Origin: Thioalkalivibrio paradoxus ARh 1 | Lineage (GTDB): Bacteria; Pseudomonadota; Gammaproteobacteria; Ectothiorhodospirales; Ectothiorhodospiraceae | DNA length: 64,000 nucleotides | Reading direction: 5' to 3' | Assembly: GCF_000227685.2 (NCBI RefSeq) | Contig: NZ_CP007029.1 | Location: 2,950,501-3,014,500, forward strand | Part shown: positions 1 through 64,000 of the stretch, piece by piece | Numbering within the stretch: position 1 is the stretch's first letter | How the letters are laid out: every line of letters begins with the position of its first letter | Program-made: the position numbers and the translations under genes | The notes under the pieces: generated by a model | Told to the model about the DNA's origin: nothing | The model's database searches: none | The model's input: the letters and a program-made list of their open reading frames with translations, nothing else

Positions 1-374
1 AGGTCCGGACTCGGAAGCTGCGGGCGCAGCTGGCGATACATCTCGTGGTAGATCCCGATCTCGTCGGACGACAGGTTCAATTCCGCGAACAGCGGATCCT
101 TGTCGACCAGGTAATCCGCCACATGGAGGCGCTCGAACAGCCGCATCTGCGCAACCGGCTTGAGCTGGCGCACCCGCTGCACCAGAAAATGGAGCTGCGT
201 GGCGAGCGCGTAGCGGGAACGGTCGACATAGAAACGCTCGAGGAACGGATTCTCATCGGGCTCCTCGAACAGCGCCTCGGCCCGCAGATGCTGCACCAGC
301 ATCCGCGCGAGGCTGGACTTGCCCACGCCGATCGGCCCTTCGACCGCCACGAAACGGAAGTTGCCCAGGCTCAC
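1..374 (-). CDS. Deoxynucleoside kinase, 3' part cut by the window edge
   Basis: The visible 124 N-terminal residues match deoxyadenosine/deoxycytidine-kinase-type deoxynucleoside kinases, which phosphorylate salvaged deoxynucleosides in the cytoplasm. The P-loop reads EGPIGVGKSS at about residues 11-20. It is followed by the EEPDENPFLERFYVD stretch and the DRSRYALATQ region expected of the family. Translation starts at a GTG that overlaps the folK stop codon (GTGA, 4-nt overlap), so the two are probably translationally coupled. The C-terminal half lies outside the window. Such a kinase after folK is common in gammaproteobacteria; which base it prefers cannot be read here. Confidence 0.82.
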   Translation of the reverse strand, partial: MSLGNFRFVAVEGPIGVGKSSLARMLVQHLRAEALFEEPDENPFLERFYVDRSRYALATQLHFLVQRVRQLKPVAQMRLFERLHVADYLVDKDPLFAELNLSSDEIGIYHEMYRQLRPQLPSPD

Positions 375-892
375 GCGCTGATCCCCGCTTCCCGGCAATC
401 GTCGATCGGCACGAGCCCGGACGCCATCCGGCTGCACAGCTCGGACAATGCGCCGTGTCCGGGAATCCGCAGCTCCGGCGCGAGTTCCTGCAGCGGGAAC
501 AGCACGAAGTCGCGCTCGGCGATCCCGGGGTGAGGCACGCGCAAACCCGGTGCATCGATCACGCAACCGCCGTACAGCAGGATATCCAGATCCAGCAGCC
601 GGGGACCCCAGCGCTGGCCGTCGCGGCGGCGGCCGAAGGCGCGTTCGATGCGCTGCAGCTCGCGCAGCAGCTCGGCCGGCGCGAGTGCGGTCCGGATCCG
701 GGCCACTGCGTTCACGTAGTCGGGCTGATCCTGCGGACCCATCGGCGGATTGCGGTACCGGCGCGAACACGCGACCAGCCGGCTGTCCGGAATGTCCCGG
801 GACAGCCGGACACAGGCCCCCGACACCTGTGCCGCAGGATCTCCGAGGTTGGCGCCGATCCCAACATAGGCGTCTACTACCGCCGCGCTCAT
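371..892 (-). CDS. folK: 2-amino-4-hydroxy-6-hydroxymethyldihydropteridine pyrophosphokinase
   Basis: This 173-residue cytoplasmic enzyme transfers pyrophosphate from ATP to 6-hydroxymethyl-dihydropterin in folate synthesis. The N-terminus VGIGANLGDP and the HPPK signature GQRWGPRLLDLDILLYG (about residues 90-110) are diagnostic. The ATG overlaps the pcnB stop by 4 nt (ATGA), and its own stop overlaps the start of the downstream kinase. Length fits the family. The same frame stays open further upstream, inside pcnB, but that part has no family similarity, so the ATG at 892 is chosen. Confidence 0.93.
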   Translation of the reverse strand: MSAAVVDAYVGIGANLGDPAAQVSGACVRLSRDIPDSRLVACSRRYRNPPMGPQDQPDYVNAVARIRTALAPAELLRELQRIERAFGRRRDGQRWGPRLLDLDILLYGGCVIDAPGLRVPHPGIAERDFVLFPLQELAPELRIPGHGALSELCSRMASGLVPIDDCREAGISA

Positions 893-2229
893 GACGCCGG
901 CCGCGCCTTGCGCCTGCGACGGCGCCTCGGCCGGGAACCCACGGGCGCCGGTTCGGTGCCGGATGAAGCCCAGACCGCGTCCTGCTGGCGCGCCTCGTCG
1001 CTGTCCTGGAATCGCGTCCACCAGTCGCAGAGATCGGGATCGGCCTGCCCCGCGCGCGCGCGCAGACACAGGAAGTCGTAGCCCGCCCGGAATCGGGGAT
1101 GGGTGAGCAGCCGCGCCGCGCGGGCACCCTGGCTGCGCGGGAGCCGCTGCTGCAGCTCCCAGATCTCGCGCACCACCAACGCGTGGCGCCGGGGGATCGA
1201 CACCCGCTGCGCCTGGCGCTCGAGTACCGCCGACGCTGCCTGCTGCCACGCCAACGCCGGCTCCTCGCCAGCGTCGAGGCGCGCCTGCGCCTCGCGCTGC
1301 ACCGGCGCCCAGAGCAGGGCGGCGTACAGAAAAGCCGGATGCACACCCAGCCCATCCTGGATCCGGCTGTCGGTGTTGGTCAACGCTTCGACCAGGAACG
1401 CACGCACGCCGGAACCGCTGTCCGGTTCGCCGAAGCATTCCGCGGTCTGCGGGAACATGATGGCGAAAAGCCCGAAACGTTCGAGTTCGTCCAGGCAGGT
1501 CACTGCGGCCCCGCTGTGGAAGAGCTTCAGAACCTCGTCGAACAGCCGTGCAGGCGCGGCCGTGGTGAGCAGATCGGAGTGCCGGTGCAGCGCGTCGTCG
1601 ACCTCAGGGGCCAGACGCAGACCCAGCTTCGCCGCGAAGCGAACGGCACGCAGCATGCGCACCGGGTCCTCGCGCAGGCGCTGCTCCGGGTCGTTGCCGA
1701 TCAGTCGCAGCACGCCCTCGTGCAAGTCCTTCACGCCGTTGGTGAAGTCCAGTACCGAATAGTCGGCGATGTCGTAGTACAGCGCGTTGACGGTGAAGTC
1801 GCGGCGCCGGGCATCCTGCTCGATGGTGCCATAGCAGTTGTCGCGCAGGATGCGCCCGTCTTCGCTCAGTTCGACATTGCCGTCGTCCTCCTCCTCGGCC
1901 CCGATCGGCGCACGGAAGGTCGCGACCTCGATGATCTCGCGCCCGAAGGTTACATGCGCCAGACGGAAGCGGCGCCCGATCAGACGGCAGTTCCGGAACA
2001 GCCGACGCACGTCCTCGGGATGGGCGTCGGTGGCGACATCGAAATCCTTGGGCTCGCGCCCGAGCAGCAGATCGCGCACGCCGCCCCCGACCAGACAACT
2101 CCGGAACCCCGCATCCCGCAGCCGATACAGCACCTTCAGGGCGTTGTCACTGATCGCGGCGCGCGAGATCGGGTGCTGGGCACGAGGGTACACCCGCGGC
2201 TGCATCGTGGCTGGGGCTAGCTGGCTCAC
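889..2229 (-). CDS. pcnB: Poly(A) polymerase I
   Basis: This 446-residue nucleotidyltransferase would add 3' poly(A) tails to RNA and so promote decay. It carries the class II nucleotidyltransferase signature: GGGVRD at about 48-53 and the metal-binding DFD at 62-64. The RNA-binding neck (EDPVRMLRAVRFAAKLG) follows, and the tail is rich in Arg/Lys (RPRRRRRRKARP), as in PcnB rather than CCA-adding enzymes. The longest reading starts at GTG 2229; an ATG at 2205 (MQPRVYP) is an alternative and neither has a strong ribosome-binding site. It is followed by folK with a 4-nt overlap, a common gammaproteobacterial order. Confidence 0.92.
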   Translation of the reverse strand: MSQLAPATMQPRVYPRAQHPISRAAISDNALKVLYRLRDAGFRSCLVGGGVRDLLLGREPKDFDVATDAHPEDVRRLFRNCRLIGRRFRLAHVTFGREIIEVATFRAPIGAEEEDDGNVELSEDGRILRDNCYGTIEQDARRRDFTVNALYYDIADYSVLDFTNGVKDLHEGVLRLIGNDPEQRLREDPVRMLRAVRFAAKLGLRLAPEVDDALHRHSDLLTTAAPARLFDEVLKLFHSGAAVTCLDELERFGLFAIMFPQTAECFGEPDSGSGVRAFLVEALTNTDSRIQDGLGVHPAFLYAALLWAPVQREAQARLDAGEEPALAWQQAASAVLERQAQRVSIPRRHALVVREIWELQQRLPRSQGARAARLLTHPRFRAGYDFLCLRARAGQADPDLCDWWTRFQDSDEARQQDAVWASSGTEPAPVGSRPRRRRRRKARPAS

Positions 2230-2367
2230 CGTGTGTCGTCATATCGGGAAAGCCCCGTATGATAGCAGCTCGCCCCCGGCGTGCACCGGAAACGCCTCCG
2301 GAAGCCGCCCTGCGCCCTCGTGCACGAACGCCCGCCCCCGGAAACCCGGAGCCCAATGCAGCGTCGT

Positions 2368-2820
2368 TCAGCGGAAGAGCTGGCGGATCGGCGCGACCTC
2401 TCCGGTGGCGCGGTGACGCAGGTAGTCGTCGAGGATCCGGCGGTGGTCGAACGCGAGCGCGAACTCCCGGTCCTCGGGGTCGCGCCACTGCAATGCGCGC
2501 GCGTCGTCCTGCGCACACGCATCGCCTTCGCCGCGAGCGACGTAGACCGCGCTCACGGTATGCCCCCGGGGATCCCGCTCAGGGTCGGAGTAGAGGCCCA
2601 GCAGACATTCCAGCCGGACCTCCAGCGCCGTCTCCTCGCGCGCCTCGCGTCGGGCGGCCTGCTCCACCGTCTCGCCCTCGTCGACGAAACCGCCCGGCAG
2701 GGCCCATCCGAACGGCGGATTCCGGCGCTCGATCAGCAGCACCCGGCCCGGATGCGCCGGCTGGCGGATGATCAGATCGACCGCCAGCAGCGGCGTGCGC
2801 GGACGTTGGACGTTCATCAT
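2368..2820 (-). CDS. Nudix hydrolase
   Basis: A 150-residue Nudix-fold pyrophosphohydrolase. The Nudix box is complete at about residues 43-65 (GGFVDEGETVEQAARREA then REET), except that Ala replaces the usual Gly after EE. The context ERRNPPFGWALPGGFVDEGE resembles ADP-ribose or NDP-sugar hydrolases, but the substrate cannot be fixed. The first of two adjacent ATG codons overlaps the hslR stop (ATGA), suggesting coupled translation. About 140 bp without a recognisable gene separates it from pcnB. Confidence 0.88.
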   Translation of the reverse strand: MMNVQRPRTPLLAVDLIIRQPAHPGRVLLIERRNPPFGWALPGGFVDEGETVEQAARREAREETALEVRLECLLGLYSDPERDPRGHTVSAVYVARGEGDACAQDDARALQWRDPEDREFALAFDHRRILDDYLRHRATGEVAPIRQLFR

Positions 2821-3218
2821 TCCCCCTCCTTGCGGATGAAGCGCCGAATATGCCGGCGCTCGCGCTTGTCCGGGCGCCGGCCTGGGCCCCGGTCGAGACG
2901 CTCCTGCCGGCGCCGTTCGGCCTCGGCCTCGCGCCGGGCAATGCTTTCGGGAGTCTCCTGGTACAGCGTCCGCGCCTCGGAGGCGGGCCGCCGCTGCGAG
3001 TTGATCCCGACGACTTCGATGTCGAACACTTCCTGGCCGCGGTGAATGGTCAGCCGGTCCCCGGGATGCAGCTTGCGTCCCGGCTTGCAGCGATCGCCGT
3101 TTACGTGCACCTTCCCTCCTGCAACCGCCTCGGTGGCCAGTGCCCGGGTCTTGAAGAACCGCGCGGCCCAGAGCCATTTGTCGATACGCAGCGACGCGCG
3201 CTCGGGCCCGGTCTCCAT
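2817..3218 (-). CDS. hslR: Ribosome-associated heat shock protein Hsp15 (S4 domain)
   Basis: This 133-residue S4-domain RNA-binding protein belongs to the Hsp15 family, which binds free 50S subunits carrying a nascent chain and helps recycle stalled ribosomes. The S4 domain covers about residues 8-75 (LRIDKWLWAARFFKTRALA, then GGKVHVNG and PGDRLTI). The tail is very basic (RRRQERLDRGPGRRPDKRER), as in the family. ATG 3218 is preferred over the adjacent TTG 3221; a purine-rich AGGGG lies just upstream. Confidence 0.9.
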   Translation of the reverse strand: METGPERASLRIDKWLWAARFFKTRALATEAVAGGKVHVNGDRCKPGRKLHPGDRLTIHRGQEVFDIEVVGINSQRRPASEARTLYQETPESIARREAEAERRRQERLDRGPGRRPDKRERRHIRRFIRKEGE

Positions 3219-3268
3219 CAACGCCCCTGTCCACCGGGGACCGATATTACCTGTCCTCTGGAGGTTTC

Positions 3269-3961
3269 ATGGCACTGCCCCATCTGCATCTGATCAGCTT
3301 TCCGTTGTGTCCGTTCGTGCAGCGTAGCGTCATCACGCTGAAACACAAGAATATCCCGTTCGAACGGACCTACCTCGATCCCACCGCGCTGCCGGATTGG
3401 TTCCTGGAGAAATCCCCCACCGGCAAGGTCCCGCTGCTGATCGTCGACGAACGCAGCGTGCTGTTCGAGTCCGCGGCGATCAACGAGTACCTGGACGAAA
3501 TCTCCCCGCCCCGACTGCTGCCGGAAGACCCGCTGGAACGGGCCCAGGCCCGCGCCTGGATCGCGCTCGCATCGGAGATGATCGCGGCTCAGTTCCGCTG
3601 GATGGGCGCACCCACCGAGGAAGCCTTCGGCGAGGCCCGCGACGAGGCCGCAAAGGGTTTGCGCCAGTTCGAAAAGCAGTGCCGAGCCGGCCCCTGCTTC
3701 ACCGGACCCGATTTCTCGCTGCTCGACGCCACCGTGGCACCGGTGCTGATGCGCTACGAACTGCTGCAGGATCCCGGCAGCCCCTGGCAGCCGGCGGAGT
3801 TCCCGAACCTTGCGCGCTGGTGGCAACACATCTCGGAAATGCCTGCGGTGCGCGAGTCCGTGCCCGACGATTTCCTGGCACGCCTGCCCCGCTTCCTGAA
3901 CAATCAGCAGGGCTTTGCCGGACCGCGCCTGGCCGCCGGTCTCGCGGAACGGGGCCACTGA
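3269..3961 (+). CDS. Glutathione S-transferase-family protein (thioredoxin-fold N-domain)
   Basis: A 230-residue cytoplasmic GST-fold protein. The N-terminal thioredoxin-like domain has the motif FPLCPFVQR, a Cys-Pro site typical of omega/zeta-like or SspA-like GSTs. It is followed by the cis-Pro segment GKVPLLIVD and the glutathione-contact ESAAINEYLDE. An all-alpha C-domain follows from about residue 85. The ATG sits 8 nt after CTCTGGAGG, a good ribosome-binding site. Its 3' end overlaps the oppositely oriented YcgN-like gene by 58 bp. Substrate unknown. Confidence 0.87.
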   Translation: MALPHLHLISFPLCPFVQRSVITLKHKNIPFERTYLDPTALPDWFLEKSPTGKVPLLIVDERSVLFESAAINEYLDEISPPRLLPEDPLERAQARAWIALASEMIAAQFRWMGAPTEEAFGEARDEAAKGLRQFEKQCRAGPCFTGPDFSLLDATVAPVLMRYELLQDPGSPWQPAEFPNLARWWQHISEMPAVRESVPDDFLARLPRFLNNQQGFAGPRLAAGLAERGH

Positions 3962-4395
3962 CCCGGCCAGTCCACGATGAAGTCCTCCAGCGGCAGGTCG
4001 GGTGCCTCGTCCTCGCGGACCACCCGGCCCGCCACCGAGACCCCCGCCGCGCGCACGCTGTCCGGATCCCCCGAGAGCAGCGGGTGCCAGGCGGGCAGCG
4101 GAACCCCCCGGTGCCGGAGGCGATAGGCACAGGTCGGCGGCAGCCACTCGTATTCGGCAACGGTCGCTAGCGTCACGCGCAGGCAGTCGGGCACCTGCTG
4201 GTGCCGGTTCGGGTAGTCGGAACAGCGGCCGGTCGTGCAATCCAGCAGACGGCAGGCAAGCCAGGTATGCGCGAGCGCTCCGCTGTCCTCGTCTTCCAGC
4301 TTGTGCAGGCAGCAGCGCCCGCAGCCGTCGCACAGGGCTTCCCACTCCGCCTCGTCGAGCGTCGCCAGCGGACGTTCCCAGAACGGTTCGGGCAT
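3904..4395 (-). CDS. YcgN-family (UPF0260) cysteine-cluster protein
   Basis: A 163-residue cytoplasmic protein of the UPF0260/YcgN family. The dense cysteine motif CDGCGRCC at residues 22-29 is followed by ACRLLDCTTGRC and further Cys residues, a pattern typical of metal or iron-sulfur binding. Biochemical role is not established. The ATG overlaps the stop of the upstream gene by one base (TGATG), so the two form an operon. The last 58 bp run into the convergent GST gene. Confidence 0.85.
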   Translation of the reverse strand: MPEPFWERPLATLDEAEWEALCDGCGRCCLHKLEDEDSGALAHTWLACRLLDCTTGRCSDYPNRHQQVPDCLRVTLATVAEYEWLPPTCAYRLRHRGVPLPAWHPLLSGDPDSVRAAGVSVAGRVVREDEAPDLPLEDFIVDWPGQWPRSARPAARRGPAKPC

Positions 4396-5099
4396 CAGGA
4401 AGCCTCTGCCGGAGCGTCGTCGAGGCGACGCTGCCCGGCCTGTTCCAGACGCTCCAGCACCCGTTCCCAGCGGTCGGGCGTCGCGTAGTGCATCAGCATC
4501 CGCCCGCGCCGCCCCGGCACGACGATCGCCAGCCCGTTTTCCGGATACAGCCAGTAGTCCTGATCGTCCTCCAGCCGGATCCGCGACACCGGGTCGCCGA
4601 AACGTTCCCGGATCAAGTCTCCATCCCAGCGGGCGCGGGGGATGTAGCTCAATTCCGCCACTGGTACACGCCCCAGTTCGATCAGCGCGGCATCGCCCAG
4701 CCCGTACCGGCGAGCCCCACTCGGCATCGGCCGCTCCGACGTTCGCTGCTCCCAGACGCGCTCGAGCGCTGGTTCGTCCAGGTCGAGGACCATCACGAGA
4801 TTGGCCTCGAACGGCGGGATCCGGGCGTTGGAGAAAAAGGCCTCCACGCTGCGGGCACCGTCGGGTTCGACGAACAGCCGGATATCGGGGACGGGCAGGC
4901 GCCCGGCGAGATCCGCCAGCGTCGTCTCGCCCAGCACGATCCCGAGCACCCGGACCCGGTCCGCGCCCAACACCTCGATCTGCCACGGCAGGTTCTCGAA
5001 GCGCTGGACCTGGGGTTCCCGGGGCACCAGCAGAAAGGCCGCCAGCAGTGCCGCCAGCAACAGCCCCACGAACCACCAGCCTACTGCACGTACACGCAT
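4395..5099 (-). CDS. Membrane-anchored protein of unknown function
   Basis: A 234-residue protein with one N-terminal hydrophobic segment (WWFVGLLLAALLAAFLLV, about residues 7-24), so it is probably inner-membrane anchored with a periplasmic domain. I do not recognise the family. The rest is mixed alpha/beta with no cysteines or evident catalytic motif. The chosen ATG lies directly behind GGAGGGCGG; an in-frame ATG eight codons earlier is possible. It is co-transcribed with the YcgN-like gene. Confidence 0.7.
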   Translation of the reverse strand: MRVRAVGWWFVGLLLAALLAAFLLVPREPQVQRFENLPWQIEVLGADRVRVLGIVLGETTLADLAGRLPVPDIRLFVEPDGARSVEAFFSNARIPPFEANLVMVLDLDEPALERVWEQRTSERPMPSGARRYGLGDAALIELGRVPVAELSYIPRARWDGDLIRERFGDPVSRIRLEDDQDYWLYPENGLAIVVPGRRGRMLMHYATPDRWERVLERLEQAGQRRLDDAPAEAS

Positions 5100-5468
5100 C
5101 CGCCCTCCGAACTCGAATTTCACACACCCCGCGGCGCGTGCCCTCCGGCGCCGGCCCGCGGCGGCGCCAGTATAACAACGCGCCCGCCCGAAGCGGTGCC
5201 AGCCCCTACCCGCCCCCCCATTCCGGCGAAGGGTCTTTTCTCCCCTCTCCCGCAGGCGGGAGAGGGGCCGGGGGTGAGGGTGATTGCATTACGGGCGGCC
5301 CGACACCCGAGCACGGACCTGGCGCACGGTCCCCGCCGGTCATGGAAGGTTTTGCGCGTCTGGTGCGTCTTCTGCCGGCACACCCGCGCGGCCGACAAGC
5401 GACCGTCCTGGCCGCGCGCCCAGCATCGTCGCCTGCTGTTCATCATTCGCTGTCCGTGGAGTCACCGT
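5100..5468. other. Intergenic region with a GC-rich palindrome
   Basis: About 370 bp with no convincing gene on either strand. It separates divergent transcripts: the membrane protein leftwards and the metallohydrolase rightwards. The one clear structure is the perfect hairpin at 5242-5267, annotated separately. Promoters for both genes should lie here but no strong sigma-70 match stands out. Confidence 0.6.
5242..5267. repeat. Perfect 12-bp inverted repeat, dispersed GC-rich hairpin
   Basis: CCCCTCTCCCGC, a 2-nt AG loop, then GCGGGAGAGGGG form a perfect palindrome, followed by GGGGTGAGGGTG. Related CCCTCxCC / GGxGAGGG hairpins with a GAGGGTGAGTG tail occur at about 7590-7690 in this same window, so this is a dispersed intergenic repeat. 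No T-run follows, so a terminator role is uncertain. Confidence 0.75.
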
Positions 5469-6494
5469 ATGCATCTGCCCAAAATGTCCCGCCGCCGTTT
5501 CCTCCAGCTCGGAGCCGGATCGCTTGCAGGCGCCGGCGTATTTGCCGCCACCCCGCAGATCACCGCCTTCGCCTCCGATCTGAACGACTTCCTGAAAGGG
5601 CCCCCGGTCCCGGACATCGCGCCGATTCAGATGACCGAGCACGTCTGGATGATCTACTCCGAAGACGTGTTTCCGACCCCGGAGAATAAGGGAATGATGT
5701 GCAACATCACTTTCGTCGTCACCGACGAGGGTGTGGTGGTTCTCGACAGCGGAGGTTCGCTGCAGATCGGCGAAATGGCCATCCGCATGATCCGCACGGT
5801 CACCGACAAGCCGGTGATCTCGATCTTCGTCTCGCATTATCACGGCGACCACTGGCTCGGCAACCACGCGTTCGTCAACGAATTCGGTGCCGACCTGCCG
5901 ATCTACGCGCACCCGCACACCAAGCAGGAGATCGAGGGCGTGCAGGGCGACCTCTGGCGCAGCCTGATGGAACGCTGGACCGAGGGCGCGACCATCGGCA
6001 CACGGGTGATCGCCCCGAACCGCGAGATGACGCATGGCGACGAATTCCGCTTTGGCGGCGTAACCCTGCGCATGCACCACTACGGTGTGGCCCATACGCC
6101 AAGCGATATTTCCGTGGAAGTGGTCGGCGAGGGACTGACCTATGTCGGCGATGTTGCGATGGAACGGCGCATCGCGAACATGGACGACGGGTCGTTCCAG
6201 GGCTCGATCGACTACATCGACCGCCTGAAGGCCGCCGCCGGGTCGGAGATCTGGATCCCCGGCCACGGACGCCCAACCGACGATCTGCTGCAGTGGAACC
6301 AGGAGATGTTCGCGGGCATCTACGAGAACTGTCTGGCCGCGGTCGAGAACATGGAGGACATGGAGGGCGCGCGCGAACGCGTGATGGCCGACCCGCGGGT
6401 CGCCGACAAAGCCGACGAGACGCGCGGATTCGACGACAACATCGGGCGCTACATCAGTCTTGCCTACCTCGAGGCCGAGATGGCCGTGTTCTGA
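5469..6494 (+). CDS. Tat-exported metallo-beta-lactamase-fold hydrolase (SoxH-like)
   Basis: A 341-residue periplasmic metallohydrolase. The N-terminus has a twin-arginine signal (MSRRRFLQLGAGSLAGAG). The metal site HYHGDH at about 123-128 is followed by a later His (HHYGVAHTPSD), the bridging Asp in YVGDVAM and the terminal IPGHGRP His, so all zinc ligands are present. Similar exported proteins are found in sulfur oxidisers (SoxH-like) and in quinoprotein-associated systems, but the substrate is unknown. Start at ATG 5469; the ATG five codons later (MSRRRF) is equally possible. Confidence 0.85.
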   Translation: MHLPKMSRRRFLQLGAGSLAGAGVFAATPQITAFASDLNDFLKGPPVPDIAPIQMTEHVWMIYSEDVFPTPENKGMMCNITFVVTDEGVVVLDSGGSLQIGEMAIRMIRTVTDKPVISIFVSHYHGDHWLGNHAFVNEFGADLPIYAHPHTKQEIEGVQGDLWRSLMERWTEGATIGTRVIAPNREMTHGDEFRFGGVTLRMHHYGVAHTPSDISVEVVGEGLTYVGDVAMERRIANMDDGSFQGSIDYIDRLKAAAGSEIWIPGHGRPTDDLLQWNQEMFAGIYENCLAAVENMEDMEGARERVMADPRVADKADETRGFDDNIGRYISLAYLEAEMAVF

Positions 6495-6597
6495 GGCGCG
6501 ACAGCAGCCGCTCACTCATACGCGCGCGGGTGAGCAGCCGGCTGGACAACTCGGGTGGGTTCCACCAGCATTCGCGAAAGCCACCCGGGATGCGCTG

Positions 6598-7566
6598 ATG
6601 AACCGAGCCGACCGCCTGTTTCAGCTGCACGGGCTGCTGCGCGCGGCGCGCTACCCGGTCGCGTTCGACACCCTGCGCGACAAACTCGAAGTCTCCGCGG
6701 CCACGCTGAAGCGCGATATCCGCTATTTGCGCGACCACATGGAGGCACCGATCCTCTATGACCGCCGCTACAACGGCTACCGCTACGACCCGAACGCCCC
6801 CGAGTTCGAACTGCCCGGAATCTGGTTCAACGAGACCGAACTGTACGCACTGCTGGCGATGGAACAGTTGCTGGACGCGGTCCAGCCCGGTCTGCTCGGC
6901 AACTCGATCGGGCCGTTGAAGACCAAGGTGCGCAAACTCCTCGGCGAAGGCGGTCAACAGGCCGACCTGGTCGCGAGCCGTGTCTGCCTGCAGCCGATGG
7001 CCGTGCGCCGGACCAACGACGCGGTGTTCGGCCAGCTCTCCGGTGCGGTTTTCAACGAGCGGCCGCTGGAGATCGCGTATCACGGGCGCGAGCGCGACGA
7101 ACCGAGCACGCGGGTGATCCACCCCTACCGCCTGGTGCACTATCGCGACAACTGGTATGTGATCGCCTGGTGCGAGCGTGCACGGGATCTACGCACCTTC
7201 GCGCTCGACCGCATCCGCAAAGCACGGCCCGCAGACACGGCCTTTCACAATAGTAACCCGCGCACCCTGCGCCATCATATCGGGGCGAGCTTCGGCATCT
7301 TCACCGGGGCCGCACGCGACTGGGCGGTGCTGCGCTTCACCGCGGAACGTGCCCGCTGGGTCGCCGACGAGACCTGGCACCCCGACCAGATCGGCGTCTG
7401 GCAGGACGGGGCCTACGAGCTCCAAGTGCCCTATTCCGACCCGCGCGAGCTGGCGATGGACATCCTGAAATACGGCCCGGACGTCGAGGTCATCGCCCCG
7501 GAAGATCTCCGCGGACTCGTCGCCGAACGCCTTCGCGCCGCCGCGAGACTGTATCGGGTCCAATAG
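6598..7566 (+). CDS. YafY-type HTH/WYL-domain transcriptional regulator
   Basis: A 322-residue DNA-binding regulator. An N-terminal DeoR-like winged helix-turn-helix (about residues 1-60: FDTLRDKLEVSAATLKRDIR) precedes a WYL domain. The WYL ligand pocket shows as PYRLVHYRDNWYVIAWCE and FALDRI, and a WCX-type C-terminal extension follows. WYL proteins sense nucleic-acid-derived or other ligands and often control defence or stress genes. Nothing adjacent identifies the target; the CRISPR locus is 17 kb away. Confidence 0.87.
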   Translation: MNRADRLFQLHGLLRAARYPVAFDTLRDKLEVSAATLKRDIRYLRDHMEAPILYDRRYNGYRYDPNAPEFELPGIWFNETELYALLAMEQLLDAVQPGLLGNSIGPLKTKVRKLLGEGGQQADLVASRVCLQPMAVRRTNDAVFGQLSGAVFNERPLEIAYHGRERDEPSTRVIHPYRLVHYRDNWYVIAWCERARDLRTFALDRIRKARPADTAFHNSNPRTLRHHIGASFGIFTGAARDWAVLRFTAERARWVADETWHPDQIGVWQDGAYELQVPYSDPRELAMDILKYGPDVEVIAPEDLRGLVAERLRAAARLYRVQ

Positions 7567-7951
7567 CATAAAGGTCGCACGTCGCGACACTCCCTTCACC
7601 CGCTGGCGGGGGAGGGGCGAGGGTGAGTGCATTGACCGGGGCCGTGCACTCCCCCCCTCCCCAACCCCTCCCCCGTTCTGGGGGAGGGGGATTTTCATCG
7701 CCAGGGGTAGCGCAGGGCCATCACAGTTCACGTGCAACACGACGGCTTGCGTCCGGGGCGACGTGCAGAACGGACAAGCGCAAGCGTCCTCCGCAGTTCG
7801 GCGTTCGCACCAGCCCCCACGCCTGACATGACCCACGAACCGACCGACTTCGACGCAGAGCCATGGATCTCCTATGCTCTCCGGGCGGGCATTTCCCCTT
7901 CGAACCCCGCCCGGCCCGGCATCCGGGTGGGCAGCAACCAAGGACCCCAGC
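7567..7951. other. Intergenic region with repeat-derived hairpins
   Basis: 385 bp between the WYL regulator and gnd. It contains C/G-rich inverted repeats of the same dispersed type as 5242-5267, including a terminator-like one. Long open frames here on either strand are composition artefacts. The gnd promoter should lie between about 7700 and 7940. Confidence 0.6.
7665..7696 (+). terminator. Terminator-like hairpin downstream of the WYL regulator
   Basis: CCCCTCCCCC, loop GTTCT and GGGGGAGGGG make a perfect 10-bp GC stem, followed one base later by ATTTTC. It lies about 100 bp after the regulator stop codon and is compatible with intrinsic termination. The same sequence type recurs as a dispersed repeat, so termination may be secondary. 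Confidence 0.45.
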
Positions 7952-9400
7952 ATGGCAAAGGCGGACATCGGTCTGATCGGACTCGCGGTCATGGGCCAGA
8001 ATCTGGTCCTGAACATGGCCGACCATGGCTACCGGGTGGCGGTGTACAACCGAACCACCAGCCGCGTCGACGCCTTCGTCGAAGGGCCGGCGAACGGGCG
8101 CAGCATCATCGGCTGCCACAGCCTGGAAGCGCTCGTGCAAAGCCTCGAGCGCCCGCGCAAGGTCATGCTGATGGTGAAGGCCGGCACGGTGGTCGACGAA
8201 TTCATCGCCAGCCTGGTGCCGCTGCTCGATCCCGGAGACGTGATCATCGATGGCGGCAACTCGCACTACCCCGACTCGACGCGGCGCACCCGGGAATTGC
8301 GCGAACGCGGGCTGCGCTTCATCGGCGCCGGCATCTCCGGCGGCGAGGAAGGGGCCCGCCACGGGCCGTCGATCATGCCCGGCGGCGACCCGGAAGCCTG
8401 GCCGCTGGTACGCGACATCTTCCAGTCGATCGCCGCTCAGGTCGACGGCGAGCCCTGCTGCCGCTGGGTCGGGCCCGACGGTGCCGGGCACTTCGTGAAG
8501 ATGGTGCACAACGGCATCGAATACGGCGATATGCAGCTGATCAGCGAGGCCTATGCGCTGATGGAGCAGGCACTCGGCATGGACCACGATGCGATGGCCG
8601 CCGTGTTCGCGGACTGGAACCGGGGCGCGCTGGATTCCTACCTGATCGGAATCACCGCGGAGATCCTGGCGACGAAGGACAGCGACGGCGCGCCGCTGGT
8701 CACGCATATCCTCGACGCCGCCGGCCAGAAGGGCACCGGCAAATGGACCGGCATCAGCGCGCTCGAACTCGGCGTGCCGCTGACACTGATCGCCGAGGCG
8801 GTCTTCGCCCGGGTACTGTCGTCGCTGAAGGACGAACGCGTGCAGGCCGCCGGCATCCTCGGGCGCCCGCCGCGGCCCGCACCCGCGGCGCCGGAAGAGC
8901 ACCTCGACGCGCTGCACGATGCGCTGTACGCGTCGAAGATCATCTCCTACGCGCAGGGCTTCATGCTGATGCGCGAGGCCGCGCAGGCACAGGGCTGGAC
9001 GCTGAACTACGGCGACATCGCGCTGATCTGGCGCGGCGGCTGCATCATCCGCAGCGTGTTCCTGAACGACATCAAGGCGGCGTACGACAAGGATCCCGAG
9101 CTGCAGAACCTGGTGCTCGACGGCTTCTTCGCCCGTGCGCTGAACGGCGCCGAGAACGGCTGGCGGCGTGCGGCCACGCTGGCGATCAGCCACGCGGTGC
9201 CGACACCGGCTTTCGCCTCGGCGCTGGCGTATTTCGACGGCTATCGCAGCGCGCGGCTGCCGGCCAACCTGCTGCAGGCCCAGCGCGACTATTTCGGCGC
9301 CCATCGCTACGAACGCGTGGACCGCGAGCGTGGCACCTTTTTCCACACCGACTGGACCGGGCACGGCGGTGACGTCGCCTCGTCCACCTACGAGGCCTGA
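7952..9400 (+). CDS. gnd: 6-phosphogluconate dehydrogenase (decarboxylating)
   Basis: A 482-residue cytoplasmic enzyme oxidising 6-phosphogluconate to ribulose-5-phosphate and CO2 with NADP+. The Rossmann start is GLIGLAVMGQNL. GGNSHYPDSTRR, the ISGGEEGARHGPS loop and the catalytic-lysine segment GHFVKMVHNGIEYGD are all present, and the length is normal. The start follows AAGGACC by about 8 nt. It is followed after 3 bp by zwf, with pgl just beyond on the other strand. Confidence 0.96.
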   Translation: MAKADIGLIGLAVMGQNLVLNMADHGYRVAVYNRTTSRVDAFVEGPANGRSIIGCHSLEALVQSLERPRKVMLMVKAGTVVDEFIASLVPLLDPGDVIIDGGNSHYPDSTRRTRELRERGLRFIGAGISGGEEGARHGPSIMPGGDPEAWPLVRDIFQSIAAQVDGEPCCRWVGPDGAGHFVKMVHNGIEYGDMQLISEAYALMEQALGMDHDAMAAVFADWNRGALDSYLIGITAEILATKDSDGAPLVTHILDAAGQKGTGKWTGISALELGVPLTLIAEAVFARVLSSLKDERVQAAGILGRPPRPAPAAPEEHLDALHDALYASKIISYAQGFMLMREAAQAQGWTLNYGDIALIWRGGCIIRSVFLNDIKAAYDKDPELQNLVLDGFFARALNGAENGWRRAATLAISHAVPTPAFASALAYFDGYRSARLPANLLQAQRDYFGAHRYERVDRERGTFFHTDWTGHGGDVASSTYEA

Positions 9401-9403
9401 GCC

Positions 9404-10894
9404 ATGGATCCCCGACCCTCCCCCTGCACGCTGGTCATCTTCGGGTCCACCGGCAACCTGTCCCGGGTGAAACTGATGCCGGCGCTCTACCACCTGGAGG
9501 CGGCCGGCCGCCTGCCCGATGGCGTGCACATCGTCGCGACCGGCCGCCGGCCCTGGGACCGCGAACGCTGGCTGCAGGAGATGCGCGGCATGCTCGAAGG
9601 CCAGGTGCGCGGCGAGATCGACCCCGCGGTGCTCGCCCGTCTCGAGCAGCGCCAGGACTATTTCCAGGGCGACATCACCGATGCCGGGATGTACGACCGC
9701 CTGGCCGACTGGCTGAACGGGCAGGAACAGCTGTCCGCGAACCTCGGCATCTACCTCGCGATCCGGCCGGCCGAGTTCGGCGTGGTCACCGAGAACCTGA
9801 GCCGCACCGGGTTGCTGACCGAGAACGGCGGCTGGCGCCGCGTAGTGATCGAGAAGCCCTTCGGCTACGACCTCGAGAGCGCCCAGGCCCTGCAGAAGCG
9901 GCTCACCCGGTTCCTGAGCGAGGAGCAGATCTATCGCATCGACCACTACCTCGGCAAGGAAATGGTGCGCAACCTGCTGGTGTTCCGGTTTGCCAACCTG
10001 ATGCTGGAGCCGTTGTGGAACCGCAACTTCATCGATCACGTACAGATCACCCAGGCCGAGACGCTCGGCGTGGGCAGCCGGGCCGCCTACTATGACAGTG
10101 CCGGCGCGCTGCGCGACATGCTGCAAAGCCACCTGATGCAGCTGTTCACGCTGGTCGCGATGGAACCGCCGGCGTCGATGGCCGCCGAGGACCTGCGCGA
10201 CGAGAAGGTGAAGGTGTTGAAGTCGGTGCGCCCGATCACGCCGGGCGCGGTGCATGCCCAGTCGTTCCGGGCGCAGTACGGCCCGGGCACGGTGAACGGC
10301 GAGCGTGTGCGCGGCTACCTCGAGGAGGACGGCGTGCCGCCGGACAGCGTCACCGAGACCTACGCGGCGCTGAAGCTCTACGTCGACAACTGGCGCTGGA
10401 GGGGCGTGCCGTTCTACCTGCGCACCGCGAAACGCATGGCCGAGAGCGCGTCGCACATCATGATCCGGTTCAAGCAACCGCCGCAGCAGCTGTTCCGCGG
10501 CACGCGGGTGCAGAACGTCGAGCGCAACTGGCTCGCGATCGGGGTGCAACCCTGCGAGTGCATCGGCCTGCAGCTGACATCCAAGGAACCGGGGCTCGAG
10601 ATGCACACCCGTCAGGTCAGCCTGGATGCCGGCCTGAATCCCACGCACGCGCCCAGCACCGGCGCCTACGAGGGGCTGCTGCTCGACATCATGGAAGGCG
10701 ACCGCTCGCTGTTCCTGCGCTACGACGAGGTGGAATACGCGTGGCGCATCGTCGACGCGGTACTGAAGGCCTGGTCGGTCGAACGCGATTTCATCCACAC
10801 CTACCCGGCCGGCAGCTGGGGCCCCGAGGAAAGCCGCCGGCTGTTCGACGAGGAAATCGACCGCTGGCGCCACAGCATGCGCCCGGAGGACTGA
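9404..10894 (+). CDS. zwf: Glucose-6-phosphate 1-dehydrogenase
   Basis: A 496-residue cytoplasmic enzyme for the first oxidative pentose-phosphate step. The coenzyme loop reads [11 protein letters not shown], with Asn where GxxGDL usually has Asp. EKPFGYDL and the substrate-binding signature RIDHYLGKE (about residues 180-188) are intact. It starts 3 bp after gnd stops, so the two are one transcript. Confidence 0.96.
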
Positions 10895-10922
10895 GCCAGG
10901 GCGGACACGGCGGGGCCATGCA

Positions 10923-11690
10923 CTACACCCCCGGCCCCCCGGCGAGCAGCGCGGCGGCCTCGCGGTCGACATGCCATTCGAGTTCCCCGTCGGCGGGTCG
11001 CACCAGCGACGCCGGCAGCGTCCGGCGCGGACCGTCGCCGAGCACGCGCGCGAGCGTCGCCGCCTTGTCCGCACCGGTAACCAGGAACAGCACGTGCCGC
11101 GCCGCGTTCAGCAGCGGCAGCGTCAGGCTCAGGCGCCAGGAGTCGAGCCGGGGCACGAACACCGCTGCGACCGGTTCGCTGGCATCGAGCACCGGCGTTC
11201 CCGGAAACAGCGAGGCGGTGTGGCCGTCGTCGCCCATGCCCAGCAGCACCAGGTCGAGACGCGGCACCCCGTTCCCCGCGTCGCTTGGAACCTCGCGCAC
11301 CAGGCATTCGTGGTACCGCCGCGCCGCCTGTTCGGGATCCTCCGCATCGGTCGGCATCGGGAAGAATGCCGGGGCCTCCAGCAAACCCGCCAGCAGCGCC
11401 TCACGAACCATCCGCGCGTTGCTGTCCGGATGATCGACCGGAACCCAGCGCTCGTCGCCCAGGAACAGGCGCACCCGGTCCCACGGAATCGACAGCGCGT
11501 AGGGCGGCCCTGCCAGGAGCCGATAGAGCCGCCGCGGGGTGTTGCCACCCGCCAGCGCCATCGTCGCGACGCCCCGTGCCGCGACCGCTTCGGTGAGCAC
11601 CGCGGCGATGCGCTCCGCGGCCCGTTCCATCACGTCGTCGATCCCGACACCGACCACCACCGGGACCGGGTTCGGCACTGGGACCGTCAC
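10923..11690 (-). CDS. pgl: 6-phosphogluconolactonase
   Basis: A protein of about 255 residues hydrolysing 6-phosphogluconolactone, the step between zwf and gnd. It has the family motifs ALAGGNTPRRLYRLL, VRLFLGDERWVP and LLGMGDDGHTASLFPG. It is convergent with zwf (28 bp between stops). The start is uncertain: GTG 11690 (VTVPVPNPV) is chosen because similarity begins shortly after it. The frame remains open upstream to 11858 without family-like sequence. Confidence 0.9.
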   Translation of the reverse strand: MTVPVPNPVPVVVGVGIDDVMERAAERIAAVLTEAVAARGVATMALAGGNTPRRLYRLLAGPPYALSIPWDRVRLFLGDERWVPVDHPDSNARMVREALLAGLLEAPAFFPMPTDAEDPEQAARRYHECLVREVPSDAGNGVPRLDLVLLGMGDDGHTASLFPGTPVLDASEPVAAVFVPRLDSWRLSLTLPLLNAARHVLFLVTGADKAATLARVLGDGPRRTLPASLVRPADGELEWHVDREAAALLAGGPGV

Positions 11691-12072
11691 GGCGACGCCC
11701 CCCAGGGAGGCAACATGCCGCGTCCCTGCCCCCGGTAGCCCGATATGCAAAACGCCCCGGAGCACCTCTCCCCGGTGCCTTTGGCGCCCGCAGGCACCTG
11801 CCCGCGCCAACCCCCAACCGCAACCATCCCGCACACCCCCATCACGGCCTCCTCGCACAACGCCCGGTGAGATGACGGCAGTGTTTCACGTACCGCCGCC
11901 GCAGCAAAGGCCCGGGACGGTGTCCCGCGACCTGATCCCAACGAACGTCCGGCAACACAGCCCTTGCGCTGGCCGTGCGCATTCTCCGGCGCGTTCTCCC
12001 TCGTGGGTGGATCACTCTGTGAGCCACCACCCCGGCTATAACGGCGCTGGAGCACCCGCCAAGGAGCCAGCG
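11691..12072. other. Intergenic region, no gene recognised
   Basis: About 380 bp between the pgl start (leftward) and the HIRAN gene (rightward). No coding potential I trust on either strand. Divergent promoters are expected. Confidence 0.5.
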
Positions 12073-12468
12073 ATGACCACGAAACCCCGCACCATCCAGG
12101 CCACCCGCACCCCTCTGCTTTCCGTCTACCGCCGCGCCCAACGCCCCCGCGTCCCCGCCTGGAATCTTGTCCAGCGGCTGCCGTTGGCTGGTTTCGACCA
12201 CCACGCCGCCGCACGGCTCTGGCCCTACCTGCGCACCGGCCAGGCGCTGATCCTGAGCCGCGAGCTGAGCAACCCGGTGGACCCGCGCGCGGTGCGCATC
12301 ACCTGGCTGGGTGAGCAGCTCGGCTACCTTCCCCGCGCCGACAACACGCTCGCCGCCGGGCTGCTCGACCGTCGCATCCCGCTGATCGCACGCATCCACA
12401 CGCTGCGCCTGTCGCAGGATCCGTGGGAACGCATCGAACTCGACGTCTACGCGGAACCGAAGACATGA
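12073..12468 (+). CDS. Small HIRAN-domain protein
   Basis: A 131-residue protein that is essentially one HIRAN domain (about residues 35-125: FDHHAAARLWPYLRTGQAL, DPRAVRITW, QLGYLPRADN). HIRAN domains bind DNA ends and occur alone in bacteria or fused to SNF2 helicases. A clear AAGGAG lies 7 nt before the ATG. A large SNF2 helicase lies 7 kb downstream, but no direct link is shown. Confidence 0.8.
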   Translation: MTTKPRTIQATRTPLLSVYRRAQRPRVPAWNLVQRLPLAGFDHHAAARLWPYLRTGQALILSRELSNPVDPRAVRITWLGEQLGYLPRADNTLAAGLLDRRIPLIARIHTLRLSQDPWERIELDVYAEPKT

Positions 12469-12781
12469 GGGGAGCGCCGGAAGGCATCTGCACGGACCCG
12501 TGCCGCCCCCCCGCGTCGCGGCCCGGTCGAACGATCGCGCTGGCACCTGCAGCACGGGCTGCCATCCAGGCATCGGCCCGTGAGCATCCCTCCCAGGGCC
12601 ACTGTGATGCGAACTACCGCGCCTGGTGGCTGTGCTACCCTGCCCGGTGACGAGCGCGGGCGCCGATTCGTCACCACCGTCGCGCGGTGCAGGCGCGCAG
12701 ACTGCAAGGATTTCGCCAGTCTCCGAGAAGAACACTTCCCCCCGTTTCCAACACCCGTTTCCGACATCCAGGAAGATGACT
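12469..12781. other. Intergenic region, no gene recognised
   Basis: About 310 bp between the HIRAN gene and a possible small ORF. I see no supported coding sequence, terminator or repeat. Confidence 0.45.
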
Positions 12782-13012
12782 ATGCGTACCCGGACCGGTC
12801 CAATCGACACGGCCGATGAACGGGACCGCCGGGGCAGCAACAGCGGCCGTGTCGATCCGGAACGACAACCAAGCGGAGCCGCGCAGACGGACGGGAGTCA
12901 TGTGGCCGGAGCCCCGGAACCGGTAGTCACGATGAAACGCGGGACCGTGGAAAAAGTGCCGCTGGCCCTGGAACGGCCGCGCGGTCGGCACGAACCCAGC
13001 CCGCAGCGCTGA
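12782..13012 (+). CDS. Possible 76-residue leader-like small protein
   Basis: The frame MRTRTGPIDTADERD onward is hydrophilic, Arg/Pro-rich and without recognised domains. Two things favour translation. AGGAAG sits at a good distance before the ATG. Its TGA overlaps the next ATG (TGATG at 13010-13014), the usual sign of coupling to the membrane hydrolase downstream. High GC makes spurious frames common, so this is tentative. Confidence 0.35.
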   Translation: MRTRTGPIDTADERDRRGSNSGRVDPERQPSGAAQTDGSHVAGAPEPVVTMKRGTVEKVPLALERPRGRHEPSPQR

Positions 13013-13788
13013 TGGCCGATTTCAAGACCCACTTACTCGGCGCCGCGCTGGTCAGCGGCGCGATGGCCACCGGCATGGCGATGGTGTCGCAGAGCGAGCC
13101 CAAGGCAGTGCTCGGGTATTTCGCCCTGGGCGTTGCCGGCGGCATCCTGCCCGACATCGACGCCAACAGCTCGATTCCGATCCGCATCGCCTTCAAGCTG
13201 CTATCGGCGATCAGCGCCTTCGTCGTGGTGTTTCATTTCGCCGCTGCCCTGTCGCTGCTCGAGCTCATGCTGCTCGGGGTCGGCGCCTATTACCTGGTGC
13301 GCCACGGCGTGTTCAGCGTGTTCACCCGCTTCACCCGCCATCGCGGTGTGATCCACTCGATCCCGGCCGCGCTGTTCGCCGGCCTGCTGTCAGCGCTGAT
13401 CGCCGCTGAAGTCTTTGCAGCCAGCAGCGTGACCGCCTGGACAGCCGGCCTGTTCGTCTGCGTAGGGTTTCTGGTGCACCTGATTCTCGACGAGATCTAC
13501 AGCGTCGATCTGCTCGGCATCCGGATCAAGCGCTCGTTTGGCAGCGCACTCAATCTGGGCACGCCGTCCAACCCGATCGGAACGGCGCTGCTGTACCTCG
13601 GCGTGGCCGGCTTGTACTGGCTGGCACCACCCATCGACGAATTCGCCACCGCAGTGACCGATCCGGCCGCCTACCAGACACTTGCCGAGCGGCTCCGCCC
13701 GAGTGACCAATGGTTCGAACACGTATGGGCCGAACTGCTGGCAACGGTACGCACGGCCGCGCAAACGGTGGCAAGCCTGGCACCGTAG
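13012..13788 (+). CDS. Membrane metal-dependent hydrolase, YdjM/DUF457 type
   Basis: A 258-residue inner-membrane protein of the YdjM / LexA-binding hydrolase family. It has several transmembrane helices, the metal-site segments GGILPDIDANSS (about 43-54) and HRGVIHSI, and a late HLILDEIYSVDLLG motif. The N-terminal MADFKTHLLGA is also typical. Role unknown; some relatives are SOS-regulated. The last ~290 coding bp plus flank are duplicated at 19244-19548 (about 10 differences in 305 bp). Confidence 0.82.
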   Translation: MADFKTHLLGAALVSGAMATGMAMVSQSEPKAVLGYFALGVAGGILPDIDANSSIPIRIAFKLLSAISAFVVVFHFAAALSLLELMLLGVGAYYLVRHGVFSVFTRFTRHRGVIHSIPAALFAGLLSALIAAEVFAASSVTAWTAGLFVCVGFLVHLILDEIYSVDLLGIRIKRSFGSALNLGTPSNPIGTALLYLGVAGLYWLAPPIDEFATAVTDPAAYQTLAERLRPSDQWFEHVWAELLATVRTAAQTVASLAP

Positions 13789-13806
13789 CTGCGGGATTCG
13801 CAACGG
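13502..13806 (+). repeat. 305-bp direct repeat, left copy (3' end of the YdjM-like gene)
   Basis: This segment recurs in the same orientation at 19244-19548, with about 10 mismatches counted by eye (about 97% identity). The copy includes the stop codon and about 18 bp beyond it. The two copies bracket 5.4 kb of DNA with a different gene set, which points to insertion, or to duplication followed by decay. Confidence 0.95.
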
Positions 13807-14047
13807 GGGGCAATCGCGCCGCGCACCCGGCTGCAACCGCGCCCACCGCGTGGGGGCTTGGCATGGGCTGGGATGCGACGCCGAACTGGCTGCTGCCCGC
13901 CCCGAAACTGACCGACCCGATCCGGAAGAACCGCGAACAGGTTCAGGCGGGCGAGATCGAGGTGGAGGACCAATGGCCTCACCCTATGCGGCCACCCCAC
14001 CGGTACCTACCTATCATCGCGGACAGTCGGGGTTCTCCCCCGGTCCG

Positions 14048-14779
14048 TTAGGTGCCTATCAGGGGCTGGACGCTCAACTCCACCCGCCGGTTGCGTGCCT
14101 GGCCCTCCGGCGTGTCGTTGTCCGCCACCGGCTGACGGGAGCCGAACCCCCTGACCACCAGCCGCTCCGCCCCCACGCCCGCGGCAACCAACCGCCGCCC
14201 CACCGACAGTGCGCGCTCTTCGGAAAGCCGCTGGTTGTATTCGAGAGCGCCCAGGCTGTCCGTGTGGCCCGCCACGATCACCACGCTCGCCCGATACTCG
14301 TCCAGTACCCGGCCGATGGCATCCAGCACCGCGCCCATCTCGGGTTCGATGCGGGTGCTGTCGGTGTCGAAGGTCACGAGTCCGGGGAAAGTGATGGCGA
14401 TGGTTTCTCCCCGGTGTTCGACTTCGACCGGCTTCCCCGCAAGGTCCTGCCACAGCCGCGCGGTCAGCACATCCATGTAGTACCCCACACTGCTCGCATG
14501 CAGCGGCTCGTGGCCCTCGCGCAGGAGTCGTTGCCGGCGCTGCTCAACAGCGTCATCGGCACGCGCGACGACCAGCGTGTCACGGGGAGCGGGCGCCGGG
14601 GCGGCAGGCGCAGCGCCCGGGGAAGGGGCCGTCGTCGCGGGCTCGGTGACCGCCTCGGGCACGGTGACGGGCACCGGAGCGCACCCGAACAGAAGGACGG
14701 ATGCGACAAGGACCGCCGTCAAGGCCGCGTTCGTACGCCGAGGGGTCAGCGCTGCTGGCATGTGAGTTTCTGCTTTCAT
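14048..14779 (-). CDS. OmpA-family outer-membrane lipoprotein
   Basis: A 243-residue lipoprotein. The signal peptide ends in the lipobox LLFGC (Cys about 33), followed by a Pro/Ala-rich linker. The C-terminal OmpA/MotB peptidoglycan-binding domain shows FDTDSTRIEPEMG, VAGHTDSLGALEYNQRLS and NRRVEL. It probably tethers the outer membrane to peptidoglycan. The ATG overlaps the stop of the upstream EAL gene (ATGA), so it may be an output or partner of that c-di-GMP enzyme, as in YfiB-like pairs (inference). Confidence 0.9.
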   Translation of the reverse strand: MKAETHMPAALTPRRTNAALTAVLVASVLLFGCAPVPVTVPEAVTEPATTAPSPGAAPAAPAPAPRDTLVVARADDAVEQRRQRLLREGHEPLHASSVGYYMDVLTARLWQDLAGKPVEVEHRGETIAITFPGLVTFDTDSTRIEPEMGAVLDAIGRVLDEYRASVVIVAGHTDSLGALEYNQRLSEERALSVGRRLVAAGVGAERLVVRGFGSRQPVADNDTPEGQARNRRVELSVQPLIGT

Positions 14780-16329
14780 CGTCGATTGCACCAGTTACGG
14801 AATTTCGCGGCCGGTAGCGGTGGGCTGAAAAGGTAGCCCTGCCCGAACTGCACCCCCTGCTGACGCAGCCAGTCGACTTGGTGTTCCGATTCAATGCCCT
14901 CGGCGACGATGTCGAGCCGCAATGACCGGGCCATATCGATGATATGGCCAATCACGCTACTGGCAACGGCTTGGCCTTCGATACCGTCCACAAACGCCTT
15001 GTCGATCTTCAACGTATCCAGCTGGAATCGTTCCAGATAGGCCAGACTGGAATATCCGGTGCCGAAATCGTCGATGGCAATCGGGTGGCCTCGGGCCCGC
15101 AGGGCGGCGATGCGTTCGCGCACCTCGTCGGAGTTGAGCAGTGCACGCTCAGTGATCTCCAGCTTGATAGAGGCTGGCGAGACCCCCTCCTGCTGCTGCA
15201 GCTCGGCCAGGGCCTCCGCAAAGCGCGGCGTGGCGAGATCCTGAGCCGTCAGGTTCAGGTTGATGATCAGGCCGGAATACTGCCGCAACGGCTTACCGAG
15301 ATCCCGCAGCACCCTGCGCAGCACCGAGAGAGTCAACTCGGTTGCCTGTCCGCTGGCCTCCGCCAGTGGAACGAAGACGTCCGGACTGACGCTCTCGTCG
15401 CCTTCGCGGTGCCACCGTACGAGGGCCTCGGCTCCCTGGCACCGCCGACTGCCGAGATCGACGATCGGCTGGTACACGACGCTGAGCCGATCGTTGGCAA
15501 TCGCCTCCTGCAACTCGGTCGAAAGGCTGAGGTGCTGACGCAGGTAACGCAGCACGGCCACCAGCCACAACCCGGCAAGAAGAAGGCCCAGAAAGCCGGC
15601 GCCCACCAGGGTGGGAAGGTAACGCTCCCAGAACAACCCGATTGGCTGCACCGCGACGACGTCGATGGGAAAGACCGTCCCCAGCGAGAAGCGGCTCACG
15701 ATCTGGTTGTTGGCCCGATCCACTGTGAGACCCGGCCGTACGTCGCCCGGCTCCGGCAGCTCTACCCCGAGCGGGTAGACCGCCATGGACAGATCCTCGA
15801 CCCAGAGCCCGACTTTAGCGTCTTCGAGCAGACCCGGCGTCATCAGCAGCCGGGGGTCGATCGCAAGATCGTGCTGGCCGAAACGCATCAGAAACAGTTC
15901 GACACCACCGACGGCAGTGGCGGGTCCCGGCCACCAGGCGATCACGCCGCTGTCGTAAATGCGGCTGGCGCGGGGCGGGGTCAATGCCTGTCCCTGCACG
16001 TAACCCGCCCCGCACTGGCGCTCGACCGCATGCCAGTAGCCGATGGCGCGCACGTGAGGCCGGGCGATAGCCGCGTTCTGCAGCACCTCGAGATGTTCGG
16101 GAGAACAAGGCGTAAGGTCCAGTCGGTTCAGCCGGTCCAGCAGGTCACGTGCGTCCACAATAGCGCGCTCGGTCTGTTCACCGAGACGTTGTGACAGTTG
16201 CTCCAGACGCGCCTCCTCAGCCAACACCGATTCGCGCCAGAGATACCACCCAAGGAGCGCCAACAGCACGAGAATCCCGAGCAGCGCAGCCGCAAGCACG
16301 GAGAGCAGTACCTTGTCGCGACGAGCCAT
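14776..16329 (-). CDS. CSS-motif / EAL-domain c-di-GMP phosphodiesterase
   Basis: A 517-residue inner-membrane protein. A transmembrane helix lies at about 7-30, a periplasmic CSS domain (LTPCSPEHLEVL) to about 235 and a second helix at about 238-262. A cytoplasmic EAL domain follows. Catalytic motifs look intact: AEALVRW, NLNLTAQDL, LEITERALL, IDDFGTGYSS, LKIDKAFV, VAEGIES and GQGYLFSPP. CSS-EAL enzymes lower c-di-GMP in response to the redox state of periplasmic cysteines (family knowledge). Four-nucleotide overlap with the OmpA lipoprotein downstream. Confidence 0.92.
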   Translation of the reverse strand: MARRDKVLLSVLAAALLGILVLLALLGWYLWRESVLAEEARLEQLSQRLGEQTERAIVDARDLLDRLNRLDLTPCSPEHLEVLQNAAIARPHVRAIGYWHAVERQCGAGYVQGQALTPPRASRIYDSGVIAWWPGPATAVGGVELFLMRFGQHDLAIDPRLLMTPGLLEDAKVGLWVEDLSMAVYPLGVELPEPGDVRPGLTVDRANNQIVSRFSLGTVFPIDVVAVQPIGLFWERYLPTLVGAGFLGLLLAGLWLVAVLRYLRQHLSLSTELQEAIANDRLSVVYQPIVDLGSRRCQGAEALVRWHREGDESVSPDVFVPLAEASGQATELTLSVLRRVLRDLGKPLRQYSGLIINLNLTAQDLATPRFAEALAELQQQEGVSPASIKLEITERALLNSDEVRERIAALRARGHPIAIDDFGTGYSSLAYLERFQLDTLKIDKAFVDGIEGQAVASSVIGHIIDMARSLRLDIVAEGIESEHQVDWLRQQGVQFGQGYLFSPPLPAAKFRNWCNRR

Positions 16330-17062
16330 TGGGACCTACCAAGGCAAAGGGAGACACGAACCGCGAGGCGGCCACCCTACCTCACGTCCCGCCATTCGCG
16401 GTTGACACACTGCCGTCGCCGCACCCCCTCGGGGGAGGCGACGCACACCGTCGAGGCCCGTTCTGCGGTGCCAACCCGATCACCAGGGAACCGGTACGGG
16501 TCAGGACATTCAGACTACGCCAGTCTGCACACCCTCGCAAAAATGCCGGCCAGGCCCCGCGTGTGGCGGAACCGGCGCATGGGCAGCGTGGACCGCCCGC
16601 TCTAAGGGACACCCCGCTCTTGGCTTGGGCGCGTGTCCGTCCCGCACTTACGGCACATCACGCCATAGCGTCAGCATGCGGGATGCGTGGAAGCAGGCGG
16701 TGCCGCCTACAGCTCAGCCCGGCTACCGTGGTACGAACGCGACGAAGATTGGCGAATGTGAGATCTACTCGAGGCGTTCCCCCGGTGGAACATGCAGTTC
16801 AGTAACCTCCTCGTCGCCTGGCACCGAGCGGATCACCGCCACGCAGGTCAGCGACTGGGCAAGGTCACTCCACTGGTAGACCCCCGGTGCCCTCCCTCGG
16901 AACCCACCATACACTGCAGGGCTAGGAACTCCGCCAGCCACATGCCAGCATGAACCCCAGCGGCAGGGCGTGGATCGGCGGCGCCCGAGCCACCGACCCG
17001 ACTGCCGTAACGGCCTTGTTCCGAGGGAGCCCGCCAATGCCGCCCAACCATCGCTCAATCCG
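16330..17062. other. 733-bp stretch without a recognisable gene
   Basis: No frame on either strand shows family-like sequence; the open frames are composition-driven. It lies inside the segment bracketed by the 305-bp direct repeats, so it may contain decayed DNA. No RNA gene, repeat or terminator recognised. Confidence 0.5.
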
Positions 17063-18028
17063 GTGAAACGCTCGCTTCGTGTCGTGCTTGTGGGGCACGT
17101 GGTCGACCGCCTGGCAGACTCGCTCGCCGAGAGCCAGCATGAGGTGGTCGGGCTCGTGCAGTCGGGGACGAGACCGTCGCGCCGACGCGCATCGTGGCCG
17201 TGCCGTCTTACGCGGGGAACCTGGGGAATCCTGCGGCCACGCCCCAGTGGCACAGCGCTGGCGGCAGCGCGGCACGGGGTCCCGTGGTTCGACTATGCAT
17301 CGCGTTCGCTCGATGCCGCTTACGAGCGGTGGCTGCGGCAACGCGCCGCGGACGTGGTGCTGGTTTTCGGCATGGACTGGCTGCTCAACGCTTCGCTGCT
17401 TTCGGTTCCCGCGCTGGGGACACTGAACCTGCATCCTGCGCTGTTGCCCCGCTACCGGGGCCCACGGCCGACACAGTGGGCGTTCTACCACATGGATCTG
17501 CGCCCTGGGGTCACGATCCATTTCGTGGATGCCGGCGAGGACAGAGGGGATATCCTCCACCAGCGGCAGTTTCAGATCCCTGCTGGGACAACCTGGGCCA
17601 CATATTTTCGCGACTTCGTCGAACCGGCCTGTGTCGAACTGATGTTGCAGGCACTGGGCGATCTCGCGGACGGCACCGCGACACGGCGCCCGCAGCCCGC
17701 ACTCAGCCCCACGGCACGTGCGCGCGCTTTCCCGCCCGAGGAGTATGCACGTCTGATCGACTGGGAGGGCTGGCCGGTAGCTCGGGTGTGGCACTTTCTA
17801 CGCGGGGCACCGCCATGGATACGGCCGGTTGCGCAGCTGCGCGGAGCACCTGTCTGGCTGGATTGGCAGGTCGGCGCGTATTCGGAAGGCGGCAGTACGT
17901 TGCCACCCGGTCTTGTCGCGCGCACCCGCGCCGGATGGCGAATCGGATGTCGTGACGGGGAAATCCACCTGGAGGCGCGGTGGCACCCAGCCAGCCTGCT
18001 ACTACGGCTAATCTGTTCTTCGCGGTGA
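17063..18028 (+). CDS. Formyltransferase-family protein
   Basis: A 321-residue formyltransferase-fold protein, related to methionyl-tRNA and sugar-nucleotide formyltransferases, which use 10-formyl-THF. The core motif LNLHPALLPRYRGP (about residue 112) carries the conserved His, and MDLRPGVTIHFVDAGEDRGD contains the catalytic Asp of the family. The N-terminus VVLVGHVVDRLADSL is Rossmann-like. The start (GTG 17063) is a guess; the frame is open to 16970. The likely substrate is a sugar or small molecule, given the decayed glycosyltransferase nearby. Confidence 0.72.
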   Translation: MKRSLRVVLVGHVVDRLADSLAESQHEVVGLVQSGTRPSRRRASWPCRLTRGTWGILRPRPSGTALAAARHGVPWFDYASRSLDAAYERWLRQRAADVVLVFGMDWLLNASLLSVPALGTLNLHPALLPRYRGPRPTQWAFYHMDLRPGVTIHFVDAGEDRGDILHQRQFQIPAGTTWATYFRDFVEPACVELMLQALGDLADGTATRRPQPALSPTARARAFPPEEYARLIDWEGWPVARVWHFLRGAPPWIRPVAQLRGAPVWLDWQVGAYSEGGSTLPPGLVARTRAGWRIGCRDGEIHLEARWHPASLLLRLICSSR

Positions 18029-18087
18029 CGGGGCGGCGCTACTTCATCGAGCAGCGATCAGGGACCCGCGCTAGGGAACCGCTGAAA

Positions 18088-18190
18088 AATGACTTTGTCA
18101 TTGCGAGCTCAGCGCGGCAACCCAAGCGGCGCCAACGAAATCAGTGCCGTATGGATCGCCACGTCGCTTCGCTCCTCGCGATGACGAAGT
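18088..18190. repeat. Imperfect palindromic intergenic repeat
   Basis: The segment begins TTGTCATTGCGAGC and ends GCTCCTCGCGATGACGAA, so its ends are inverted copies of each other. Inside are the matching blocks GCGCGGCAACCC and GGATCGCCACGTCGC. This resembles the widely dispersed GTCATTGCGAGGAGC-type palindromes seen in many proteobacterial genomes. It lies between the formyltransferase and a small ORF. Confidence 0.7.
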
Positions 18191-18320
18191 AATCAGCACT
18201 TCCCGTGCAGATCGAGTGGCTGCGTGGGAGCAGCGTTGCGGATTTTTTCTATCCCACCACTGTGTTACGTTCCAGACGCCGTCTAACATACGCTGTCACT
18301 GCGTACGAGGAGCCTACACC

Positions 18321-18458
18321 ATGAAGCACCACCCCATTCGTTTGAATATGTCCCGCCTGCTCGGTTTCCGCCTGTACCCCGAGCCGCCACGCACGGGCAC
18401 CTCTGCGGTGCTGGGCGCCAAGATCGGGAGCAAACTCGGTAAGAAGCCCGTGAGGTGA
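18321..18458 (+). CDS. 45-residue small protein of unknown function
   Basis: MKHHPIRLNMSRLLGFRLYP onward, ending SKLGKKPVR. It has a good GAGGAG ribosome-binding site 8 nt before the ATG. Basic, no signal peptide and no recognised domain. It sits between a palindromic repeat and a glycosyltransferase remnant, so it may be the 5' end of an older gene. Confidence 0.4.
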   Translation: MKHHPIRLNMSRLLGFRLYPEPPRTGTSAVLGAKIGSKLGKKPVR

Positions 18459-18544
18459 CCTGCAGCGGGGGGCGACGCCCCCGGAAGCCGGCGTCCGGTC
18501 ACCTCCGGGACAACGCAAAGGTGCCGAGGAGCATCAAGAACATT

Positions 18545-19243
18545 GCAAGCAGTGCCGCCCGAGTGCCGGCCATCGTCCACACCGTGCATGACTGGAGTTT
18601 CCACGCGGATCTCCAGGGCATTCGCAGGTACTTCTACGTGGTCATGGAACGGCTCGGCGCGCGCTGCGGACACGCCGGGATTCTGGTCACGGACCGAGAC
18701 CGCGACAAGGGCCGCGTTGCTGGTGTCGCGGGGGGGCTGCCGACTATCGGCTGATACGCAGCGGCATCGAGCTGGACCGCTTTGAGCACCCCCAGGTGAC
18801 CGGCACCGCGATGCGCCGGCGGCTGGGCGTGCCGGACAGCGCTCCGGCGGTCGGTACCGGTACCCAGCCCTCGGAGCAGAAGGCGCCGTTGGATCTGGTC
18901 GAAGCCTTCGCCGCCATACGGGCGGGTCGCCCCGATGCCCGGTTCGTGATCGTGGGCGACGGGCCGCTGCGTGCCGCGGTCGAGACGCGGGTGAGAGCGC
19001 ACGGGCTCAACGGCTGCGTGGTGATGACAGGCCTGCGCCGGGACATCCCGGATCTGTTGCCCGGCTTCGACGTCTTCGTGCTGTACAGCCGATGGGAAGG
19101 CCTCCCCCGCGTCCTTCCTCAGGCGATGGCATCGGGGGTGCCGATCGTCTGCACGCAAGTCGACGGCCATGCCGAAGCCGTTCGGAACGGTGTCGAGGGG
19201 TCCCTGGTCGAGCCTGGTCGACCCAACCGGATTGCGGTCAGGG
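18545..19243 (+). pseudogene. Glycosyltransferase family 4 remnant
   Basis: Two frames together give a GT4 protein lacking its N-terminal third. The first reads RVPAIVHTVHDWSFHADL to VTDRDRDKG. After a frameshift in the G-run near 18729-18735, the reading continues DYRLIRSGIELDRFEHPQ to EGLPRVLPQAMASGVPIV. The EGLPRVLPQAMASG segment with its conserved Glu is the usual GT4 nucleotide-sugar site. The 3' end is lost where the 305-bp YdjM-like copy begins, giving a chimeric open frame to 19530. Confidence 0.8.
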
Positions 19244-19548
19244 GCGTCGATCTGCTCGGCATCCGGATCAAGCGCTCGTTTGGCAGCGCACTCAATCTGG
19301 GCACGCCGTCCAACCCGATCGGAACGGCGCTGCTGTACCTCGGCGTGGCCGGCCTGTACTGGCTGGCACCACCGATCGACGAATTCGCCACCGCAGTGAC
19401 CGATCCGGCCGCCTACCAGACCCTCGCAGAGCGGCTCCGCCCGAGTGACCAATGGTTCGAAAACGTATGGGCCGAACTGCTGGCAACGGTACGCACCGCC
19501 GCGCAAACGGTGGCGAGTCTGGCACCGTAGCAGCGGGATTCGCAACGG
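19244..19548 (+). repeat. 305-bp direct repeat, right copy (fused to the GT4 remnant)
   Basis: Second copy of 13502-13806. Its frame stays open and is joined to the glycosyltransferase remnant, so 18796-19530 reads as a hybrid: glycosyltransferase C-domain followed by the last ~95 residues of the YdjM-like protein. The stop codon is conserved. The helicase gene starts about 70 bp after it. Confidence 0.95.
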
Positions 19549-19617
19549 CGCACCTGACGTTCGCAATCCGGATTCGCTACGATCCCCATCCACGATCACC
19601 GCATTCGGACGCACCCC

Positions 19618-22600
19618 TTGGAGAACTCGCTTTTCGGCAACGACACCGACGCCCCGGGCCTGCGCGAACTCGAACGGATCATCCTCCAGGCGGCGGCCGT
19701 GCACTACTCGCCGGTCGGCCGCATGCGGCTGGCCGATACCCTGCGCACGCTGGGCGTCCGCACCCCAGGCGGCCGGGCGGCCCATTACCCGGAGATCAAG
19801 CCGCTGATCCTGCAGCTGCTGCAGGAAGGCAAACTGGAGGGCACCGGCAAGGGCCTGCAATGCCCCCGCGACCAGGTCGAGGCGCTGCTGGACCAGGCCA
19901 TGGAACACGACCGGCTACCGGCGCTGGCCGCCGCGGTAAGATCCAGCGCGAGCGTGTCTTACGACTGGTACGGCCAGCCCATCTACCGGCAGTACGACGA
20001 ACTGATCCGGGATCTGCGCATCGCGTTGATCCTGGGCAACGACGACCTCGTTCAGGAGTTGCTGACCCAGGCACTCGCCAGCCATATGGAGTCGACCGTC
20101 CGCCACCCCCTGCTGCAGGTGGACAGCCGGGGCCATCGTGCGCCCTGGCTCCAGCGGCTGTCGCCCGCGCGGCACCAAACCATACTGCTGACGCTGACCG
20201 CGAGTGCCCTGATCCGGATGGAGCCGATCGACACGCTGCAGGAAGACCTGGCCCAGACCCGCTGGATCAACGACGAATGGGCCCTGCACGCGCGGCAGCG
20301 ACGGGCCGAGTTTGCATTGCTGGCCGGTGACACCGACACGGCGCTGGCCCTCCTAGGCGACAACGAATACCCGTCGACGCTGACACTGCGGGCCTGGGCG
20401 GATCTGGTGCGCGGGGACATCGACGCGGCACGGGAAGGATATGCGCGGGCGCTGGCGACGCTGCGCAAGGGCTCGCGCAAGCGCAACCTGTACTTCCACG
20501 ACCTGGCCGGTACCTTCTCGCTGATCCCGCTGCTGGCCGCGAACGACCTGGAGACGGCTGCCGACCTGGCCACCCGGGCCATCAAGGACCGGGACAATAC
20601 GCTCGTCGACGTGTATCAGATCTGGCCGCCGCTGATTGCCGTACGGCGCGGGCAGAAGGCCGCGCCTGCCGACGACATCCTCGTCTCGACGCAGCCTGGG
20701 CCCCTCCATCTACTGCCGCTGCTGGTATTGTTCTGGATGGACCCGGAAAAGCTGACCCCGTACCTCCCCGAGGCCGAGAGTCTGGCGCACCGGGCACAGG
20801 CCGCCGGGATGCACTGGCTCGCCGCACAGATCCAGGCGCTGCTGAACCGCCAGCGCGGAGACGCGCCGGACCCCCTGACCGAAGGCGTGGCACTGGTGGA
20901 TCTCGTCACGCGGATCGAGCCCTGGGAAGCCACGCTCGATGCCCTGACGGCGCTGGGCGGCGCCCCGAAGGATGCCGACTCGCAGACGACCCGCGACGAG
21001 CGCGTCGTCTGGTGGCTCCGGCCCTACCAGGGCCAGCTCCTGATCCAGCCCAAGCTGCAGCGGCGCACACGGCGCGACGGCTGGACGCTGGGCCGCAATA
21101 TCGCGTTGTCGGCGTTGCACACGGACCAGCTGGACGCGCTGGACGACGACGACCGGCGCGTCTGCGCCGCCATCGTCGAGCAGTATCCCGCCTGGGGCTA
21201 CGGCGGATCCCGGCTGGAATTCGACCCGACCCGTGCCGCGCTGGCGCTGATCGGCCATCCGCGGCTGTTTCGCTCGGACGAACCGTCCACGGCAGTGGAA
21301 CTGGTCGCGGCCGTCCCGGCGCTGCGCGTGCGGCGCAGCAAGGGCCGGCTGCGCATGGCGCTGCAGCCGCCGCTGCCGAAAGGCGGCACGCTGCGGATCG
21401 TGGAAGAAACGCGCAACCGCTGGCAGGTCGTGCGCTTCGACGACACGCATCGGCAGATCGGCGAACTGCTCGACGGCGGCCTGAACATACCGGTGGAGGC
21501 CGAAGAACGGGTACGCGAGGCGATCGCGCGCATCGCGCCGCGCATCGACATTCACTCCGATATCGGCGGCGACGAGGATCTGCCGCGCGTGGACGGCGAC
21601 ACCACGCCCTACCTCGCGCTGATCCCCAGTGGCGACGGACTGACCGCGGAGCTCCGGGTACGCCCCCTGGGTTCAGGCGGCAGCGGCTTCACCCCCGGCC
21701 ACGGCGGCGCGGAACTCACCGCGGCAGGGAGCGACGGCACGCGCCGCCGGGTGCGCCGCAACCTGACCCAGGAACGGAAGCAGGCCCGCGCCGTGGTCGA
21801 GGCCTGCCCGGCGCTCGAAGGCTGGGAGATCGATCCCTTCGTCTGGGGCCTGCCGGAACCGCAGGACTGTCTCGAACTGCTGGAACAGCTGCAGGCGCTT
21901 GACGAGCAGGTGACCGTGGAATGGCCGCGCGGCCAGAACCTGAACCTCAGCGCCCGGGCCGACGGTTCCGGGTTCAGCCTGTCGCTGAACCACCGCGGCG
22001 ACTGGTTCGAGGCCAGCGGCGAACTGCAGGTCAACGAGCACCTCGTGCTCGACCTGCAGCGCCTGCTGGCCCTGCTCGACACCGGCGGCGGCAGCCGCTT
22101 CCTGCCGCTGGGCGACGGCCGTTTCCTGGCGCTGACCGAGAACTTCCGCAAGCGCCTGCAGGATCTGCGCGACATCGCCGACAGCGGCGCCCGCAAGCCG
22201 CGCTACCACCCGCTCAACGCGCCGGTGCTGGAAGAGATCGCAACAGACTTCGGCCAGTTCCAGGCCGACGCCGCCTGGCACGAACGCCTGCAGCGCCTGC
22301 GCAACGCCGACGCAAGCCCGGCCGCCATTCCCGCGACCCTAGAGGCGGAACTGCGCGACTACCAGGTCGACGGCTACCGCTGGCTGATGCGGCTGGCCGC
22401 CTGGGGCGTGGGCGCCTGCCTCGCCGACGACATGGGCCTGGGCAAGACCGTTCAGGTACTGGCCGCGCTGGTCGCCCGCGCGCCGCTGGGGCCCAGCGTG
22501 GTGATCGCGCCGACCTCGGTCTGCGGCAACTGGCTGAGCGAAGCCCGGCGCTTCGCGCCGACGCTGAACCCGATCGTGTTCGGCAACGGCGACCGGCAGG

Positions 22601-23730
22601 CGCAGATCCAGGCACTGGGCGCGTTCGACCTGCTGATCGTGAGCTACGGCCTGATGCAGCAGGAAATCGAGTTGCTGAGCGCGCGCGAGGACTGGAACTG
22701 CCTGGTGCTGGACGAAGCCCAGGCGATCAAGAACCCGGCGACCCAGCGCGCCCGCGCCGCATTCGGACTGCCGGCCGCGTTCCGGATCGCGACCACCGGC
22801 ACCCCGGTGGAGAACCATCTGGGGGAACTCTGGAGCCTGTTCCGGTTCCTGAACCCGGGGCTGCTCGGCTCGCGTGAGGCCTTCAACCAGCGCTACGCGC
22901 TGCCGATCGAACGCGACCAGAACCACGAAGCGCGCGACCGGCTGCGCCGGCTGGTCCGCCCGTTCATCCTGCGCCGGCTGAAAAGCGCGGTGCTGGAAGA
23001 ATTGCCGCCGCGCACCGAGATCCAGCTACAGGTGGACCCCAGCCCTCGGGAAACCGCATTCTACGAAGCCTTCCGCCGCCAGATCCTCGAAGGACTCGGC
23101 ACCGAGATCACCCCGGCACAGCAGGACCGTTTCGAAGTGCTCGCCGCGATCACCCGGCTGCGCCGCGCCGCCTGCCACCCGGAACTGGTCAGCCCCGGCA
23201 TCGGCATTCCCTGCGGCAAGCTGGCGCTGTTCCTGGAAGTGGTCGAGGAACTGCGCGACGGCCGCCACCGTGCGCTGGTGTTCAGCCAGTTCGTCGATCA
23301 CCTGAACCTGGTGCGCGCGGCGCTGGACCAACGCGGCATCCCCTACCAATACCTGGATGGCTCCACCCCCGCCAGCGCCCGGGCCGAGCGCGTCGCGGCA
23401 TTCCAGGGTGGCGCCGGCGACCTGTTCCTGATCAGCCTGAAGGCCGGCGGCACCGGCCTGAACCTGACCGCCGCCGACTACGTGATCCACCTCGACCCCT
23501 GGTGGAACCCCGCGGTCGAAGACCAGGCCTCCGACCGCGCCCACCGCATCGGCCAGCAACGCCCGGTGACCGTCTACCGCCTGGTGATGCGCGGCAGCAT
23601 CGAGGAACGCATCATCGACCTGCACGCCCGCAAGCGCGACCTCGCCGACACCCTGCTCGAAGGCGGCGACGCCAGCGCCCGCCTCGACACCGAAGCGCTG
23701 CTAGCGCTGCTGCGCGAGGAACGGGGCTGA
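19618..23730 (+). CDS. SNF2-family DEAD/DEAH helicase, large
   Basis: A 1370-residue HepA/SNF2-type ATPase. The N-terminal ~400 residues look helical and repeat-like, followed by a SNF2-associated beta-rich region. The two RecA domains lie after about residue 900. Walker A is DDMGLGKTVQ (about 939), DEAQ at about 1031, TGTPVENHLGELWSL, then VFSQFVDHLNLV and the C-terminal [20 protein letters not shown] and DRAHRIGQ. It would translocate on duplex DNA to remodel protein-DNA complexes. The longest frame starts at TTG 19618; the true start may be a few codons away. The last ~200 coding bp are copied at 24300. Confidence 0.9.
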   Translation: MENSLFGNDTDAPGLRELERIILQAAAVHYSPVGRMRLADTLRTLGVRTPGGRAAHYPEIKPLILQLLQEGKLEGTGKGLQCPRDQVEALLDQAMEHDRLPALAAAVRSSASVSYDWYGQPIYRQYDELIRDLRIALILGNDDLVQELLTQALASHMESTVRHPLLQVDSRGHRAPWLQRLSPARHQTILLTLTASALIRMEPIDTLQEDLAQTRWINDEWALHARQRRAEFALLAGDTDTALALLGDNEYPSTLTLRAWADLVRGDIDAAREGYARALATLRKGSRKRNLYFHDLAGTFSLIPLLAANDLETAADLATRAIKDRDNTLVDVYQIWPPLIAVRRGQKAAPADDILVSTQPGPLHLLPLLVLFWMDPEKLTPYLPEAESLAHRAQAAGMHWLAAQIQALLNRQRGDAPDPLTEGVALVDLVTRIEPWEATLDALTALGGAPKDADSQTTRDERVVWWLRPYQGQLLIQPKLQRRTRRDGWTLGRNIALSALHTDQLDALDDDDRRVCAAIVEQYPAWGYGGSRLEFDPTRAALALIGHPRLFRSDEPSTAVELVAAVPALRVRRSKGRLRMALQPPLPKGGTLRIVEETRNRWQVVRFDDTHRQIGELLDGGLNIPVEAEERVREAIARIAPRIDIHSDIGGDEDLPRVDGDTTPYLALIPSGDGLTAELRVRPLGSGGSGFTPGHGGAELTAAGSDGTRRRVRRNLTQERKQARAVVEACPALEGWEIDPFVWGLPEPQDCLELLEQLQALDEQVTVEWPRGQNLNLSARADGSGFSLSLNHRGDWFEASGELQVNEHLVLDLQRLLALLDTGGGSRFLPLGDGRFLALTENFRKRLQDLRDIADSGARKPRYHPLNAPVLEEIATDFGQFQADAAWHERLQRLRNADASPAAIPATLEAELRDYQVDGYRWLMRLAAWGVGACLADDMGLGKTVQVLAALVARAPLGPSVVIAPTSVCGNWLSEARRFAPTLNPIVFGNGDRQAQIQALGAFDLLIVSYGLMQQEIELLSAREDWNCLVLDEAQAIKNPATQRARAAFGLPAAFRIATTGTPVENHLGELWSLFRFLNPGLLGSREAFNQRYALPIERDQNHEARDRLRRLVRPFILRRLKSAVLEELPPRTEIQLQVDPSPRETAFYEAFRRQILEGLGTEITPAQQDRFEVLAAITRLRRAACHPELVSPGIGIPCGKLALFLEVVEELRDGRHRALVFSQFVDHLNLVRAALDQRGIPYQYLDGSTPASARAERVAAFQGGAGDLFLISLKAGGTGLNLTAADYVIHLDPWWNPAVEDQASDRAHRIGQQRPVTVYRLVMRGSIEERIIDLHARKRDLADTLLEGGDASARLDTEALLALLREERG

Positions 23731-23731
23731 G

Positions 23732-23800
23732 CACACGTACGTGGGGTGGGAATTCGGGCATTTGGACGGCGCCATCGTGATTTCGTTCAAAAGGCTGTAG
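23732..23800 (+). pseudogene. Remnant of an MqsR-like toxin C-terminus
   Basis: Directly after the helicase stop, one frame reads HTYVGWEFGHLDGAIVISFK then RL and stop, ending 2 bp before the antitoxin ATG. E. coli MqsR ends in a similar VLIVSFKEK and is likewise followed at once by mqsA. The rest of the toxin is missing. The match is short, so this is suggestive only. Confidence 0.45.
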
Positions 23801-23802
23801 CG

Positions 23803-24210
23803 ATGACCACACGAACCTGCATGCATTGCGAAACGGGGCAGTTGGCCCTCGACACGCGCACCGTGACAGCCAGCTTGGACGGACTCACCCGGGAGGTGAG
23901 CGACGTGCGCGGCTGTTTCTGCGATCAGTGTGGGGAAGTCGAGTTTGCCGACAGTGACAGCGCGTCCCGGTATGCCGCAGCGATGGATGACCTGGTGATC
24001 GAGCGCCGGAGGCAGCGAGCCCAGGAAGTCCGCCGAATCCGCACCCGGCTGAAGCTGACCCAGAAAGCAGCCGCCGAGGTCTTCGGCGGTGGCGTGAACG
24101 CTTTCAGCCGGTACGAGCGGGGGGAAGTGGATCCGCCCCGAGCCGTGGTGAAGTTTCTGCGGCTGCTGGACCGTCATCCGGAACTGCTGGACGAAGTGAA
24201 GCGGGTGTAA
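23803..24210 (+). CDS. MqsA-family antitoxin with zinc finger and HTH
   Basis: A 135-residue protein. The N-terminal CXXC...CXXC zinc-binding domain (CMHCETG at about residue 6 and CDQCGEVEF at about 43) precedes an Xre-type helix-turn-helix near 77-110 (RLKLTQKAAAEVFGGGVNAF, then SRYERGEVDPP). This is the MqsA layout: the N-domain binds the MqsR ribonuclease and the C-domain represses the operon. Only a toxin remnant precedes it, so it looks like an orphan antitoxin left by a rearrangement. Confidence 0.82.
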   Translation: MTTRTCMHCETGQLALDTRTVTASLDGLTREVSDVRGCFCDQCGEVEFADSDSASRYAAAMDDLVIERRRQRAQEVRRIRTRLKLTQKAAAEVFGGGVNAFSRYERGEVDPPRAVVKFLRLLDRHPELLDEVKRV

Positions 24211-24299
24211 CGCCGTGTTCCGATCGGGGCGGCAGGTCTTTCCTTTCTCCACCAAACCGTTCACGAGTTATTCTTGGCATTATTTCGGCTCAACCCCTT

Positions 24300-24506
24300 C
24301 GCCGACTACGTGATCCACCTCGACCCCTGGTGGAACCCCGCGGTCGAAGACCAGGCCTCCGACCGCGCCCACCGCATCGGCCAGCAACGCCCGGTCACCG
24401 TCTACCGCCTGGTGATGCGCGGCAGCATCGAGGAACGCATCATCGAACTGCACGCCCGCAAGCGCGACCTCGCCGACACCCTGCTCGAAGGCGGCGACGC
24501 CAGCGC
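24300..24506 (+). pseudogene. 207-bp copy of the SNF2 helicase 3' end, abutting the CRISPR array
   Basis: Matches 23472-23678 in the same orientation with two substitutions seen by eye. It encodes the motif V/VI part ([20 protein letters not shown], then RAHRIGQ) and runs out just before the normal C-terminus. It ends where a truncated CRISPR repeat (GCGAAC, 24505-24510) begins, so its right border lies inside a former repeat. Confidence 0.93.
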
Positions 24507-24542
24507 GAACGATACCCCGAAGCCGGATGTTGTCCGGTACAT

Positions 24543-25110
24543 TTTCTGAGCTGCCTGCGCGGCAGCGAACGTGCGGATCAGTCACACGGAAGGTTCCCTC
24601 GTTTTCTGAGCTGCCTGCGCGGCAGCGAACTTCCCGTACGCGAGGCCGCATGAGTTGGGCGGTTTCTGAGCTGCCTGCGCGGCAGCGAACGTACCCGTCC
24701 TCGAACGCCTTCGCCGGCGAATTTTCTGAGCTGCCTGCGCGGCAGCGAACGCCGATCACGCCATCCAGGGCGTCGATGAAGTTTTCTGAGCTGCCTGCGC
24801 GGCAGCGAACTTTACACGAACGCTGAGATCGACATTCTCAGCTTTCTGAGCTGCCTGCGCGGCAGCGAACCAAGCGATGCGCAATGGTCCGGTGGCGCCG
24901 ATTTTCTGAGCTGCCTGCGCGGCAGCGAACGATGCGCTCCTCGGTCTCGAGCACCTCCGCGATTTCTGAGCTGCCTGCGCGGCAGCGAACTGGGAGCGCG
25001 ACCCACGGGCCCTTCGCTTCAGTTTCTGAGCTGCCTGCGCGGCAGCGAACTACGTCTACAACGGGACCGGCGGCACCAGCCATTTCTGAGCTGCCTGCGC
25101 GGCAGCGAAC
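24543..25110 (-). CRISPR. Type I-F CRISPR array, leader-distal block (10 repeats)
   Basis: Ten complete 28-nt repeats on a 60-nt period with nine 32-nt spacers. Read on the minus strand, the repeat begins GTTCGCTGCC, continues GCGCAGGCAG and ends CTCAGAAA, with the stem CTGCC/GGCAG typical of type I-F. A further 32-nt spacer (24511-24542) flanked by a 6-nt repeat remnant extends it leftwards. These are the oldest spacers, because the leader lies at the other end. The block stops at 25110; the next spacer is broken by an IS3-type element. Confidence 0.98.
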
Positions 25111-25208
25111 TTCTTATGGGCGCAAGGAAGCCCCCTCTGTCAGCATAGAAGTCCGCTGGATTGGACGCAGTAAACTTAACCCTCGAGGGGGCGGAGAGAG
25201 CGGATGGA

Positions 25209-25706
25209 ATGCCACGGTACAGCGAAGAGTTCAAAGCCAAGGTGGTCGAGAAGATGATGCCGCCCAATGCCCGGGCGGTGGCCGACGTGCACCGGGAGAC
25301 GGGGGTGTCGGAACCCACCCTGTATGCCTGGCGCCGGGAGTTCCAGGACCGGGGGCATGCGGTGCCGGCGGATCCGGCGAACCCGGAATCCTGGAGTGGC
25401 CGGGACAAGCTCGCGGTGGTGATCGAAACCGCCGCGCTGAATGAGCAGGCGCTCTCGGAGTACTGCCGGTGCAAGGGTCTGTATCCCGAGCAGATCGAGC
25501 GCTGGAAGGAAGCGGCCATGGCCGGCAGCGCCGATCCCCAGCGGCTGACCCGGGACGAGCGTGCCGCCTGGCAGCAGGAGAAGAAGCGCGTGCGCGACCT
25601 GGAGCGCGAGCTGCGCCGGAAAGAGAAAGCCCTGGCCGAGGCAGCCGCCTTGCTGGTGTTGAAAAAAAAAGCCCAGGCGATCTGGGGGGACGACGAGGAC
25701 GCATGA
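25209..25706 (+). CDS. IS3-family transposase OrfA
   Basis: A 165-residue DNA-binding subunit. The N-terminal helix-turn-helix (MPRYSEEFKAKVVEKM, then GVSEPTLYAWRREF) is followed by a second HTH-like region and a C-terminal leucine-zipper-like coil (RDLERELRRKEKALAEAA). A run of nine A at 25662-25670, read as three Lys codons, lies 36 bp before the stop. It could cause -1 slippage into orfB, giving the OrfAB transposase. The start at MPRYSEEF fits homologues. Confidence 0.88.
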   Translation: MPRYSEEFKAKVVEKMMPPNARAVADVHRETGVSEPTLYAWRREFQDRGHAVPADPANPESWSGRDKLAVVIETAALNEQALSEYCRCKGLYPEQIERWKEAAMAGSADPQRLTRDERAAWQQEKKRVRDLERELRRKEKALAEAAALLVLKKKAQAIWGDDEDA

Positions 25707-26779
25707 TCACGCCCGAGACCCGTGCCTTGGCGCTGGACCTGATCGACGAGGCGGTCGCCGCCGGTGCCCGGCTCACCCCGGCCTGTGCGGTCCTCGGCCT
25801 GACGCCGCGCACGCTGCGCCGCTGGCGCGCCCTCGCCGGCAGCGACACCGGGCTGGTGGACCGGCGCACCTGCACCCCGCGGGTGCCGGCCAACCGCCTG
25901 AGTGCCGAAGAGCAGGAGACGATCCTGACGGTCTGTAACGCGCCGGAGTACCGTAGCCTGCCACCGACCCAGATCGTGCCGCGCCTGGCCGACCAGGGCG
26001 TGTACATCGCGTCCGAGGCGAGCTTCTACCGCGTGCTGCGGGCCCATGACCAGGTACAGCGCCGGGGCCGGGCGGCGGCCCCACGGCAGGTGCCCAAACC
26101 GGAGGGGGTCTGCGCGACTGCGCCCAATGTTTGCTGGGCGTGGGACATCACCTTCCTGGCCTCTTCGATCCGGGGGCAGTTCTACCGCCTGTACCTGATC
26201 GAGGACGTCTTCAGCCGCAAGGTCGTCGGCTGGGAGGTGCACACCGAGGAAAGCGCCGAACACGCCAGTCGCCTGATCGAACGCGCCTGTCTCGCCGAGG
26301 GCGTCCATCGCCCGGGCCTGGTGCTGCACTCGGATAATGGCAGCCCCATGAAGGGTGCCACCATGCTCAGCACCTTGCAGCGCCTGGGTGTCGTCCCGTC
26401 CTTCAGTCGCCCCTCGGTGAGCGACGACAACCCCTACGCGGAAAGCCTGTTCCGGACCTTGAAATACACGCCGGCCTTTCCGCCTCAGCCGTTTGCCAGC
26501 CTCGCCGACGCCCGCGCTTGGGTCGCGCGCTTCGTCCACTGGTACAACGAGGAACATCGCCACAGCAAGATCCGCTTCGTCACCCCCGGCCAGCGTCATC
26601 GCGGGGAGGACATCGCGATCCTGGCGCACCGGCACCGGGTGTACCAAGACGCCCAACGCGCCAACCCGACACGCTGGTCGCGGCACACGCGCAACTGGAC
26701 ACCGATCGATCACGTCTGGCTCAACCCACCGAAGGAACATGCCCAAACGCCAGCCCTGATGGTCGCTCAGGCGGCATGA
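25703..26779 (+). CDS. IS3-family transposase OrfB (DDE integrase core)
   Basis: A 358-residue catalytic subunit in the -1 frame relative to orfA (ATGA overlap). The rve core has the DDE residues in CWAWDITFL, VLHSDNGSPM and NPYAESLFRTLKY, and all three acids are present. An N-terminal HTH_21-like region (TPACAVLGLTPRTLRRW) precedes it. The gene is full length and appears intact, so the element could still be mobile. Confidence 0.92.
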   Translation: MITPETRALALDLIDEAVAAGARLTPACAVLGLTPRTLRRWRALAGSDTGLVDRRTCTPRVPANRLSAEEQETILTVCNAPEYRSLPPTQIVPRLADQGVYIASEASFYRVLRAHDQVQRRGRAAAPRQVPKPEGVCATAPNVCWAWDITFLASSIRGQFYRLYLIEDVFSRKVVGWEVHTEESAEHASRLIERACLAEGVHRPGLVLHSDNGSPMKGATMLSTLQRLGVVPSFSRPSVSDDNPYAESLFRTLKYTPAFPPQPFASLADARAWVARFVHWYNEEHRHSKIRFVTPGQRHRGEDIAILAHRHRVYQDAQRANPTRWSRHTRNWTPIDHVWLNPPKEHAQTPALMVAQAA

Positions 26780-26825
26780 AAAAGCGGACAACTACGTTGA
26801 CAAACACCGGAAGCGCCAACAAGCA

Positions 26826-29800
26826 TTTCTGAGCTGCCTGCGCGGCAGCGAACTAGTAGAACCTGAATCTGATTGACGAGGTTTTTTTCTGAGCTGCCTG
26901 CGCGGCAGCGAACGGCGCGATCACGCCGAACGGCGAGGACAACGATTTCTGAGCTGCCTGCGCGGCAGCGAACGGCGCTGTTCGCCAACGGCGAAGAGGG
27001 TGTTTTTTCTGAGCTGCCTGCGCGGCAGCGAACATCGGTGCCACATCATCCCCGCCCGGGGCGTATTTCTGAGCTGCCTGCGCGGCAGCGAACCCGGTGT
27101 CGGCGATCCGCGCGCACCTGCACGATTTCTGAGCTGCCTGCGCGGCAGCGAACGAACCTCGGGAGTACAGGCGAGACGAGCTAGATTTCTGAGCTGCCTG
27201 CGCGGCAGCGAACGGAAACCGAAATGTTCGGCGGGGTGGCGGGCTTTTCTGAGCTGCCTGCGCGGCAGCGAACCAGTACGCCGGCGGCCCCGTGTTCGTG
27301 GGTGTTTTCTGAGCTGCCTGCGCGGCAGCGAACGAGCTCGGCGGCCATCTGCACGCGCTTGCCGATTTCTGAGCTGCCTGCGCGGCAGCGAACTTTTTCT
27401 CTTCGCGCCGTTGCGAGATGAATAATTTCTGAGCTGCCTGCGCGGCAGCGAACGGGAGCGGATGAGGGAAGCCGAAGCCGGCAAATTTCTGAGCTGCCTG
27501 CGCGGCAGCGAACGGGCTTCGCGCGCTTTTTGACTACCTCTCCGATTTCTGAGCTGCCTGCGCGGCAGCGAACTGGGAAGACTCCGAACTATATTGTGAT
27601 CACTGCTTTCTGAGCTGCCTGCGCGGCAGCGAACTTTCTCGAGGCGAACATCGACGCGCTCATCGATTTCTGAGCTGCCTGCGCGGCAGCGAACCAAGGG
27701 CCCGACGCCCCGGCGAGCGAGGAAGGTTTCTGAGCTGCCTGCGCGGCAGCGAACGATTTCAGCAAAATCGAACTCCTGCTCTCGATTTTCTGAGCTGCCT
27801 GCGCGGCAGCGAACGACGCGATCGCCGCCGAATGCCGGCGCGTGATTTTCTGAGCTGCCTGCGCGGCAGCGAACATTTTCGAGAACACCCGCTCTACGGC
27901 CTCATGTTTCTGAGCTGCCTGCGCGGCAGCGAACCGGGAGATCGTCGACCAGGTCCAAACGCTGGATTTCTGAGCTGCCTGCGCGGCAGCGAACCTGCAC
28001 GACGCCGTCCAGGTCGAGCATCTGCATTTCTGAGCTGCCTGCGCGGCAGCGAACGTAATGCAGGGGTAAATCGGCCTTGTGCCGCAGTTTCTGAGCTGCC
28101 TGCGCGGCAGCGAACATCCCCGAGGGCATGCGCATCGAATACCTCGATTTCTGAGCTGCCTGCGCGGCAGCGAACCACCAGCACGTTGCGCGCTCCGATC
28201 GCGAGCATTTCTGAGCTGCCTGCGCGGCAGCGAACACTTGCCCATGCGCGTTGCGAAGTCATCCTCGTTTCTGAGCTGCCTGCGCGGCAGCGAACGTATG
28301 ACGAGGCGGTGCGCCGAATTGAGCAGATTTCTGAGCTGCCTGCGCGGCAGCGAACGTCCTGCTGGAAGCGGAGACGGAACGCGTCGATTTCTGAGCTGCC
28401 TGCGCGGCAGCGAACGGATACGGCGGTTTTGGGCGGTGCTGGTGGGTTTTCTGAGCTGCCTGCGCGGCAGCGAACCGCGGAGTTGTCCGCCGAACTGAAC
28501 CGCCTGCTTTCTGAGCTGCCTGCGCGGCAGCGAACTATGAGTGGCTGGAGCCCACCGACCCATCGCATTTCTGAGCTGCCTGCGCGGCAGCGAACCAGAA
28601 GGACAAGATTGCTTGGTTCCGCGCGCATTTCTGAGCTGCCTGCGCGGCAGCGAACCTGAAGGGCCGCAATCTCGCGGACCCAGCACGCTTTCTGAGCTGC
28701 CTGCGCGGCAGCGAACATCACACTCAAGCCATGCGCGGATCGGCGTATTTTCTGAGCTGCCTGCGCGGCAGCGAACCGTTTCCCGCGCTGCGATCATCCG
28801 CCTGGAGCTTTCTGAGCTGCCTGCGCGGCAGCGAACATCTGGTAGGCGTAGAGGAGGCCCCCGCTCATTTTCTGAGCTGCCTGCGCGGCAGCGAACTCCT
28901 CGATGCATTCCGGCGGTTCGGGGTCGATTTTCTGAGCTGCCTGCGCGGCAGCGAACTTCGAGGTCTTCGACTTCCTGCACGTCGAGCATTTCTGAGCTGC
29001 CTGCGCGGCAGCGAACTTTTACGCACACATCACGGGCGACGCCTACAATTTCTGAGCTGCCTGCGCGGCAGCGAACGTTGCTCCGGTTGGCCGGCGGCTA
29101 CGGCCTTCTTTCTGAGCTGCCTGCGCGGCAGCGAACAGCGCCGCCCGGGCCGCCGCGCAGATCCACCATTTCTGAGCTGCCTGCGCGGCAGCGAACCCGA
29201 TCTGTGCTGGTGCACACGTCTACTCACGTTTCTGAGCTGCCTGCGCGGCAGCGAACTGAAAATTATTTTTTGTCTGCGTGTAACGCATTTTCTGAGCCGC
29301 CTGCGCGGCAGCGAACCTGATGCCCGGCATCTGCCTGACCGACAGCCATTTCTGAGCTGCCTGCGCGGCAGCGAACACGGTGGCCATGCAGCGCGCGCAA
29401 ACGGTGGTTTTCTGAGCTGCCTGCGCGGCAGCGAACGTCACCGGGTCATAGCGGCCGCTGCGCCACCATTTCTGAGCTGCCTGCGCGGCAGCGAACGGGT
29501 CGGCGTGCCGCTGGCCGCCTCGGCCCGGTTTCTGAGCTGCCTGCGCGGCAGCGAACCCGAACATCTGAGATGGACACTGCATTCTCGTTTTCTGAGCTGC
29601 CTGCGCGGCAGCGAACACCACGCGCGCGACCGTGGTGCATCGGGGCGATTTCTGAGCTGCCTGCGCGGCAGCGAACCCGCGCATCGACGCGCTGCAGGTT
29701 CGGCAGGATTTCTGAGCTGCCTGCGCGGCAGCGAACGTCACCGGGTCATAGCGGCCGCTGCGCCACCATTTCTGAGCTGCCTGCGCGGCAGCGAACAGCG

Positions 29801-32437
29801 AGCCCCGCCACGACGTTTCTCGGCTGGTTTTCTGAGCTGCCTGCGCGGCAGCGAACCTGGTGATTCCGCCGGGCCCGGACCCGGCAACTTTCTGAGCTGC
29901 CTGCGCGGCAGCGAACGAGGCGGAGTTCTCCGCCCGGCAGAACGAGCTTTTCTGAGCTGCCTGCGCGGCAGCGAACCTGGAAGCGGTCGCCCTTGAGGCG
30001 CAGCACGCGTTTCTGAGCTGCCTGCGCGGCAGCGAACGTGCTCGAGGCTCACGGCTCGGCTCAGGCCCATTTCTGAGCTGCCTGCGCGGCAGCGAACATC
30101 GAAGGGGTTTCGGATCGCGCATCGGAAATTTTCTGAGCTGCCTGCGCGGCAGCGAACCACGGACCCGGGGTGCTGGGGCGCTTCGAGCTTTTCTGAGCTG
30201 CCTGCGCGGCAGCGAACCAGCAGCGCACCGCGCAGCAACTCCTCGATGATTTCTGAGCTGCCTGCGCGGCAGCGAACTCGCGCCGTGGGATCCCACCGCG
30301 CCCCTTCGTTTTCTGAGCTGCCTGCGCGGCAGCGAACAACACCCGGACGCAAAGCAGGCGGACGCTACATTTTCTGAGCTGCCTGCGCGGCAGCGAACCT
30401 TGTGCGGCGCATGCAGTACTCCTGACTTAGTTTCTGAGCTGCCTGCGCGGCAGCGAACAGTTCCTCCGCTCGCAAGGACAATATGCCCGATTTCTGAGCT
30501 GCCTGCGCGGCAGCGAACATGATGCGCACGCGATCGCCCCACAACAGCATTTTCTGAGCTGCCTGCGCGGCAGCGAACGCCGCTCGGGGTGCAGGCGGAA
30601 CCAGGCGTGTTTCTGAGCTGCCTGCGCGGCAGCGAACCGGTAAAGGCCCTGCTCGACGGCCTCCGCGAATTTCTGAGCTGCCTGCGCGGCAGCGAACGGG
30701 ATGATCACGCGGGCCTTGTCGCCGTCCTGTTTCTGAGCTGCCTGCGCGGCAGCGAACGGATTGCTCGAGCTCGGACCAGATGCCCCGGATTTCTGAGCTG
30801 CCTGCGCGGCAGCGAACGTCGGTGTAGTTCTCGACGAATTCGGCGGAGATTTCTGAGCTGCCTGCGCGGCAGCGAACTTCTGCCCCGATCAGGGCGACTC
30901 GACGACGTATTTCTGAGCTGCCTGCGCGGCAGCGAACCTCGAGCATCGTCAGATGCGCCGTGGCGGTCATTTCTGAGCTGCCTGCGCGGCAGCGAACGAA
31001 TGCGTCGTCGTAGCTCAGTCCCTCACTGATTTCTGAGCTGCCTGCGCGGCAGCGAACCGTTGTTCGGGAGCAGTTCGCTTGCCCGGCCATTTCTGAGCTG
31101 CCTGCGCGGCAGCGAACCCGTTCGCACAAGTGCAGCCGTCCTCCGTGGTTTTCTGAGCTGCCTGCGCGGCAGCGAACGCCGAGGTATCCCGCCGACTCAA
31201 GGCGCTGAATTTCTGAGCTGCCTGCGCGGCAGCGAACATATCAGCGCCACAACGATGAAGCGGGTTGCATTTCTGAGCTGCCTGCGCGGCAGCGAACCGC
31301 TTGCGTGGACGCCGGCCAGCAGCGACAGCTTTCTGAGCTGCCTGCGCGGCAGCGAACCGGATCAGAACTGCGGCTGGCGGCCCGTCTTCTTTCTGAGCTG
31401 CCTGCGCGGCAGCGAACGGCGATCTGGCTCTTGAGTTTCGGCGGTACAATTTCTGAGCTGCCTGCGCGGCAGCGAACCCGGCCTAACCCCTACCGAGGGC
31501 GCTCCTGGATTTCTGAGCTGCCTGCGCGGCAGCGAACCACGACGTGCGTTGTGTGCTTGGCGGGCACGATTTCTGAGCTGCCTGCGCGGCAGCGAACCCA
31601 CTCCCAGGGCAAGCTTGGGTAGCGCGGCATTTCTGAGCTGCCTGCGCGGCAGCGAACGACTGAAGCTGCGCGTGGTGTCCACCCCCAACTTTCTGAGCTG
31701 CCTGCGCGGCAGCGAACTGGCCCGGTGTGTATCGCCACGTAGTGCGCCATTTCTGAGCTGCCTGCGCGGCAGCGAACGCCCGGCGCATCCGCGAGCTCAA
31801 GCAGCTCATTTTCTGAGCTGCCTGCGCGGCAGCGAACGGCGCGCAGATAGCGGGGTTCGAGCTCGTGCATTTCTGAGCTGCCTGCGCGGCAGCGAATAAA
31901 GGATATGCCCGCCATCAGGCGGAGTACGTTTTCTGAGCTGCCTGCGCGGCAGCGAACGGTGGCGCCGGCCTGGGCCTGGGCGAGCGACATTTCTGAGCTG
32001 CCTGCGCGGCAGCGAACGCGGTCCCCAGCATCCTGGCCGACCGCCTGATTTTCTGAGCTGCCTGCGCGGCAGCGAACGTGCGACTCATCCGCAAGCACTT
32101 CCCCGACCATTTCTGAGCTGCCTGCGCGGCAGCGAACAACTCAGCGCGACGACGCGGCGCCCGGTGTTGTTTCTGAGCTGCCTGCGCGGCAGCGAACGCG
32201 GGGTTCGAGCTCGTGCAGGATGCGCCGCGTTTCTGAGCTGCCTGCGCGGCAGCGAACAATGCATGATCTGCTAGTTTCACGAATCATATTTTCTGAGCTG
32301 CCTGCGCGGCAGCGAACCGCTGGAGCAGGGCGCTCGCACTCGCCCAGCATTTCTGAGCTGCCTGCGCGGCAGCGAACAGCCTCGTGCAATCCGAGCTGTT
32401 CCAGGCCATTTTCTGAGCTGCCTGCGCGGCAGCGAAC
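26826..32437 (-). CRISPR. Type I-F CRISPR array, leader-proximal block (94 repeats)
   Basis: I count 94 repeats and 93 spacers here, nearly all 32 nt. Spacers of 33 nt occur at 27574-27606 and a few other places, and one is 31 nt. Repeats are identical except at 29289-29316 (one stem change at 29298) and 31870-31897 (last plus-strand base T instead of C). The leader and cas6f lie on the right, so transcription is leftwards and the newest spacers are near 32400. One spacer occurs twice (29437-29468 and 29737-29768), and spacers at 31838 and 32198 overlap. Long open frames across the array are artefacts of the 60-nt period. Confidence 0.99.
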
Positions 32438-32569
32438 TAGCGCTCTACTTCTCTATATTCCTGATTGTTAAAGAATAAATCGGCTCACTGCACGTTTCAC
32501 CCAATTGGGCCCATAGGATTATAACGTGTTGATTTTTCAAGCGCCCGCTGAGCCACTTGGAAAAAAGGG
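32438..32569 (-). promoter_or_regulatory. CRISPR leader
   Basis: This 132-bp AT-richer segment lies between cas6f and the first repeat. On the minus strand it has CCCTTTTTTCC, an IHF consensus, a TATAAT -10-like hexamer (32518-32523) and TTCTTTAACAATCAGG nearer the repeats. That arrangement resembles other type I-F leaders, where it drives pre-crRNA transcription and directs Cas1-Cas2/3 integration at the first repeat. Confidence 0.85.
32522..32534 (-). promoter_or_regulatory. IHF-binding site in the CRISPR leader
   Basis: On the minus strand AATCAACACGTTA fits the IHF consensus WATCARNNNNTTR at every position. It is about 85 bp from the first repeat. IHF bending of the leader is required for type I-F and I-E spacer integration, so this probably marks the adaptation site. 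It overlaps the -10-like hexamer. Confidence 0.75.
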
Positions 32570-33130
32570 TCAAAACCACGGAATGGTGGCGTCCCGGCTG
32601 ATCCCGTAGCTGTTGAACGCGCCCACCACGGGGCGAGCCTGGACTGGTTCGTGCTCGATGAAAAGGCTGAAGCGCTGGCCGGAGCTGCTGCTGTACACGG
32701 TGAGGAACGGGGTCTTCACCTTGCGAGCAACGGTGTCCGGGATACGCTCACGGGCCTCTTCGTGGGTTTCTCCGTGTCGGCGCATGCGCCGTCGTCGAAG
32801 CCGTTCGACGTTGGTCTTGTATTGCCGGCGGCGGACGCCTCTGTGCGAGACTTCGGCCGGGATCGCGCGAAGAGGGGCGATTTCCAGTTGGCCCCGCATA
32901 CCGCCCAGCCATTCCTCCTGCATCAGTGTTTCGATGCGCTCTTGGGTTCCATGGACTCGCAATCGGTTCCCAAGAGGCGGAGCTTTCTCAAAATCCGGGA
33001 GGCTGATACCGATATCGTCAGCTTCCAGGACTACCAGCCGACGATGAAGCTTGCTGACCAGCGCTCCGAGCAAGGTGGTTTCTCTGAACTCGGGGTCTGG
33101 AAGCACGGTGAAGTCCAGATAGTGGTCCAT
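32570..33130 (-). CDS. cas6f: CRISPR endoribonuclease Cas6f/Csy4
   Basis: A 186-residue enzyme that cuts pre-crRNA in each repeat below the CUGCC/GGCAG hairpin and stays bound to the crRNA 3' end. It closely follows P. aeruginosa Csy4 as I remember it: MDHYLDF start, catalytic His29 (SKLHRRL), the arginine-rich helix ERLRRRRMRRH, IPDTVARKVKTPF, YSSSSGQRFSLFIEH and the YGIS...PWF end. Last gene of the operon, 3 bp after csy3 and 132 bp before the array. Confidence 0.97.
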   Translation of the reverse strand: MDHYLDFTVLPDPEFRETTLLGALVSKLHRRLVVLEADDIGISLPDFEKAPPLGNRLRVHGTQERIETLMQEEWLGGMRGQLEIAPLRAIPAEVSHRGVRRRQYKTNVERLRRRRMRRHGETHEEARERIPDTVARKVKTPFLTVYSSSSGQRFSLFIEHEPVQARPVVGAFNSYGISRDATIPWF

Positions 33131-33133
33131 GAT

Positions 33134-34174
33134 TCAGTCCGCCTTTTCGCCAAACACACCGCCGCGAACGATAGTTGCGAGCACGAAATGCTGCTGCTCT
33201 TCCGCGGGTTCCTGGTCCTTGAGAATCCAGTTGTCGAGCAGCGAGTAGAAATCCGCCTTTTCCTTGGGCTGGCGGAATGCCGTGCCTTGGGTGGTCACCG
33301 AACCATAAGGCTCGACAGCAATCGGTCCCGTTCCGCGTTCGGTAGCCGCCGGGTACCAGGTGTCGATGGTGCGGATGGCGTTGCCAAGCTTCTGGGAATG
33401 GATCCCTGCGATCTGGTCGACAGTGTAGAGGGTCTTGCTCTTGTTGCCCTGCCCACGATCAAGAATCAACTCCTGCGAGGGGAACACCTCCTGGCCGGCA
33501 CCCATGCGCGCGAACGCCGTGACTTCCAGCAACACGAAGCTTTCGCCCGCCAGCCCCTGGCGGATGACCTCCGCGAGTCCCTGAAGATCCGTTTCCGCAT
33601 CTCCTTGTGCCGTGAATTCTCGCAGCGGAATATCCAATGCGTTGAAGGCCCAGGTTTGCGTCGTTGCGCCGTTTTCCTTGCGTTCGACGCGAACCTCGAC
33701 AGCCTCGGCGCCCATGCGATTGCGCCACAGGAATCGGGCATTGGCGATGTTCTGCGCATATCGGCGCGCCAACGTGGTGAAACCATGTCTATCCACGTAG
33801 CCGCTGACCACGCTTTCAAGCTTCGCCTGGTACGGTGCGCTGTTACAGGCCGACGGTTTACCCGTTCCACCCAACACCTTCAGCGTGAACCGCGCCATCA
33901 AGGTGTCCCGATCGTTGGGCAGCATTGCGACATCGACTGTCTGCAGGTTGGGGTTCTGAATCGCCGCGTCCAGCTTGGCGGGGTCCTGCTTGTTGGCCTT
34001 GAGCCGGTTGGAGATGGTGCCGCGCACGGATTTTTCCCGTACCGGAATGGCGATCCATTGGTCGGGATTGTCCCTGTCGGACCACTGTCCGGAATAGAGC
34101 AATCCGTCGGAGGGGTCGAGCTTGCGTTCGAAGGCAAGGACGGAAGCAGTGTGGAGTTCGGTGTTCTTGGCCAT
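33134..34174 (-). CDS. csy3: Type I-F Cascade backbone protein Csy3/Cas7f
   Basis: A 346-residue RAMP protein; six copies coat the spacer part of the crRNA in type I-F surveillance complexes. Family features include the start [61 protein letters not shown] and [13 protein letters not shown]. Length is normal. It begins 17 bp after csy2. Confidence 0.97.
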
Positions 34175-34191
34175 GTCGGGTTCCTCCCTGG

Positions 34192-35178
34192 TCAGGCGTA
34201 AACGTTGGGTTCGTAGTCATTGCGAAGACGATACCGGCCATTGTCCGGATCGCTCTCCGGGTACCACAGAAGTTGTTTAGGGCTTGTCAGCCGATGCGGG
34301 CCAATCCACTGGCCGATCGAATAAAGGCTTTCGACGAACCGGAACGGGGTTTCGGCATCCCGGGCAGCAGCGACGGTACCCGGATCATGCAGCGGCCCAA
34401 GTGCGCCATAACCCACGGGAATCGGCACGAGCCAGCCCGCCGGGCGGCGTGGTTCCCAATGAACCGTAGGTTCTTTTCCGGTACCTGCTGACTCTTCCAG
34501 ATGGCATTCCATATTGAGCCGGGACAGATCCAGCCAGGCATCCAGCAACGTGGAGTCGCCGTTCTTTTCACGCAACATTTTCCAGTGGCTTTGCAGCAGG
34601 TCGTCGCGAGCAACCAGCGCGAATCCGGGAAGCCATTGCCGAAGCAGTTTCCGGTATTCTTTCGGACGCGCCTCCGCATCCTCGGTCACCGGGATGATTC
34701 GCGTGATGCGACGGCGCGGGTTGCGGGTGGGCTGTACCGTGCCGCCCGCAATGCGCAGGGTGTGGACGAGTTCCTCGATCTGACGCGTCACTTGCTCATT
34801 TTCGGGACTCTGACAGGCATCCCCGCGCACGCTGAATACGAGGGTGATTTCCAGGTGAGTCCGACCCTCTTCGACGATGGCCGCTGGTCGATTCGACTGG
34901 ACATCACGCTTGCTCTGAAATATTGGATTGCGAGTCAGCCGGAACGTACGCGGAAATGTCGCTGTGGAGATTTGCGGCTCGTGACGGTGGCAAATAACAC
35001 CCACCGAGTCGAAGAGGATCGCGACATCACGGTCAGCCAGTTTCCGTTCCAAGGTGTGCATCAGTCCCACGAAGGCTGTCATCGCGGGAAAGCCCCAGGT
35101 CAGCGGACTGGAGATCGCATTAGCGTTCTGCACCCGCAATCGCGGGATTTCGAGTAGGTAATTTGGCTCTTCAAGCAT
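34192..35178 (-). CDS. csy2: Type I-F Cascade protein Csy2/Cas5f
   Basis: A 328-residue Cas5-like protein that caps the crRNA 5' handle together with Csy1. Recognised by [40 protein letters not shown] and the C-terminal [11 protein letters not shown]. The start at MLEEPNYLL overlaps the csy1 3' end by 8 bp. The frame is open 54 bp further upstream, inside csy1, but without family similarity. Confidence 0.96.
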
Positions 35179-36454
35179 GCAGGAGCACCTCGCGCAGAGA
35201 GTCCTTCCAGTGAAGGTATTCCGGGTCACCAACGGGCAGTTGGTGCTCTAACCTTCCGTTCAGCCAGTTACCGAAACCGTGGCTGACTTCATCCACCCAT
35301 TCCTCGTTCTCGCGTTCGCTGGCGAAGTCCGGGTCGATATCGGCTCGGCGTGGGTCGAGCCACAAGGCTTCAAACCTGTCCAGCCGGCAATCCGGAGCGG
35401 CGCTCCATCCCGGTTCCAGGGTGTGCAGCTCGGCCGCATACAGGAGGAGTTCATCCACCAGCTCATGGAGATATTTGTCGCGTCGCTGCCGTGTCGTGAC
35501 GTTTGGCAGCGGGTTCGTCGCAAGAAAGCGCTTGAGCGCGTGGACCGCCTGCCGAACACCTGGCCGGCGTCCGAAGGAAGACCGGGAAAACACGGAGCCA
35601 ACGAATAGCGGTGGCCTGAGGTCACGGTTGGCCCAGTTGGGCGGCAGCGACGCGAGCAGGTAATTGGTGCCGTGCCGTTCGAGGTTGAGCTGTGAAACGT
35701 TCTGAGGCTTGGTTCCGCCCAGCTTCTGGACAGCGAGATTCGGGTACTCGTGAAAACCCGTTTCACTGTATTCCCCTTCACGCCGCGCCTTGCGTGCCGC
35801 CTTTGCTTCCTCCGAAAACCGGTGGTCATTAATGGTTTGGTACACCACATGGGCGAGTGAAGTCGCGTACAGCGGTGCGAGCAGGTGAAAGTCCGTGTCT
35901 ACAGTCGGGTCCCCACCCGCAAGCCAGTACACCTGTTTTGCCCGGGTGTGACTGGCCTCGCTGCCGCGTGGCTGCGCGACAGTGGCAAAGGCGTGCATCC
36001 ACTCCAGGCCCTGCTCGTGATCGTCGCTGAACGCAGCAGCCAATGCGTCATCATCAGCCAGCACGCGACTCAGCAGTGTTCTGTCATCATGCTCCAGTTT
36101 CAGGAGGGTGTAGACATCAAGATGAGCGGCATCCGCTACCGTAACGTCCTTAGGAAAACCAGCGGACAGGACGTGACTGCCGACCTCGGGCTGGTCTTTC
36201 AGACTCGTGGGTAGGCAATAGAGACTTGTGGCTCCCTTAATGGCGGGATGGGTGGCTTTTATGATATGCGTTGCGAGCTGCAACGAGTTCACGCGTTGAG
36301 CAGCTTTCGATAGCCAATTCTTGCGTTGGTATTGCTGCTGCAACGCCAGGTACTTAGGGTCTTCGGGTCTAATATCTTTTAGTTTGGGCTGAAGACGCTC
36401 CTCCAGGAACGTATCGATCAGCGTTCGAAGGGCAGTGACCTCTGCATCCGACAT
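35171..36454 (-). CDS. csy1: Type I-F Cascade large subunit Csy1/Cas8f
   Basis: A 427-residue subunit that recognises the CC PAM and recruits Cas2/3. Family features include the N-terminal IDTFLEERLQPKLKDI, KATHPAIKGATSLYC, KQVYWLAGGDPTVDTDFHLL, LGGTKPQNVSQLN and RPPLFVGSVFSRSSF. Length matches other type I-F proteins. It overlaps csy2 by 8 bp and lies 98 bp downstream of cas2/3. Confidence 0.97.
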   Translation of the reverse strand: MSDAEVTALRTLIDTFLEERLQPKLKDIRPEDPKYLALQQQYQRKNWLSKAAQRVNSLQLATHIIKATHPAIKGATSLYCLPTSLKDQPEVGSHVLSAGFPKDVTVADAAHLDVYTLLKLEHDDRTLLSRVLADDDALAAAFSDDHEQGLEWMHAFATVAQPRGSEASHTRAKQVYWLAGGDPTVDTDFHLLAPLYATSLAHVVYQTINDHRFSEEAKAARKARREGEYSETGFHEYPNLAVQKLGGTKPQNVSQLNLERHGTNYLLASLPPNWANRDLRPPLFVGSVFSRSSFGRRPGVRQAVHALKRFLATNPLPNVTTRQRRDKYLHELVDELLLYAAELHTLEPGWSAAPDCRLDRFEALWLDPRRADIDPDFASERENEEWVDEVSHGFGNWLNGRLEHQLPVGDPEYLHWKDSLREVLLHA

Positions 36455-36552
36455 GTCTGATTACTCCTTCGACGGTCAGTCTGTGAATTGTAATGTTCTG
36501 GCGAAAGACGGGCGTTCGGTGCGAGGCCCGAGGTGGTCAATTGGCGATTTCT

Positions 36553-39500
36553 TTACCCCGATCCGCGTGACGCAAACCCCAGCGCGTCGTGGTAGCTCCA
36601 GCCGTTATCGCGCTCCGGCACCGACACGGTGCCGAAGCGGCGGGCACAGTGCTCCAGCGGCATGTCCAATTGCTCGGCGAGATCGGCCAGCGCATCCATG
36701 TACGGGCGGGTAATCCATGCGCCTGCACGAGGCCCGATTACGGCCTCGAGGTTATGGCGCTGCATGAGGCTTTTCTCGACGTCGATGTAGACCGATTGGC
36801 CCCGGCTACCGGGTTCCCGGTGGATTTTCTGCAGCACCCACTCTTCTTCCGCTTCGTCCGGCATCAGGACGAGATCGACTTCGTTCTGGCCGGTTTGATC
36901 GCGAAATCGCTGCACTTTCTGCAAGGTGCCGCTTAGCGTCGCGCGCGGAAGCTGATACCACGAGGCCGCGTTCAGGCGCGGAGTCGGTGGCGATTTCATG
37001 GCCCGGAGTTCGCGCGGAGAAAGGGTTTTCTGGGCAGACTCTCGGGGCAACAAGGTATCGCGCAGGCGGGCGTGTTCCAGATCCACCAGACGTTTCGCCG
37101 GCTCGAGGGGCTGCGGTTCGATGATCCGGGGCCGCGAATCGATAGTGGCGTATTCCTCCGGGCGGAGAAGTTCGCCAAGATCATGGCTGCGGAGCATCCA
37201 TTCCTCACTCTCGAATCCGGGGCGGCAGTATGCGGGCTGGCCACGCCGTTCAAGCGCTTTCAGGTTGAAGTTCGGCAGGACGAGGTTGGGACCCTTGTCG
37301 GTCGGTTCGCGGTGCCGCCGGACGCGACCGGCAAGCTGGATGATCGAGCGCATCGACGAAGGTTCGACGACCGCCCAGTCGTAGTCGTGGTCGCGCCCGA
37401 CCTCGGTCACGGGGGAGCCGATCACGATGAACAACTGGTCCGGCTCCGGCGCGGCATCGATACGATGGCGGACAACGGGCAGTTCGAATACCGCCTCGGG
37501 ATGCTTCCGGTTGAGGATTCGGTCCAGGTTCCGTTCGATCTCCGAGCGCATCAGCAGCGGGAAACGGGAGTGATACACGCAAAGGTGAAAGCGATGTCCC
37601 TCCGGGGCGCCGTCCCGAAACAGGGTTTGCGCGACGGCAATCAGCGGCTCGATATTGGCCATGCGGATCAGGCCGAAACTGACCCGTTTCCCGCTTGCGG
37701 GGTCCACGCTGCAATGCCGTCGGTGCAGTTCCAGTGCATGGCCGCGTAGCTGCCGGGCGTATTCCTGCCGGATTTCTTCCTGCGACCCAGTGCGGGAGAT
37801 GGGTAGCGGAGCCAGTTCGGCACTGCGCCGAGGCTGCTCCGTCGCCAGGTGTTTCTGGCGGCCTTGCACAAACCGCCCGTGTGCTGCCGCAAGCTCGGGG
37901 CCGTCCGCGCAGTCTTGCGCCAGCTTTCCGTATTCATCGAACCACGCGCAGACGATGTTGACCGGCTGGCCCGGCTCGCCACGGTTGCGCTGGAATTCGG
38001 CGCGGCCTTCCCGGTAGGCCAGAAACAAGCCTTCCACCAGCGCCGGCGCCAGCGTTGCCGAGGACAACAGAACCCGTGAACCGAGCATGCCCGCCCAGTG
38101 CACCAGGCGGGTGAGTGCTGGCAAATCCTCCAGAGGAAAGTCGTCGATCTCGTCCAGTACCAGATCACTGCTCATCAAGCGCAGCATGGGTGCGATCTGC
38201 CGCCCACCGCGCACGCTCTCGGTGGCCGGAGTCAGGTGATCGACGGTGCAAGCGAGGATCGGGGCGGCGATCAGTGAGCGTATCGCCGGGTCGTGCCGCA
38301 GGTGCTTCAGAACCGGATGGTTGCCGAAGTCACCTTCGTAGAAGACGTGTCCGTCCTCGTCCATGAGGTCCTGTGCTGACGCCGAGCCGTGGCGCTCCGC
38401 CTGTTCCTCGAAGTGCTCGAAGAGGATGCGGTTGGCGGTACCGCCGACCCGGATGGCGAGTTCGTCGTCCCCGAGGTGCATCAACTCCCGGAAAGCCTGC
38501 CCGGTCTGCAAGGTCAGCGTTCGCAGACCCAGCGCGATGGAAAAGCGGGTGCCCTGTTCCGGATTGGCCAGGGCATACAGGATGCGACCGTTGGCGAGGG
38601 TCTTCCCTCTTCCGGTCGAAGCCATGTTCACCCCGAAAAACCCCTGGGCGGTCGTGCGTTCGCGCAGCGACGCGGCGAGATCGAAAACGCTGTTCTGCCA
38701 CTGGAAGCGCGGGTCCGCCGTACGCTTGCGGAATCCCTTGTGACGGGCGAGGCGCGGGAGATGTCGCTCAATCCCCGGCAGGGAACGGGTAATGGCACGC
38801 GCGATGGCCTCGACGCCGATCAGATGTTCATCGAGGGGTTGGTTCAGTTGTCGGGTCGCTCGGTTCGTGTTGGCATACAAACCGTATCCGGGTTCGCCCT
38901 TCACTCGATCCTTGGGGTAGGTGAGGCTGGAATAGTGGTGGTCGGCCAGCATCAGGCTCATGCGCGCCAGGTGCATCACGTATGGATTGTCGAGCCAGGC
39001 AGCCGGCATGCTGGGCAGTCGCCCCAGGAGCCGCTCCGCCAGGTTGCGGGCGCGAGCGCGCCACTTGGCAGTGACTACGGGCAGAGGGTGATCGAACCGC
39101 CAATACGGCTGCAGCTCTTTGGGTGCGGTTTCGCTGGGGCATTCATTCCAATTCGGCGTAATGATCTCGGGCAACCCCGTGAGCCGCTCGGCCCGAAAGC
39201 CGGTGATGCTTCCTGTGGGGCGACCTTTATCGCCGGGCAGCAATGGTAGCCGGTGATGAGTCAGGACCAGCCAACCCACTGCGGCCGCGAGTGGCGGTAG
39301 TGTCCGGAATGGTGATTCGAGCCCTTCGACCAGGCCATCCTTCAGGAGTGCAGCGGTCCATGCCTGATCGTCATCGGCGGGAAGATCCTTCAGCCGTTCC
39401 AGCCAGCCACGATCATCGTCGTTGCCAACAAAGGCCTGGAACAGGCGCAGACTGATCCATTCGTGGCGGTATTGGTTCCGGCCGAGCTTCCCTTCCGCGA

Positions 39501-39909
39501 TCAGGCGCCGCTGGAACGCAACGCACGCCTTGCCGAGATCGTGCAGCAGAGCGGCCAGGCTGCTCAGCAGCCGGATATCCTCGCCGGTATGCCAGTCGTT
39601 TTCGTCGCCGCGACGCAGCACATCGCGTGCGGTGGTATTCGTGGGTACCGCACCACGCAAGTTGAATCGGCTGGCATTGCCGACAATCCAGAGCAACTCG
39701 CTGCGATCACGACCGCGTATCCAGTGACAGGCCACCGCCGTGTTGCGCCGCGCGGACTGGCGCAGCAGCTTTCGGAGCATGTCCAGACCGGCCTGGGTAA
39801 TCGAGGTCTGCCAGGTGCGTTCTCCGCGCCGCTCGGCGAACTGGTCCAGTATGCGGCGCGTCTCCTTGAGTGCGTTCTTGTTGCACTGAGAAACGAGGAG
39901 AACGTTCAC
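36553..39909 (-). CDS. cas3: Type I-F fused Cas2-Cas3 nuclease-helicase
   Basis: A 1118-residue fusion. Residues 1-95 are Cas2-like (MNVLLVSQCNKNALKETRR) and pair with Cas1 in adaptation. An HD nuclease follows (LLHDLGKA, His123-Asp124), then a superfamily 2 helicase: STGRGKT near 427, LVLDEIDDF, LSSATLAP and QLAGRVRRHRE. It degrades DNA bound by the Csy complex. It starts at GTG, overlapping the cas1 stop by 4 nt (GTGA). All core motifs are intact. Confidence 0.96.
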   Translation of the reverse strand: MNVLLVSQCNKNALKETRRILDQFAERRGERTWQTSITQAGLDMLRKLLRQSARRNTAVACHWIRGRDRSELLWIVGNASRFNLRGAVPTNTTARDVLRRGDENDWHTGEDIRLLSSLAALLHDLGKACVAFQRRLIAEGKLGRNQYRHEWISLRLFQAFVGNDDDRGWLERLKDLPADDDQAWTAALLKDGLVEGLESPFRTLPPLAAAVGWLVLTHHRLPLLPGDKGRPTGSITGFRAERLTGLPEIITPNWNECPSETAPKELQPYWRFDHPLPVVTAKWRARARNLAERLLGRLPSMPAAWLDNPYVMHLARMSLMLADHHYSSLTYPKDRVKGEPGYGLYANTNRATRQLNQPLDEHLIGVEAIARAITRSLPGIERHLPRLARHKGFRKRTADPRFQWQNSVFDLAASLRERTTAQGFFGVNMASTGRGKTLANGRILYALANPEQGTRFSIALGLRTLTLQTGQAFRELMHLGDDELAIRVGGTANRILFEHFEEQAERHGSASAQDLMDEDGHVFYEGDFGNHPVLKHLRHDPAIRSLIAAPILACTVDHLTPATESVRGGRQIAPMLRLMSSDLVLDEIDDFPLEDLPALTRLVHWAGMLGSRVLLSSATLAPALVEGLFLAYREGRAEFQRNRGEPGQPVNIVCAWFDEYGKLAQDCADGPELAAAHGRFVQGRQKHLATEQPRRSAELAPLPISRTGSQEEIRQEYARQLRGHALELHRRHCSVDPASGKRVSFGLIRMANIEPLIAVAQTLFRDGAPEGHRFHLCVYHSRFPLLMRSEIERNLDRILNRKHPEAVFELPVVRHRIDAAPEPDQLFIVIGSPVTEVGRDHDYDWAVVEPSSMRSIIQLAGRVRRHREPTDKGPNLVLPNFNLKALERRGQPAYCRPGFESEEWMLRSHDLGELLRPEEYATIDSRPRIIEPQPLEPAKRLVDLEHARLRDTLLPRESAQKTLSPRELRAMKSPPTPRLNAASWYQLPRATLSGTLQKVQRFRDQTGQNEVDLVLMPDEAEEEWVLQKIHREPGSRGQSVYIDVEKSLMQRHNLEAVIGPRAGAWITRPYMDALADLAEQLDMPLEHCARRFGTVSVPERDNGWSYHDALGFASRGSG

Positions 39910-40883
39910 TGCCTGCTGCTCGTCATCGCCAGCGCGGTGGCCTTCACAGTGTCGATCATGAAGTCGAGGGCTTCGGTGCGGGTGAGTTGTTCAATGCAGG
40001 CCTGTCGGAATTCCTGTTCCTCATCGCCCCGCACCGCCGACACGAAGGCCTGGGGCAGAATCACCGCATCCTTGACGAGATCAGCGACGTCGAAAACCAG
40101 ACCCCCGCGCCGGGTCTTGCCATGCAGTACCGATAACCCGTGGGGGATGCCCAGCACCCAGGTTGCCGTCGCCCCGAGGCCGTAGGCCAGATAGTTGCCG
40201 TGATCAAGAAACCGATTGGCCGGGTCGGTTCCACCGCCATGTTTCGCGCGGGAAAAATCACCGTAGCCGGTTGCCAGACAAGCGAGCCTGAACAGCTTCT
40301 TGGTGAGACGCGCCTCCTCGGTCAGGAGATCGGTGTTATCCCTCGCTGCCTCAACCGCGCGGCGCGAGGCATCGAGCGCGCTGGCAAGTTCGTCGGCAGG
40401 CACCACAAAGTCCTCCTCCCTGAGGTCCCGGTTGTTGTTCCAGTGTTGCGCGATTCGCTGTAGACGGGCTTGCTGAAAGGCCTTCGCCGCTTGCAGCCGG
40501 AGGGTATCGTCGAACCAGAACCCAACCCAGGACCGCAGATACTCGGTTGGCCGATACTCGCTTTGCGGGGACAGCCACGCGACTTCAACGGTAAGCTCGG
40601 TCGCGCTGAACAACGGCGTGCCACCACCGCCGCAGAACCCGAGCATCACGCCGGCCTTGGCGAGTTCGCGCACCGCGGCTTGCGTGATCGACGTTCCAGT
40701 GCCCAATAGCACGGTCGTGGTGTTGGCGATCGGGATGTTCCAGTAGAAGGACTCTTTCCCTTGCTCGGTCACGTATTCGACGCGACCACCCTTCACCAGT
40801 ACCCGACAGTGCTCAAGGTAGTACAGATTCGCTCTTTTCGAGTGAAGAATCGTCTTCAATGACGACGGCTGTATCGGTTCCAT
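39906..40883 (-). CDS. cas1: CRISPR integrase Cas1 (type I-F)
   Basis: A 325-residue integrase that, with Cas2/3, inserts new spacers at the leader end. Recognised by the N-terminal LKTILHSKRANLYYLEHCRV, the VLLGTGTSITQAAV turn, LFRLACLATGYGDFSRAKHG, FLDHGNYLAYGLGATATWVL (which carries the conserved metal-site His) and IPHGLSVLHGKTRRGGLVFD. First gene of the operon. A perfect palindrome lies about 80 bp upstream. Confidence 0.97.
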   Translation of the reverse strand: MEPIQPSSLKTILHSKRANLYYLEHCRVLVKGGRVEYVTEQGKESFYWNIPIANTTTVLLGTGTSITQAAVRELAKAGVMLGFCGGGGTPLFSATELTVEVAWLSPQSEYRPTEYLRSWVGFWFDDTLRLQAAKAFQQARLQRIAQHWNNNRDLREEDFVVPADELASALDASRRAVEAARDNTDLLTEEARLTKKLFRLACLATGYGDFSRAKHGGGTDPANRFLDHGNYLAYGLGATATWVLGIPHGLSVLHGKTRRGGLVFDVADLVKDAVILPQAFVSAVRGDEEQEFRQACIEQLTRTEALDFMIDTVKATALAMTSSRQ

Positions 40884-41325
40884 ATCCTTTGCCCACCGAC
40901 TGCGGATCCAGCATCAATATCGCGGTACTCTGCAAGACGTGCGCCCAACCATACCACCCCCACTGGCTCAGAGAGTGAGCCAGTGACGACTACTCGACAG
41001 TGCGAATGGCCGGGGGGCAGGATCACGAGGATCACCCGGCAAACCCAGCGCAGGTCGACCCCACGCGCACACCGCACGCACAGCGGGGTCGGGTCTCTTC
41101 CTATAGCATGCAGCCTCCCTGAACCGCTCACGGGTGCCGGTATGAGTCCGTATCGGCAGGCCCGAGACGAGGCAGCGCTGCAGGTCAACCTGCTGCACAC
41201 GCGCGAGCCGGATCACGTCGGGAAGGCAGATCCGGAAACCGCTTTCACGATGGTGTACTCGCGCCCATTCAGATTCAGTGCAGGCGCGGGGCTCGCGCGG
41301 CTACGATACCTGTGGCCAAGCGCTG
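40884..41325. other. Intergenic region upstream of the cas operon
   Basis: About 440 bp between cas1 and the convergently arranged protease locus. It should carry the cas promoter. The only clear structure is the palindrome at 40961-40985. Short frames here look spurious. Confidence 0.55.
40961..40985. promoter_or_regulatory. Perfect 10-bp palindrome upstream of cas1
   Basis: CACTGGCTCA, 5-nt GAGAG and TGAGCCAGTG form a perfect inverted repeat centred about 90 bp before the cas1 ATG. There is no T-run on either side, so an operator for a dimeric regulator is more likely than a terminator. The binding protein is unknown. Confidence 0.55.
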
Positions 41326-41775
41326 TCAGGCCAGGAACAGCCAGGCGAAGCCTGAGTTGTAGAGGACGTGCAGCATGATTGCTGTCCACAGTCCGTGTCG
41401 CTCCCGGAAGTATCCGAACACCAGCGCCGGCAGGATCACGGCGGCCGCCCAGGCGGGTGGCTGGTGAATCAAGTGCGCGAGCGCGAACAGCAGGGCGGCG
41501 ATCGCGTTGGCCGCGGTGACCGGTCCGAGGCGGCTGCGACCCCAGTTCCGCTCCAGCAGCCAACCCTGCAACAGCCCGCGGAACACGATCTCTTCGAGCA
41601 CGGGGTAGACGAGCACGGCCGAGAGGAAGAACCACGGCCGCGTCGCGGGCCAGCCCGGGTCGGTGGTGACGGGCAGGAAGGTCGCGAGGATTCCCCAGGC
41701 GACCGGGCCAGCCGCGAGCGCTGCGAGGAACAGCGGATCCCGGAAGGCGCGTCCGGCTGCACGCGTGGGCGACAT
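41326..41775 (-). CDS. CPBP/CAAX-type glutamic intramembrane protease (MrtJ-like)
   Basis: A 149-residue multi-pass membrane protein. It has the CPBP protease motifs EEIVFRG (Glu61, Glu62, Arg66), FALAHL (His101) and MLHVLYNS (His136, Asn140), so the active site is complete. Very short CPBP proteases of this kind process C-terminal sorting signals such as JDVT-CTERM. A protein with such a tail is encoded 6 kb away (47433-49718), which supports an MrtJ-type role by inference. Confidence 0.75.
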   Translation of the reverse strand: MSPTRAAGRAFRDPLFLAALAAGPVAWGILATFLPVTTDPGWPATRPWFFLSAVLVYPVLEEIVFRGLLQGWLLERNWGRSRLGPVTAANAIAALLFALAHLIHQPPAWAAAVILPALVFGYFRERHGLWTAIMLHVLYNSGFAWLFLA

Positions 41776-41919
41776 GGTGAGAGCATAGAGACCGAGCCGC
41801 GGATGCGGAAGCGGCGGGGGCCACGTCGCGCCTGTCCGCAGCGCAGGTATAGGGAGTGGCGCCAGGGGCCGATGCAGCTCCCTCGGCCGCGCCCGAAAGA
41901 CAGGCCCGCTTCGTCCCGA

Positions 41920-42747
41920 TCAGGGACCCAGCACCCTCTCGTCCTGGGCCAATTGCTCCACAGGCGGCGGCACCTGCGCATACATCGAAACGAACCGGGT
42001 CACCCGCGGGTCCTGGCTTTCCCCGAGCATCTCGGCGAAGGCCGGTTTTACCGACTGGAACAGCAGCCGCGCCTCGACTGCCAGCGGCCTGGCTGATTCC
42101 CCGACGGGCAACCGGTAACGGACCAGGTCGCTGCCGCTGAGTGGGTCGGGGTAGTCGGGGCTGAAGTCCGGATCGTCGGCAGCGCGCCCGAAGACTCCGG
42201 TGATCGAGTCGGTGCCGAGAACACCCCGGTCGAACCCGACCGGGGGCAGCCGGTTGTCCTTCAGATAGGTGTTGGCGTACAGCAGCACGTAAGTCACGCG
42301 CTCGCGCACGTCTCCCATCACGGCCTCGTAGACGGCGACCTGCTCCGGGGACTCGATCACGTCGTGGTGGGGTTCGTAGCAGTCGGTGTAGTCTTCTGCG
42401 CCGCCGGGCTTCGAGGTGGCGAGGCAGTGAGCTTGCGTATGCGCCGTATCGAGGCGGAGCCTGCCATTGGCGTCGACATCCCCCGACTCGAACAACAAGC
42501 TGCCCTCGGCATCGACCACGCGCAGGTGAATCCACATCCTGCGGGACGGGAATCCGGTCGGCAGCTTGTGGCCGGTGTGATTGGTCACGCGCACCGGAAT
42601 TTCGAGAAGCCCGTTTGCGACGGCGGGCTCCAGGATCTCGATGCTGGCGGTGAACAGGGTGTGGCAGGATGCGCAGAGCGCCGAGTCTTTGATCTGCCTA
42701 CCGTAGACCGCAGCATAATTGAAGTCCCTCCGCATCATCCCCGCCAT
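41920..42747 (-). CDS. Cytochrome-like protein with one CXXCH, possibly 5'-truncated
   Basis: A 275-residue frame with one haem motif, CASCH, at about residue 25. A beta-rich region follows (VRVTNHTGHKLPTGFPSRRM), typical of the C-terminal half of larger multihaem cytochromes. No signal peptide is visible at its start. A short separate frame just upstream (42714-42827, MIGDSAPMAKESEHKPWFTR, then RDGG) could be its 5' end displaced by a frameshift. If intact, export would be unexplained. Part of the cytochrome-porin cluster. Confidence 0.6.
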   Translation of the reverse strand: MAGMMRRDFNYAAVYGRQIKDSALCASCHTLFTASIEILEPAVANGLLEIPVRVTNHTGHKLPTGFPSRRMWIHLRVVDAEGSLLFESGDVDANGRLRLDTAHTQAHCLATSKPGGAEDYTDCYEPHHDVIESPEQVAVYEAVMGDVRERVTYVLLYANTYLKDNRLPPVGFDRGVLGTDSITGVFGRAADDPDFSPDYPDPLSGSDLVRYRLPVGESARPLAVEARLLFQSVKPAFAEMLGESQDPRVTRFVSMYAQVPPPVEQLAQDERVLGP

Positions 42748-42828
42748 CCCGGCGGGTAAACCAGGGTTTGTGTTCGCTCTCCTTGGCCATGGGTGCAGAG
42801 TCGCCGATCATACTTCTCCCACACTGCA

Positions 42829-43782
42829 TCAGAAACGATGACATTCCAGACATTTCTGCGACGAAACACCCATCAGCATGCGGTGCGGCATCGGCTTGAA
42901 ACGGTCCGCGGGGCGGTTGCGTCCACCAAAGGCAGCCGCGGCTGGGCTGTGGCAGCTCAGGCAGGACGATCTGTGCCCGGGCCGGTGGAAACCACGCGGC
43001 GGAATGGGGCTGGCTGCCGCCAGATGACACGACTGGCAAGCAGCGTACCGGTGGCAAGTCAGGCAGCGCGAACGGTCCCAGGACGCGACCATTCCGTGAG
43101 TCTTTCTGCGGAAGAGGCTGGTGTGGTCGCGTGGCTTCTCCAAGCTGTGGCAGGTTTGGCAGGTGCTTTCCTGGTGGCACAGCAGGCATTGGCTGCGGTC
43201 CTGGAAGACCGTCAGACGACCATGGTCGCGAGTCCAGTGGGCGTTGTGGCTCGGTGGTGGTGACAAACGATTCAGTTCCAGGTGGCAGGCGCCGCAATCC
43301 AGGGTGAGGCCCCGGCTTCGATGGGCCGCCATGGCCACTTCCATCGTCGGAATGTTCGCAAAAGTGGAACCCATGGAGGTCGGCAAATTGCCGTGGCAGA
43401 ACAGGCATTGGTTGTCGTTCTCGACCGGGAAGTCGGCGTGTCGATACCGAACGTCGAGCAGATTCGTCGGAACTGCGTCACTGAAGAAATACCGATGGTC
43501 GAATGGGGACTCCTCTGTGATTTCAACACGATATTTTTGATGGCAGTCCTGGCAGCGCCCGAACACCTCGGCATCGTCGAGATCGTGGCAGGTCATGCAA
43601 ACCTCCATCGGGGGGTTCTCGAACGTCTCTTCCGTCAGTTCATGGCAAGTCGCACAGGGAAGCTGAAATTCAAGGTGCGGCTGATGCGGGAACGTGCCCT
43701 CAACTTCGGTAGTCTCGTCCCACTGGCAACCCGCGAGGGCTACTAGAGTGAGCAGCAGCACTGCATTGAGGAGCCGCACCAC
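42829..43782 (-). CDS. Eleven-haem lipoprotein cytochrome c
   Basis: A 317-residue exported cytochrome with 11 CXXCH motifs counted: CATCH, CMTCH, CQDCH, CLFCH, CGACH, CLLCH, CQTCH, CLTCH, CQSCH, CLSCH and CLECH. The signal peptide ends in the lipobox LVALAGC, so it is lipid-anchored. Start: GTG 43782, 11 bp after the porin stop; the frame is open to an ATG at 43848 inside the porin. Dense haems plus a porin partner suggest electron transfer across the outer membrane. Substrate unknown. Confidence 0.85.
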   Translation of the reverse strand: MVRLLNAVLLLTLVALAGCQWDETTEVEGTFPHQPHLEFQLPCATCHELTEETFENPPMEVCMTCHDLDDAEVFGRCQDCHQKYRVEITEESPFDHRYFFSDAVPTNLLDVRYRHADFPVENDNQCLFCHGNLPTSMGSTFANIPTMEVAMAAHRSRGLTLDCGACHLELNRLSPPPSHNAHWTRDHGRLTVFQDRSQCLLCHQESTCQTCHSLEKPRDHTSLFRRKTHGMVASWDRSRCLTCHRYAACQSCHLAAASPIPPRGFHRPGHRSSCLSCHSPAAAAFGGRNRPADRFKPMPHRMLMGVSSQKCLECHRF

Positions 43783-43792
43783 GAGGCCCGCC

Positions 43793-45235
43793 CTAGAACC
43801 GCAGGCCCAGCCGGAGCTGGAAACTGAGCCAGTCATCGCTGTCCTCACTGTTGTCTTCGTATTCCAGCGATGCCGAAACGGCGATTCGACCGTTCTGCCA
43901 CCGCGCGCGTGAGAAATAGGTGATTACGTCGGGCGTGATCCTGAAGGTCTTTTCCTCACCGAAAATCAGAGCCAGCTCGTCCCGGTACACCTGCACGTAT
44001 TCCCCGTATTCGGCCCCGCCGGTGAAAGTCCAGCGGGACGTAGGGCGGTATTCCAGTTCGCCGGAGAAGCCCGTGAAGCGGTCGTCGTCGTCGACCTTCC
44101 AGTATTCCGCATCCAGGGCAACGGTCAGGGTGTCGGTCGGTCTCAGCTCGAACCCAAGAATGCCGCGCCGGAAGTCGCGGTTGTTGAAAGCGGTCACGGG
44201 ATCGTCGACGCTGTCTGCGCTGCGCAGGTCGAACCCGGCGCGCAGGCTCGCATTTTCACCGAGCTCCTTGATCGCCAGAACGGAAGCGAAGTCGAAGGGC
44301 GTGAAGCTGTTCAGCAGCGGAAAATAGGGATTGAAATTCAGTGTGCTCTCGCTAACCGGTTCCAACAGGCTCACCGTCTGCACGCTGATGTCCAGGCCTG
44401 CCCGGTCCGCTCGGACGAAGTGATCGCTCTGCAGGATGTATGAGTCCGAGTTCAGCCACGAGTACTTCAGGTAGGACTGCGCCCACACGGACCATCGGTA
44501 CCAACCCTCCAGCGACAGCAGATCATCCGTGACCTCACTGCCCTCGTAGCGATAAAAGGTGCCGGCCGCCCGTGCCCGGGGCGTGGCTCGGAAGTCGCCG
44601 CGGGCGCCGTAGAGTGTTTCGCCGGAGGTCCCGGAGAAGAAGCTGACCGGTTTTCCGCCAAATACCTGAGCGTCGATGCGTGCGGTCGGTCGCAAGCGTG
44701 CGGATGCACCGTCGAAGTGGACGAAGTCGATCTCATCGATGAACTGACGTCCAAGGCGTAGGCTGGCTCCGTTAAATTCCGCTTGGTTCAGATTCACGTA
44801 GGCCGTGTAGAGCCGGAATTCCCTATCCGCCGCCTGGTCCAGATCGAGGAAAGGATCAAACCTGGAGGGCACGAGGACGCCGTCCAGGTCGCGGTGCCAA
44901 TAGAACGACACCGCGGCATCCACCCGGTCCTTCACGATGTCGTCGGCCTGCAGCGAGAAAAAGACGTCGAGATCCTGATCGTGGCCGCCATCGAAACGGC
45001 GCAGCCGATACGAGGTGTCCAGGGTGCCAGAGAGCCGGAGGGACGAAGGGCTTTGCTCGGAGGCCTCTGCCTCGGCAGCTTCGTCAGTCGCTGCATCCGT
45101 CTGCTGCGCGAGCAGCGGGTATGAGCCCAACACCGCCATCACCGCAAACCCCGCGATCACAACATCGCCGAGGCTTGCGCGGTGCCACCAGGACCCGCGG
45201 GAATCCGGCCGACGACAGAACTGGGTGATGTCCAT
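43793..45235 (-). CDS. Outer-membrane beta-barrel porin
   Basis: A 480-residue exported protein. A signal peptide ends near LLAQQ (residue about 45), followed by an acidic Ala/Glu linker, then alternating amphipathic strands to a C-terminal aromatic (LGLRF), the usual outer-membrane insertion signal. Strands such as LRLSGTLDTSYRLRRF and SASLEYEDNSEDSDDWLSFQ are barrel-like. It lies between genes for a tetrahaem and an 11-haem cytochrome, the layout of porin-cytochrome conduits. Sequence alone does not prove an MtrB-like role. GGAG precedes the ATG. Confidence 0.8.
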   Translation of the reverse strand: MDITQFCRRPDSRGSWWHRASLGDVVIAGFAVMAVLGSYPLLAQQTDAATDEAAEAEASEQSPSSLRLSGTLDTSYRLRRFDGGHDQDLDVFFSLQADDIVKDRVDAAVSFYWHRDLDGVLVPSRFDPFLDLDQAADREFRLYTAYVNLNQAEFNGASLRLGRQFIDEIDFVHFDGASARLRPTARIDAQVFGGKPVSFFSGTSGETLYGARGDFRATPRARAAGTFYRYEGSEVTDDLLSLEGWYRWSVWAQSYLKYSWLNSDSYILQSDHFVRADRAGLDISVQTVSLLEPVSESTLNFNPYFPLLNSFTPFDFASVLAIKELGENASLRAGFDLRSADSVDDPVTAFNNRDFRRGILGFELRPTDTLTVALDAEYWKVDDDDRFTGFSGELEYRPTSRWTFTGGAEYGEYVQVYRDELALIFGEEKTFRITPDVITYFSRARWQNGRIAVSASLEYEDNSEDSDDWLSFQLRLGLRF

Positions 45236-45262
45236 GGGGCTCCTCTGCCAGATGAACTTCCG

Positions 45263-45880
45263 CTACTCAGCGCACGGCCGACGCACCCTGGGGTTGTAGG
45301 GGTCGGGATCATCCAACTGCAACGCCCGGAATACCTCCACATGCGATGCTTTCGCAAAGGCCATCTCGTAGTTGAAGCCCGATGTCGTGCCATCCGGGGC
45401 AACGTATCGATCCTCCTTCCAGGTGGGGCTGCGCTCGTTGTGGCAGCCTCTGCAGGTCTGTTCGTTCGGCTGGCCAGGCGGGGGAAGGGTAGCCGATGGA
45501 TTGCGCAGGTTGCGTCGGGCGCTCGCGAGGTGCTCTGCTCCGGGTCCGTGGCAGGATTCGCATTGGACGTTGGCCAGCCTTGGGGTCTCGGCCATGCTGA
45601 CGAAGCCGCCTGGTTTGCCGTATCCCGTCGTGTGGCAACCCAGGCAGGAGGGGTCGGATTTCTCCTCTTCGGTCAGAACCAGAGTTGCCTGGGCATGCGG
45701 TGTGGTCGCCCAGTCGCTGTGGAAGAGCCCGGTCTCCGGCACGTTATGGCAGGTCTTGCAGCGGGTTTCGCCGACGTAGGCGATCTCGCCGTCGCTGGCG
45801 AGGGATGAGCCCAAGGTGAGGAGAAAGCCGGACGCGAGAAGCACAAAAAGACGCGCCCATACGAAGCCGTTCAAAGTCAT
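45263..45880 (-). CDS. Periplasmic tetrahaem cytochrome c
   Basis: A 205-residue cytochrome with four CXXCH motifs (CKTCH, CLGCH, CESCH, CRGCH) after a Sec signal peptide (LFVLLASGFLLTLGSSLASD). The ETRCKTCHNVPETGLFHSDW and VQCESCHGPGAEHL regions resemble the cytochrome c-554-like multihaem family. It is first in the minus-strand cluster, 27 bp before the porin. The ATG at 45880 is chosen because the signal peptide starts there, although the frame is open further upstream. Confidence 0.87.
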   Translation of the reverse strand: MTLNGFVWARLFVLLASGFLLTLGSSLASDGEIAYVGETRCKTCHNVPETGLFHSDWATTPHAQATLVLTEEEKSDPSCLGCHTTGYGKPGGFVSMAETPRLANVQCESCHGPGAEHLASARRNLRNPSATLPPPGQPNEQTCRGCHNERSPTWKEDRYVAPDGTTSGFNYEMAFAKASHVEVFRALQLDDPDPYNPRVRRPCAE

Positions 45881-46369
45881 GGTGGTTGCCCTCGCAAACG
45901 GATCGAGTAGCCGCATTCCCTTGCCGGGAGGCACGCGGCGTGGCGGGACGCCCCACCCACGGTATGTCGCACTTGTCGACCACGATGCGGAACCACGCCA
46001 TGCTGCCGCCGCCAAGGAACCTGTCCCCGAAAGCCTTGTCGCCAGCAGGGGGTATCGGTGATCGGCCGAATTGTCACGACTGCTCCCTGTTTGTCTACGC
46101 CGACGATGACGTCGGGATTTCGAGACCTCCTGCGTTATCTATAGCTGAACGGCAGCGGGCCTCCAGGGCATCAACTGACAGGCGTCAGTCCAGGGCCTGG
46201 GCAAGCGCTAAACAGGTCGATTATTGCCCGCTGGGGACAGGCAACCGGCTCGTTTCAGTGACCGGCCGTCAGGTCACAAGAATGTTTCCGGGCAGTGTGC
46301 CCCCGTCCCGCGAGTCCCGGCGTATCTGCTATTTTCAGGGTAGTGGGATCGGCTGACGGGGTACGCTGA
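45881..46369. other. Divergent intergenic region of the cytochrome cluster
   Basis: About 490 bp between the leftward cytochrome operon and the rightward Crp/Fnr gene. No gene recognised. It holds the small palindrome at 46174-46189 and a second inverted repeat at 46258-46277 (GTGACC, 8 nt, GGTCAC). Both are candidate operators for the adjacent regulator. Confidence 0.55.
46174..46189. promoter_or_regulatory. Palindrome ACTGAC-N4-GTCAGT, candidate operator
   Basis: A 6-bp inverted repeat with a 4-bp centre (AGGC), about 180 bp before the Crp/Fnr start and 300 bp before the cytochrome start. The same ACTGAC/GTCAGT half-sites recur in the inverted repeat at 47158-47192 on the other side of the regulator gene, which suggests a shared binding protein. 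Confidence 0.45.
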
Positions 46370-47077
46370 ATGGCCGCCGCTGAGCACGTCGAAGCCCCAT
46401 GCGTATGGGATTTCTGGGCACTCCGGGTGGACTGCCGCGATTGTCGGTCGCCAACCGGCATGCCTTTCGCTGCCGTCGGACCGCAAAGGTTCGGCCGGCT
46501 GCTGTTGAAGGTTGAGAACTTCCTCCCGCCTGCGAATGTCGTGTTATACAAGGCGGGGGACTCCGCCAATGCCGTGTTTACCGTTCGATGGGGTTTCATC
46601 AAGGTCTGGGCCGAGGATGAACTGGGGCATCCGCGTATCCTACGGCTGCTCGGGCCCGGCGACATGCTGGGCCTCGAGGCACTCGTCGAGTCCCATTACG
46701 ATCACAGCGCTACGACGCTGACACCGGCGGGGCTGTGCCGCACGCCGGAGGATATCTTCGGCGACCTCTTGTGCCGAGAACCGGCCCTGCACGCGCAGTT
46801 GCAGCAGCGCTGGCTCTCCCAGTTACGACGTACCGATCAGTTTCTGCTCAAGGTGGGGGCTGGCACATCCCGTGACCGCGTCCTCAAACTGTTGCGCTGG
46901 CTTGCGGAATTTTCCCATCCCCACCCATGCCCGCGACTCAGTCGCAACGACATGGCGGCGATGCTGAACATCTCCAGTGAAACAGCCGCAAGGGTGATTG
47001 CCACTTTGAAGCGGCGCGGAACTCTGAGCGAAACTGATTCTGAAATGCACTTCGATCCGGATCGCCTCTCGCTGTAA
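46370..47077 (+). CDS. Crp/Fnr-family transcriptional regulator
   Basis: A 235-residue regulator. An effector (cNMP-like) domain covers about 45-150 (YKAGDSANAVFTVRWGFIKV) and a C-terminal winged HTH about 175-225 (LSRNDMAAMLNISSETAARV). The N-terminus has an FNR-like VDCRDCRSPTGMPF, but the third ligand Cys is Gly; other Cys residues are near 11 and in GLCRTPEDIF. It is divergent from the cytochrome-porin cluster and precedes the JDVT-CTERM-like protein, so it probably controls one or both by a redox-related signal. Confidence 0.87.
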   Translation: MAAAEHVEAPCVWDFWALRVDCRDCRSPTGMPFAAVGPQRFGRLLLKVENFLPPANVVLYKAGDSANAVFTVRWGFIKVWAEDELGHPRILRLLGPGDMLGLEALVESHYDHSATTLTPAGLCRTPEDIFGDLLCREPALHAQLQQRWLSQLRRTDQFLLKVGAGTSRDRVLKLLRWLAEFSHPHPCPRLSRNDMAAMLNISSETAARVIATLKRRGTLSETDSEMHFDPDRLSL

Positions 47078-47432
47078 AGCATGCACATGATCACACGGGT
47101 CTTGACACAGCCAGCCGGAGCGGCATTTGTATCCGCAAAACTGTCTCGCGACCGACGACCGTCAGTCGATGTCCAGCAACCCGACTGACGGTTGTCTATA
47201 CCATTGCTGAGGCCTCTAAATGCGGACGCCCACGCCCTGACAGGTGTCCAGGACTCGCGTTGTCATGAATCGACCGATCATCCACCTACTCGTACTCGCG
47301 AACGGCGTGCCCTGCTGTGGCAAGCACATCGCACGGCTGAGGGGATCGAAGCCCACCGGCGTTACGTGATCAATACGATCGGGTTTGCAGGGGCTGGCCC
47401 ATCGGGCTGCGTGCAGAAACTGGAGAGGTATC
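47078..47432. other. Intergenic region with a long inverted repeat
   Basis: 355 bp between the regulator and the large exported protein. It contains the inverted repeat at 47158-47192. The rest shows no gene. It should hold the promoter of the exported protein. Confidence 0.5.
47158..47192. promoter_or_regulatory. 11-bp perfect inverted repeat (ACCGTCAGTCG / CGACTGACGGT)
   Basis: The arms are at 47158-47168 and 47182-47192 with a 13-nt centre. They contain the same GTCAGT/ACTGAC cores as the palindrome at 46174-46189. It lies 80 bp after the regulator stop and 240 bp before the exported protein, so an operator is plausible. A weak terminator is the alternative, but no T-run follows. Confidence 0.5.
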
Positions 47433-49718
47433 ATGACTCACCGTACCACGCTTTCGTTTGCCGCTGTCGTGGCAGCCGGAGCGTTCATCGCAGGCAGCCA
47501 AATGCTTCCCACGGCATCCGCGCAATCGCCGTCCACCTTTATCGATCTACCCGTTCCGGCATTGACAGGCTGGAGTGATGTCAACACACGAACGGTGATC
47601 GACGAATCCGATCACACTGGGGGCAAGACCTTCGTTTTCGAGAACGCGACGGCCAAAGAGGCTGATTCCATGAGGGAAGGGGTCGGAGCCCGCGCATTCG
47701 TAACCTGGGAACTCCACGATGGCAGCGGACGTGCTCCTGGAATCCAGGTGGTCACCGACGACTTCGCGTTCCCCACACAGAACTGCATCATGGCCGCGGG
47801 CGAGAGCGAATCCGACGTTATCACGGGCGCGGTCGTACCGAAGACCTGCAGCGATGCGCAGGGGAGTTCGAAGCGGTTCTTCCTGGAGGTAACCGAAGCG
47901 GATGTGCCCGTCGACCTCGTGTTGACCACGGGAGTGAGGACGCTCCGCTACAAGGGAGTGCCGTCCGATGACGGAGGTGCGGCCTACGAAAGATTCAGGG
48001 ACGAGCACGGCATTGGGCGCGTCTACCGGGTGCTGCAGAAGATCATCAACCAGACCGGCGAACGCGTCGTCGGTTTCAGGGCGGAACTCGGCTTCGGGGT
48101 CGGAGGTGAGTTCCGACCGGCCTCGTTCGACGACGACGGAGTCGCGTTCGAAATGCGCCCGCTCGTGGACAGGGAGTTCTTCGTCGGTGAAACGGGGGCG
48201 AAGGGTGTGTCAGTCTGGAACGAAAATCGCTTCGCGACATTCTCGCCCCGGTTTTTCGATGACGGGACACGGGCACGATTCGATCCCGGATATTTCGACA
48301 CGCAACCGGGCGGGCTTTTCCCACCCCAAGATGTCGAGGCGGGAGACAAGAGCCAGTTCATCGATAGCGGTGCCGAATTGACTGCGCTCGGGAAACGCGG
48401 CGCGATCACCGACAACTACTACGACCTTCCGGCGACCCAGGGCGCGGGCGCAAACCCGCCGATCCATGGCAATGTGTTCGGCTATTGGCTGCCCGAGGAT
48501 ATCGCGGTCACCGTGATCTCAGAACACACGGATGGCAATCCCGAGACCAGGTCCGATCTGCCCCTGGCGTGGTGGGACGGCGAACTGTGGCGCTACGGAG
48601 TCGCCGACAATTTTGGGATCGTGCCGGAGAGTCAGTTGGTACAGTGGGCAGATCTTCCGATCGGGCTTGACCCCACGCTTCCGGGAGACCGACGGCGATA
48701 CAAGGACGCGCTGAGCGATGACCTGAGTGCGCTGAGTGTCGACACCTATCTTTACCTGGGTGACCGATTCGTCACCTACACCGACTTCGACGGAGGCATT
48801 CCGCTCGCCGGCATGACGCGTTCGGAGACGATCACCCTACGTCTGACTCTGGTTTCGATCGCGGCGAACACCGACTCCGGATCCGAAGATCCTGACTGGG
48901 TTACCGTCAGCGAGGCCCCGCCACTGAGAAGCTACATGTCTGCCACGGGAACGCCGATGGCCATCAACGATTCGGTGCGCACGACTTATCCGAGAGCGGT
49001 GGAGATCGATATTCTTGCGAACGACGTGCTCGACGGAGCGTTGATCCCCGAACTCAGCGAAGCCGACATCGCGGTATCCATCGTGACCGCCCCGACTGCG
49101 GGCACCGTAATCGTCGGCGGCAGCGACCGGGTGACATACACACCCGGCACTGGTTTTTCCGGGCAGGACGTCTTCACCTACTCGGTGACGGTGGATGGCG
49201 TGGCCTCGAACGTGGCTACGGTAACGGTGACTGTCCTGCCGCCGCCGGACCCGATTGCGCCCGTAGCAAGGAACGATTCCGCGCGGGCGATCGAGTCGAA
49301 CCCGGTAACCATTGCGGTTCTGGAAAACGACACCCTGATGAACATGCCGATCCAGCCGGTTGACATCGGTGGGGTGAAGGTCGCAGACGCGCCAGAATTG
49401 GGCACGGCAGTCGTCAACCCCGACAATACGATCACCTACCGCGCAAACGCCGTGCCATCTGCCGACAGAATCGATCAGTTTACCTACACAGTCAGTTCGG
49501 CCGGCGGTGTCGAGTCCAACAAGGCGCTGGTAATCGTGCAGATCCTCACCCTGCAGGAGGAGCTGAACGGCGACGAAACGGAAATCTCGCGCGTGGGCGG
49601 ATGTGTCTCCGGAAGCGGCAAGGGTAGAGACCCGACCCTGCCGATCCTCGCACTGCTGAGCCTCGTCTACCTGGTTTGCCGCCGTCCACACCCACCGAGG
49701 TCGGGTTTCTCCCCGTAA
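47433..49718 (+). CDS. Large exported protein with tandem Ig-like domains and JDVT-CTERM-like tail
   Basis: A 761-residue surface protein with a signal peptide (FAAVVAAGAFIAGSQML). A ~480-residue domain of unknown type follows, then two cadherin/VCBS-like repeats (about 509-600: AINDSVRTTYP, DILANDV, VTYTPGTGFSGQDVFTYSV; about 610-705: VARNDSARAIES). The end is GGCVSGSGKGRDPTLPILAL and a hydrophobic stretch closing in CRR. This Cys-Gly, D-x-T-L-P, transmembrane, Arg layout resembles JDVT-CTERM sorting signals, whose usual protease is the MrtJ type found at 41326. GGAGAGG precedes the ATG. Confidence 0.78.
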   Translation: MTHRTTLSFAAVVAAGAFIAGSQMLPTASAQSPSTFIDLPVPALTGWSDVNTRTVIDESDHTGGKTFVFENATAKEADSMREGVGARAFVTWELHDGSGRAPGIQVVTDDFAFPTQNCIMAAGESESDVITGAVVPKTCSDAQGSSKRFFLEVTEADVPVDLVLTTGVRTLRYKGVPSDDGGAAYERFRDEHGIGRVYRVLQKIINQTGERVVGFRAELGFGVGGEFRPASFDDDGVAFEMRPLVDREFFVGETGAKGVSVWNENRFATFSPRFFDDGTRARFDPGYFDTQPGGLFPPQDVEAGDKSQFIDSGAELTALGKRGAITDNYYDLPATQGAGANPPIHGNVFGYWLPEDIAVTVISEHTDGNPETRSDLPLAWWDGELWRYGVADNFGIVPESQLVQWADLPIGLDPTLPGDRRRYKDALSDDLSALSVDTYLYLGDRFVTYTDFDGGIPLAGMTRSETITLRLTLVSIAANTDSGSEDPDWVTVSEAPPLRSYMSATGTPMAINDSVRTTYPRAVEIDILANDVLDGALIPELSEADIAVSIVTAPTAGTVIVGGSDRVTYTPGTGFSGQDVFTYSVTVDGVASNVATVTVTVLPPPDPIAPVARNDSARAIESNPVTIAVLENDTLMNMPIQPVDIGGVKVADAPELGTAVVNPDNTITYRANAVPSADRIDQFTYTVSSAGGVESNKALVIVQILTLQEELNGDETEISRVGGCVSGSGKGRDPTLPILALLSLVYLVCRRPHPPRSGFSP

Positions 49719-50012
49719 ACGCACCCACCAATGCTCAGTGCAGCGGAAACCACTTCAGATCGCCATCGCGTGCATGCACGGGGAATACAGCACCCACGGC
49801 CTGCCGCTGGAGGCGCTGCTGGGCCGGGCCGAATTCCGGATGCGCGGTGATTCCACGCCCTGCCCGGACGAGACCATTCGGCCTCTCTCGGTGCTGACTG
49901 CGCCGGGGGGCTACGGATCGAAGTCGGCCGGGTGCTGCTGCGGCCACCGGCGGCCCGCCGCACCGGGTCCGGGATCCCGCGCTCGGCCCCGCGTGGCGGT
50001 GATGGCCCGCAT

Positions 50013-50480
50013 TCAACAGTTCGCAAGCGCCTCGCAGGCACGAAGCATGGCTTGCAGGGGTTCCGGGTCGGCGAGGCGGTGGTCGGCGCCCACTTCGACC
50101 AGCGCCGACGGCGACAGGCGGCTGCGCCGAACGAGTTCCTCGGAATCGGCGAAGGGGATCACGCCGTCGGCGCGCGAGTGCAAGATTCGCGTCGCGGCAC
50201 CCACGGTGGTGGCCGTCCCCCACCGCTTCCATGCCGGGCAGAGCAGCACCCGCGGCGTCGCGCCGGAATCCAGGTTCATCGCCACTGCCCCGCCGCGCGA
50301 CGAGCCCACGATCACATCGGGGCGTTCCCGGTCGAATACCGCCTGCGCGGTCGCGACGGCAGCGGTAAAGTCATCGTCGTCCAGCGCAGGATTCAGCAGC
50401 GTGTGGCCATGCTGCGCGAGATAGCCCGGCTTCACACCCCCGGGAACCGACTGCCAGCCATGGAGGAACAGGATCTTCAC
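50013..50480 (-). CDS. YqiA-like alpha/beta hydrolase
   Basis: A 155-residue small serine hydrolase. KILFLHGWQS gives the oxyanion strand, VIVGSSRGGAVAM the nucleophile elbow (GxSxGG), HSRADGVIPF the acid and VEVGADHRL the histidine, so the triad is complete. Starts at GTG 50480, 8 bp after darP. Substrate unknown. Confidence 0.82.
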   Translation of the reverse strand: MKILFLHGWQSVPGGVKPGYLAQHGHTLLNPALDDDDFTAAVATAQAVFDRERPDVIVGSSRGGAVAMNLDSGATPRVLLCPAWKRWGTATTVGAATRILHSRADGVIPFADSEELVRRSRLSPSALVEVGADHRLADPEPLQAMLRACEALANC

Positions 50481-50488
50481 CGGCCTCG

Positions 50489-51028
50489 CTACGCCTTGTC
50501 GGGATCGGGCTGCGCGAGCCCCTGAGCGCCACCCGGCCGGGATGCCGCCAGGAACCGGAACAGCGCGCGGCTGGCGCGCGGCGGCTTGCCCTCGGCCGCT
50601 TCCCGGCGGGCGTTGCGGATCAGTTGACGCAGGTGCTGGGCGTCCGCGGCCGGATGGCTTTCCAGCCACTCGGTCAGCGCGCTGTCGTCCGCCAACAGGC
50701 GCTCGCGCCAACGTTCCAGCGCATGGAAATCGGCGCGCGCCCGTTCCGATTCGCCGCGCAGGGCGGCCAGCTGCGCGTCGATCGGCGCGGGGTCGACCGC
50801 GCGCATCAGCCGGCCGATGTATTGCATCTGCCGGCGCAGCGCGCCGCGGCTGGCGATCCCCTGGGCTTCGAGCACCGCGGCGCGGAGGGTGTCGGGCAGA
50901 TCCATCGCGCGCACCCGCTGCGGCGGCAGCTTGACCAGCGCGGCACCGAGATCCTGCAGCGCGCTGCTCTCGCGCTTGCGCTGGGATCTGCTGGGGCGCC
51001 GCGGGGACTCGAGGTCGTCCTCTCGCAT
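50489..51028 (-). CDS. darP: Dual-action ribosomal maturation protein DarP (YjgA/DUF615)
   Basis: A 179-residue protein of the YjgA family, which binds late 50S precursors. Recognised by SRSQRKRESSALQDLGAALV, MQYIGRLMR and LIRNARREAAEGKPPRASRA, and by the normal length. The ATG at MREDDLESPRRPSRSQ is chosen; further upstream the frame is not family-like. Confidence 0.9.
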   Translation of the reverse strand: MREDDLESPRRPSRSQRKRESSALQDLGAALVKLPPQRVRAMDLPDTLRAAVLEAQGIASRGALRRQMQYIGRLMRAVDPAPIDAQLAALRGESERARADFHALERWRERLLADDSALTEWLESHPAADAQHLRQLIRNARREAAEGKPPRASRALFRFLAASRPGGAQGLAQPDPDKA

Positions 51029-51262
51029 CGAACGTTCCAAACGGGCTGTGGGTTGCGGCAATCCTATCCGAACGGCCCGCCCCGCGCGTGTGGCGATCGC
51101 CCCGATGGCGTGCCTCCGCCATTCCCACGCCGGGGCGCCGCGGGCGCCTGGGCGCTCCAACGCCGTGTGGCGGATGACGCTGCGCTCTCCGCCAAGGCCT
51201 GCGGATCCTGCGCCATACCCGCAGGATCCGCTGCCATAGCAGTGGCGTTGCGCCGGCTGGAT

Positions 51263-51937
51263 TCAGGGTGTGCGCTGATTGATGCGCTCGACCGCGCTGA
51301 GCGCCGCGTGCGCGGCGACCTCGATGTCCGCCTCCCGCCCGGCGAGCGTCAGCCGGCCGAAGGCGCCGACCGCGTGGGCCTCGCATAGCGTGATGTTCGC
51401 GGCCTTTTCCGCCTCGTTCGCCGCATAGATGATATAGCCGGCGGGTTCGGTCTCGAGGATGAAGATGCTCTGACCGGGCAGGATCATCGACCCCTTGCGG
51501 TTCTGGCGGTTGATCAGCACCGCGTGGTCGGGGCTGATGCCGCGGATGATCTCGTGCCAGGCGACCCGGCACTGCTGGCGTGCCCGCGCGGTGGTCCCCA
51601 TGCGATCGAACACAACCTGCGAGGACTCGAGCACGTTGCTCTGGTCGCGGTGGTGAATGACCATCGACCCGAACGCGCGTTCGACGACCATCTGGCCCAG
51701 GTGCACCTGCGCCGCCTTCAGCGCGACGTCGGTCAGGCGGTGGATCGCCATGCCCGGCTCCACTTCCAGCCAGGCACAGGAATCCCCCGGCTTCGGCAGG
51801 AAGCCCTGCGAAACCGTGCCCATATACGACGCGAGCTGCGGCTGCAGCGAGTCGATGTACACGAAGGTGCGCAGCGCGATGACCGCCGAATCGCCGTCAT
51901 GCGGGCGCGTACGCTGTGAACTCGTCTCGTGCAACAT
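51263..51937 (-). CDS. Tandem BMC-domain microcompartment shell protein
   Basis: A 224-residue protein with two BMC-type halves: the first at about residues 18-115 ([38 protein letters not shown]) and the second at about 140-220 ([40 protein letters not shown]). Tandem BMC proteins form pseudohexameric trimers in bacterial microcompartment or carboxysome shells. No other shell, RuBisCO or signature enzyme gene is in this window, so it is an orphan here. The ATG at 51937 fits where domain 1 begins. Confidence 0.75.
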
Positions 51938-52183
51938 GGGGGCTGAAATCGGTGTCTCGTCGGTTCGAACGCGGAACATCCGCGGGTGCGATGGCGATGC
52001 CGCCCTGGGTGTGCCTGCCCACAGCCGGCTTCGTGCTCCGTCGATGCATCGGCCGGGGCGCTGTGCCCACGCCAACCCGACTTCAGGCAGCCGCGGAAGG
52101 CACGATGGACCGTGGCCCGCATCGACGATGGGCGCGGAGTGTAGCACGATTTGCAGGGTTTCTTCCCGCGCCGTTGCGCGCGG

Positions 52184-53551
52184 TCACCGGCCCTCGATCG
52201 TTGCGGCCGGCCCCTGCGCAACCGGCCGGTGCGGGAGCCCGGTGTACCGATCCTCGGACCGCAGCCGGTCGATCACCTCGCGCACTTCGTCGGTATCCCA
52301 CTCGATCGCAGTGTTGACCGTGTAGCGGATCCGCCCGTCGCGGTCGAGGAGGAAGGAGCTGGGGAACGCGAACACGCCCCAGTCGCGGGAGACGGCGCCG
52401 TCCTCGTCCATCAGCACCGGGAAGTCGACGTCGACCTCGCGCATGAACTCGAGGATATGCTCCGGTTCCTCGCGGAAGTTGATCGAGACGATCGCGAACT
52501 CGTCCTCGTCGTAGGCCCCCGCCAGCCGGTTCATCGACGGAATCTCGTGCACGCACGGCGGGCACCAGGTCGCCCAGAAGTTCACCAGCGTAACGCGCCC
52601 GAGGCTTTCGTCGAGTGCATGACGGCTGCCGCGGGCGTCGACCAGATCGTAGTCGGGTGCCGGGCGAGGCTGCCGCTCGATCAGACCGTAGGCGGGTGCG
52701 ATCGGCTGCTCGGCCGCTTCGTCCAACGGCAGCACTGCATCCGGGCGCGGTGTCCGGGCAAGCAGCTGCGTCGCCATCAACAGCTGGTTCGGGGTGTCCG
52801 CGATCGCGGAGCGGACTTCCGGCGGCATGATGCCGGCGGAGGATTCCAGGGCCCGATTCGTGGGCTCCTCGGAATACAGCAGGTAGTAGTCGCGCACCTG
52901 GTCGACCAGCCAGCCATAGGCAGGGCTGCCCGCGTCGTGCAACGCGTCGAGCACCTCGGTCAGGCGATCGCGGTTGGCGCCGAGTGCGGGCTGGAGGATC
53001 GCCAGCGGCATGTTGGTGGCGTCCACGATGCCGAGCAACTCGGGCTGTTCGCCCGCCACCGGCGTTCCCCGGTAGAGGTTCGGGAAAAACAGGATCCCGC
53101 CGGCGACAGTGGCGGAATCACCGCCCCGTTTACGCCATTCGTGCAGGCCGCGTAGCAGCGGCACCGCCATCCGGTCACAGGTCACCAGCACGATCGGGCC
53201 GCGCCCCGAGTCCACCGCAGCGTCGAGCAGCGCGGCCACCGGCCCGCCATCCAGACTGCGGATGGCCTCGCTGCTGCGCTGCAACAGCAGCGAATCGAGC
53301 AGGTCGGTGCGCCAGACCGTCGCGCCGCGGCTCGCCAGGGTTTCGATCAGCGCGTTGGGGGTCACCAGTTCGCCGTACTGATTCACCAGCCAGAGGAACA
53401 GCGGGCCGTCGTGCTCGCCGCCGAACTCGTACACCTCGAGCAAGTCGCCGCTGTCGAGATCGACGGCGAAATCGGCCTGGGTGCCCGTCGCCAGCAGCAG
53501 CAACAGGCAAACGCTCACGATGCGGTTGCGAAGGATCGGCATGGCGCGCAC
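52184..53551 (-). CDS. Exported fusion: alpha/beta-like domain plus TlpA-like thioredoxin
   Basis: A 455-residue protein with a signal peptide (IVSVCLLLLLATGTQADF). Residues ~30-240 resemble a hydrolase-like alpha/beta fold (GPLFLWLVNQYGELVTPN, PIVLVTCDRMAVPLL). The last ~150 residues are a TlpA/ResA-type thioredoxin with NFWATWCPPCVHEIPSMNRL, both cysteines and FPSSFLLDRDGRI. Probably a periplasmic disulfide reductase or haem-maturation factor; the N-domain role is unknown. The ATG three codons downstream is an alternative start. Confidence 0.82.
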   Translation of the reverse strand: MRAMPILRNRIVSVCLLLLLATGTQADFAVDLDSGDLLEVYEFGGEHDGPLFLWLVNQYGELVTPNALIETLASRGATVWRTDLLDSLLLQRSSEAIRSLDGGPVAALLDAAVDSGRGPIVLVTCDRMAVPLLRGLHEWRKRGGDSATVAGGILFFPNLYRGTPVAGEQPELLGIVDATNMPLAILQPALGANRDRLTEVLDALHDAGSPAYGWLVDQVRDYYLLYSEEPTNRALESSAGIMPPEVRSAIADTPNQLLMATQLLARTPRPDAVLPLDEAAEQPIAPAYGLIERQPRPAPDYDLVDARGSRHALDESLGRVTLVNFWATWCPPCVHEIPSMNRLAGAYDEDEFAIVSINFREEPEHILEFMREVDVDFPVLMDEDGAVSRDWGVFAFPSSFLLDRDGRIRYTVNTAIEWDTDEVREVIDRLRSEDRYTGLPHRPVAQGPAATIEGR

Positions 53552-53613
53552 TCTCGTCGGATGATTCGGAACCGGTTTTGGAGTCTAGACGCAGACGGCC
53601 GGCGGCTGCATCC

Positions 53614-53940
53614 ATGAGCGGGGCGCTGGGAAACCTGTTTGGCCGGCTGCCTTCCTTGGCGCAGGGCGAGGCGTTCGAGGATCTATTGCGCCGCAATCCT
53701 GTGCGTATCGAACGGATCGTCAGCAGCGGCCGCCCGGAGCCCACCCTGTACGATCAGGAGCAGGACGAGTGGGTATGTCTGCTGCAGGGCGAGGCCGAAC
53801 TGCAGTTGGGCAAAGAGCGTGTGCCTCTGCAGGCCGGGGACTACCTGTTCATCCCGGCGCACACGCCGCACCGCGTGCTGCGTACCTCCGCGGAACCGCC
53901 GTGCATCTGGCTTGCGGTGCACATCGACCCCACCGGCTGA
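53614..53940 (+). CDS. Small cupin-domain protein
   Basis: A 108-residue single cupin. Motif 1 is DEWVCLLQGEAELQ, with the usual histidines missing, and motif 2 is AGDYLFIPAHTPHRVLRT, where both histidines are present. The short PTG end completes the domain. Family function is unknown; relatives sit in many metabolic settings. Divergent from the TlpA fusion. Confidence 0.82.
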   Translation: MSGALGNLFGRLPSLAQGEAFEDLLRRNPVRIERIVSSGRPEPTLYDQEQDEWVCLLQGEAELQLGKERVPLQAGDYLFIPAHTPHRVLRTSAEPPCIWLAVHIDPTG

Positions 53941-54069
53941 ATCGGCGCCGCCTGCCTGCCATCCAGGCCCGCGCGTGATGGTTCCGTTGAACGCGTCGGT
54001 GTACACTCAGGCGCAGCCCAGCGGGCCCTTGAACAGGCCCCAAGTCCTTGACGAAAGGGTCCCGAACTC

Positions 54070-55299
54070 TTGATCCCGATCCCCGCAACGCCCGCAACTT
54101 CCCAGCGCGTCTTCGACCCCAGAAGTCCGGAACTGGTCGAGCGTCCGTACGATGTTTATCGGCATCTGCGCGATGAGGATCCGGTGCACCGGAGCCCGTT
54201 CGGCATGTGGGTGCTTTCACGTTATGAGGATGTTTACAGGGCCCTGCGCGACCCACGTCTAAGTTCGAAGCCGTCGCGCTACTCGGTGCATGCGGCGCAC
54301 CGAAACCGTTCCACGCCCGCGGCGATCGCAGCTCAACACATGATCATGTTTCTGGATGCCCCGGAACACACCCGCCTGCGCGGCCTGCTAGCGCGTGTCA
54401 TCACCGATAACCTCGCGGCAAACATGCGCGAACGCATTCAGAAACTGGTCGACGACTTGCTGGAGGGGCCACTGGAACGTGGCGAAATGGACATTGTGCG
54501 CGATCTCGCAATTCCCCTTCCTCTGAACGTGATCGCCGAGTTGCTGGGAATCCCGGCCGAGGACCGCTCCAGGCTCAAGGAATGGTCGAACTGGTTCTTT
54601 CAGATCTTCTCGCCAGTGGTTTCCGAAGAGGGTAGAAACCGGCTCAACCACGCGATCCTGGAGTTTCGTGAGTATCTCGGGGCGTTGGCAAGCGAACGCC
54701 GGCGGTCCCCACGGCAAGACATCGTCAGCAGCCTGATCGCGGTTTCGGTCGATGGCGACCGACTGACCGATGATGAGATCTTCACCAGCTGTCTGGCGCT
54801 GTTTTCCAATGGCCAGGAAGCGCTGTCGCACCTCGTGGGAAATGGCATGCTCGCGCTGCTCCAACACCCCGAACAGATGCGTCGGCTTCGTGAAGACCCC
54901 GGGATGATCCGCAACGCAGTGGAAGAACTGCTCCGCTATGATACCCCGGCCCAGACGGTTGGCCGCACGGCGACCGAGGCGATTGAGCTACACGGCAAAG
55001 TGATTCCCGCAGGCGCGCCCGTTTATTTGCTGATCGGCTCTGCCAATCGGGATCCATGCCGCTTCCCGAACCCGGACATACTGGATTTGTCACGTCCGGA
55101 CTGCAGGCACCTTTCATTCGGCACCGGACCGCATGCTTGCCTTGGTGCTGGGCTGGCACGCGTAGAAGCTCAGGCAGCCATTCTGACTCTGCTTACCAAG
55201 ACACAGGACATGGAACTCTGTGGGGGCCCGCCAACGCGACTCCCGAACATCTTCGTGCGGGGCCTTGAGGCACTCCCCGTTCGGTTCCGAGCATGCTGA
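54070..55299 (+). CDS. Cytochrome P450 monooxygenase
   Basis: A 409-residue soluble bacterial P450. The haem-thiolate motif FGTGPHACLG sits at about 349-358, the ExxR pair is in VEELLRYD and HTRLRGLLARV matches helix C. The I-helix reads LALFSNGQEALSHL, where the usual acid-alcohol pair (GHETT) is E-A, so the conserved Thr is missing. Initiation is at TTG 54070, with AAAGGG 10 nt upstream, or at a later codon. It precedes an NRPS-like gene by 70 bp and may act on its carrier-bound substrate (inference). Confidence 0.93.
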   Translation: MIPIPATPATSQRVFDPRSPELVERPYDVYRHLRDEDPVHRSPFGMWVLSRYEDVYRALRDPRLSSKPSRYSVHAAHRNRSTPAAIAAQHMIMFLDAPEHTRLRGLLARVITDNLAANMRERIQKLVDDLLEGPLERGEMDIVRDLAIPLPLNVIAELLGIPAEDRSRLKEWSNWFFQIFSPVVSEEGRNRLNHAILEFREYLGALASERRRSPRQDIVSSLIAVSVDGDRLTDDEIFTSCLALFSNGQEALSHLVGNGMLALLQHPEQMRRLREDPGMIRNAVEELLRYDTPAQTVGRTATEAIELHGKVIPAGAPVYLLIGSANRDPCRFPNPDILDLSRPDCRHLSFGTGPHACLGAGLARVEAQAAILTLLTKTQDMELCGGPPTRLPNIFVRGLEALPVRFRAC

Positions 55300-55369
55300 T
55301 CCCGATGCTCGGCACTATTACCGTCACCCGCCCGATACCCAACGAGCCCGGACTTCCGGGCGTTGATTC

Positions 55370-57709
55370 ATGACAGGCACGCAGCTCTTACCACTCGAGT
55401 CGTTCGATCAGATGGTGCTCACGTACCCGGATGCGCCGGCAATTCGTCATGCACAGGGGCATATGACGTACCTGCAACTGGACGAACATGCCAACAGGCT
55501 TGCAGGCCTCCTGCTCGACCGCGGTGCTGGACGTGGAGATCTCGTCGGGCTGGTTTCGGGCAGGGCACCCGATGCCGTGATTGGGATGCTGGGCATCATG
55601 AAGGCGGGCGCGGGCTATCTACCCCTGGATCCAGATTACCCGGCCGAGTGGCAGGCAGCCGTGCTCAGAGACAGCCGCCCATGTTTGCTGGTCGGATCGC
55701 GGCCAACGGTCGATTGCGAAATCCCCCTCCTGCCCTCTGATGACTGGATGGACGAGCCAGCGCACGGTGAGCCTTGTAAGGCCGTTACCGGGAGGCCCCA
55801 TCCTCACGACCTGATGTACGTGATGTACACCTCGGGCTCTACGGGCCGCCCCAAGGGCGTGAAGGTTTCCCACGGGAACGTGGCGCGACTCTTCCCTGCG
55901 GTGGGCGCACACCTTGAGTTCAGCCGCAACGACGTTTGGGCACATTGTCACTCGCCATCCTTTGGTTTCTCCGTGTGGGAAATCTGGGGAGCACTGGCCC
56001 ATGGCGGCTGCCTCGTGATCGTTCCACCGGAAACCTTGCGGGAACCGGGCAGGACACTCGAGTGGCTGATGCAGGAGCGGGTAAGCGTGTTGAGCCAAAC
56101 ACCGACCGCGTTCCGGATGCTCGCACGCGATCTGAACCGGGTGCCAGAGGCAGGGCTCAGCCACCTGCGGGTCGTGGCGTTCAGCGGGGAACCGCTGGAC
56201 GGGCACATACTGCAGCCCTGGTTCGCCCGTTTCGGTGACGACCATCCGATTCTGGTGAACCTTTACGCACTCACCGAAACGTCCGGCGAAATCACTTTTC
56301 ATCGGGTCCGGGCCTCCGAACCCACTGCCAACGAGCGCGTGATCGGGGTGCCCCTGCCCGATGTACAACTCTTCCTGATGGATGAGCACCGGAGACTGGT
56401 CGCGGATGGCGAAATCGGAGAACTGTATGTAGGGGGACCAGCGGTTGCGCTCGGCTATCTCGGCGCGGATGAAGCCGATGAACAGCGATTCCTGGTCAAT
56501 CACATCAAGGAAGATGGAAGCCGCATGTACCGCACCGGCGACATGGCCCGTCGCCTGCCCGATGGCACGTACCAGTTCACTGGCCGGAGCGACCGGCAAG
56601 TCAAGGTGCGCGGGTACCGTATCGAACCCGCATCCGTCGAAGGCGTCCTTCGGACTCACGATTCGGTGATCGATGCAGTCGTGCTGCCGGACGATCAAGC
56701 TGGAATCGTCGCGGGCCTCGCAGCGTTCGTGGTTCTGCATCACCGCGATGCGTTTCCGGACAGACTGCGGGATCACCTGAGCGCAAGCGTGCCGCATTAC
56801 GCGATTCCCGATCGGATTTTCGCGATCGACCGCATTCCACAAACCGCCACCGGGAAACTGGATACCGCGGCGCTGCTCGCAATGCGTTCACAGGATTCGG
56901 TTAGCGAGGAATCCCGGGAGCTCCAGAACGAGGTGCCGTTCGGAACGGACGCTGGGAACGTGGCCGCCACCATCGAACAGATCTGGTGCCAACTGTTGCA
57001 GCGCAACACGATTGCGCGCGACGAAGATTTCTTCGACCTGGGCGGGCACTCGTTGCTGACGCTGAATCTCGTTCTGATGCTCGAAGAGAAACTGGGAGTC
57101 GATATCAGCATGACCGACGTATTCGAGAACCCCTCGCTCGGTCAGCTTTCGACCTTCGTGTCCGACCGGCTCAAGGCCGCCCGCACGCCTGCGCAGCTGC
57201 CGCCCCCCGCCAAAGCCACTCTCGTGAACCCCGCTCGAGCCGATGGCCATGTCGAACACATGCGTGTCGCAATTTCCAAGGCACGGGAAGCCATCGCCAA
57301 TGGACAGCCGCCGTACGCCGCCTGCCTCGTCCGCAACGGCCGGGTACTGGTCGCAGTCCACAACGTCATCTGGCGCGATGTGGATCCGACCGCGCACGCG
57401 GAGGTGACAGCAATCAGAGAGGCCTGTCGCCTCCTCGGTACCATGGATCTATCTGACTGCGTCCTGTACTCCACTGCGGAACCCTGCAGCATGTGTCTGA
57501 GCGCCACGGCCTGGGCGAATATTAGAACGGTGGTCTACAGTGCTCGCATGGAGGACGAGGAGCGCTACGGTCTGAGCTCGGCGACGGTCCCTGTGGCAAC
57601 GATGGTGTCCCTGCTCGGACGTGAAATCGCGATTGTTCCGGATTGCCTGAGGACTGAAATGCAAACGTTGTTCGAGGATTGGTTGCGCATCAAGGCCTTG
57701 GCGATCTGA
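55370..57709 (+). CDS. NRPS-like adenylation-PCP protein fused to a cytidine/guanine-deaminase domain
   Basis: A 779-residue three-domain protein. The adenylation domain (about 10-500) has A3 YTSGSTGRPKG, A5 NLYALTETSGE, A8 GRSDRQVKVRGYRIEP and A10 PQTATGKLD with the catalytic Lys. A carrier domain follows (about 525-600), with the phosphopantetheine Ser in DLGGHSLLTL. The last ~150 residues are a zinc deaminase: PTAHAEVTAI (His and Glu, about 673) and AEPCSMCLS (two Cys, about 704). In A4 the reading is SFGFSVWEIW, so the Asp that normally holds the alpha-amino group is Gly. It could activate, tether and deaminate an unusual substrate. No condensation or thioesterase domain. Confidence 0.9.
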   Translation: MTGTQLLPLESFDQMVLTYPDAPAIRHAQGHMTYLQLDEHANRLAGLLLDRGAGRGDLVGLVSGRAPDAVIGMLGIMKAGAGYLPLDPDYPAEWQAAVLRDSRPCLLVGSRPTVDCEIPLLPSDDWMDEPAHGEPCKAVTGRPHPHDLMYVMYTSGSTGRPKGVKVSHGNVARLFPAVGAHLEFSRNDVWAHCHSPSFGFSVWEIWGALAHGGCLVIVPPETLREPGRTLEWLMQERVSVLSQTPTAFRMLARDLNRVPEAGLSHLRVVAFSGEPLDGHILQPWFARFGDDHPILVNLYALTETSGEITFHRVRASEPTANERVIGVPLPDVQLFLMDEHRRLVADGEIGELYVGGPAVALGYLGADEADEQRFLVNHIKEDGSRMYRTGDMARRLPDGTYQFTGRSDRQVKVRGYRIEPASVEGVLRTHDSVIDAVVLPDDQAGIVAGLAAFVVLHHRDAFPDRLRDHLSASVPHYAIPDRIFAIDRIPQTATGKLDTAALLAMRSQDSVSEESRELQNEVPFGTDAGNVAATIEQIWCQLLQRNTIARDEDFFDLGGHSLLTLNLVLMLEEKLGVDISMTDVFENPSLGQLSTFVSDRLKAARTPAQLPPPAKATLVNPARADGHVEHMRVAISKAREAIANGQPPYAACLVRNGRVLVAVHNVIWRDVDPTAHAEVTAIREACRLLGTMDLSDCVLYSTAEPCSMCLSATAWANIRTVVYSARMEDEERYGLSSATVPVATMVSLLGREIAIVPDCLRTEMQTLFEDWLRIKALAI

Positions 57710-57865
57710 ACATCTCTTGGACAGCACGGCCGCGCTCGGCACGAATGAAAGGGGTAGCGTGTACGGCGGCCTTGCCGTGCGGAAACCGGAGGCAGGTAGT
57801 CCTGCACTTATTCGGCTCTCCTCGGCCCGGTGCCATCGACGGCTCATGAACACAATGGCGGACGC

Positions 57866-58531
57866 ATGAACAGGCTCGTAATCTATGGTAATGGCCAAGT
57901 GGCCGAACTTGCGCTTGCTCGGCTGCGCCGTGACACGCAGTACGAACTCGCCGCCTGCACTGTAGACCGGGATCTGATCCAGTCTCAACGGTTTCAGGGC
58001 CTGCCGGTGATCCCGTTCGATGAAATCGAACAGCACTACCCCCCCGACAGCCACCGCATGCTCGTGGCAGTCGGCCACACGGGTGTTAACCGGATCCGTG
58101 CCGAACGGTTCAATCTTGCGCGTGCGAAGGGTTACCGTTTTATCCGCCTGATCAGCCCCCGTGCCGATGTCTGGCCCGACGTGGAACTGGGCGAGAATTG
58201 CATGATCGGTGACGGCTGTATCGTGCTGCCGTTTTCCCGACTTGGTGACAACGTGCACCTTGGCACGGGTTGCACCATCGGCCATCACGTCACGATCGGA
58301 GACCACAGTTCGCTGGCCATGAACGTGGTCGTGGCCGGGAGCGTACAGATCGAATCGGGCGCGTTTCTTGGGGCGGGCGTGACGGTTCGCGACCGTATCA
58401 CCGTGGGCACCGGGGCCTTCCTTGGAGCGGGCGTTGTGCTGCAATCGGATGCGGCACCCAAGTCCGTCTATGCTGCCCCGGAACCACGTTTGCTACCCAT
58501 TGCCAGCGACAAGCTTCCGGGCCTGAGTTGA
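57866..58531 (+). CDS. NeuD-family sugar O-acyltransferase (left-handed beta-helix)
   Basis: A 221-residue protein. A Rossmann-like PglD_N/NeuD N-domain (RLVIYGNGQVAELALARL) is followed by hexapeptide repeats forming a left-handed beta-helix (VELGENCMIGDGCIVLPFS, LGTGCTIGHHVTIGDHSS). The His-His pair in GHHVTIGD is at the usual catalytic place. It would transfer an acyl group from acyl-CoA to an amino or hydroxyl group. In this cluster it may decorate the NRPS/P450 product. Confidence 0.85.
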   Translation: MNRLVIYGNGQVAELALARLRRDTQYELAACTVDRDLIQSQRFQGLPVIPFDEIEQHYPPDSHRMLVAVGHTGVNRIRAERFNLARAKGYRFIRLISPRADVWPDVELGENCMIGDGCIVLPFSRLGDNVHLGTGCTIGHHVTIGDHSSLAMNVVVAGSVQIESGAFLGAGVTVRDRITVGTGAFLGAGVVLQSDAAPKSVYAAPEPRLLPIASDKLPGLS

Positions 58532-58653
58532 ATCGCTTCGGCAAATCGGCAGTTGAATAGGGGGCGACCAGTGACGCAACCCACGATCAACCAACATCCA
58601 CTAGGCCCGTTCACGATGGTACACTCCATCGCCTCCCAGGGAACCCATTGATC

Positions 58654-59112
58654 ATGCGTATCACCCGAAAGCTGGAGTTCGACGCGGGCCACCGCATCCC
58701 GGACCATCGCAGCCAGTGCCGACACCTGCACGGACACCGTTACACGATCATGATCACCCTTCGCGGCGAGATCATCGAAGCTTCGGGGGAACCCGTGAAC
58801 GGCATGGTCATGGACTTCTCCGACGTCAAGGCCATCGCCAAGACCCACTTGGTCGATCACTGGGACCACGCGTTCCTCGTCTACCGGGGGGACCACAAGG
58901 TGGCGGAGTTCCTGGCCAGCATGCCGGATCACAAGACGGTCGTGCTGGACTGCGTGCCGACCGCGGAGAATCTCGCCCAGCTCGCGTTCCGGATCCTGGA
59001 TCCGCTGTACCGGGACACTTACGGCAATCAGCTGCGTCTGGACCGCGTTCGTCTTTACGAAACCCCAAACTGTTGGGCGGATGCGGTGCGCGCAGACCTG
59101 GAAGATCGGTAA
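58654..59112 (+). CDS. 6-pyruvoyl-tetrahydropterin synthase / QueD-family enzyme
   Basis: A 152-residue T-fold enzyme. Zinc ligands are His in FDAGHRI and in HLHGHRY, with the catalytic Cys in SQCRHLHGH. DHWDHAFLV and the substrate-binding Glu in RLYETPN are also present. Such enzymes convert 7,8-dihydroneopterin triphosphate to 6-carboxy-tetrahydropterin (QueD) or 6-pyruvoyl-tetrahydropterin. It is longer than typical QueD (~120). It could serve queuosine synthesis or supply the neighbouring cluster. ATG 58654 is preferred over TTG 58648. Confidence 0.87.
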   Translation: MRITRKLEFDAGHRIPDHRSQCRHLHGHRYTIMITLRGEIIEASGEPVNGMVMDFSDVKAIAKTHLVDHWDHAFLVYRGDHKVAEFLASMPDHKTVVLDCVPTAENLAQLAFRILDPLYRDTYGNQLRLDRVRLYETPNCWADAVRADLEDR

Positions 59113-59271
59113 CGCACTCGGGGATCGCGGGGAAAGAGGTCGCACCGCAAGCACCGTTGCCCAGGAGATGCCCCTTGGTGCGGCGCGCTGCACGAAACGG
59201 CGCAACGCCATCCGCCGCACGGCGTTCGTTCCGCCCAGAAGCCCGGCCGCGGCGCGCGTCCAGGGTGACCT

Positions 59272-59545
59272 GTAGGGCGGAATAGCGCAGCGTCATCCGC
59301 CGTGCGGCGTTCATGCCGCCCAGGAGCCGGGGGGCACCCCAGCGCCGGCTGGCGGATGACGGCCTTCGGCCTTTTCCGCCCTACCGTTCGCCCTACCGTT
59401 CGATCAGTCCCGTAGGGCGGAATAGCGCAGCGTCATCCGCCGTGCGGCGTTCATGCCGCCCAGGAGCCGGGGGCGCCCCAGCGCCGGCTGGCGGATGACG
59501 GCCTTCGGCCTTTTCCGCCCTACCGTTCGCCCTACCCTTCGATCA
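59272..59545. repeat. Two tandem 140-bp palindromic repeat units
   Basis: Units at 59272-59411 and 59412-59545 are nearly identical. Each begins GTAGGGCGGAATAGCGCAGC and contains nested inverted arms: GTAGGGCGGAA / TTCCGCCCTAC and CGTCATCCGCC / GGCGGATGACG. A decayed partial copy lies at about 59203-59243. This GTAGGGCGGA-type element is dispersed in many proteobacterial genomes. It sits between the convergent queD-like and tex genes and may also end transcription from both sides. Confidence 0.9.
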
Positions 59546-59572
59546 CGGGAAGGTGCTGGCCAACCTTGACCG

Positions 59573-61942
59573 TTAGCGCTGGCGCTTGCGCTGGGCGGCC
59601 TGCTGGGCCTCGGCAAACAGCGCGGCCATGCCGCCGGTCGGTGCGGCCTCGGGCTTCGGCTTGCCGGGGCGTCGCTGGGCCGCCTTGTTGCGGTCCCCGC
59701 GCGGGCCGCGCGGGGCTTTCGCATCCCGGCTCGCCGGGCCGCGGCTGGTGCCGGGTTCGGCGGGGTCCTCCAGGCGCCGGGTCAGCGCGATGCGCTTGCG
59801 CGCGAGATCGACCTCGAGCACCTTCACCTTCACGATGTCGCCGGGCGCCACGACCTCGTGCGGATCCTTCACGAAACGGTCCGCCAACGCGGAGATATGC
59901 ACGAGACCGTCCTGGTGAACGCCGATGTCGACGAACGCGCCAAAGTTGGTCACGTTGGTGACCGTTCCCTCGAGGACCATGCCGGGCTTCAGGTCCTTCA
60001 GATCTTCTACGCCCTCGCGGAACTCGGCGGCGCGGAACTCGGGCCGCGGATCGCGCCCCGGCTTCTCGAGCTCGCCGAGGATGTCCCTCACCGTCGGCAC
60101 ACCGAAGCGCTCGCAGGTGTAGTCGGCCGGGTTCAGCCGGCGCAGGAATGCGGCGTCGCCGATCAGGTCGTCGACCCGGCGCCCGTGCTTCGCGGCGATG
60201 CGCTCGACCACCACGTAGGCCTCGGGGTGTACCGCCGAGCCGTCGAGCGGGTTGTCGCCTCGCATGATGCGCAGAAAGCCCGCCGCCTGTTCGAAGGTCT
60301 TTTCGCCCAGGCGCGGCACTTCCATCAGCGCTTTGCGACTGCCGAATGCGCCGTGCTGTTCGCGGAACGCGACGATGTTGCTCGCGAGCGTGCCGTTCAG
60401 CCCGGCAATCCGGGCGAGCAGCGGTGCCGATGCGGTGTTCACGTCGACGCCGACGCCGTTCACGCAGTCCTCGACCACCGCGTCCAGGCTGCGAGCGAGC
60501 TGCACCTGGCTGACGTCGTGCTGGTACTGGCCGACGCCAATCGAACCCGGGTCGATCTTCACCAGCTCGGCGAGCGGATCCTGCAGCCGCCGCGCGATCG
60601 AGACCGCGCCGCGGTAGGACACGTCGAGCTCCGGGAACTCGCGCGCAGCGAGTTCGGAGGCGGAGTACACCGACGCGCCGGACTCGTTGACGACGATCTT
60701 CTGCATGCGCAGCGCGGGCAGCTTGCGCAACAGCTCGCCGGCGAGCTTGTCAGTCTCGCGGCTGGCGGTGCCGTTGCCGATCGCGATCAATTCGACGCCG
60801 TGCTGCTGGGACAGCGCACCCAACTCGGCGAGCGACGCATCCCAGCGCTTCTGCGGCGCGTGCGGGAACACCGTGGTATGGGCCAGCAGCTTGCCGGTGT
60901 GATCGACCACGACCGCCTTCACGCCGGTGCGCAGGCCCGGGTCGAGCCCCAGCGTCGCGCGCATTCCCGCTGGCGGCGCCATCAGCAAGGCCTTCAGGTT
61001 GCGCGCAAACACGGTGATCGCGTCGGCCTCGGCGAGCTCGCGCAGACGCCCAAGGAGCTCGGTTTCCATGTGCACCGCGAGCTTCACCCGCCAGGTCCAG
61101 CGCACCGTTTCCTGCAGCCAGTCGTCCGCCGCCCGGCGCTGGTGCGACCAGCCGATGCCATGCGCGACCATCGCCTCGCAGGGATGCGGCTGGGCGTTCT
61201 CGAGTTCCTCGGGAAGCGCCATCGCGACGCGCAGCACAGCTTCCTTGCGACCGCGGAACAATGCCAGTGCCCGGTGCGACGGGGTCTTCGCCAGCGGCTC
61301 GGCGTGGTCGAAATAGTCGCGGAACTTGCTCGCCTCCTCGGCCTTGCCCTCGGCCACCTGCGCGCGGATCAGCGCATGTTCCCAAAGCCAGGTGCGCATC
61401 CGGGTCAACAGGTCGGCGTTCTCGGCGAAGCGCTCCATCAGGATCTGCTTCGCGCCGTCGAGCGCGTCCTTCGCGGTCTCGATCTTGTGCTCGGCGTTGA
61501 GATACCCCTGCGCGGTAGCTTCGGGATCGAGCGTCGGGTCGCCCAAGAGCGCGTCGGCCAGCGGCTCCAGCCCCGCCTCGCGGGCGATCTGCGCCTTGGT
61601 GCGCCGCTTCGGCTTGTACGGGAGGTACAGGTCTTCGAGGCGCGTCTTGCTGTCGGCCGCGAGGATGTCGGCTTCGAGTTCCGGCGTCAGCTTGCCCTGC
61701 TCCTGGATGCTCTTCAGCACCGCTTCGCGGCGCTCCTCGAGCTCGCGCAGGTAGCGCAGGCGCTCCTCCAACATGCGCAGCTGGGTATCGTCCAGCCCGC
61801 CGGTAACCTCCTTGCGGTAGCGCGCGATGAACGGCACCGTGGCGCCTTCGTCGAGCAAGGCGACGGTGGCGCGCACCTGCTCCTCGCGGCACTGGATCTC
61901 GTCGGCGATGATGGCTTCGATGCTGCGGCGCGGCTGCGACAT
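59573..61942 (-). CDS. tex: Transcription accessory protein Tex
   Basis: A 789-residue RNA-binding protein. The Tex N-domain ([20 protein letters not shown] and [20 protein letters not shown]) is followed by a YqgF-like nuclease fold ([17 protein letters not shown]), helix-hairpin-helix motifs ([17 protein letters not shown]) and a C-terminal S1 domain ([20 protein letters not shown]) with a basic tail. Length and order are normal. It acts in transcription fidelity and stress tolerance. Starts at [11 protein letters not shown]. Confidence 0.96.
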
Positions 61943-62146
61943 GGGCGGTCGGTCCTTTCGGAGGGTGGCTACGGCGTCGGGCATGATAGGCAATGCGGCC
62001 GCCCGTGCCCACCCGGGGTCAGTCCGCCCAGAGCGCGTTCAGCGGAAACGAAATCGCGTCGAACGGCGGGATCTGGCCGGGAAGTGGCAGACGGCCTCCA
62101 GAGCAGGCCAGGCCGCCGAACAAGCCGGGACTGGCAGGGGACATCC

Positions 62147-62491
62147 ATGAAAGCCGTCGCCATTGACTCGAACACCGATCATGCTGTCCGGGCCTTCCTG
62201 ACCCGGTTGGCGGGCCGTTTTGACGTGGCCGAGGCCATCCTCTTTGGCAGCCGCGCGCGCCATCAGCATCGCGAGGACAGCGATGCGGATCTGGCGGTGA
62301 TCCTGCATGGCCCCAAGGGCCCCTTCCTCGACACCAAACTTGCGATGGCGGATCTCGCCTACGACGTCCTGCTGGAAACCGGTGTGCTGATCCAGCCGCT
62401 CCCGATCTGGGAGGGGGAATGGGAGCAACCGGAGACATTCATCAGTCCGGATCTCCTGCGCAACATCCGCCGCGAGGGAATACGGCTATGA
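62147..62491 (+). CDS. MNT-type nucleotidyltransferase (putative antitoxin)
   Basis: A 114-residue minimal nucleotidyltransferase. FGSRARHQHREDSDADLAVI carries the GS and DxD catalytic signature. It overlaps the following HEPN gene by 4 nt (ATGA). MNT/HEPN pairs act as toxin-antitoxin modules in which the MNT enzyme modifies the HEPN ribonuclease (family knowledge). TGGCAGGGGAC lies just upstream of the ATG. Confidence 0.85.
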   Translation: MKAVAIDSNTDHAVRAFLTRLAGRFDVAEAILFGSRARHQHREDSDADLAVILHGPKGPFLDTKLAMADLAYDVLLETGVLIQPLPIWEGEWEQPETFISPDLLRNIRREGIRL

Positions 62492-62847
62492 CGCCCGATG
62501 CGTTTCTGGGCAAGGCCGCGCGGGCCATCACATCCGCCAAACTGCTGCTCGAAGATGGCGATGTGGACGGTGCCTGCAACCGAGCCTACTACGCCATGTT
62601 CGATGCGGCCAAGGCCGCGCTGCTGCATGCAGCCACTGCCGATCCCCCGGTCGGGAGAACCCATGGTGGCCTGATTGCCGCGTTCAGCCTGCATCTGGTG
62701 AAGACCGGTCTGCTCCCGGTTGCGTTGGGCAGGTCGCTGAACCGAGCGCACGAAGTGCGGCAGGTCGCGGACTATACGGGTGATCAGGTCAGCGAAGAGC
62801 AGGCCCGCGACATGATCGAACAAGCGGAGTTTTTCGTAGACTCGTAG
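62488..62847 (+). CDS. HEPN-domain protein (putative toxin partner)
   Basis: A 119-residue all-alpha HEPN protein of the general HEPN type: GACNRAYYAMFDAAKAALLH, then THGGLIAAFSLHLVKTGLLP and VRQVADYTGD. A clear RX4-6H ribonuclease motif is not seen; the spot reads RQVADY, so activity may differ from HepT toxins. Translationally coupled to the MNT gene. Confidence 0.82.
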   Translation: MTPDAFLGKAARAITSAKLLLEDGDVDGACNRAYYAMFDAAKAALLHAATADPPVGRTHGGLIAAFSLHLVKTGLLPVALGRSLNRAHEVRQVADYTGDQVSEEQARDMIEQAEFFVDS

Positions 62848-63117
62848 GTTGCAGCGCGGGTCGCGGGTGCGTTCATGGCTGCCTCGTGCTTGCTCGAAAA
62901 CGGCTACGTCAAGGCTACCCCAGGCGCACCAAGGGCACAAACGCGGAACCCGCGATCGGAGCTTCGGCCGGCGTTGGATCGCCGGCCTCTCCCCTACGCT
63001 GCCGAGGACGCTATGCGGGCAAGGAGAAGCGCGCTCGCCCACAAAGCCCGCCGGCCGGGACGGTGGGCTTGCGGTATCGGCCCATCCCGCTCGGGGAACG
63101 GGCCTTGAACCCCCTCC

Positions 63118-63402
63118 TCAGTCCTTGAACGTGTACTGCTTCTCGAGATCCTCGTGAATCTCCCAGGTACAGGACATGCCCTTCGGGAAGGTGATCAGAT
63201 CGCCGCGCTCGAAGGTCTGCGGTTCGCCCCCGTCGGGGGTCACGGTGACGCGCCCCTGAAGAAGGTAGCAGACCTCGGTGCGGTCGTAGGTCCAGCGGAA
63301 GGTCGACGCCTCCTTGCTCCAGTAGGGCCAGCCCGGTACGCCGAGGACATCCAGCTTCGCCGGGGATGGATTGCGTTCAAAGAAGATTTCCCGATCGTTC
63401 AT
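63118..63402 (-). CDS. Cupin (DUF861 / EutQ-like) protein
   Basis: A 94-residue cupin: GWPYWSKEASTFRWTYDRTE, VCYLLQGRVTVTP and FERGDLITFPKGMSCTWEI are the features of the small Cupin_3 family, with the usual C-terminal W-E-I-H. Metal-binding is doubtful because few His are present. Function unknown. Confidence 0.82.
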   Translation of the reverse strand: MNDREIFFERNPSPAKLDVLGVPGWPYWSKEASTFRWTYDRTEVCYLLQGRVTVTPDGGEPQTFERGDLITFPKGMSCTWEIHEDLEKQYTFKD

Positions 63403-63786
63403 GGCCTGCTCTCGCCTGTGTAATTGCGCGTCATGTTGCCGCGTCCGGCGGCAAGGACCAAGTGTGCCGCGCCCGGTGTGGAAAACCGCGGAAGCCGTCA
63501 CTCGGCCGGGCCGTCTCCCCTCCCCCTCCGGCGGCGGTGCGGGCTTCGTGCGAACCTGGCGGATCCGGATCGGAACCGCTGTCATGTGCCTGGAATGAGC
63601 GGCGCATCGTCCGGATTTTCGGTGCAACGGGCGCCGAGACGCGGCGAACGCCGAACGGCAGCTGACGCTACACCGTGATCATTGTGTCCTCGATATTAAA
63701 GTAACCTTTGAGAAGCTGACTCCAAGAAACTAGAAAAAAATGCTAAAAAGGCGCCTGAAACGGCTCCGTCGCGAGGCAGTTCCTTG
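63403..63786. other. Intergenic region, AT-rich towards the right
   Basis: About 380 bp between divergent genes. The last ~110 bp (63680-63780) are clearly AT-richer than the rest and probably carry the promoter of the exported protein at 63787. No gene recognised. Confidence 0.5.
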
Positions 63787-64000
63787 ATGCACAAACACTG
63801 GTGTTTCGCGCTGGCGCTGGGGATTCTTTTTGCTCTCCTGCCGGCCGGGATACTTTCGGCCACCACACCCGCGCCAGCCATCGGTTCGCAAGCCGTAGCA
63901 ACTGCGCAGCTGCCCGGTGCGGAGGCGGTCTCCGCTGAGGCCGCAAGCGTACCCGCTTCGGGCAACCGCCGGTCCGCGGTGCTGGTGGCGTCCGCCGACG
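63787..64000 (+). CDS. Exported protein, 5' part only
   Basis: The first 71 residues are seen: a signal peptide (MHKHWCFALALGILFALLPA, then GILSA) followed by an Ala/Ser/Pro-rich linker. The frame runs off the window. Nothing identifies the function. Confidence 0.6.
   Translation, partial: MHKHWCFALALGILFALLPAGILSATTPAPAIGSQAVATAQLPGAEAVSAEAASVPASGNRRSAVLVASAD

Follow-up and report, generated by a model that had tools for sequence, protein, structure and literature searches.

Pepteridine biosynthesis in Photorhabdus couples GTP cyclohydrolase I and 6-pyruvoyltetrahydropterin synthase to NRPS machinery (passages of PMC5384830). In the open-access literature it is the sole pteridine-NRPS hybrid among the papers listed, a scope outside which most subscription journals lie. 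Fungal lumazine peptides, the terrelumamides and penilumamides, contain methylated lumazine-6-carboxylic acid in amide linkage (PMC4377984); the penilumamide gene cluster is stated to be uncharacterised in passages of PMC9861175, which makes a comparison of genes with it impossible. In the queuosine pathway, QueD converts dihydroneopterin triphosphate to 6-carboxytetrahydropterin, and QueE converts that product to 7-carboxy-7-deazaguanine (passages of PMC11888242). The product of QueD is an acid and could therefore be activated by an adenylation (A) domain.

We analyzed a four-gene cluster of the window (the whole stretch of DNA under study, 64,000 nucleotides) that likewise places a pterin enzyme beside NRPS domains. 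No listed open-access paper combines an A domain with QueD and a deaminase domain, which is not proof of novelty. The cluster represents a pathway that is real, conserved and, in all probability, based on a pterin, and an earlier sequence-only reading is borne out both on the pathway and on its connection to pterins. We favor, with moderate confidence, the reading that it is a compact representative of an NRPS family that activates a pteridine carboxylate, acting through the steps proposed below.

Organization of the cluster

The four open frames all lie on the same strand (Table 1), with intergenic gaps of 70, 120 and 116 bp. They had been described from sequence as genes for a P450, an A-PCP-deaminase protein, an acyltransferase and a QueD homolog, and families over their cut-offs confirm all four. 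The fusion frame matches Pfam AMP-binding (273 bits), PP-binding (61 bits) and dCMP_cyt_deam_1 (81 bits) over cut-off, and its A domain scores 376.9 bits with TIGR01733 (cut-off 317.4). The acyltransferase reaches 167 bits with NeuD_NnaD (cut-off 160.8) and QueD about 95.3 bits with TIGR03367 (equivalog cut-off 89.25). The motifs for the carrier serine (LGGHSL), zinc (HAE and PCSMC), haem (FGTGPHACLG) and QueD (CRHLHGH) are intact. As relatives indicate, the true starts of NeuD and QueD are probably near 57866 and 58654, respectively.

Table 1. Positions of genes and domains of the cluster in the window.
Feature	Position	Strand	Evidence
Cytochrome P450, 409 aa, TTG start	54070-55299	+	Pfam p450 98.5 bits, over cut-off
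A-PCP-deaminase fusion, 779 aa	55370-57709	+	Pfam; full-length relatives in two genomes, 50% identity
Adenylation domain, code GFWSASLGEK, Gly235	55370-56876	+	A4 motif FGFSVWEIW at 55961
Carrier (PCP) domain, LGGHSL	56969-57160	+	PP-binding 61.3 bits; motif at residue 557
Guanine-deaminase-like zinc deaminase domain	57248-57706	+	HAE at 57395, PCSMC at 57482
NeuD/PglD-like hexapeptide acyltransferase	57830-58531	+	NCBIfam NeuD_NnaD over cut-off
QueD, 6-carboxytetrahydropterin synthase	58648-59112	+	NCBIfam QueD over cut-off; CRHLHGH

Pfam matches of the four proteins include neither a condensation nor a thioesterase domain, which indicates an NRPS-like enzyme, not a full assembly line. The window's genome, a single contig of 3.76 Mb, has two matches of the phosphopantetheinyl transferase family over cut-off. 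A scan for promoters and terminators yielded nothing above chance. The structure model of the full-length fusion was not used as evidence (three-row alignment, mean pLDDT 52).

Relatives of the whole fusion

The full fusion is encoded in two more genomes, Candidatus Contendobacter (L097/L103, genome G807) and Inhella proteolytica (L085/L104, genome G797), at 50% identity across almost the entire protein, so that it is not a frame accident. In both genomes it is flanked by a P450 on one side and a NeuD on the other, the three genes recurring at 50-61% identity. The P450 of the window is 58% identical to the one adjoining the fusion in Contendobacter and 56% identical to that of Inhella, and among the 7 of 96 genomes matching it at E 1e-40 (its own included) no match exceeds 37% identity. 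For NeuD the corresponding values are 56% and 61%. All three NeuD proteins keep the GHH motif; the best solved relative of the window's protein is perosamine N-acetyltransferase, whose histidine, presumably catalytic, aligns with one that is also kept in all three.

The position of QueD is more variable. Contendobacter carries a 117-aa QueD-type gene between the P450 and the fusion, and no QueD was found within the 20 kb examined around the Inhella cluster; three PTPS repeats are, however, encoded in one 375-aa frame on a separate contig of that genome. The sequence-only reading had staked its pathway on the QueD-like or NeuD-like gene being conserved beside the fusion: this was found for NeuD in both full-fusion genomes, and for QueD in one of these two (Contendobacter) as well as, within 4 kb, in 16/23 wider relatives. 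Frames with several PTPS repeats were seen at G797:C2:80396-81433 (three repeats; L132, Inhella) and at G791:C325:22028-22726 (two; Oceanospirillum).

Among the matches listed for relatives (96 genomes), the class (369) and the phylum (398), the whole fusion occurred only in the window's genome. The foreign matches listed end at or before residue 630 (relatives) or start at or after residue 593 (class and phylum), and thus cover A-PCP or the deaminase alone. None of 227 matching plasmid records contained 80% of the PCP-deaminase tail. A peptide scan of genome contigs for this tail gave 24 pattern stretches, none of them confirmed, an outcome that we attribute to its exact 8-residue patterns, as an A4-motif pattern at the DNA level later found 23 A-domain loci.

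An A domain with glycine at position 235

Pocket positions follow what we take to be GrsA numbering, which agrees with the residues given in PMC11253843. According to passages of that paper, an ordinary A domain holds the amino group of its substrate through Asp235, hydroxy-acid A domains are known that carry Gly or a different small residue there, and a D235G mutation widened the pocket for aryl acids. The A domain of the window has Gly at this position and lacks the usual Asp235. The amino acid product envisaged by the sequence-only reading is therefore unsupported.

We searched 84,980 species genomes with a DNA-level A4 pattern in which Gly replaces Asp235 and obtained 25 stretches, of which all except L087 and L092 contain an A domain, leaving 23; viral contigs yielded no stretch with the same pattern. 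Agreement at Gly235, Phe236 and Trp239 is forced by the pattern and was not counted as evidence. Of the 23 foreign loci, all but the frame-broken L089 gave a readable pocket code, and 21 of these 22 share the code GFWSxSxG[E/Q/R]. Ser278, Ser301, Gly330 and YA[I/L/V]TE, none of them forced by the pattern, are present in 22/22; at position 331, 10 loci have Gln, 8 have Glu, 3 have Arg, and L101 alone has Ala. In a tree of 58 rows, the 22 Gly235 rows (the window and 21 others) split from 36 other A domains on a branch supported at 98/97, with the pocket columns kept in and L101 as a long branch. The window, Inhella and Contendobacter cluster together in the same tree (100/94). These A domains thus form one group with one pocket code. 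L101 itself (3509-5041) is a Lentisphaeria A domain on a long branch with the code GFWSFSQGAK, and neither QueD nor a deaminase was found in its 8 kb.

Two other substrates can be weighed against these data. An A domain loading an amidine or amino-heterocycle amino acid, whose side chain the deaminase would edit while the QueD link were incidental, has a precedent of sorts, as P450 and A-PCP pairs that hydroxylate carrier-bound amino acids exist. However, the missing Asp235, the similarity of the deaminase to guanine-type enzymes and a QueD linkage left without explanation make this extremely improbable, and we dropped the idea that the deaminase works on an amidine of a carrier-loaded amino acid. 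Alternatively, the domain may activate an alpha-hydroxy, alpha-keto or aryl acid, with the QueD pterin made separately and N-acylated and the deaminase acting on free pterin. The small residues of hydroxy-acid domains and the widened aryl pocket (passages of PMC11253843) would agree with this, as would pepteridine, whose pterin accepts the acyl group (passages of PMC5384830). Nevertheless, the linked enzyme is of QueD type (CxxxHGH) and its own product is a carboxylic acid, the deaminase directly follows this module's carrier within one protein in several lineages, and the window cluster has no condensation domain. We consider this alternative unlikely.

Gene neighborhoods of the wider family

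We then examined 5.6-20 kb around each of the 23 foreign loci, taking distances from the A4 site. Sixteen loci have a QueD-type gene within 4 kb and 17 have a deaminase within 3 kb; 14 loci have both and 19 have either. From PTPS counts and genome sizes, 0.07 loci would be expected to have a neighboring QueD by chance, and chance adjacency was rejected. The linkage to QueD is thus conserved in most of these wider relatives. As a control within genomes, the sole PTPS match of G810 adjoins its Gly235 domain, and the contigs that hold its other A-domain matches (12 listed) carry none; of the 15 A-domain matches listed for G800, not one shares a contig with a PTPS match. Neither QueD nor a deaminase was found in the stretches examined for L078, L080, L081 and L101. 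QueD is present but a deaminase was not found nearby in L100 and in L089, the latter a short contig whose A domain is frame-broken, and L079, L085 and L088 have a deaminase and no QueD in reach; the genome of L088 (G799) has no PTPS match anywhere.

The arrangement of the module varies among lineages. An A-PCP-deaminase-methyltransferase protein is found in L105 (Acidobacteriia), L116 (Synechococcales) and L121 (Oceanospirillum sediminis), and in L105 it stands behind QueD, FolE and an acyl-CoA-dehydrogenase-like gene. The Phycisphaeraceae locus L106 encodes A(methyltransferase-like insert)-PCP-deaminase-C-A-PCP-TE, its insert scoring 26.3 bits, just below the Pfam cut-off of 27. In Elainella (L115), PCP-deaminase-methyltransferase and C-A-PCP-TE are separate proteins.

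Nine loci of Gammaproteobacteria (L086, L090, L091, L093/L112, L095/L109, L096/L119, L098/L111, L099/L110 and L102/L107) present QueD together with a methyltransferase, a deaminase that is a separate protein and a long NRPS carrying a methyltransferase-like insert, next to F420-type genes. We take the latter to be F420-synthesis genes, CofE-like in 9 loci, CofD-like in 7 and FbiC-like in 6; the names F420-dependent enzyme (relatives) and Dxs (L129) are assumed in the same way. The second modules of these NRPS have the codes V/IDWVxSTxxK, which lack Asp235, and the third modules DVGExxSID. The redox partner of the module differs by lineage, being a P450, an acyl-CoA-dehydrogenase-like protein (3 loci) or F420 genes, and any meaning given to this pairing would be conjectural. 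Lumazine inhibits methanogens, possibly through its likeness to F420 (passages of PMC8498797).

QueD and the queuosine pathway

The genome of the window (G000) and that of its sister G010, a single contig of the same genus, both contain QueC and QueE, in G000 away from the cluster. The only other PTPS match in the window's genome lacks CxxxHGH. A PTPS-family gene in which RLHGA replaces CxxxHGH lies at L002 1489-1887 (G000:C1:1684087) and at L130 1519-1926 (Contendobacter); it stands beside a glycosyltransferase-like gene in L130, and in L002/L063 beside one such gene and a dehydrogenase-like gene.

The presence of QueE and QueC would allow QueD and QueE to supply 7-carboxy-7-deazaguanine as the activated substrate, a planar acid with the same 2-amino group, which the deaminase would turn into a deazaxanthine acid. 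In contrast, four relatives in which QueD adjoins the A domain (G796, G803, G807 and G808) have no QueC over the cut-off, and neither of two QueE models gave a match above 28 bits there, so that QueD in these genomes would serve neither queuosine nor deazaguanine synthesis. Likewise, no QueE was noticed among the open frames of the examined relative loci, as read by eye, and in L105 it is FolE, not QueE, that stands with QueD directly upstream of the A-domain gene. With the caveat that assemblies are incomplete, the four relatives favor a pterin, and a deazaguanine substrate, the deazapurine branch of the sequence-only reading, is disfavored and appears very improbable to us, even if the window's own genome does have QueE.

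The linked QueD-type genes are themselves diverse. Those of L103, L105 and L115 score 81-85 bits, just below the cut-off of 89.25, and that of L111 scores 108 bits. Clearly different sequence types (the window type, a 117-121-aa type and an E. coli-like type) adjoin the same kind of A domain, which suggests that QueD activity was recruited more than once. The PTPS tree has long branches and two misextracted rows (L049 and L055), and we used it for motifs and as a sign of several lineages.

Local history of the cluster

The comparison with G010 provides a view of how the cluster evolved. G010 keeps both immediate flanks (94-96% DNA identity) and QueD (96.8% protein identity), and 4.65 kb of the window, from 53956 to 58607, are replaced by 175 bp, so that P450, fusion and NeuD are absent. 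These 175 bp match the last NeuD codons with an alignment score of 19, whereas 1000 shuffles averaged 8.6 (sd 1.46) and reached 17 at most, and one frame of the scar reads TSDKLP where NeuD C termini read ASDKLP, TSDRLP and SSDKLP. Given this 3′ scar of NeuD, G010 most likely lost the P450, the fusion and NeuD and retained QueD. We infer that the joint arrival of all four genes predates the split of the two species.

Between the window and G010, QueD shows dN of 0.014 and dS of 0.119, indicating purifying selection. Because G010 maintains the gene in this way without the other three, QueD probably also serves queuosine, and our reading is that it was retained there for this need. A QueD of the window type is present in 2/30 same-genus genomes (58 genomes searched), the remaining matches being weak (E 2e-15 or worse); the QueD-type gene of G001, for example, is of another kind (CANMHGH) and has other neighbors. 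The GC-content is 0.617 for QueD, 0.615 for the other three genes and 0.69 for the flanks.

One may therefore ask whether QueD is a housekeeping queuosine gene that by chance neighbors a three-gene cluster not using it. Its persistence in G010 together with both flanks, the QueC and QueE genes of both genomes and the absence of an adjoining QueD in the Inhella cluster are compatible with that view. However, the adjacency is repeated in 16/23 relatives, a QueD-type gene sits inside the cluster of Contendobacter, whose genome has no QueC or QueE match at the thresholds used, the window-type gene is restricted to 2/30 same-genus genomes and shares the GC-content of the island, and the scar in G010 indicates that genes were lost there. 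A chance neighbor is thus quite improbable.

Two further features were observed nearby. A small cupin gene (53608-53937, same strand; weak Nif11/cupin match, below cut-off) lies just 5′ of the P450 and is retained within the aligned flank of G010, which places it outside the lost island. A repeat of about 120-130 bp occurs between QueD and the next gene (window 59278-59545; L062 11066-11311) and is rearranged in G010.

The deaminase domain

By sequence, the deaminase domain is nearest to guanine deaminases (E 2.5e-24) and guanosine deaminases (1.4e-22), followed by TadA (4.8e-21). Its structure model has a pLDDT of 95, and a fold search with this model placed guanosine deaminase matches first (TM 0.82-0.84), with the guanine deaminase NE0047 (TM 0.85-0.87) and TadA (up to 0.86) about equally close. 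Since TadA tRNA deaminases are as close as guanine deaminases, the fold by itself leaves the substrate unsettled. The zinc motifs HAE and PCxxC are invariant in 17/17 aligned deaminase domains, and in several lineages the domain directly follows the carrier of the module in the same polypeptide. Pterin and guanine have the 2-amino-pyrimidinone ring in common.

Proposed pathway

These results suggest a pathway in which the substrate and the order of the steps would be as follows. As strongly suggested by linkage, QueD would convert GTP-derived dihydroneopterin triphosphate to 6-carboxy-5,6,7,8-tetrahydropterin. The A domain would adenylate this carboxypterin acid, or an oxidized form of the pterin, and load it onto the carrier, and the fused deaminase would hydrolyze the 2-amino group of the pterin to leave a lumazine-type ring on the carrier; both steps are moderately suggested. 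More weakly suggested are the last two steps, in which the P450 might oxidize or hydroxylate the bound acid and the NeuD-like acyltransferase might move the carrier-bound acyl group to an amine or hydroxyl, yielding the putative product. Release by NeuD is proposed because the four proteins have no condensation or thioesterase domain. Known relatives of NeuD are sugar acyltransferases, which makes the acceptor and the carrier-bound donor guesses.

A broader proposal is more tentative, and we put its chances somewhat below even. At least four phyla (Pseudomonadota, Cyanobacteriota, Acidobacteriota and Planctomycetota) might share an unreported NRPS starter module for a pteridine carboxylic acid that QueD supplies and a guanine-deaminase-like domain converts to a lumazine on the carrier, and the NeuD-like enzyme of the window might accept a carrier-bound acyl group in place of acyl-CoA, so that no condensation domain would be needed to form an amide or ester. 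If true, a pterin or lumazine acid would be a new NRPS building block, a carrier-linked guanine-type deaminase would be a new tailoring domain, and the queuosine pathway would branch into specialized metabolism. The pocket code together with YA[I/L/V]TE would offer a handle for finding such clusters.

Comparison with known systems

The cluster shares individual elements with several described systems. The QueD step is common to it and the queuosine or 7-deazapurine pathway, and QueE and QueC lie outside the window cluster. Guanine and guanosine deaminases of the cytidine deaminase fold resemble the deaminase domain in sequence, fold and the HAE and PCxxC motifs, but here the domain is fused behind a carrier. 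We take Arad3529 to be an amidohydrolase, of a fold other than that of cytidine deaminase. A pterin deaminase orthologous to Arad3529 is described in passages of PMC9513972. The NeuD-like protein belongs to the same subfamily as the NeuD, PglD and PerB sugar acyltransferases, whereas no sugar genes were seen in the window cluster and the donor may be carrier-bound.

In pepteridine biosynthesis, a carrier and a condensation domain are fused to a protein resembling pyruvate dehydrogenase E2, and the pterin is acylated on nitrogen (passages of PMC5384830); no pyruvate dehydrogenase E2 domain is found among the Pfam matches of our four proteins. The term deaminase is absent from that paper and its passages mention no A domain in the pepteridine cluster, whereas the A domain described here would activate the pteridine's own carboxylate. 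The amide unit of lumazine-6-carboxylic acid in the fungal peptides is of the kind predicted for the relatives with methyltransferase domains, and N-methyl-lumazines like those of the fungal terrelumamides would agree with the methyltransferases of these larger relatives. If the reading is right, these clusters would provide bacterial candidates for lumazine amides, for which the reports found come only from fungi and describe the gene cluster as uncharacterised.
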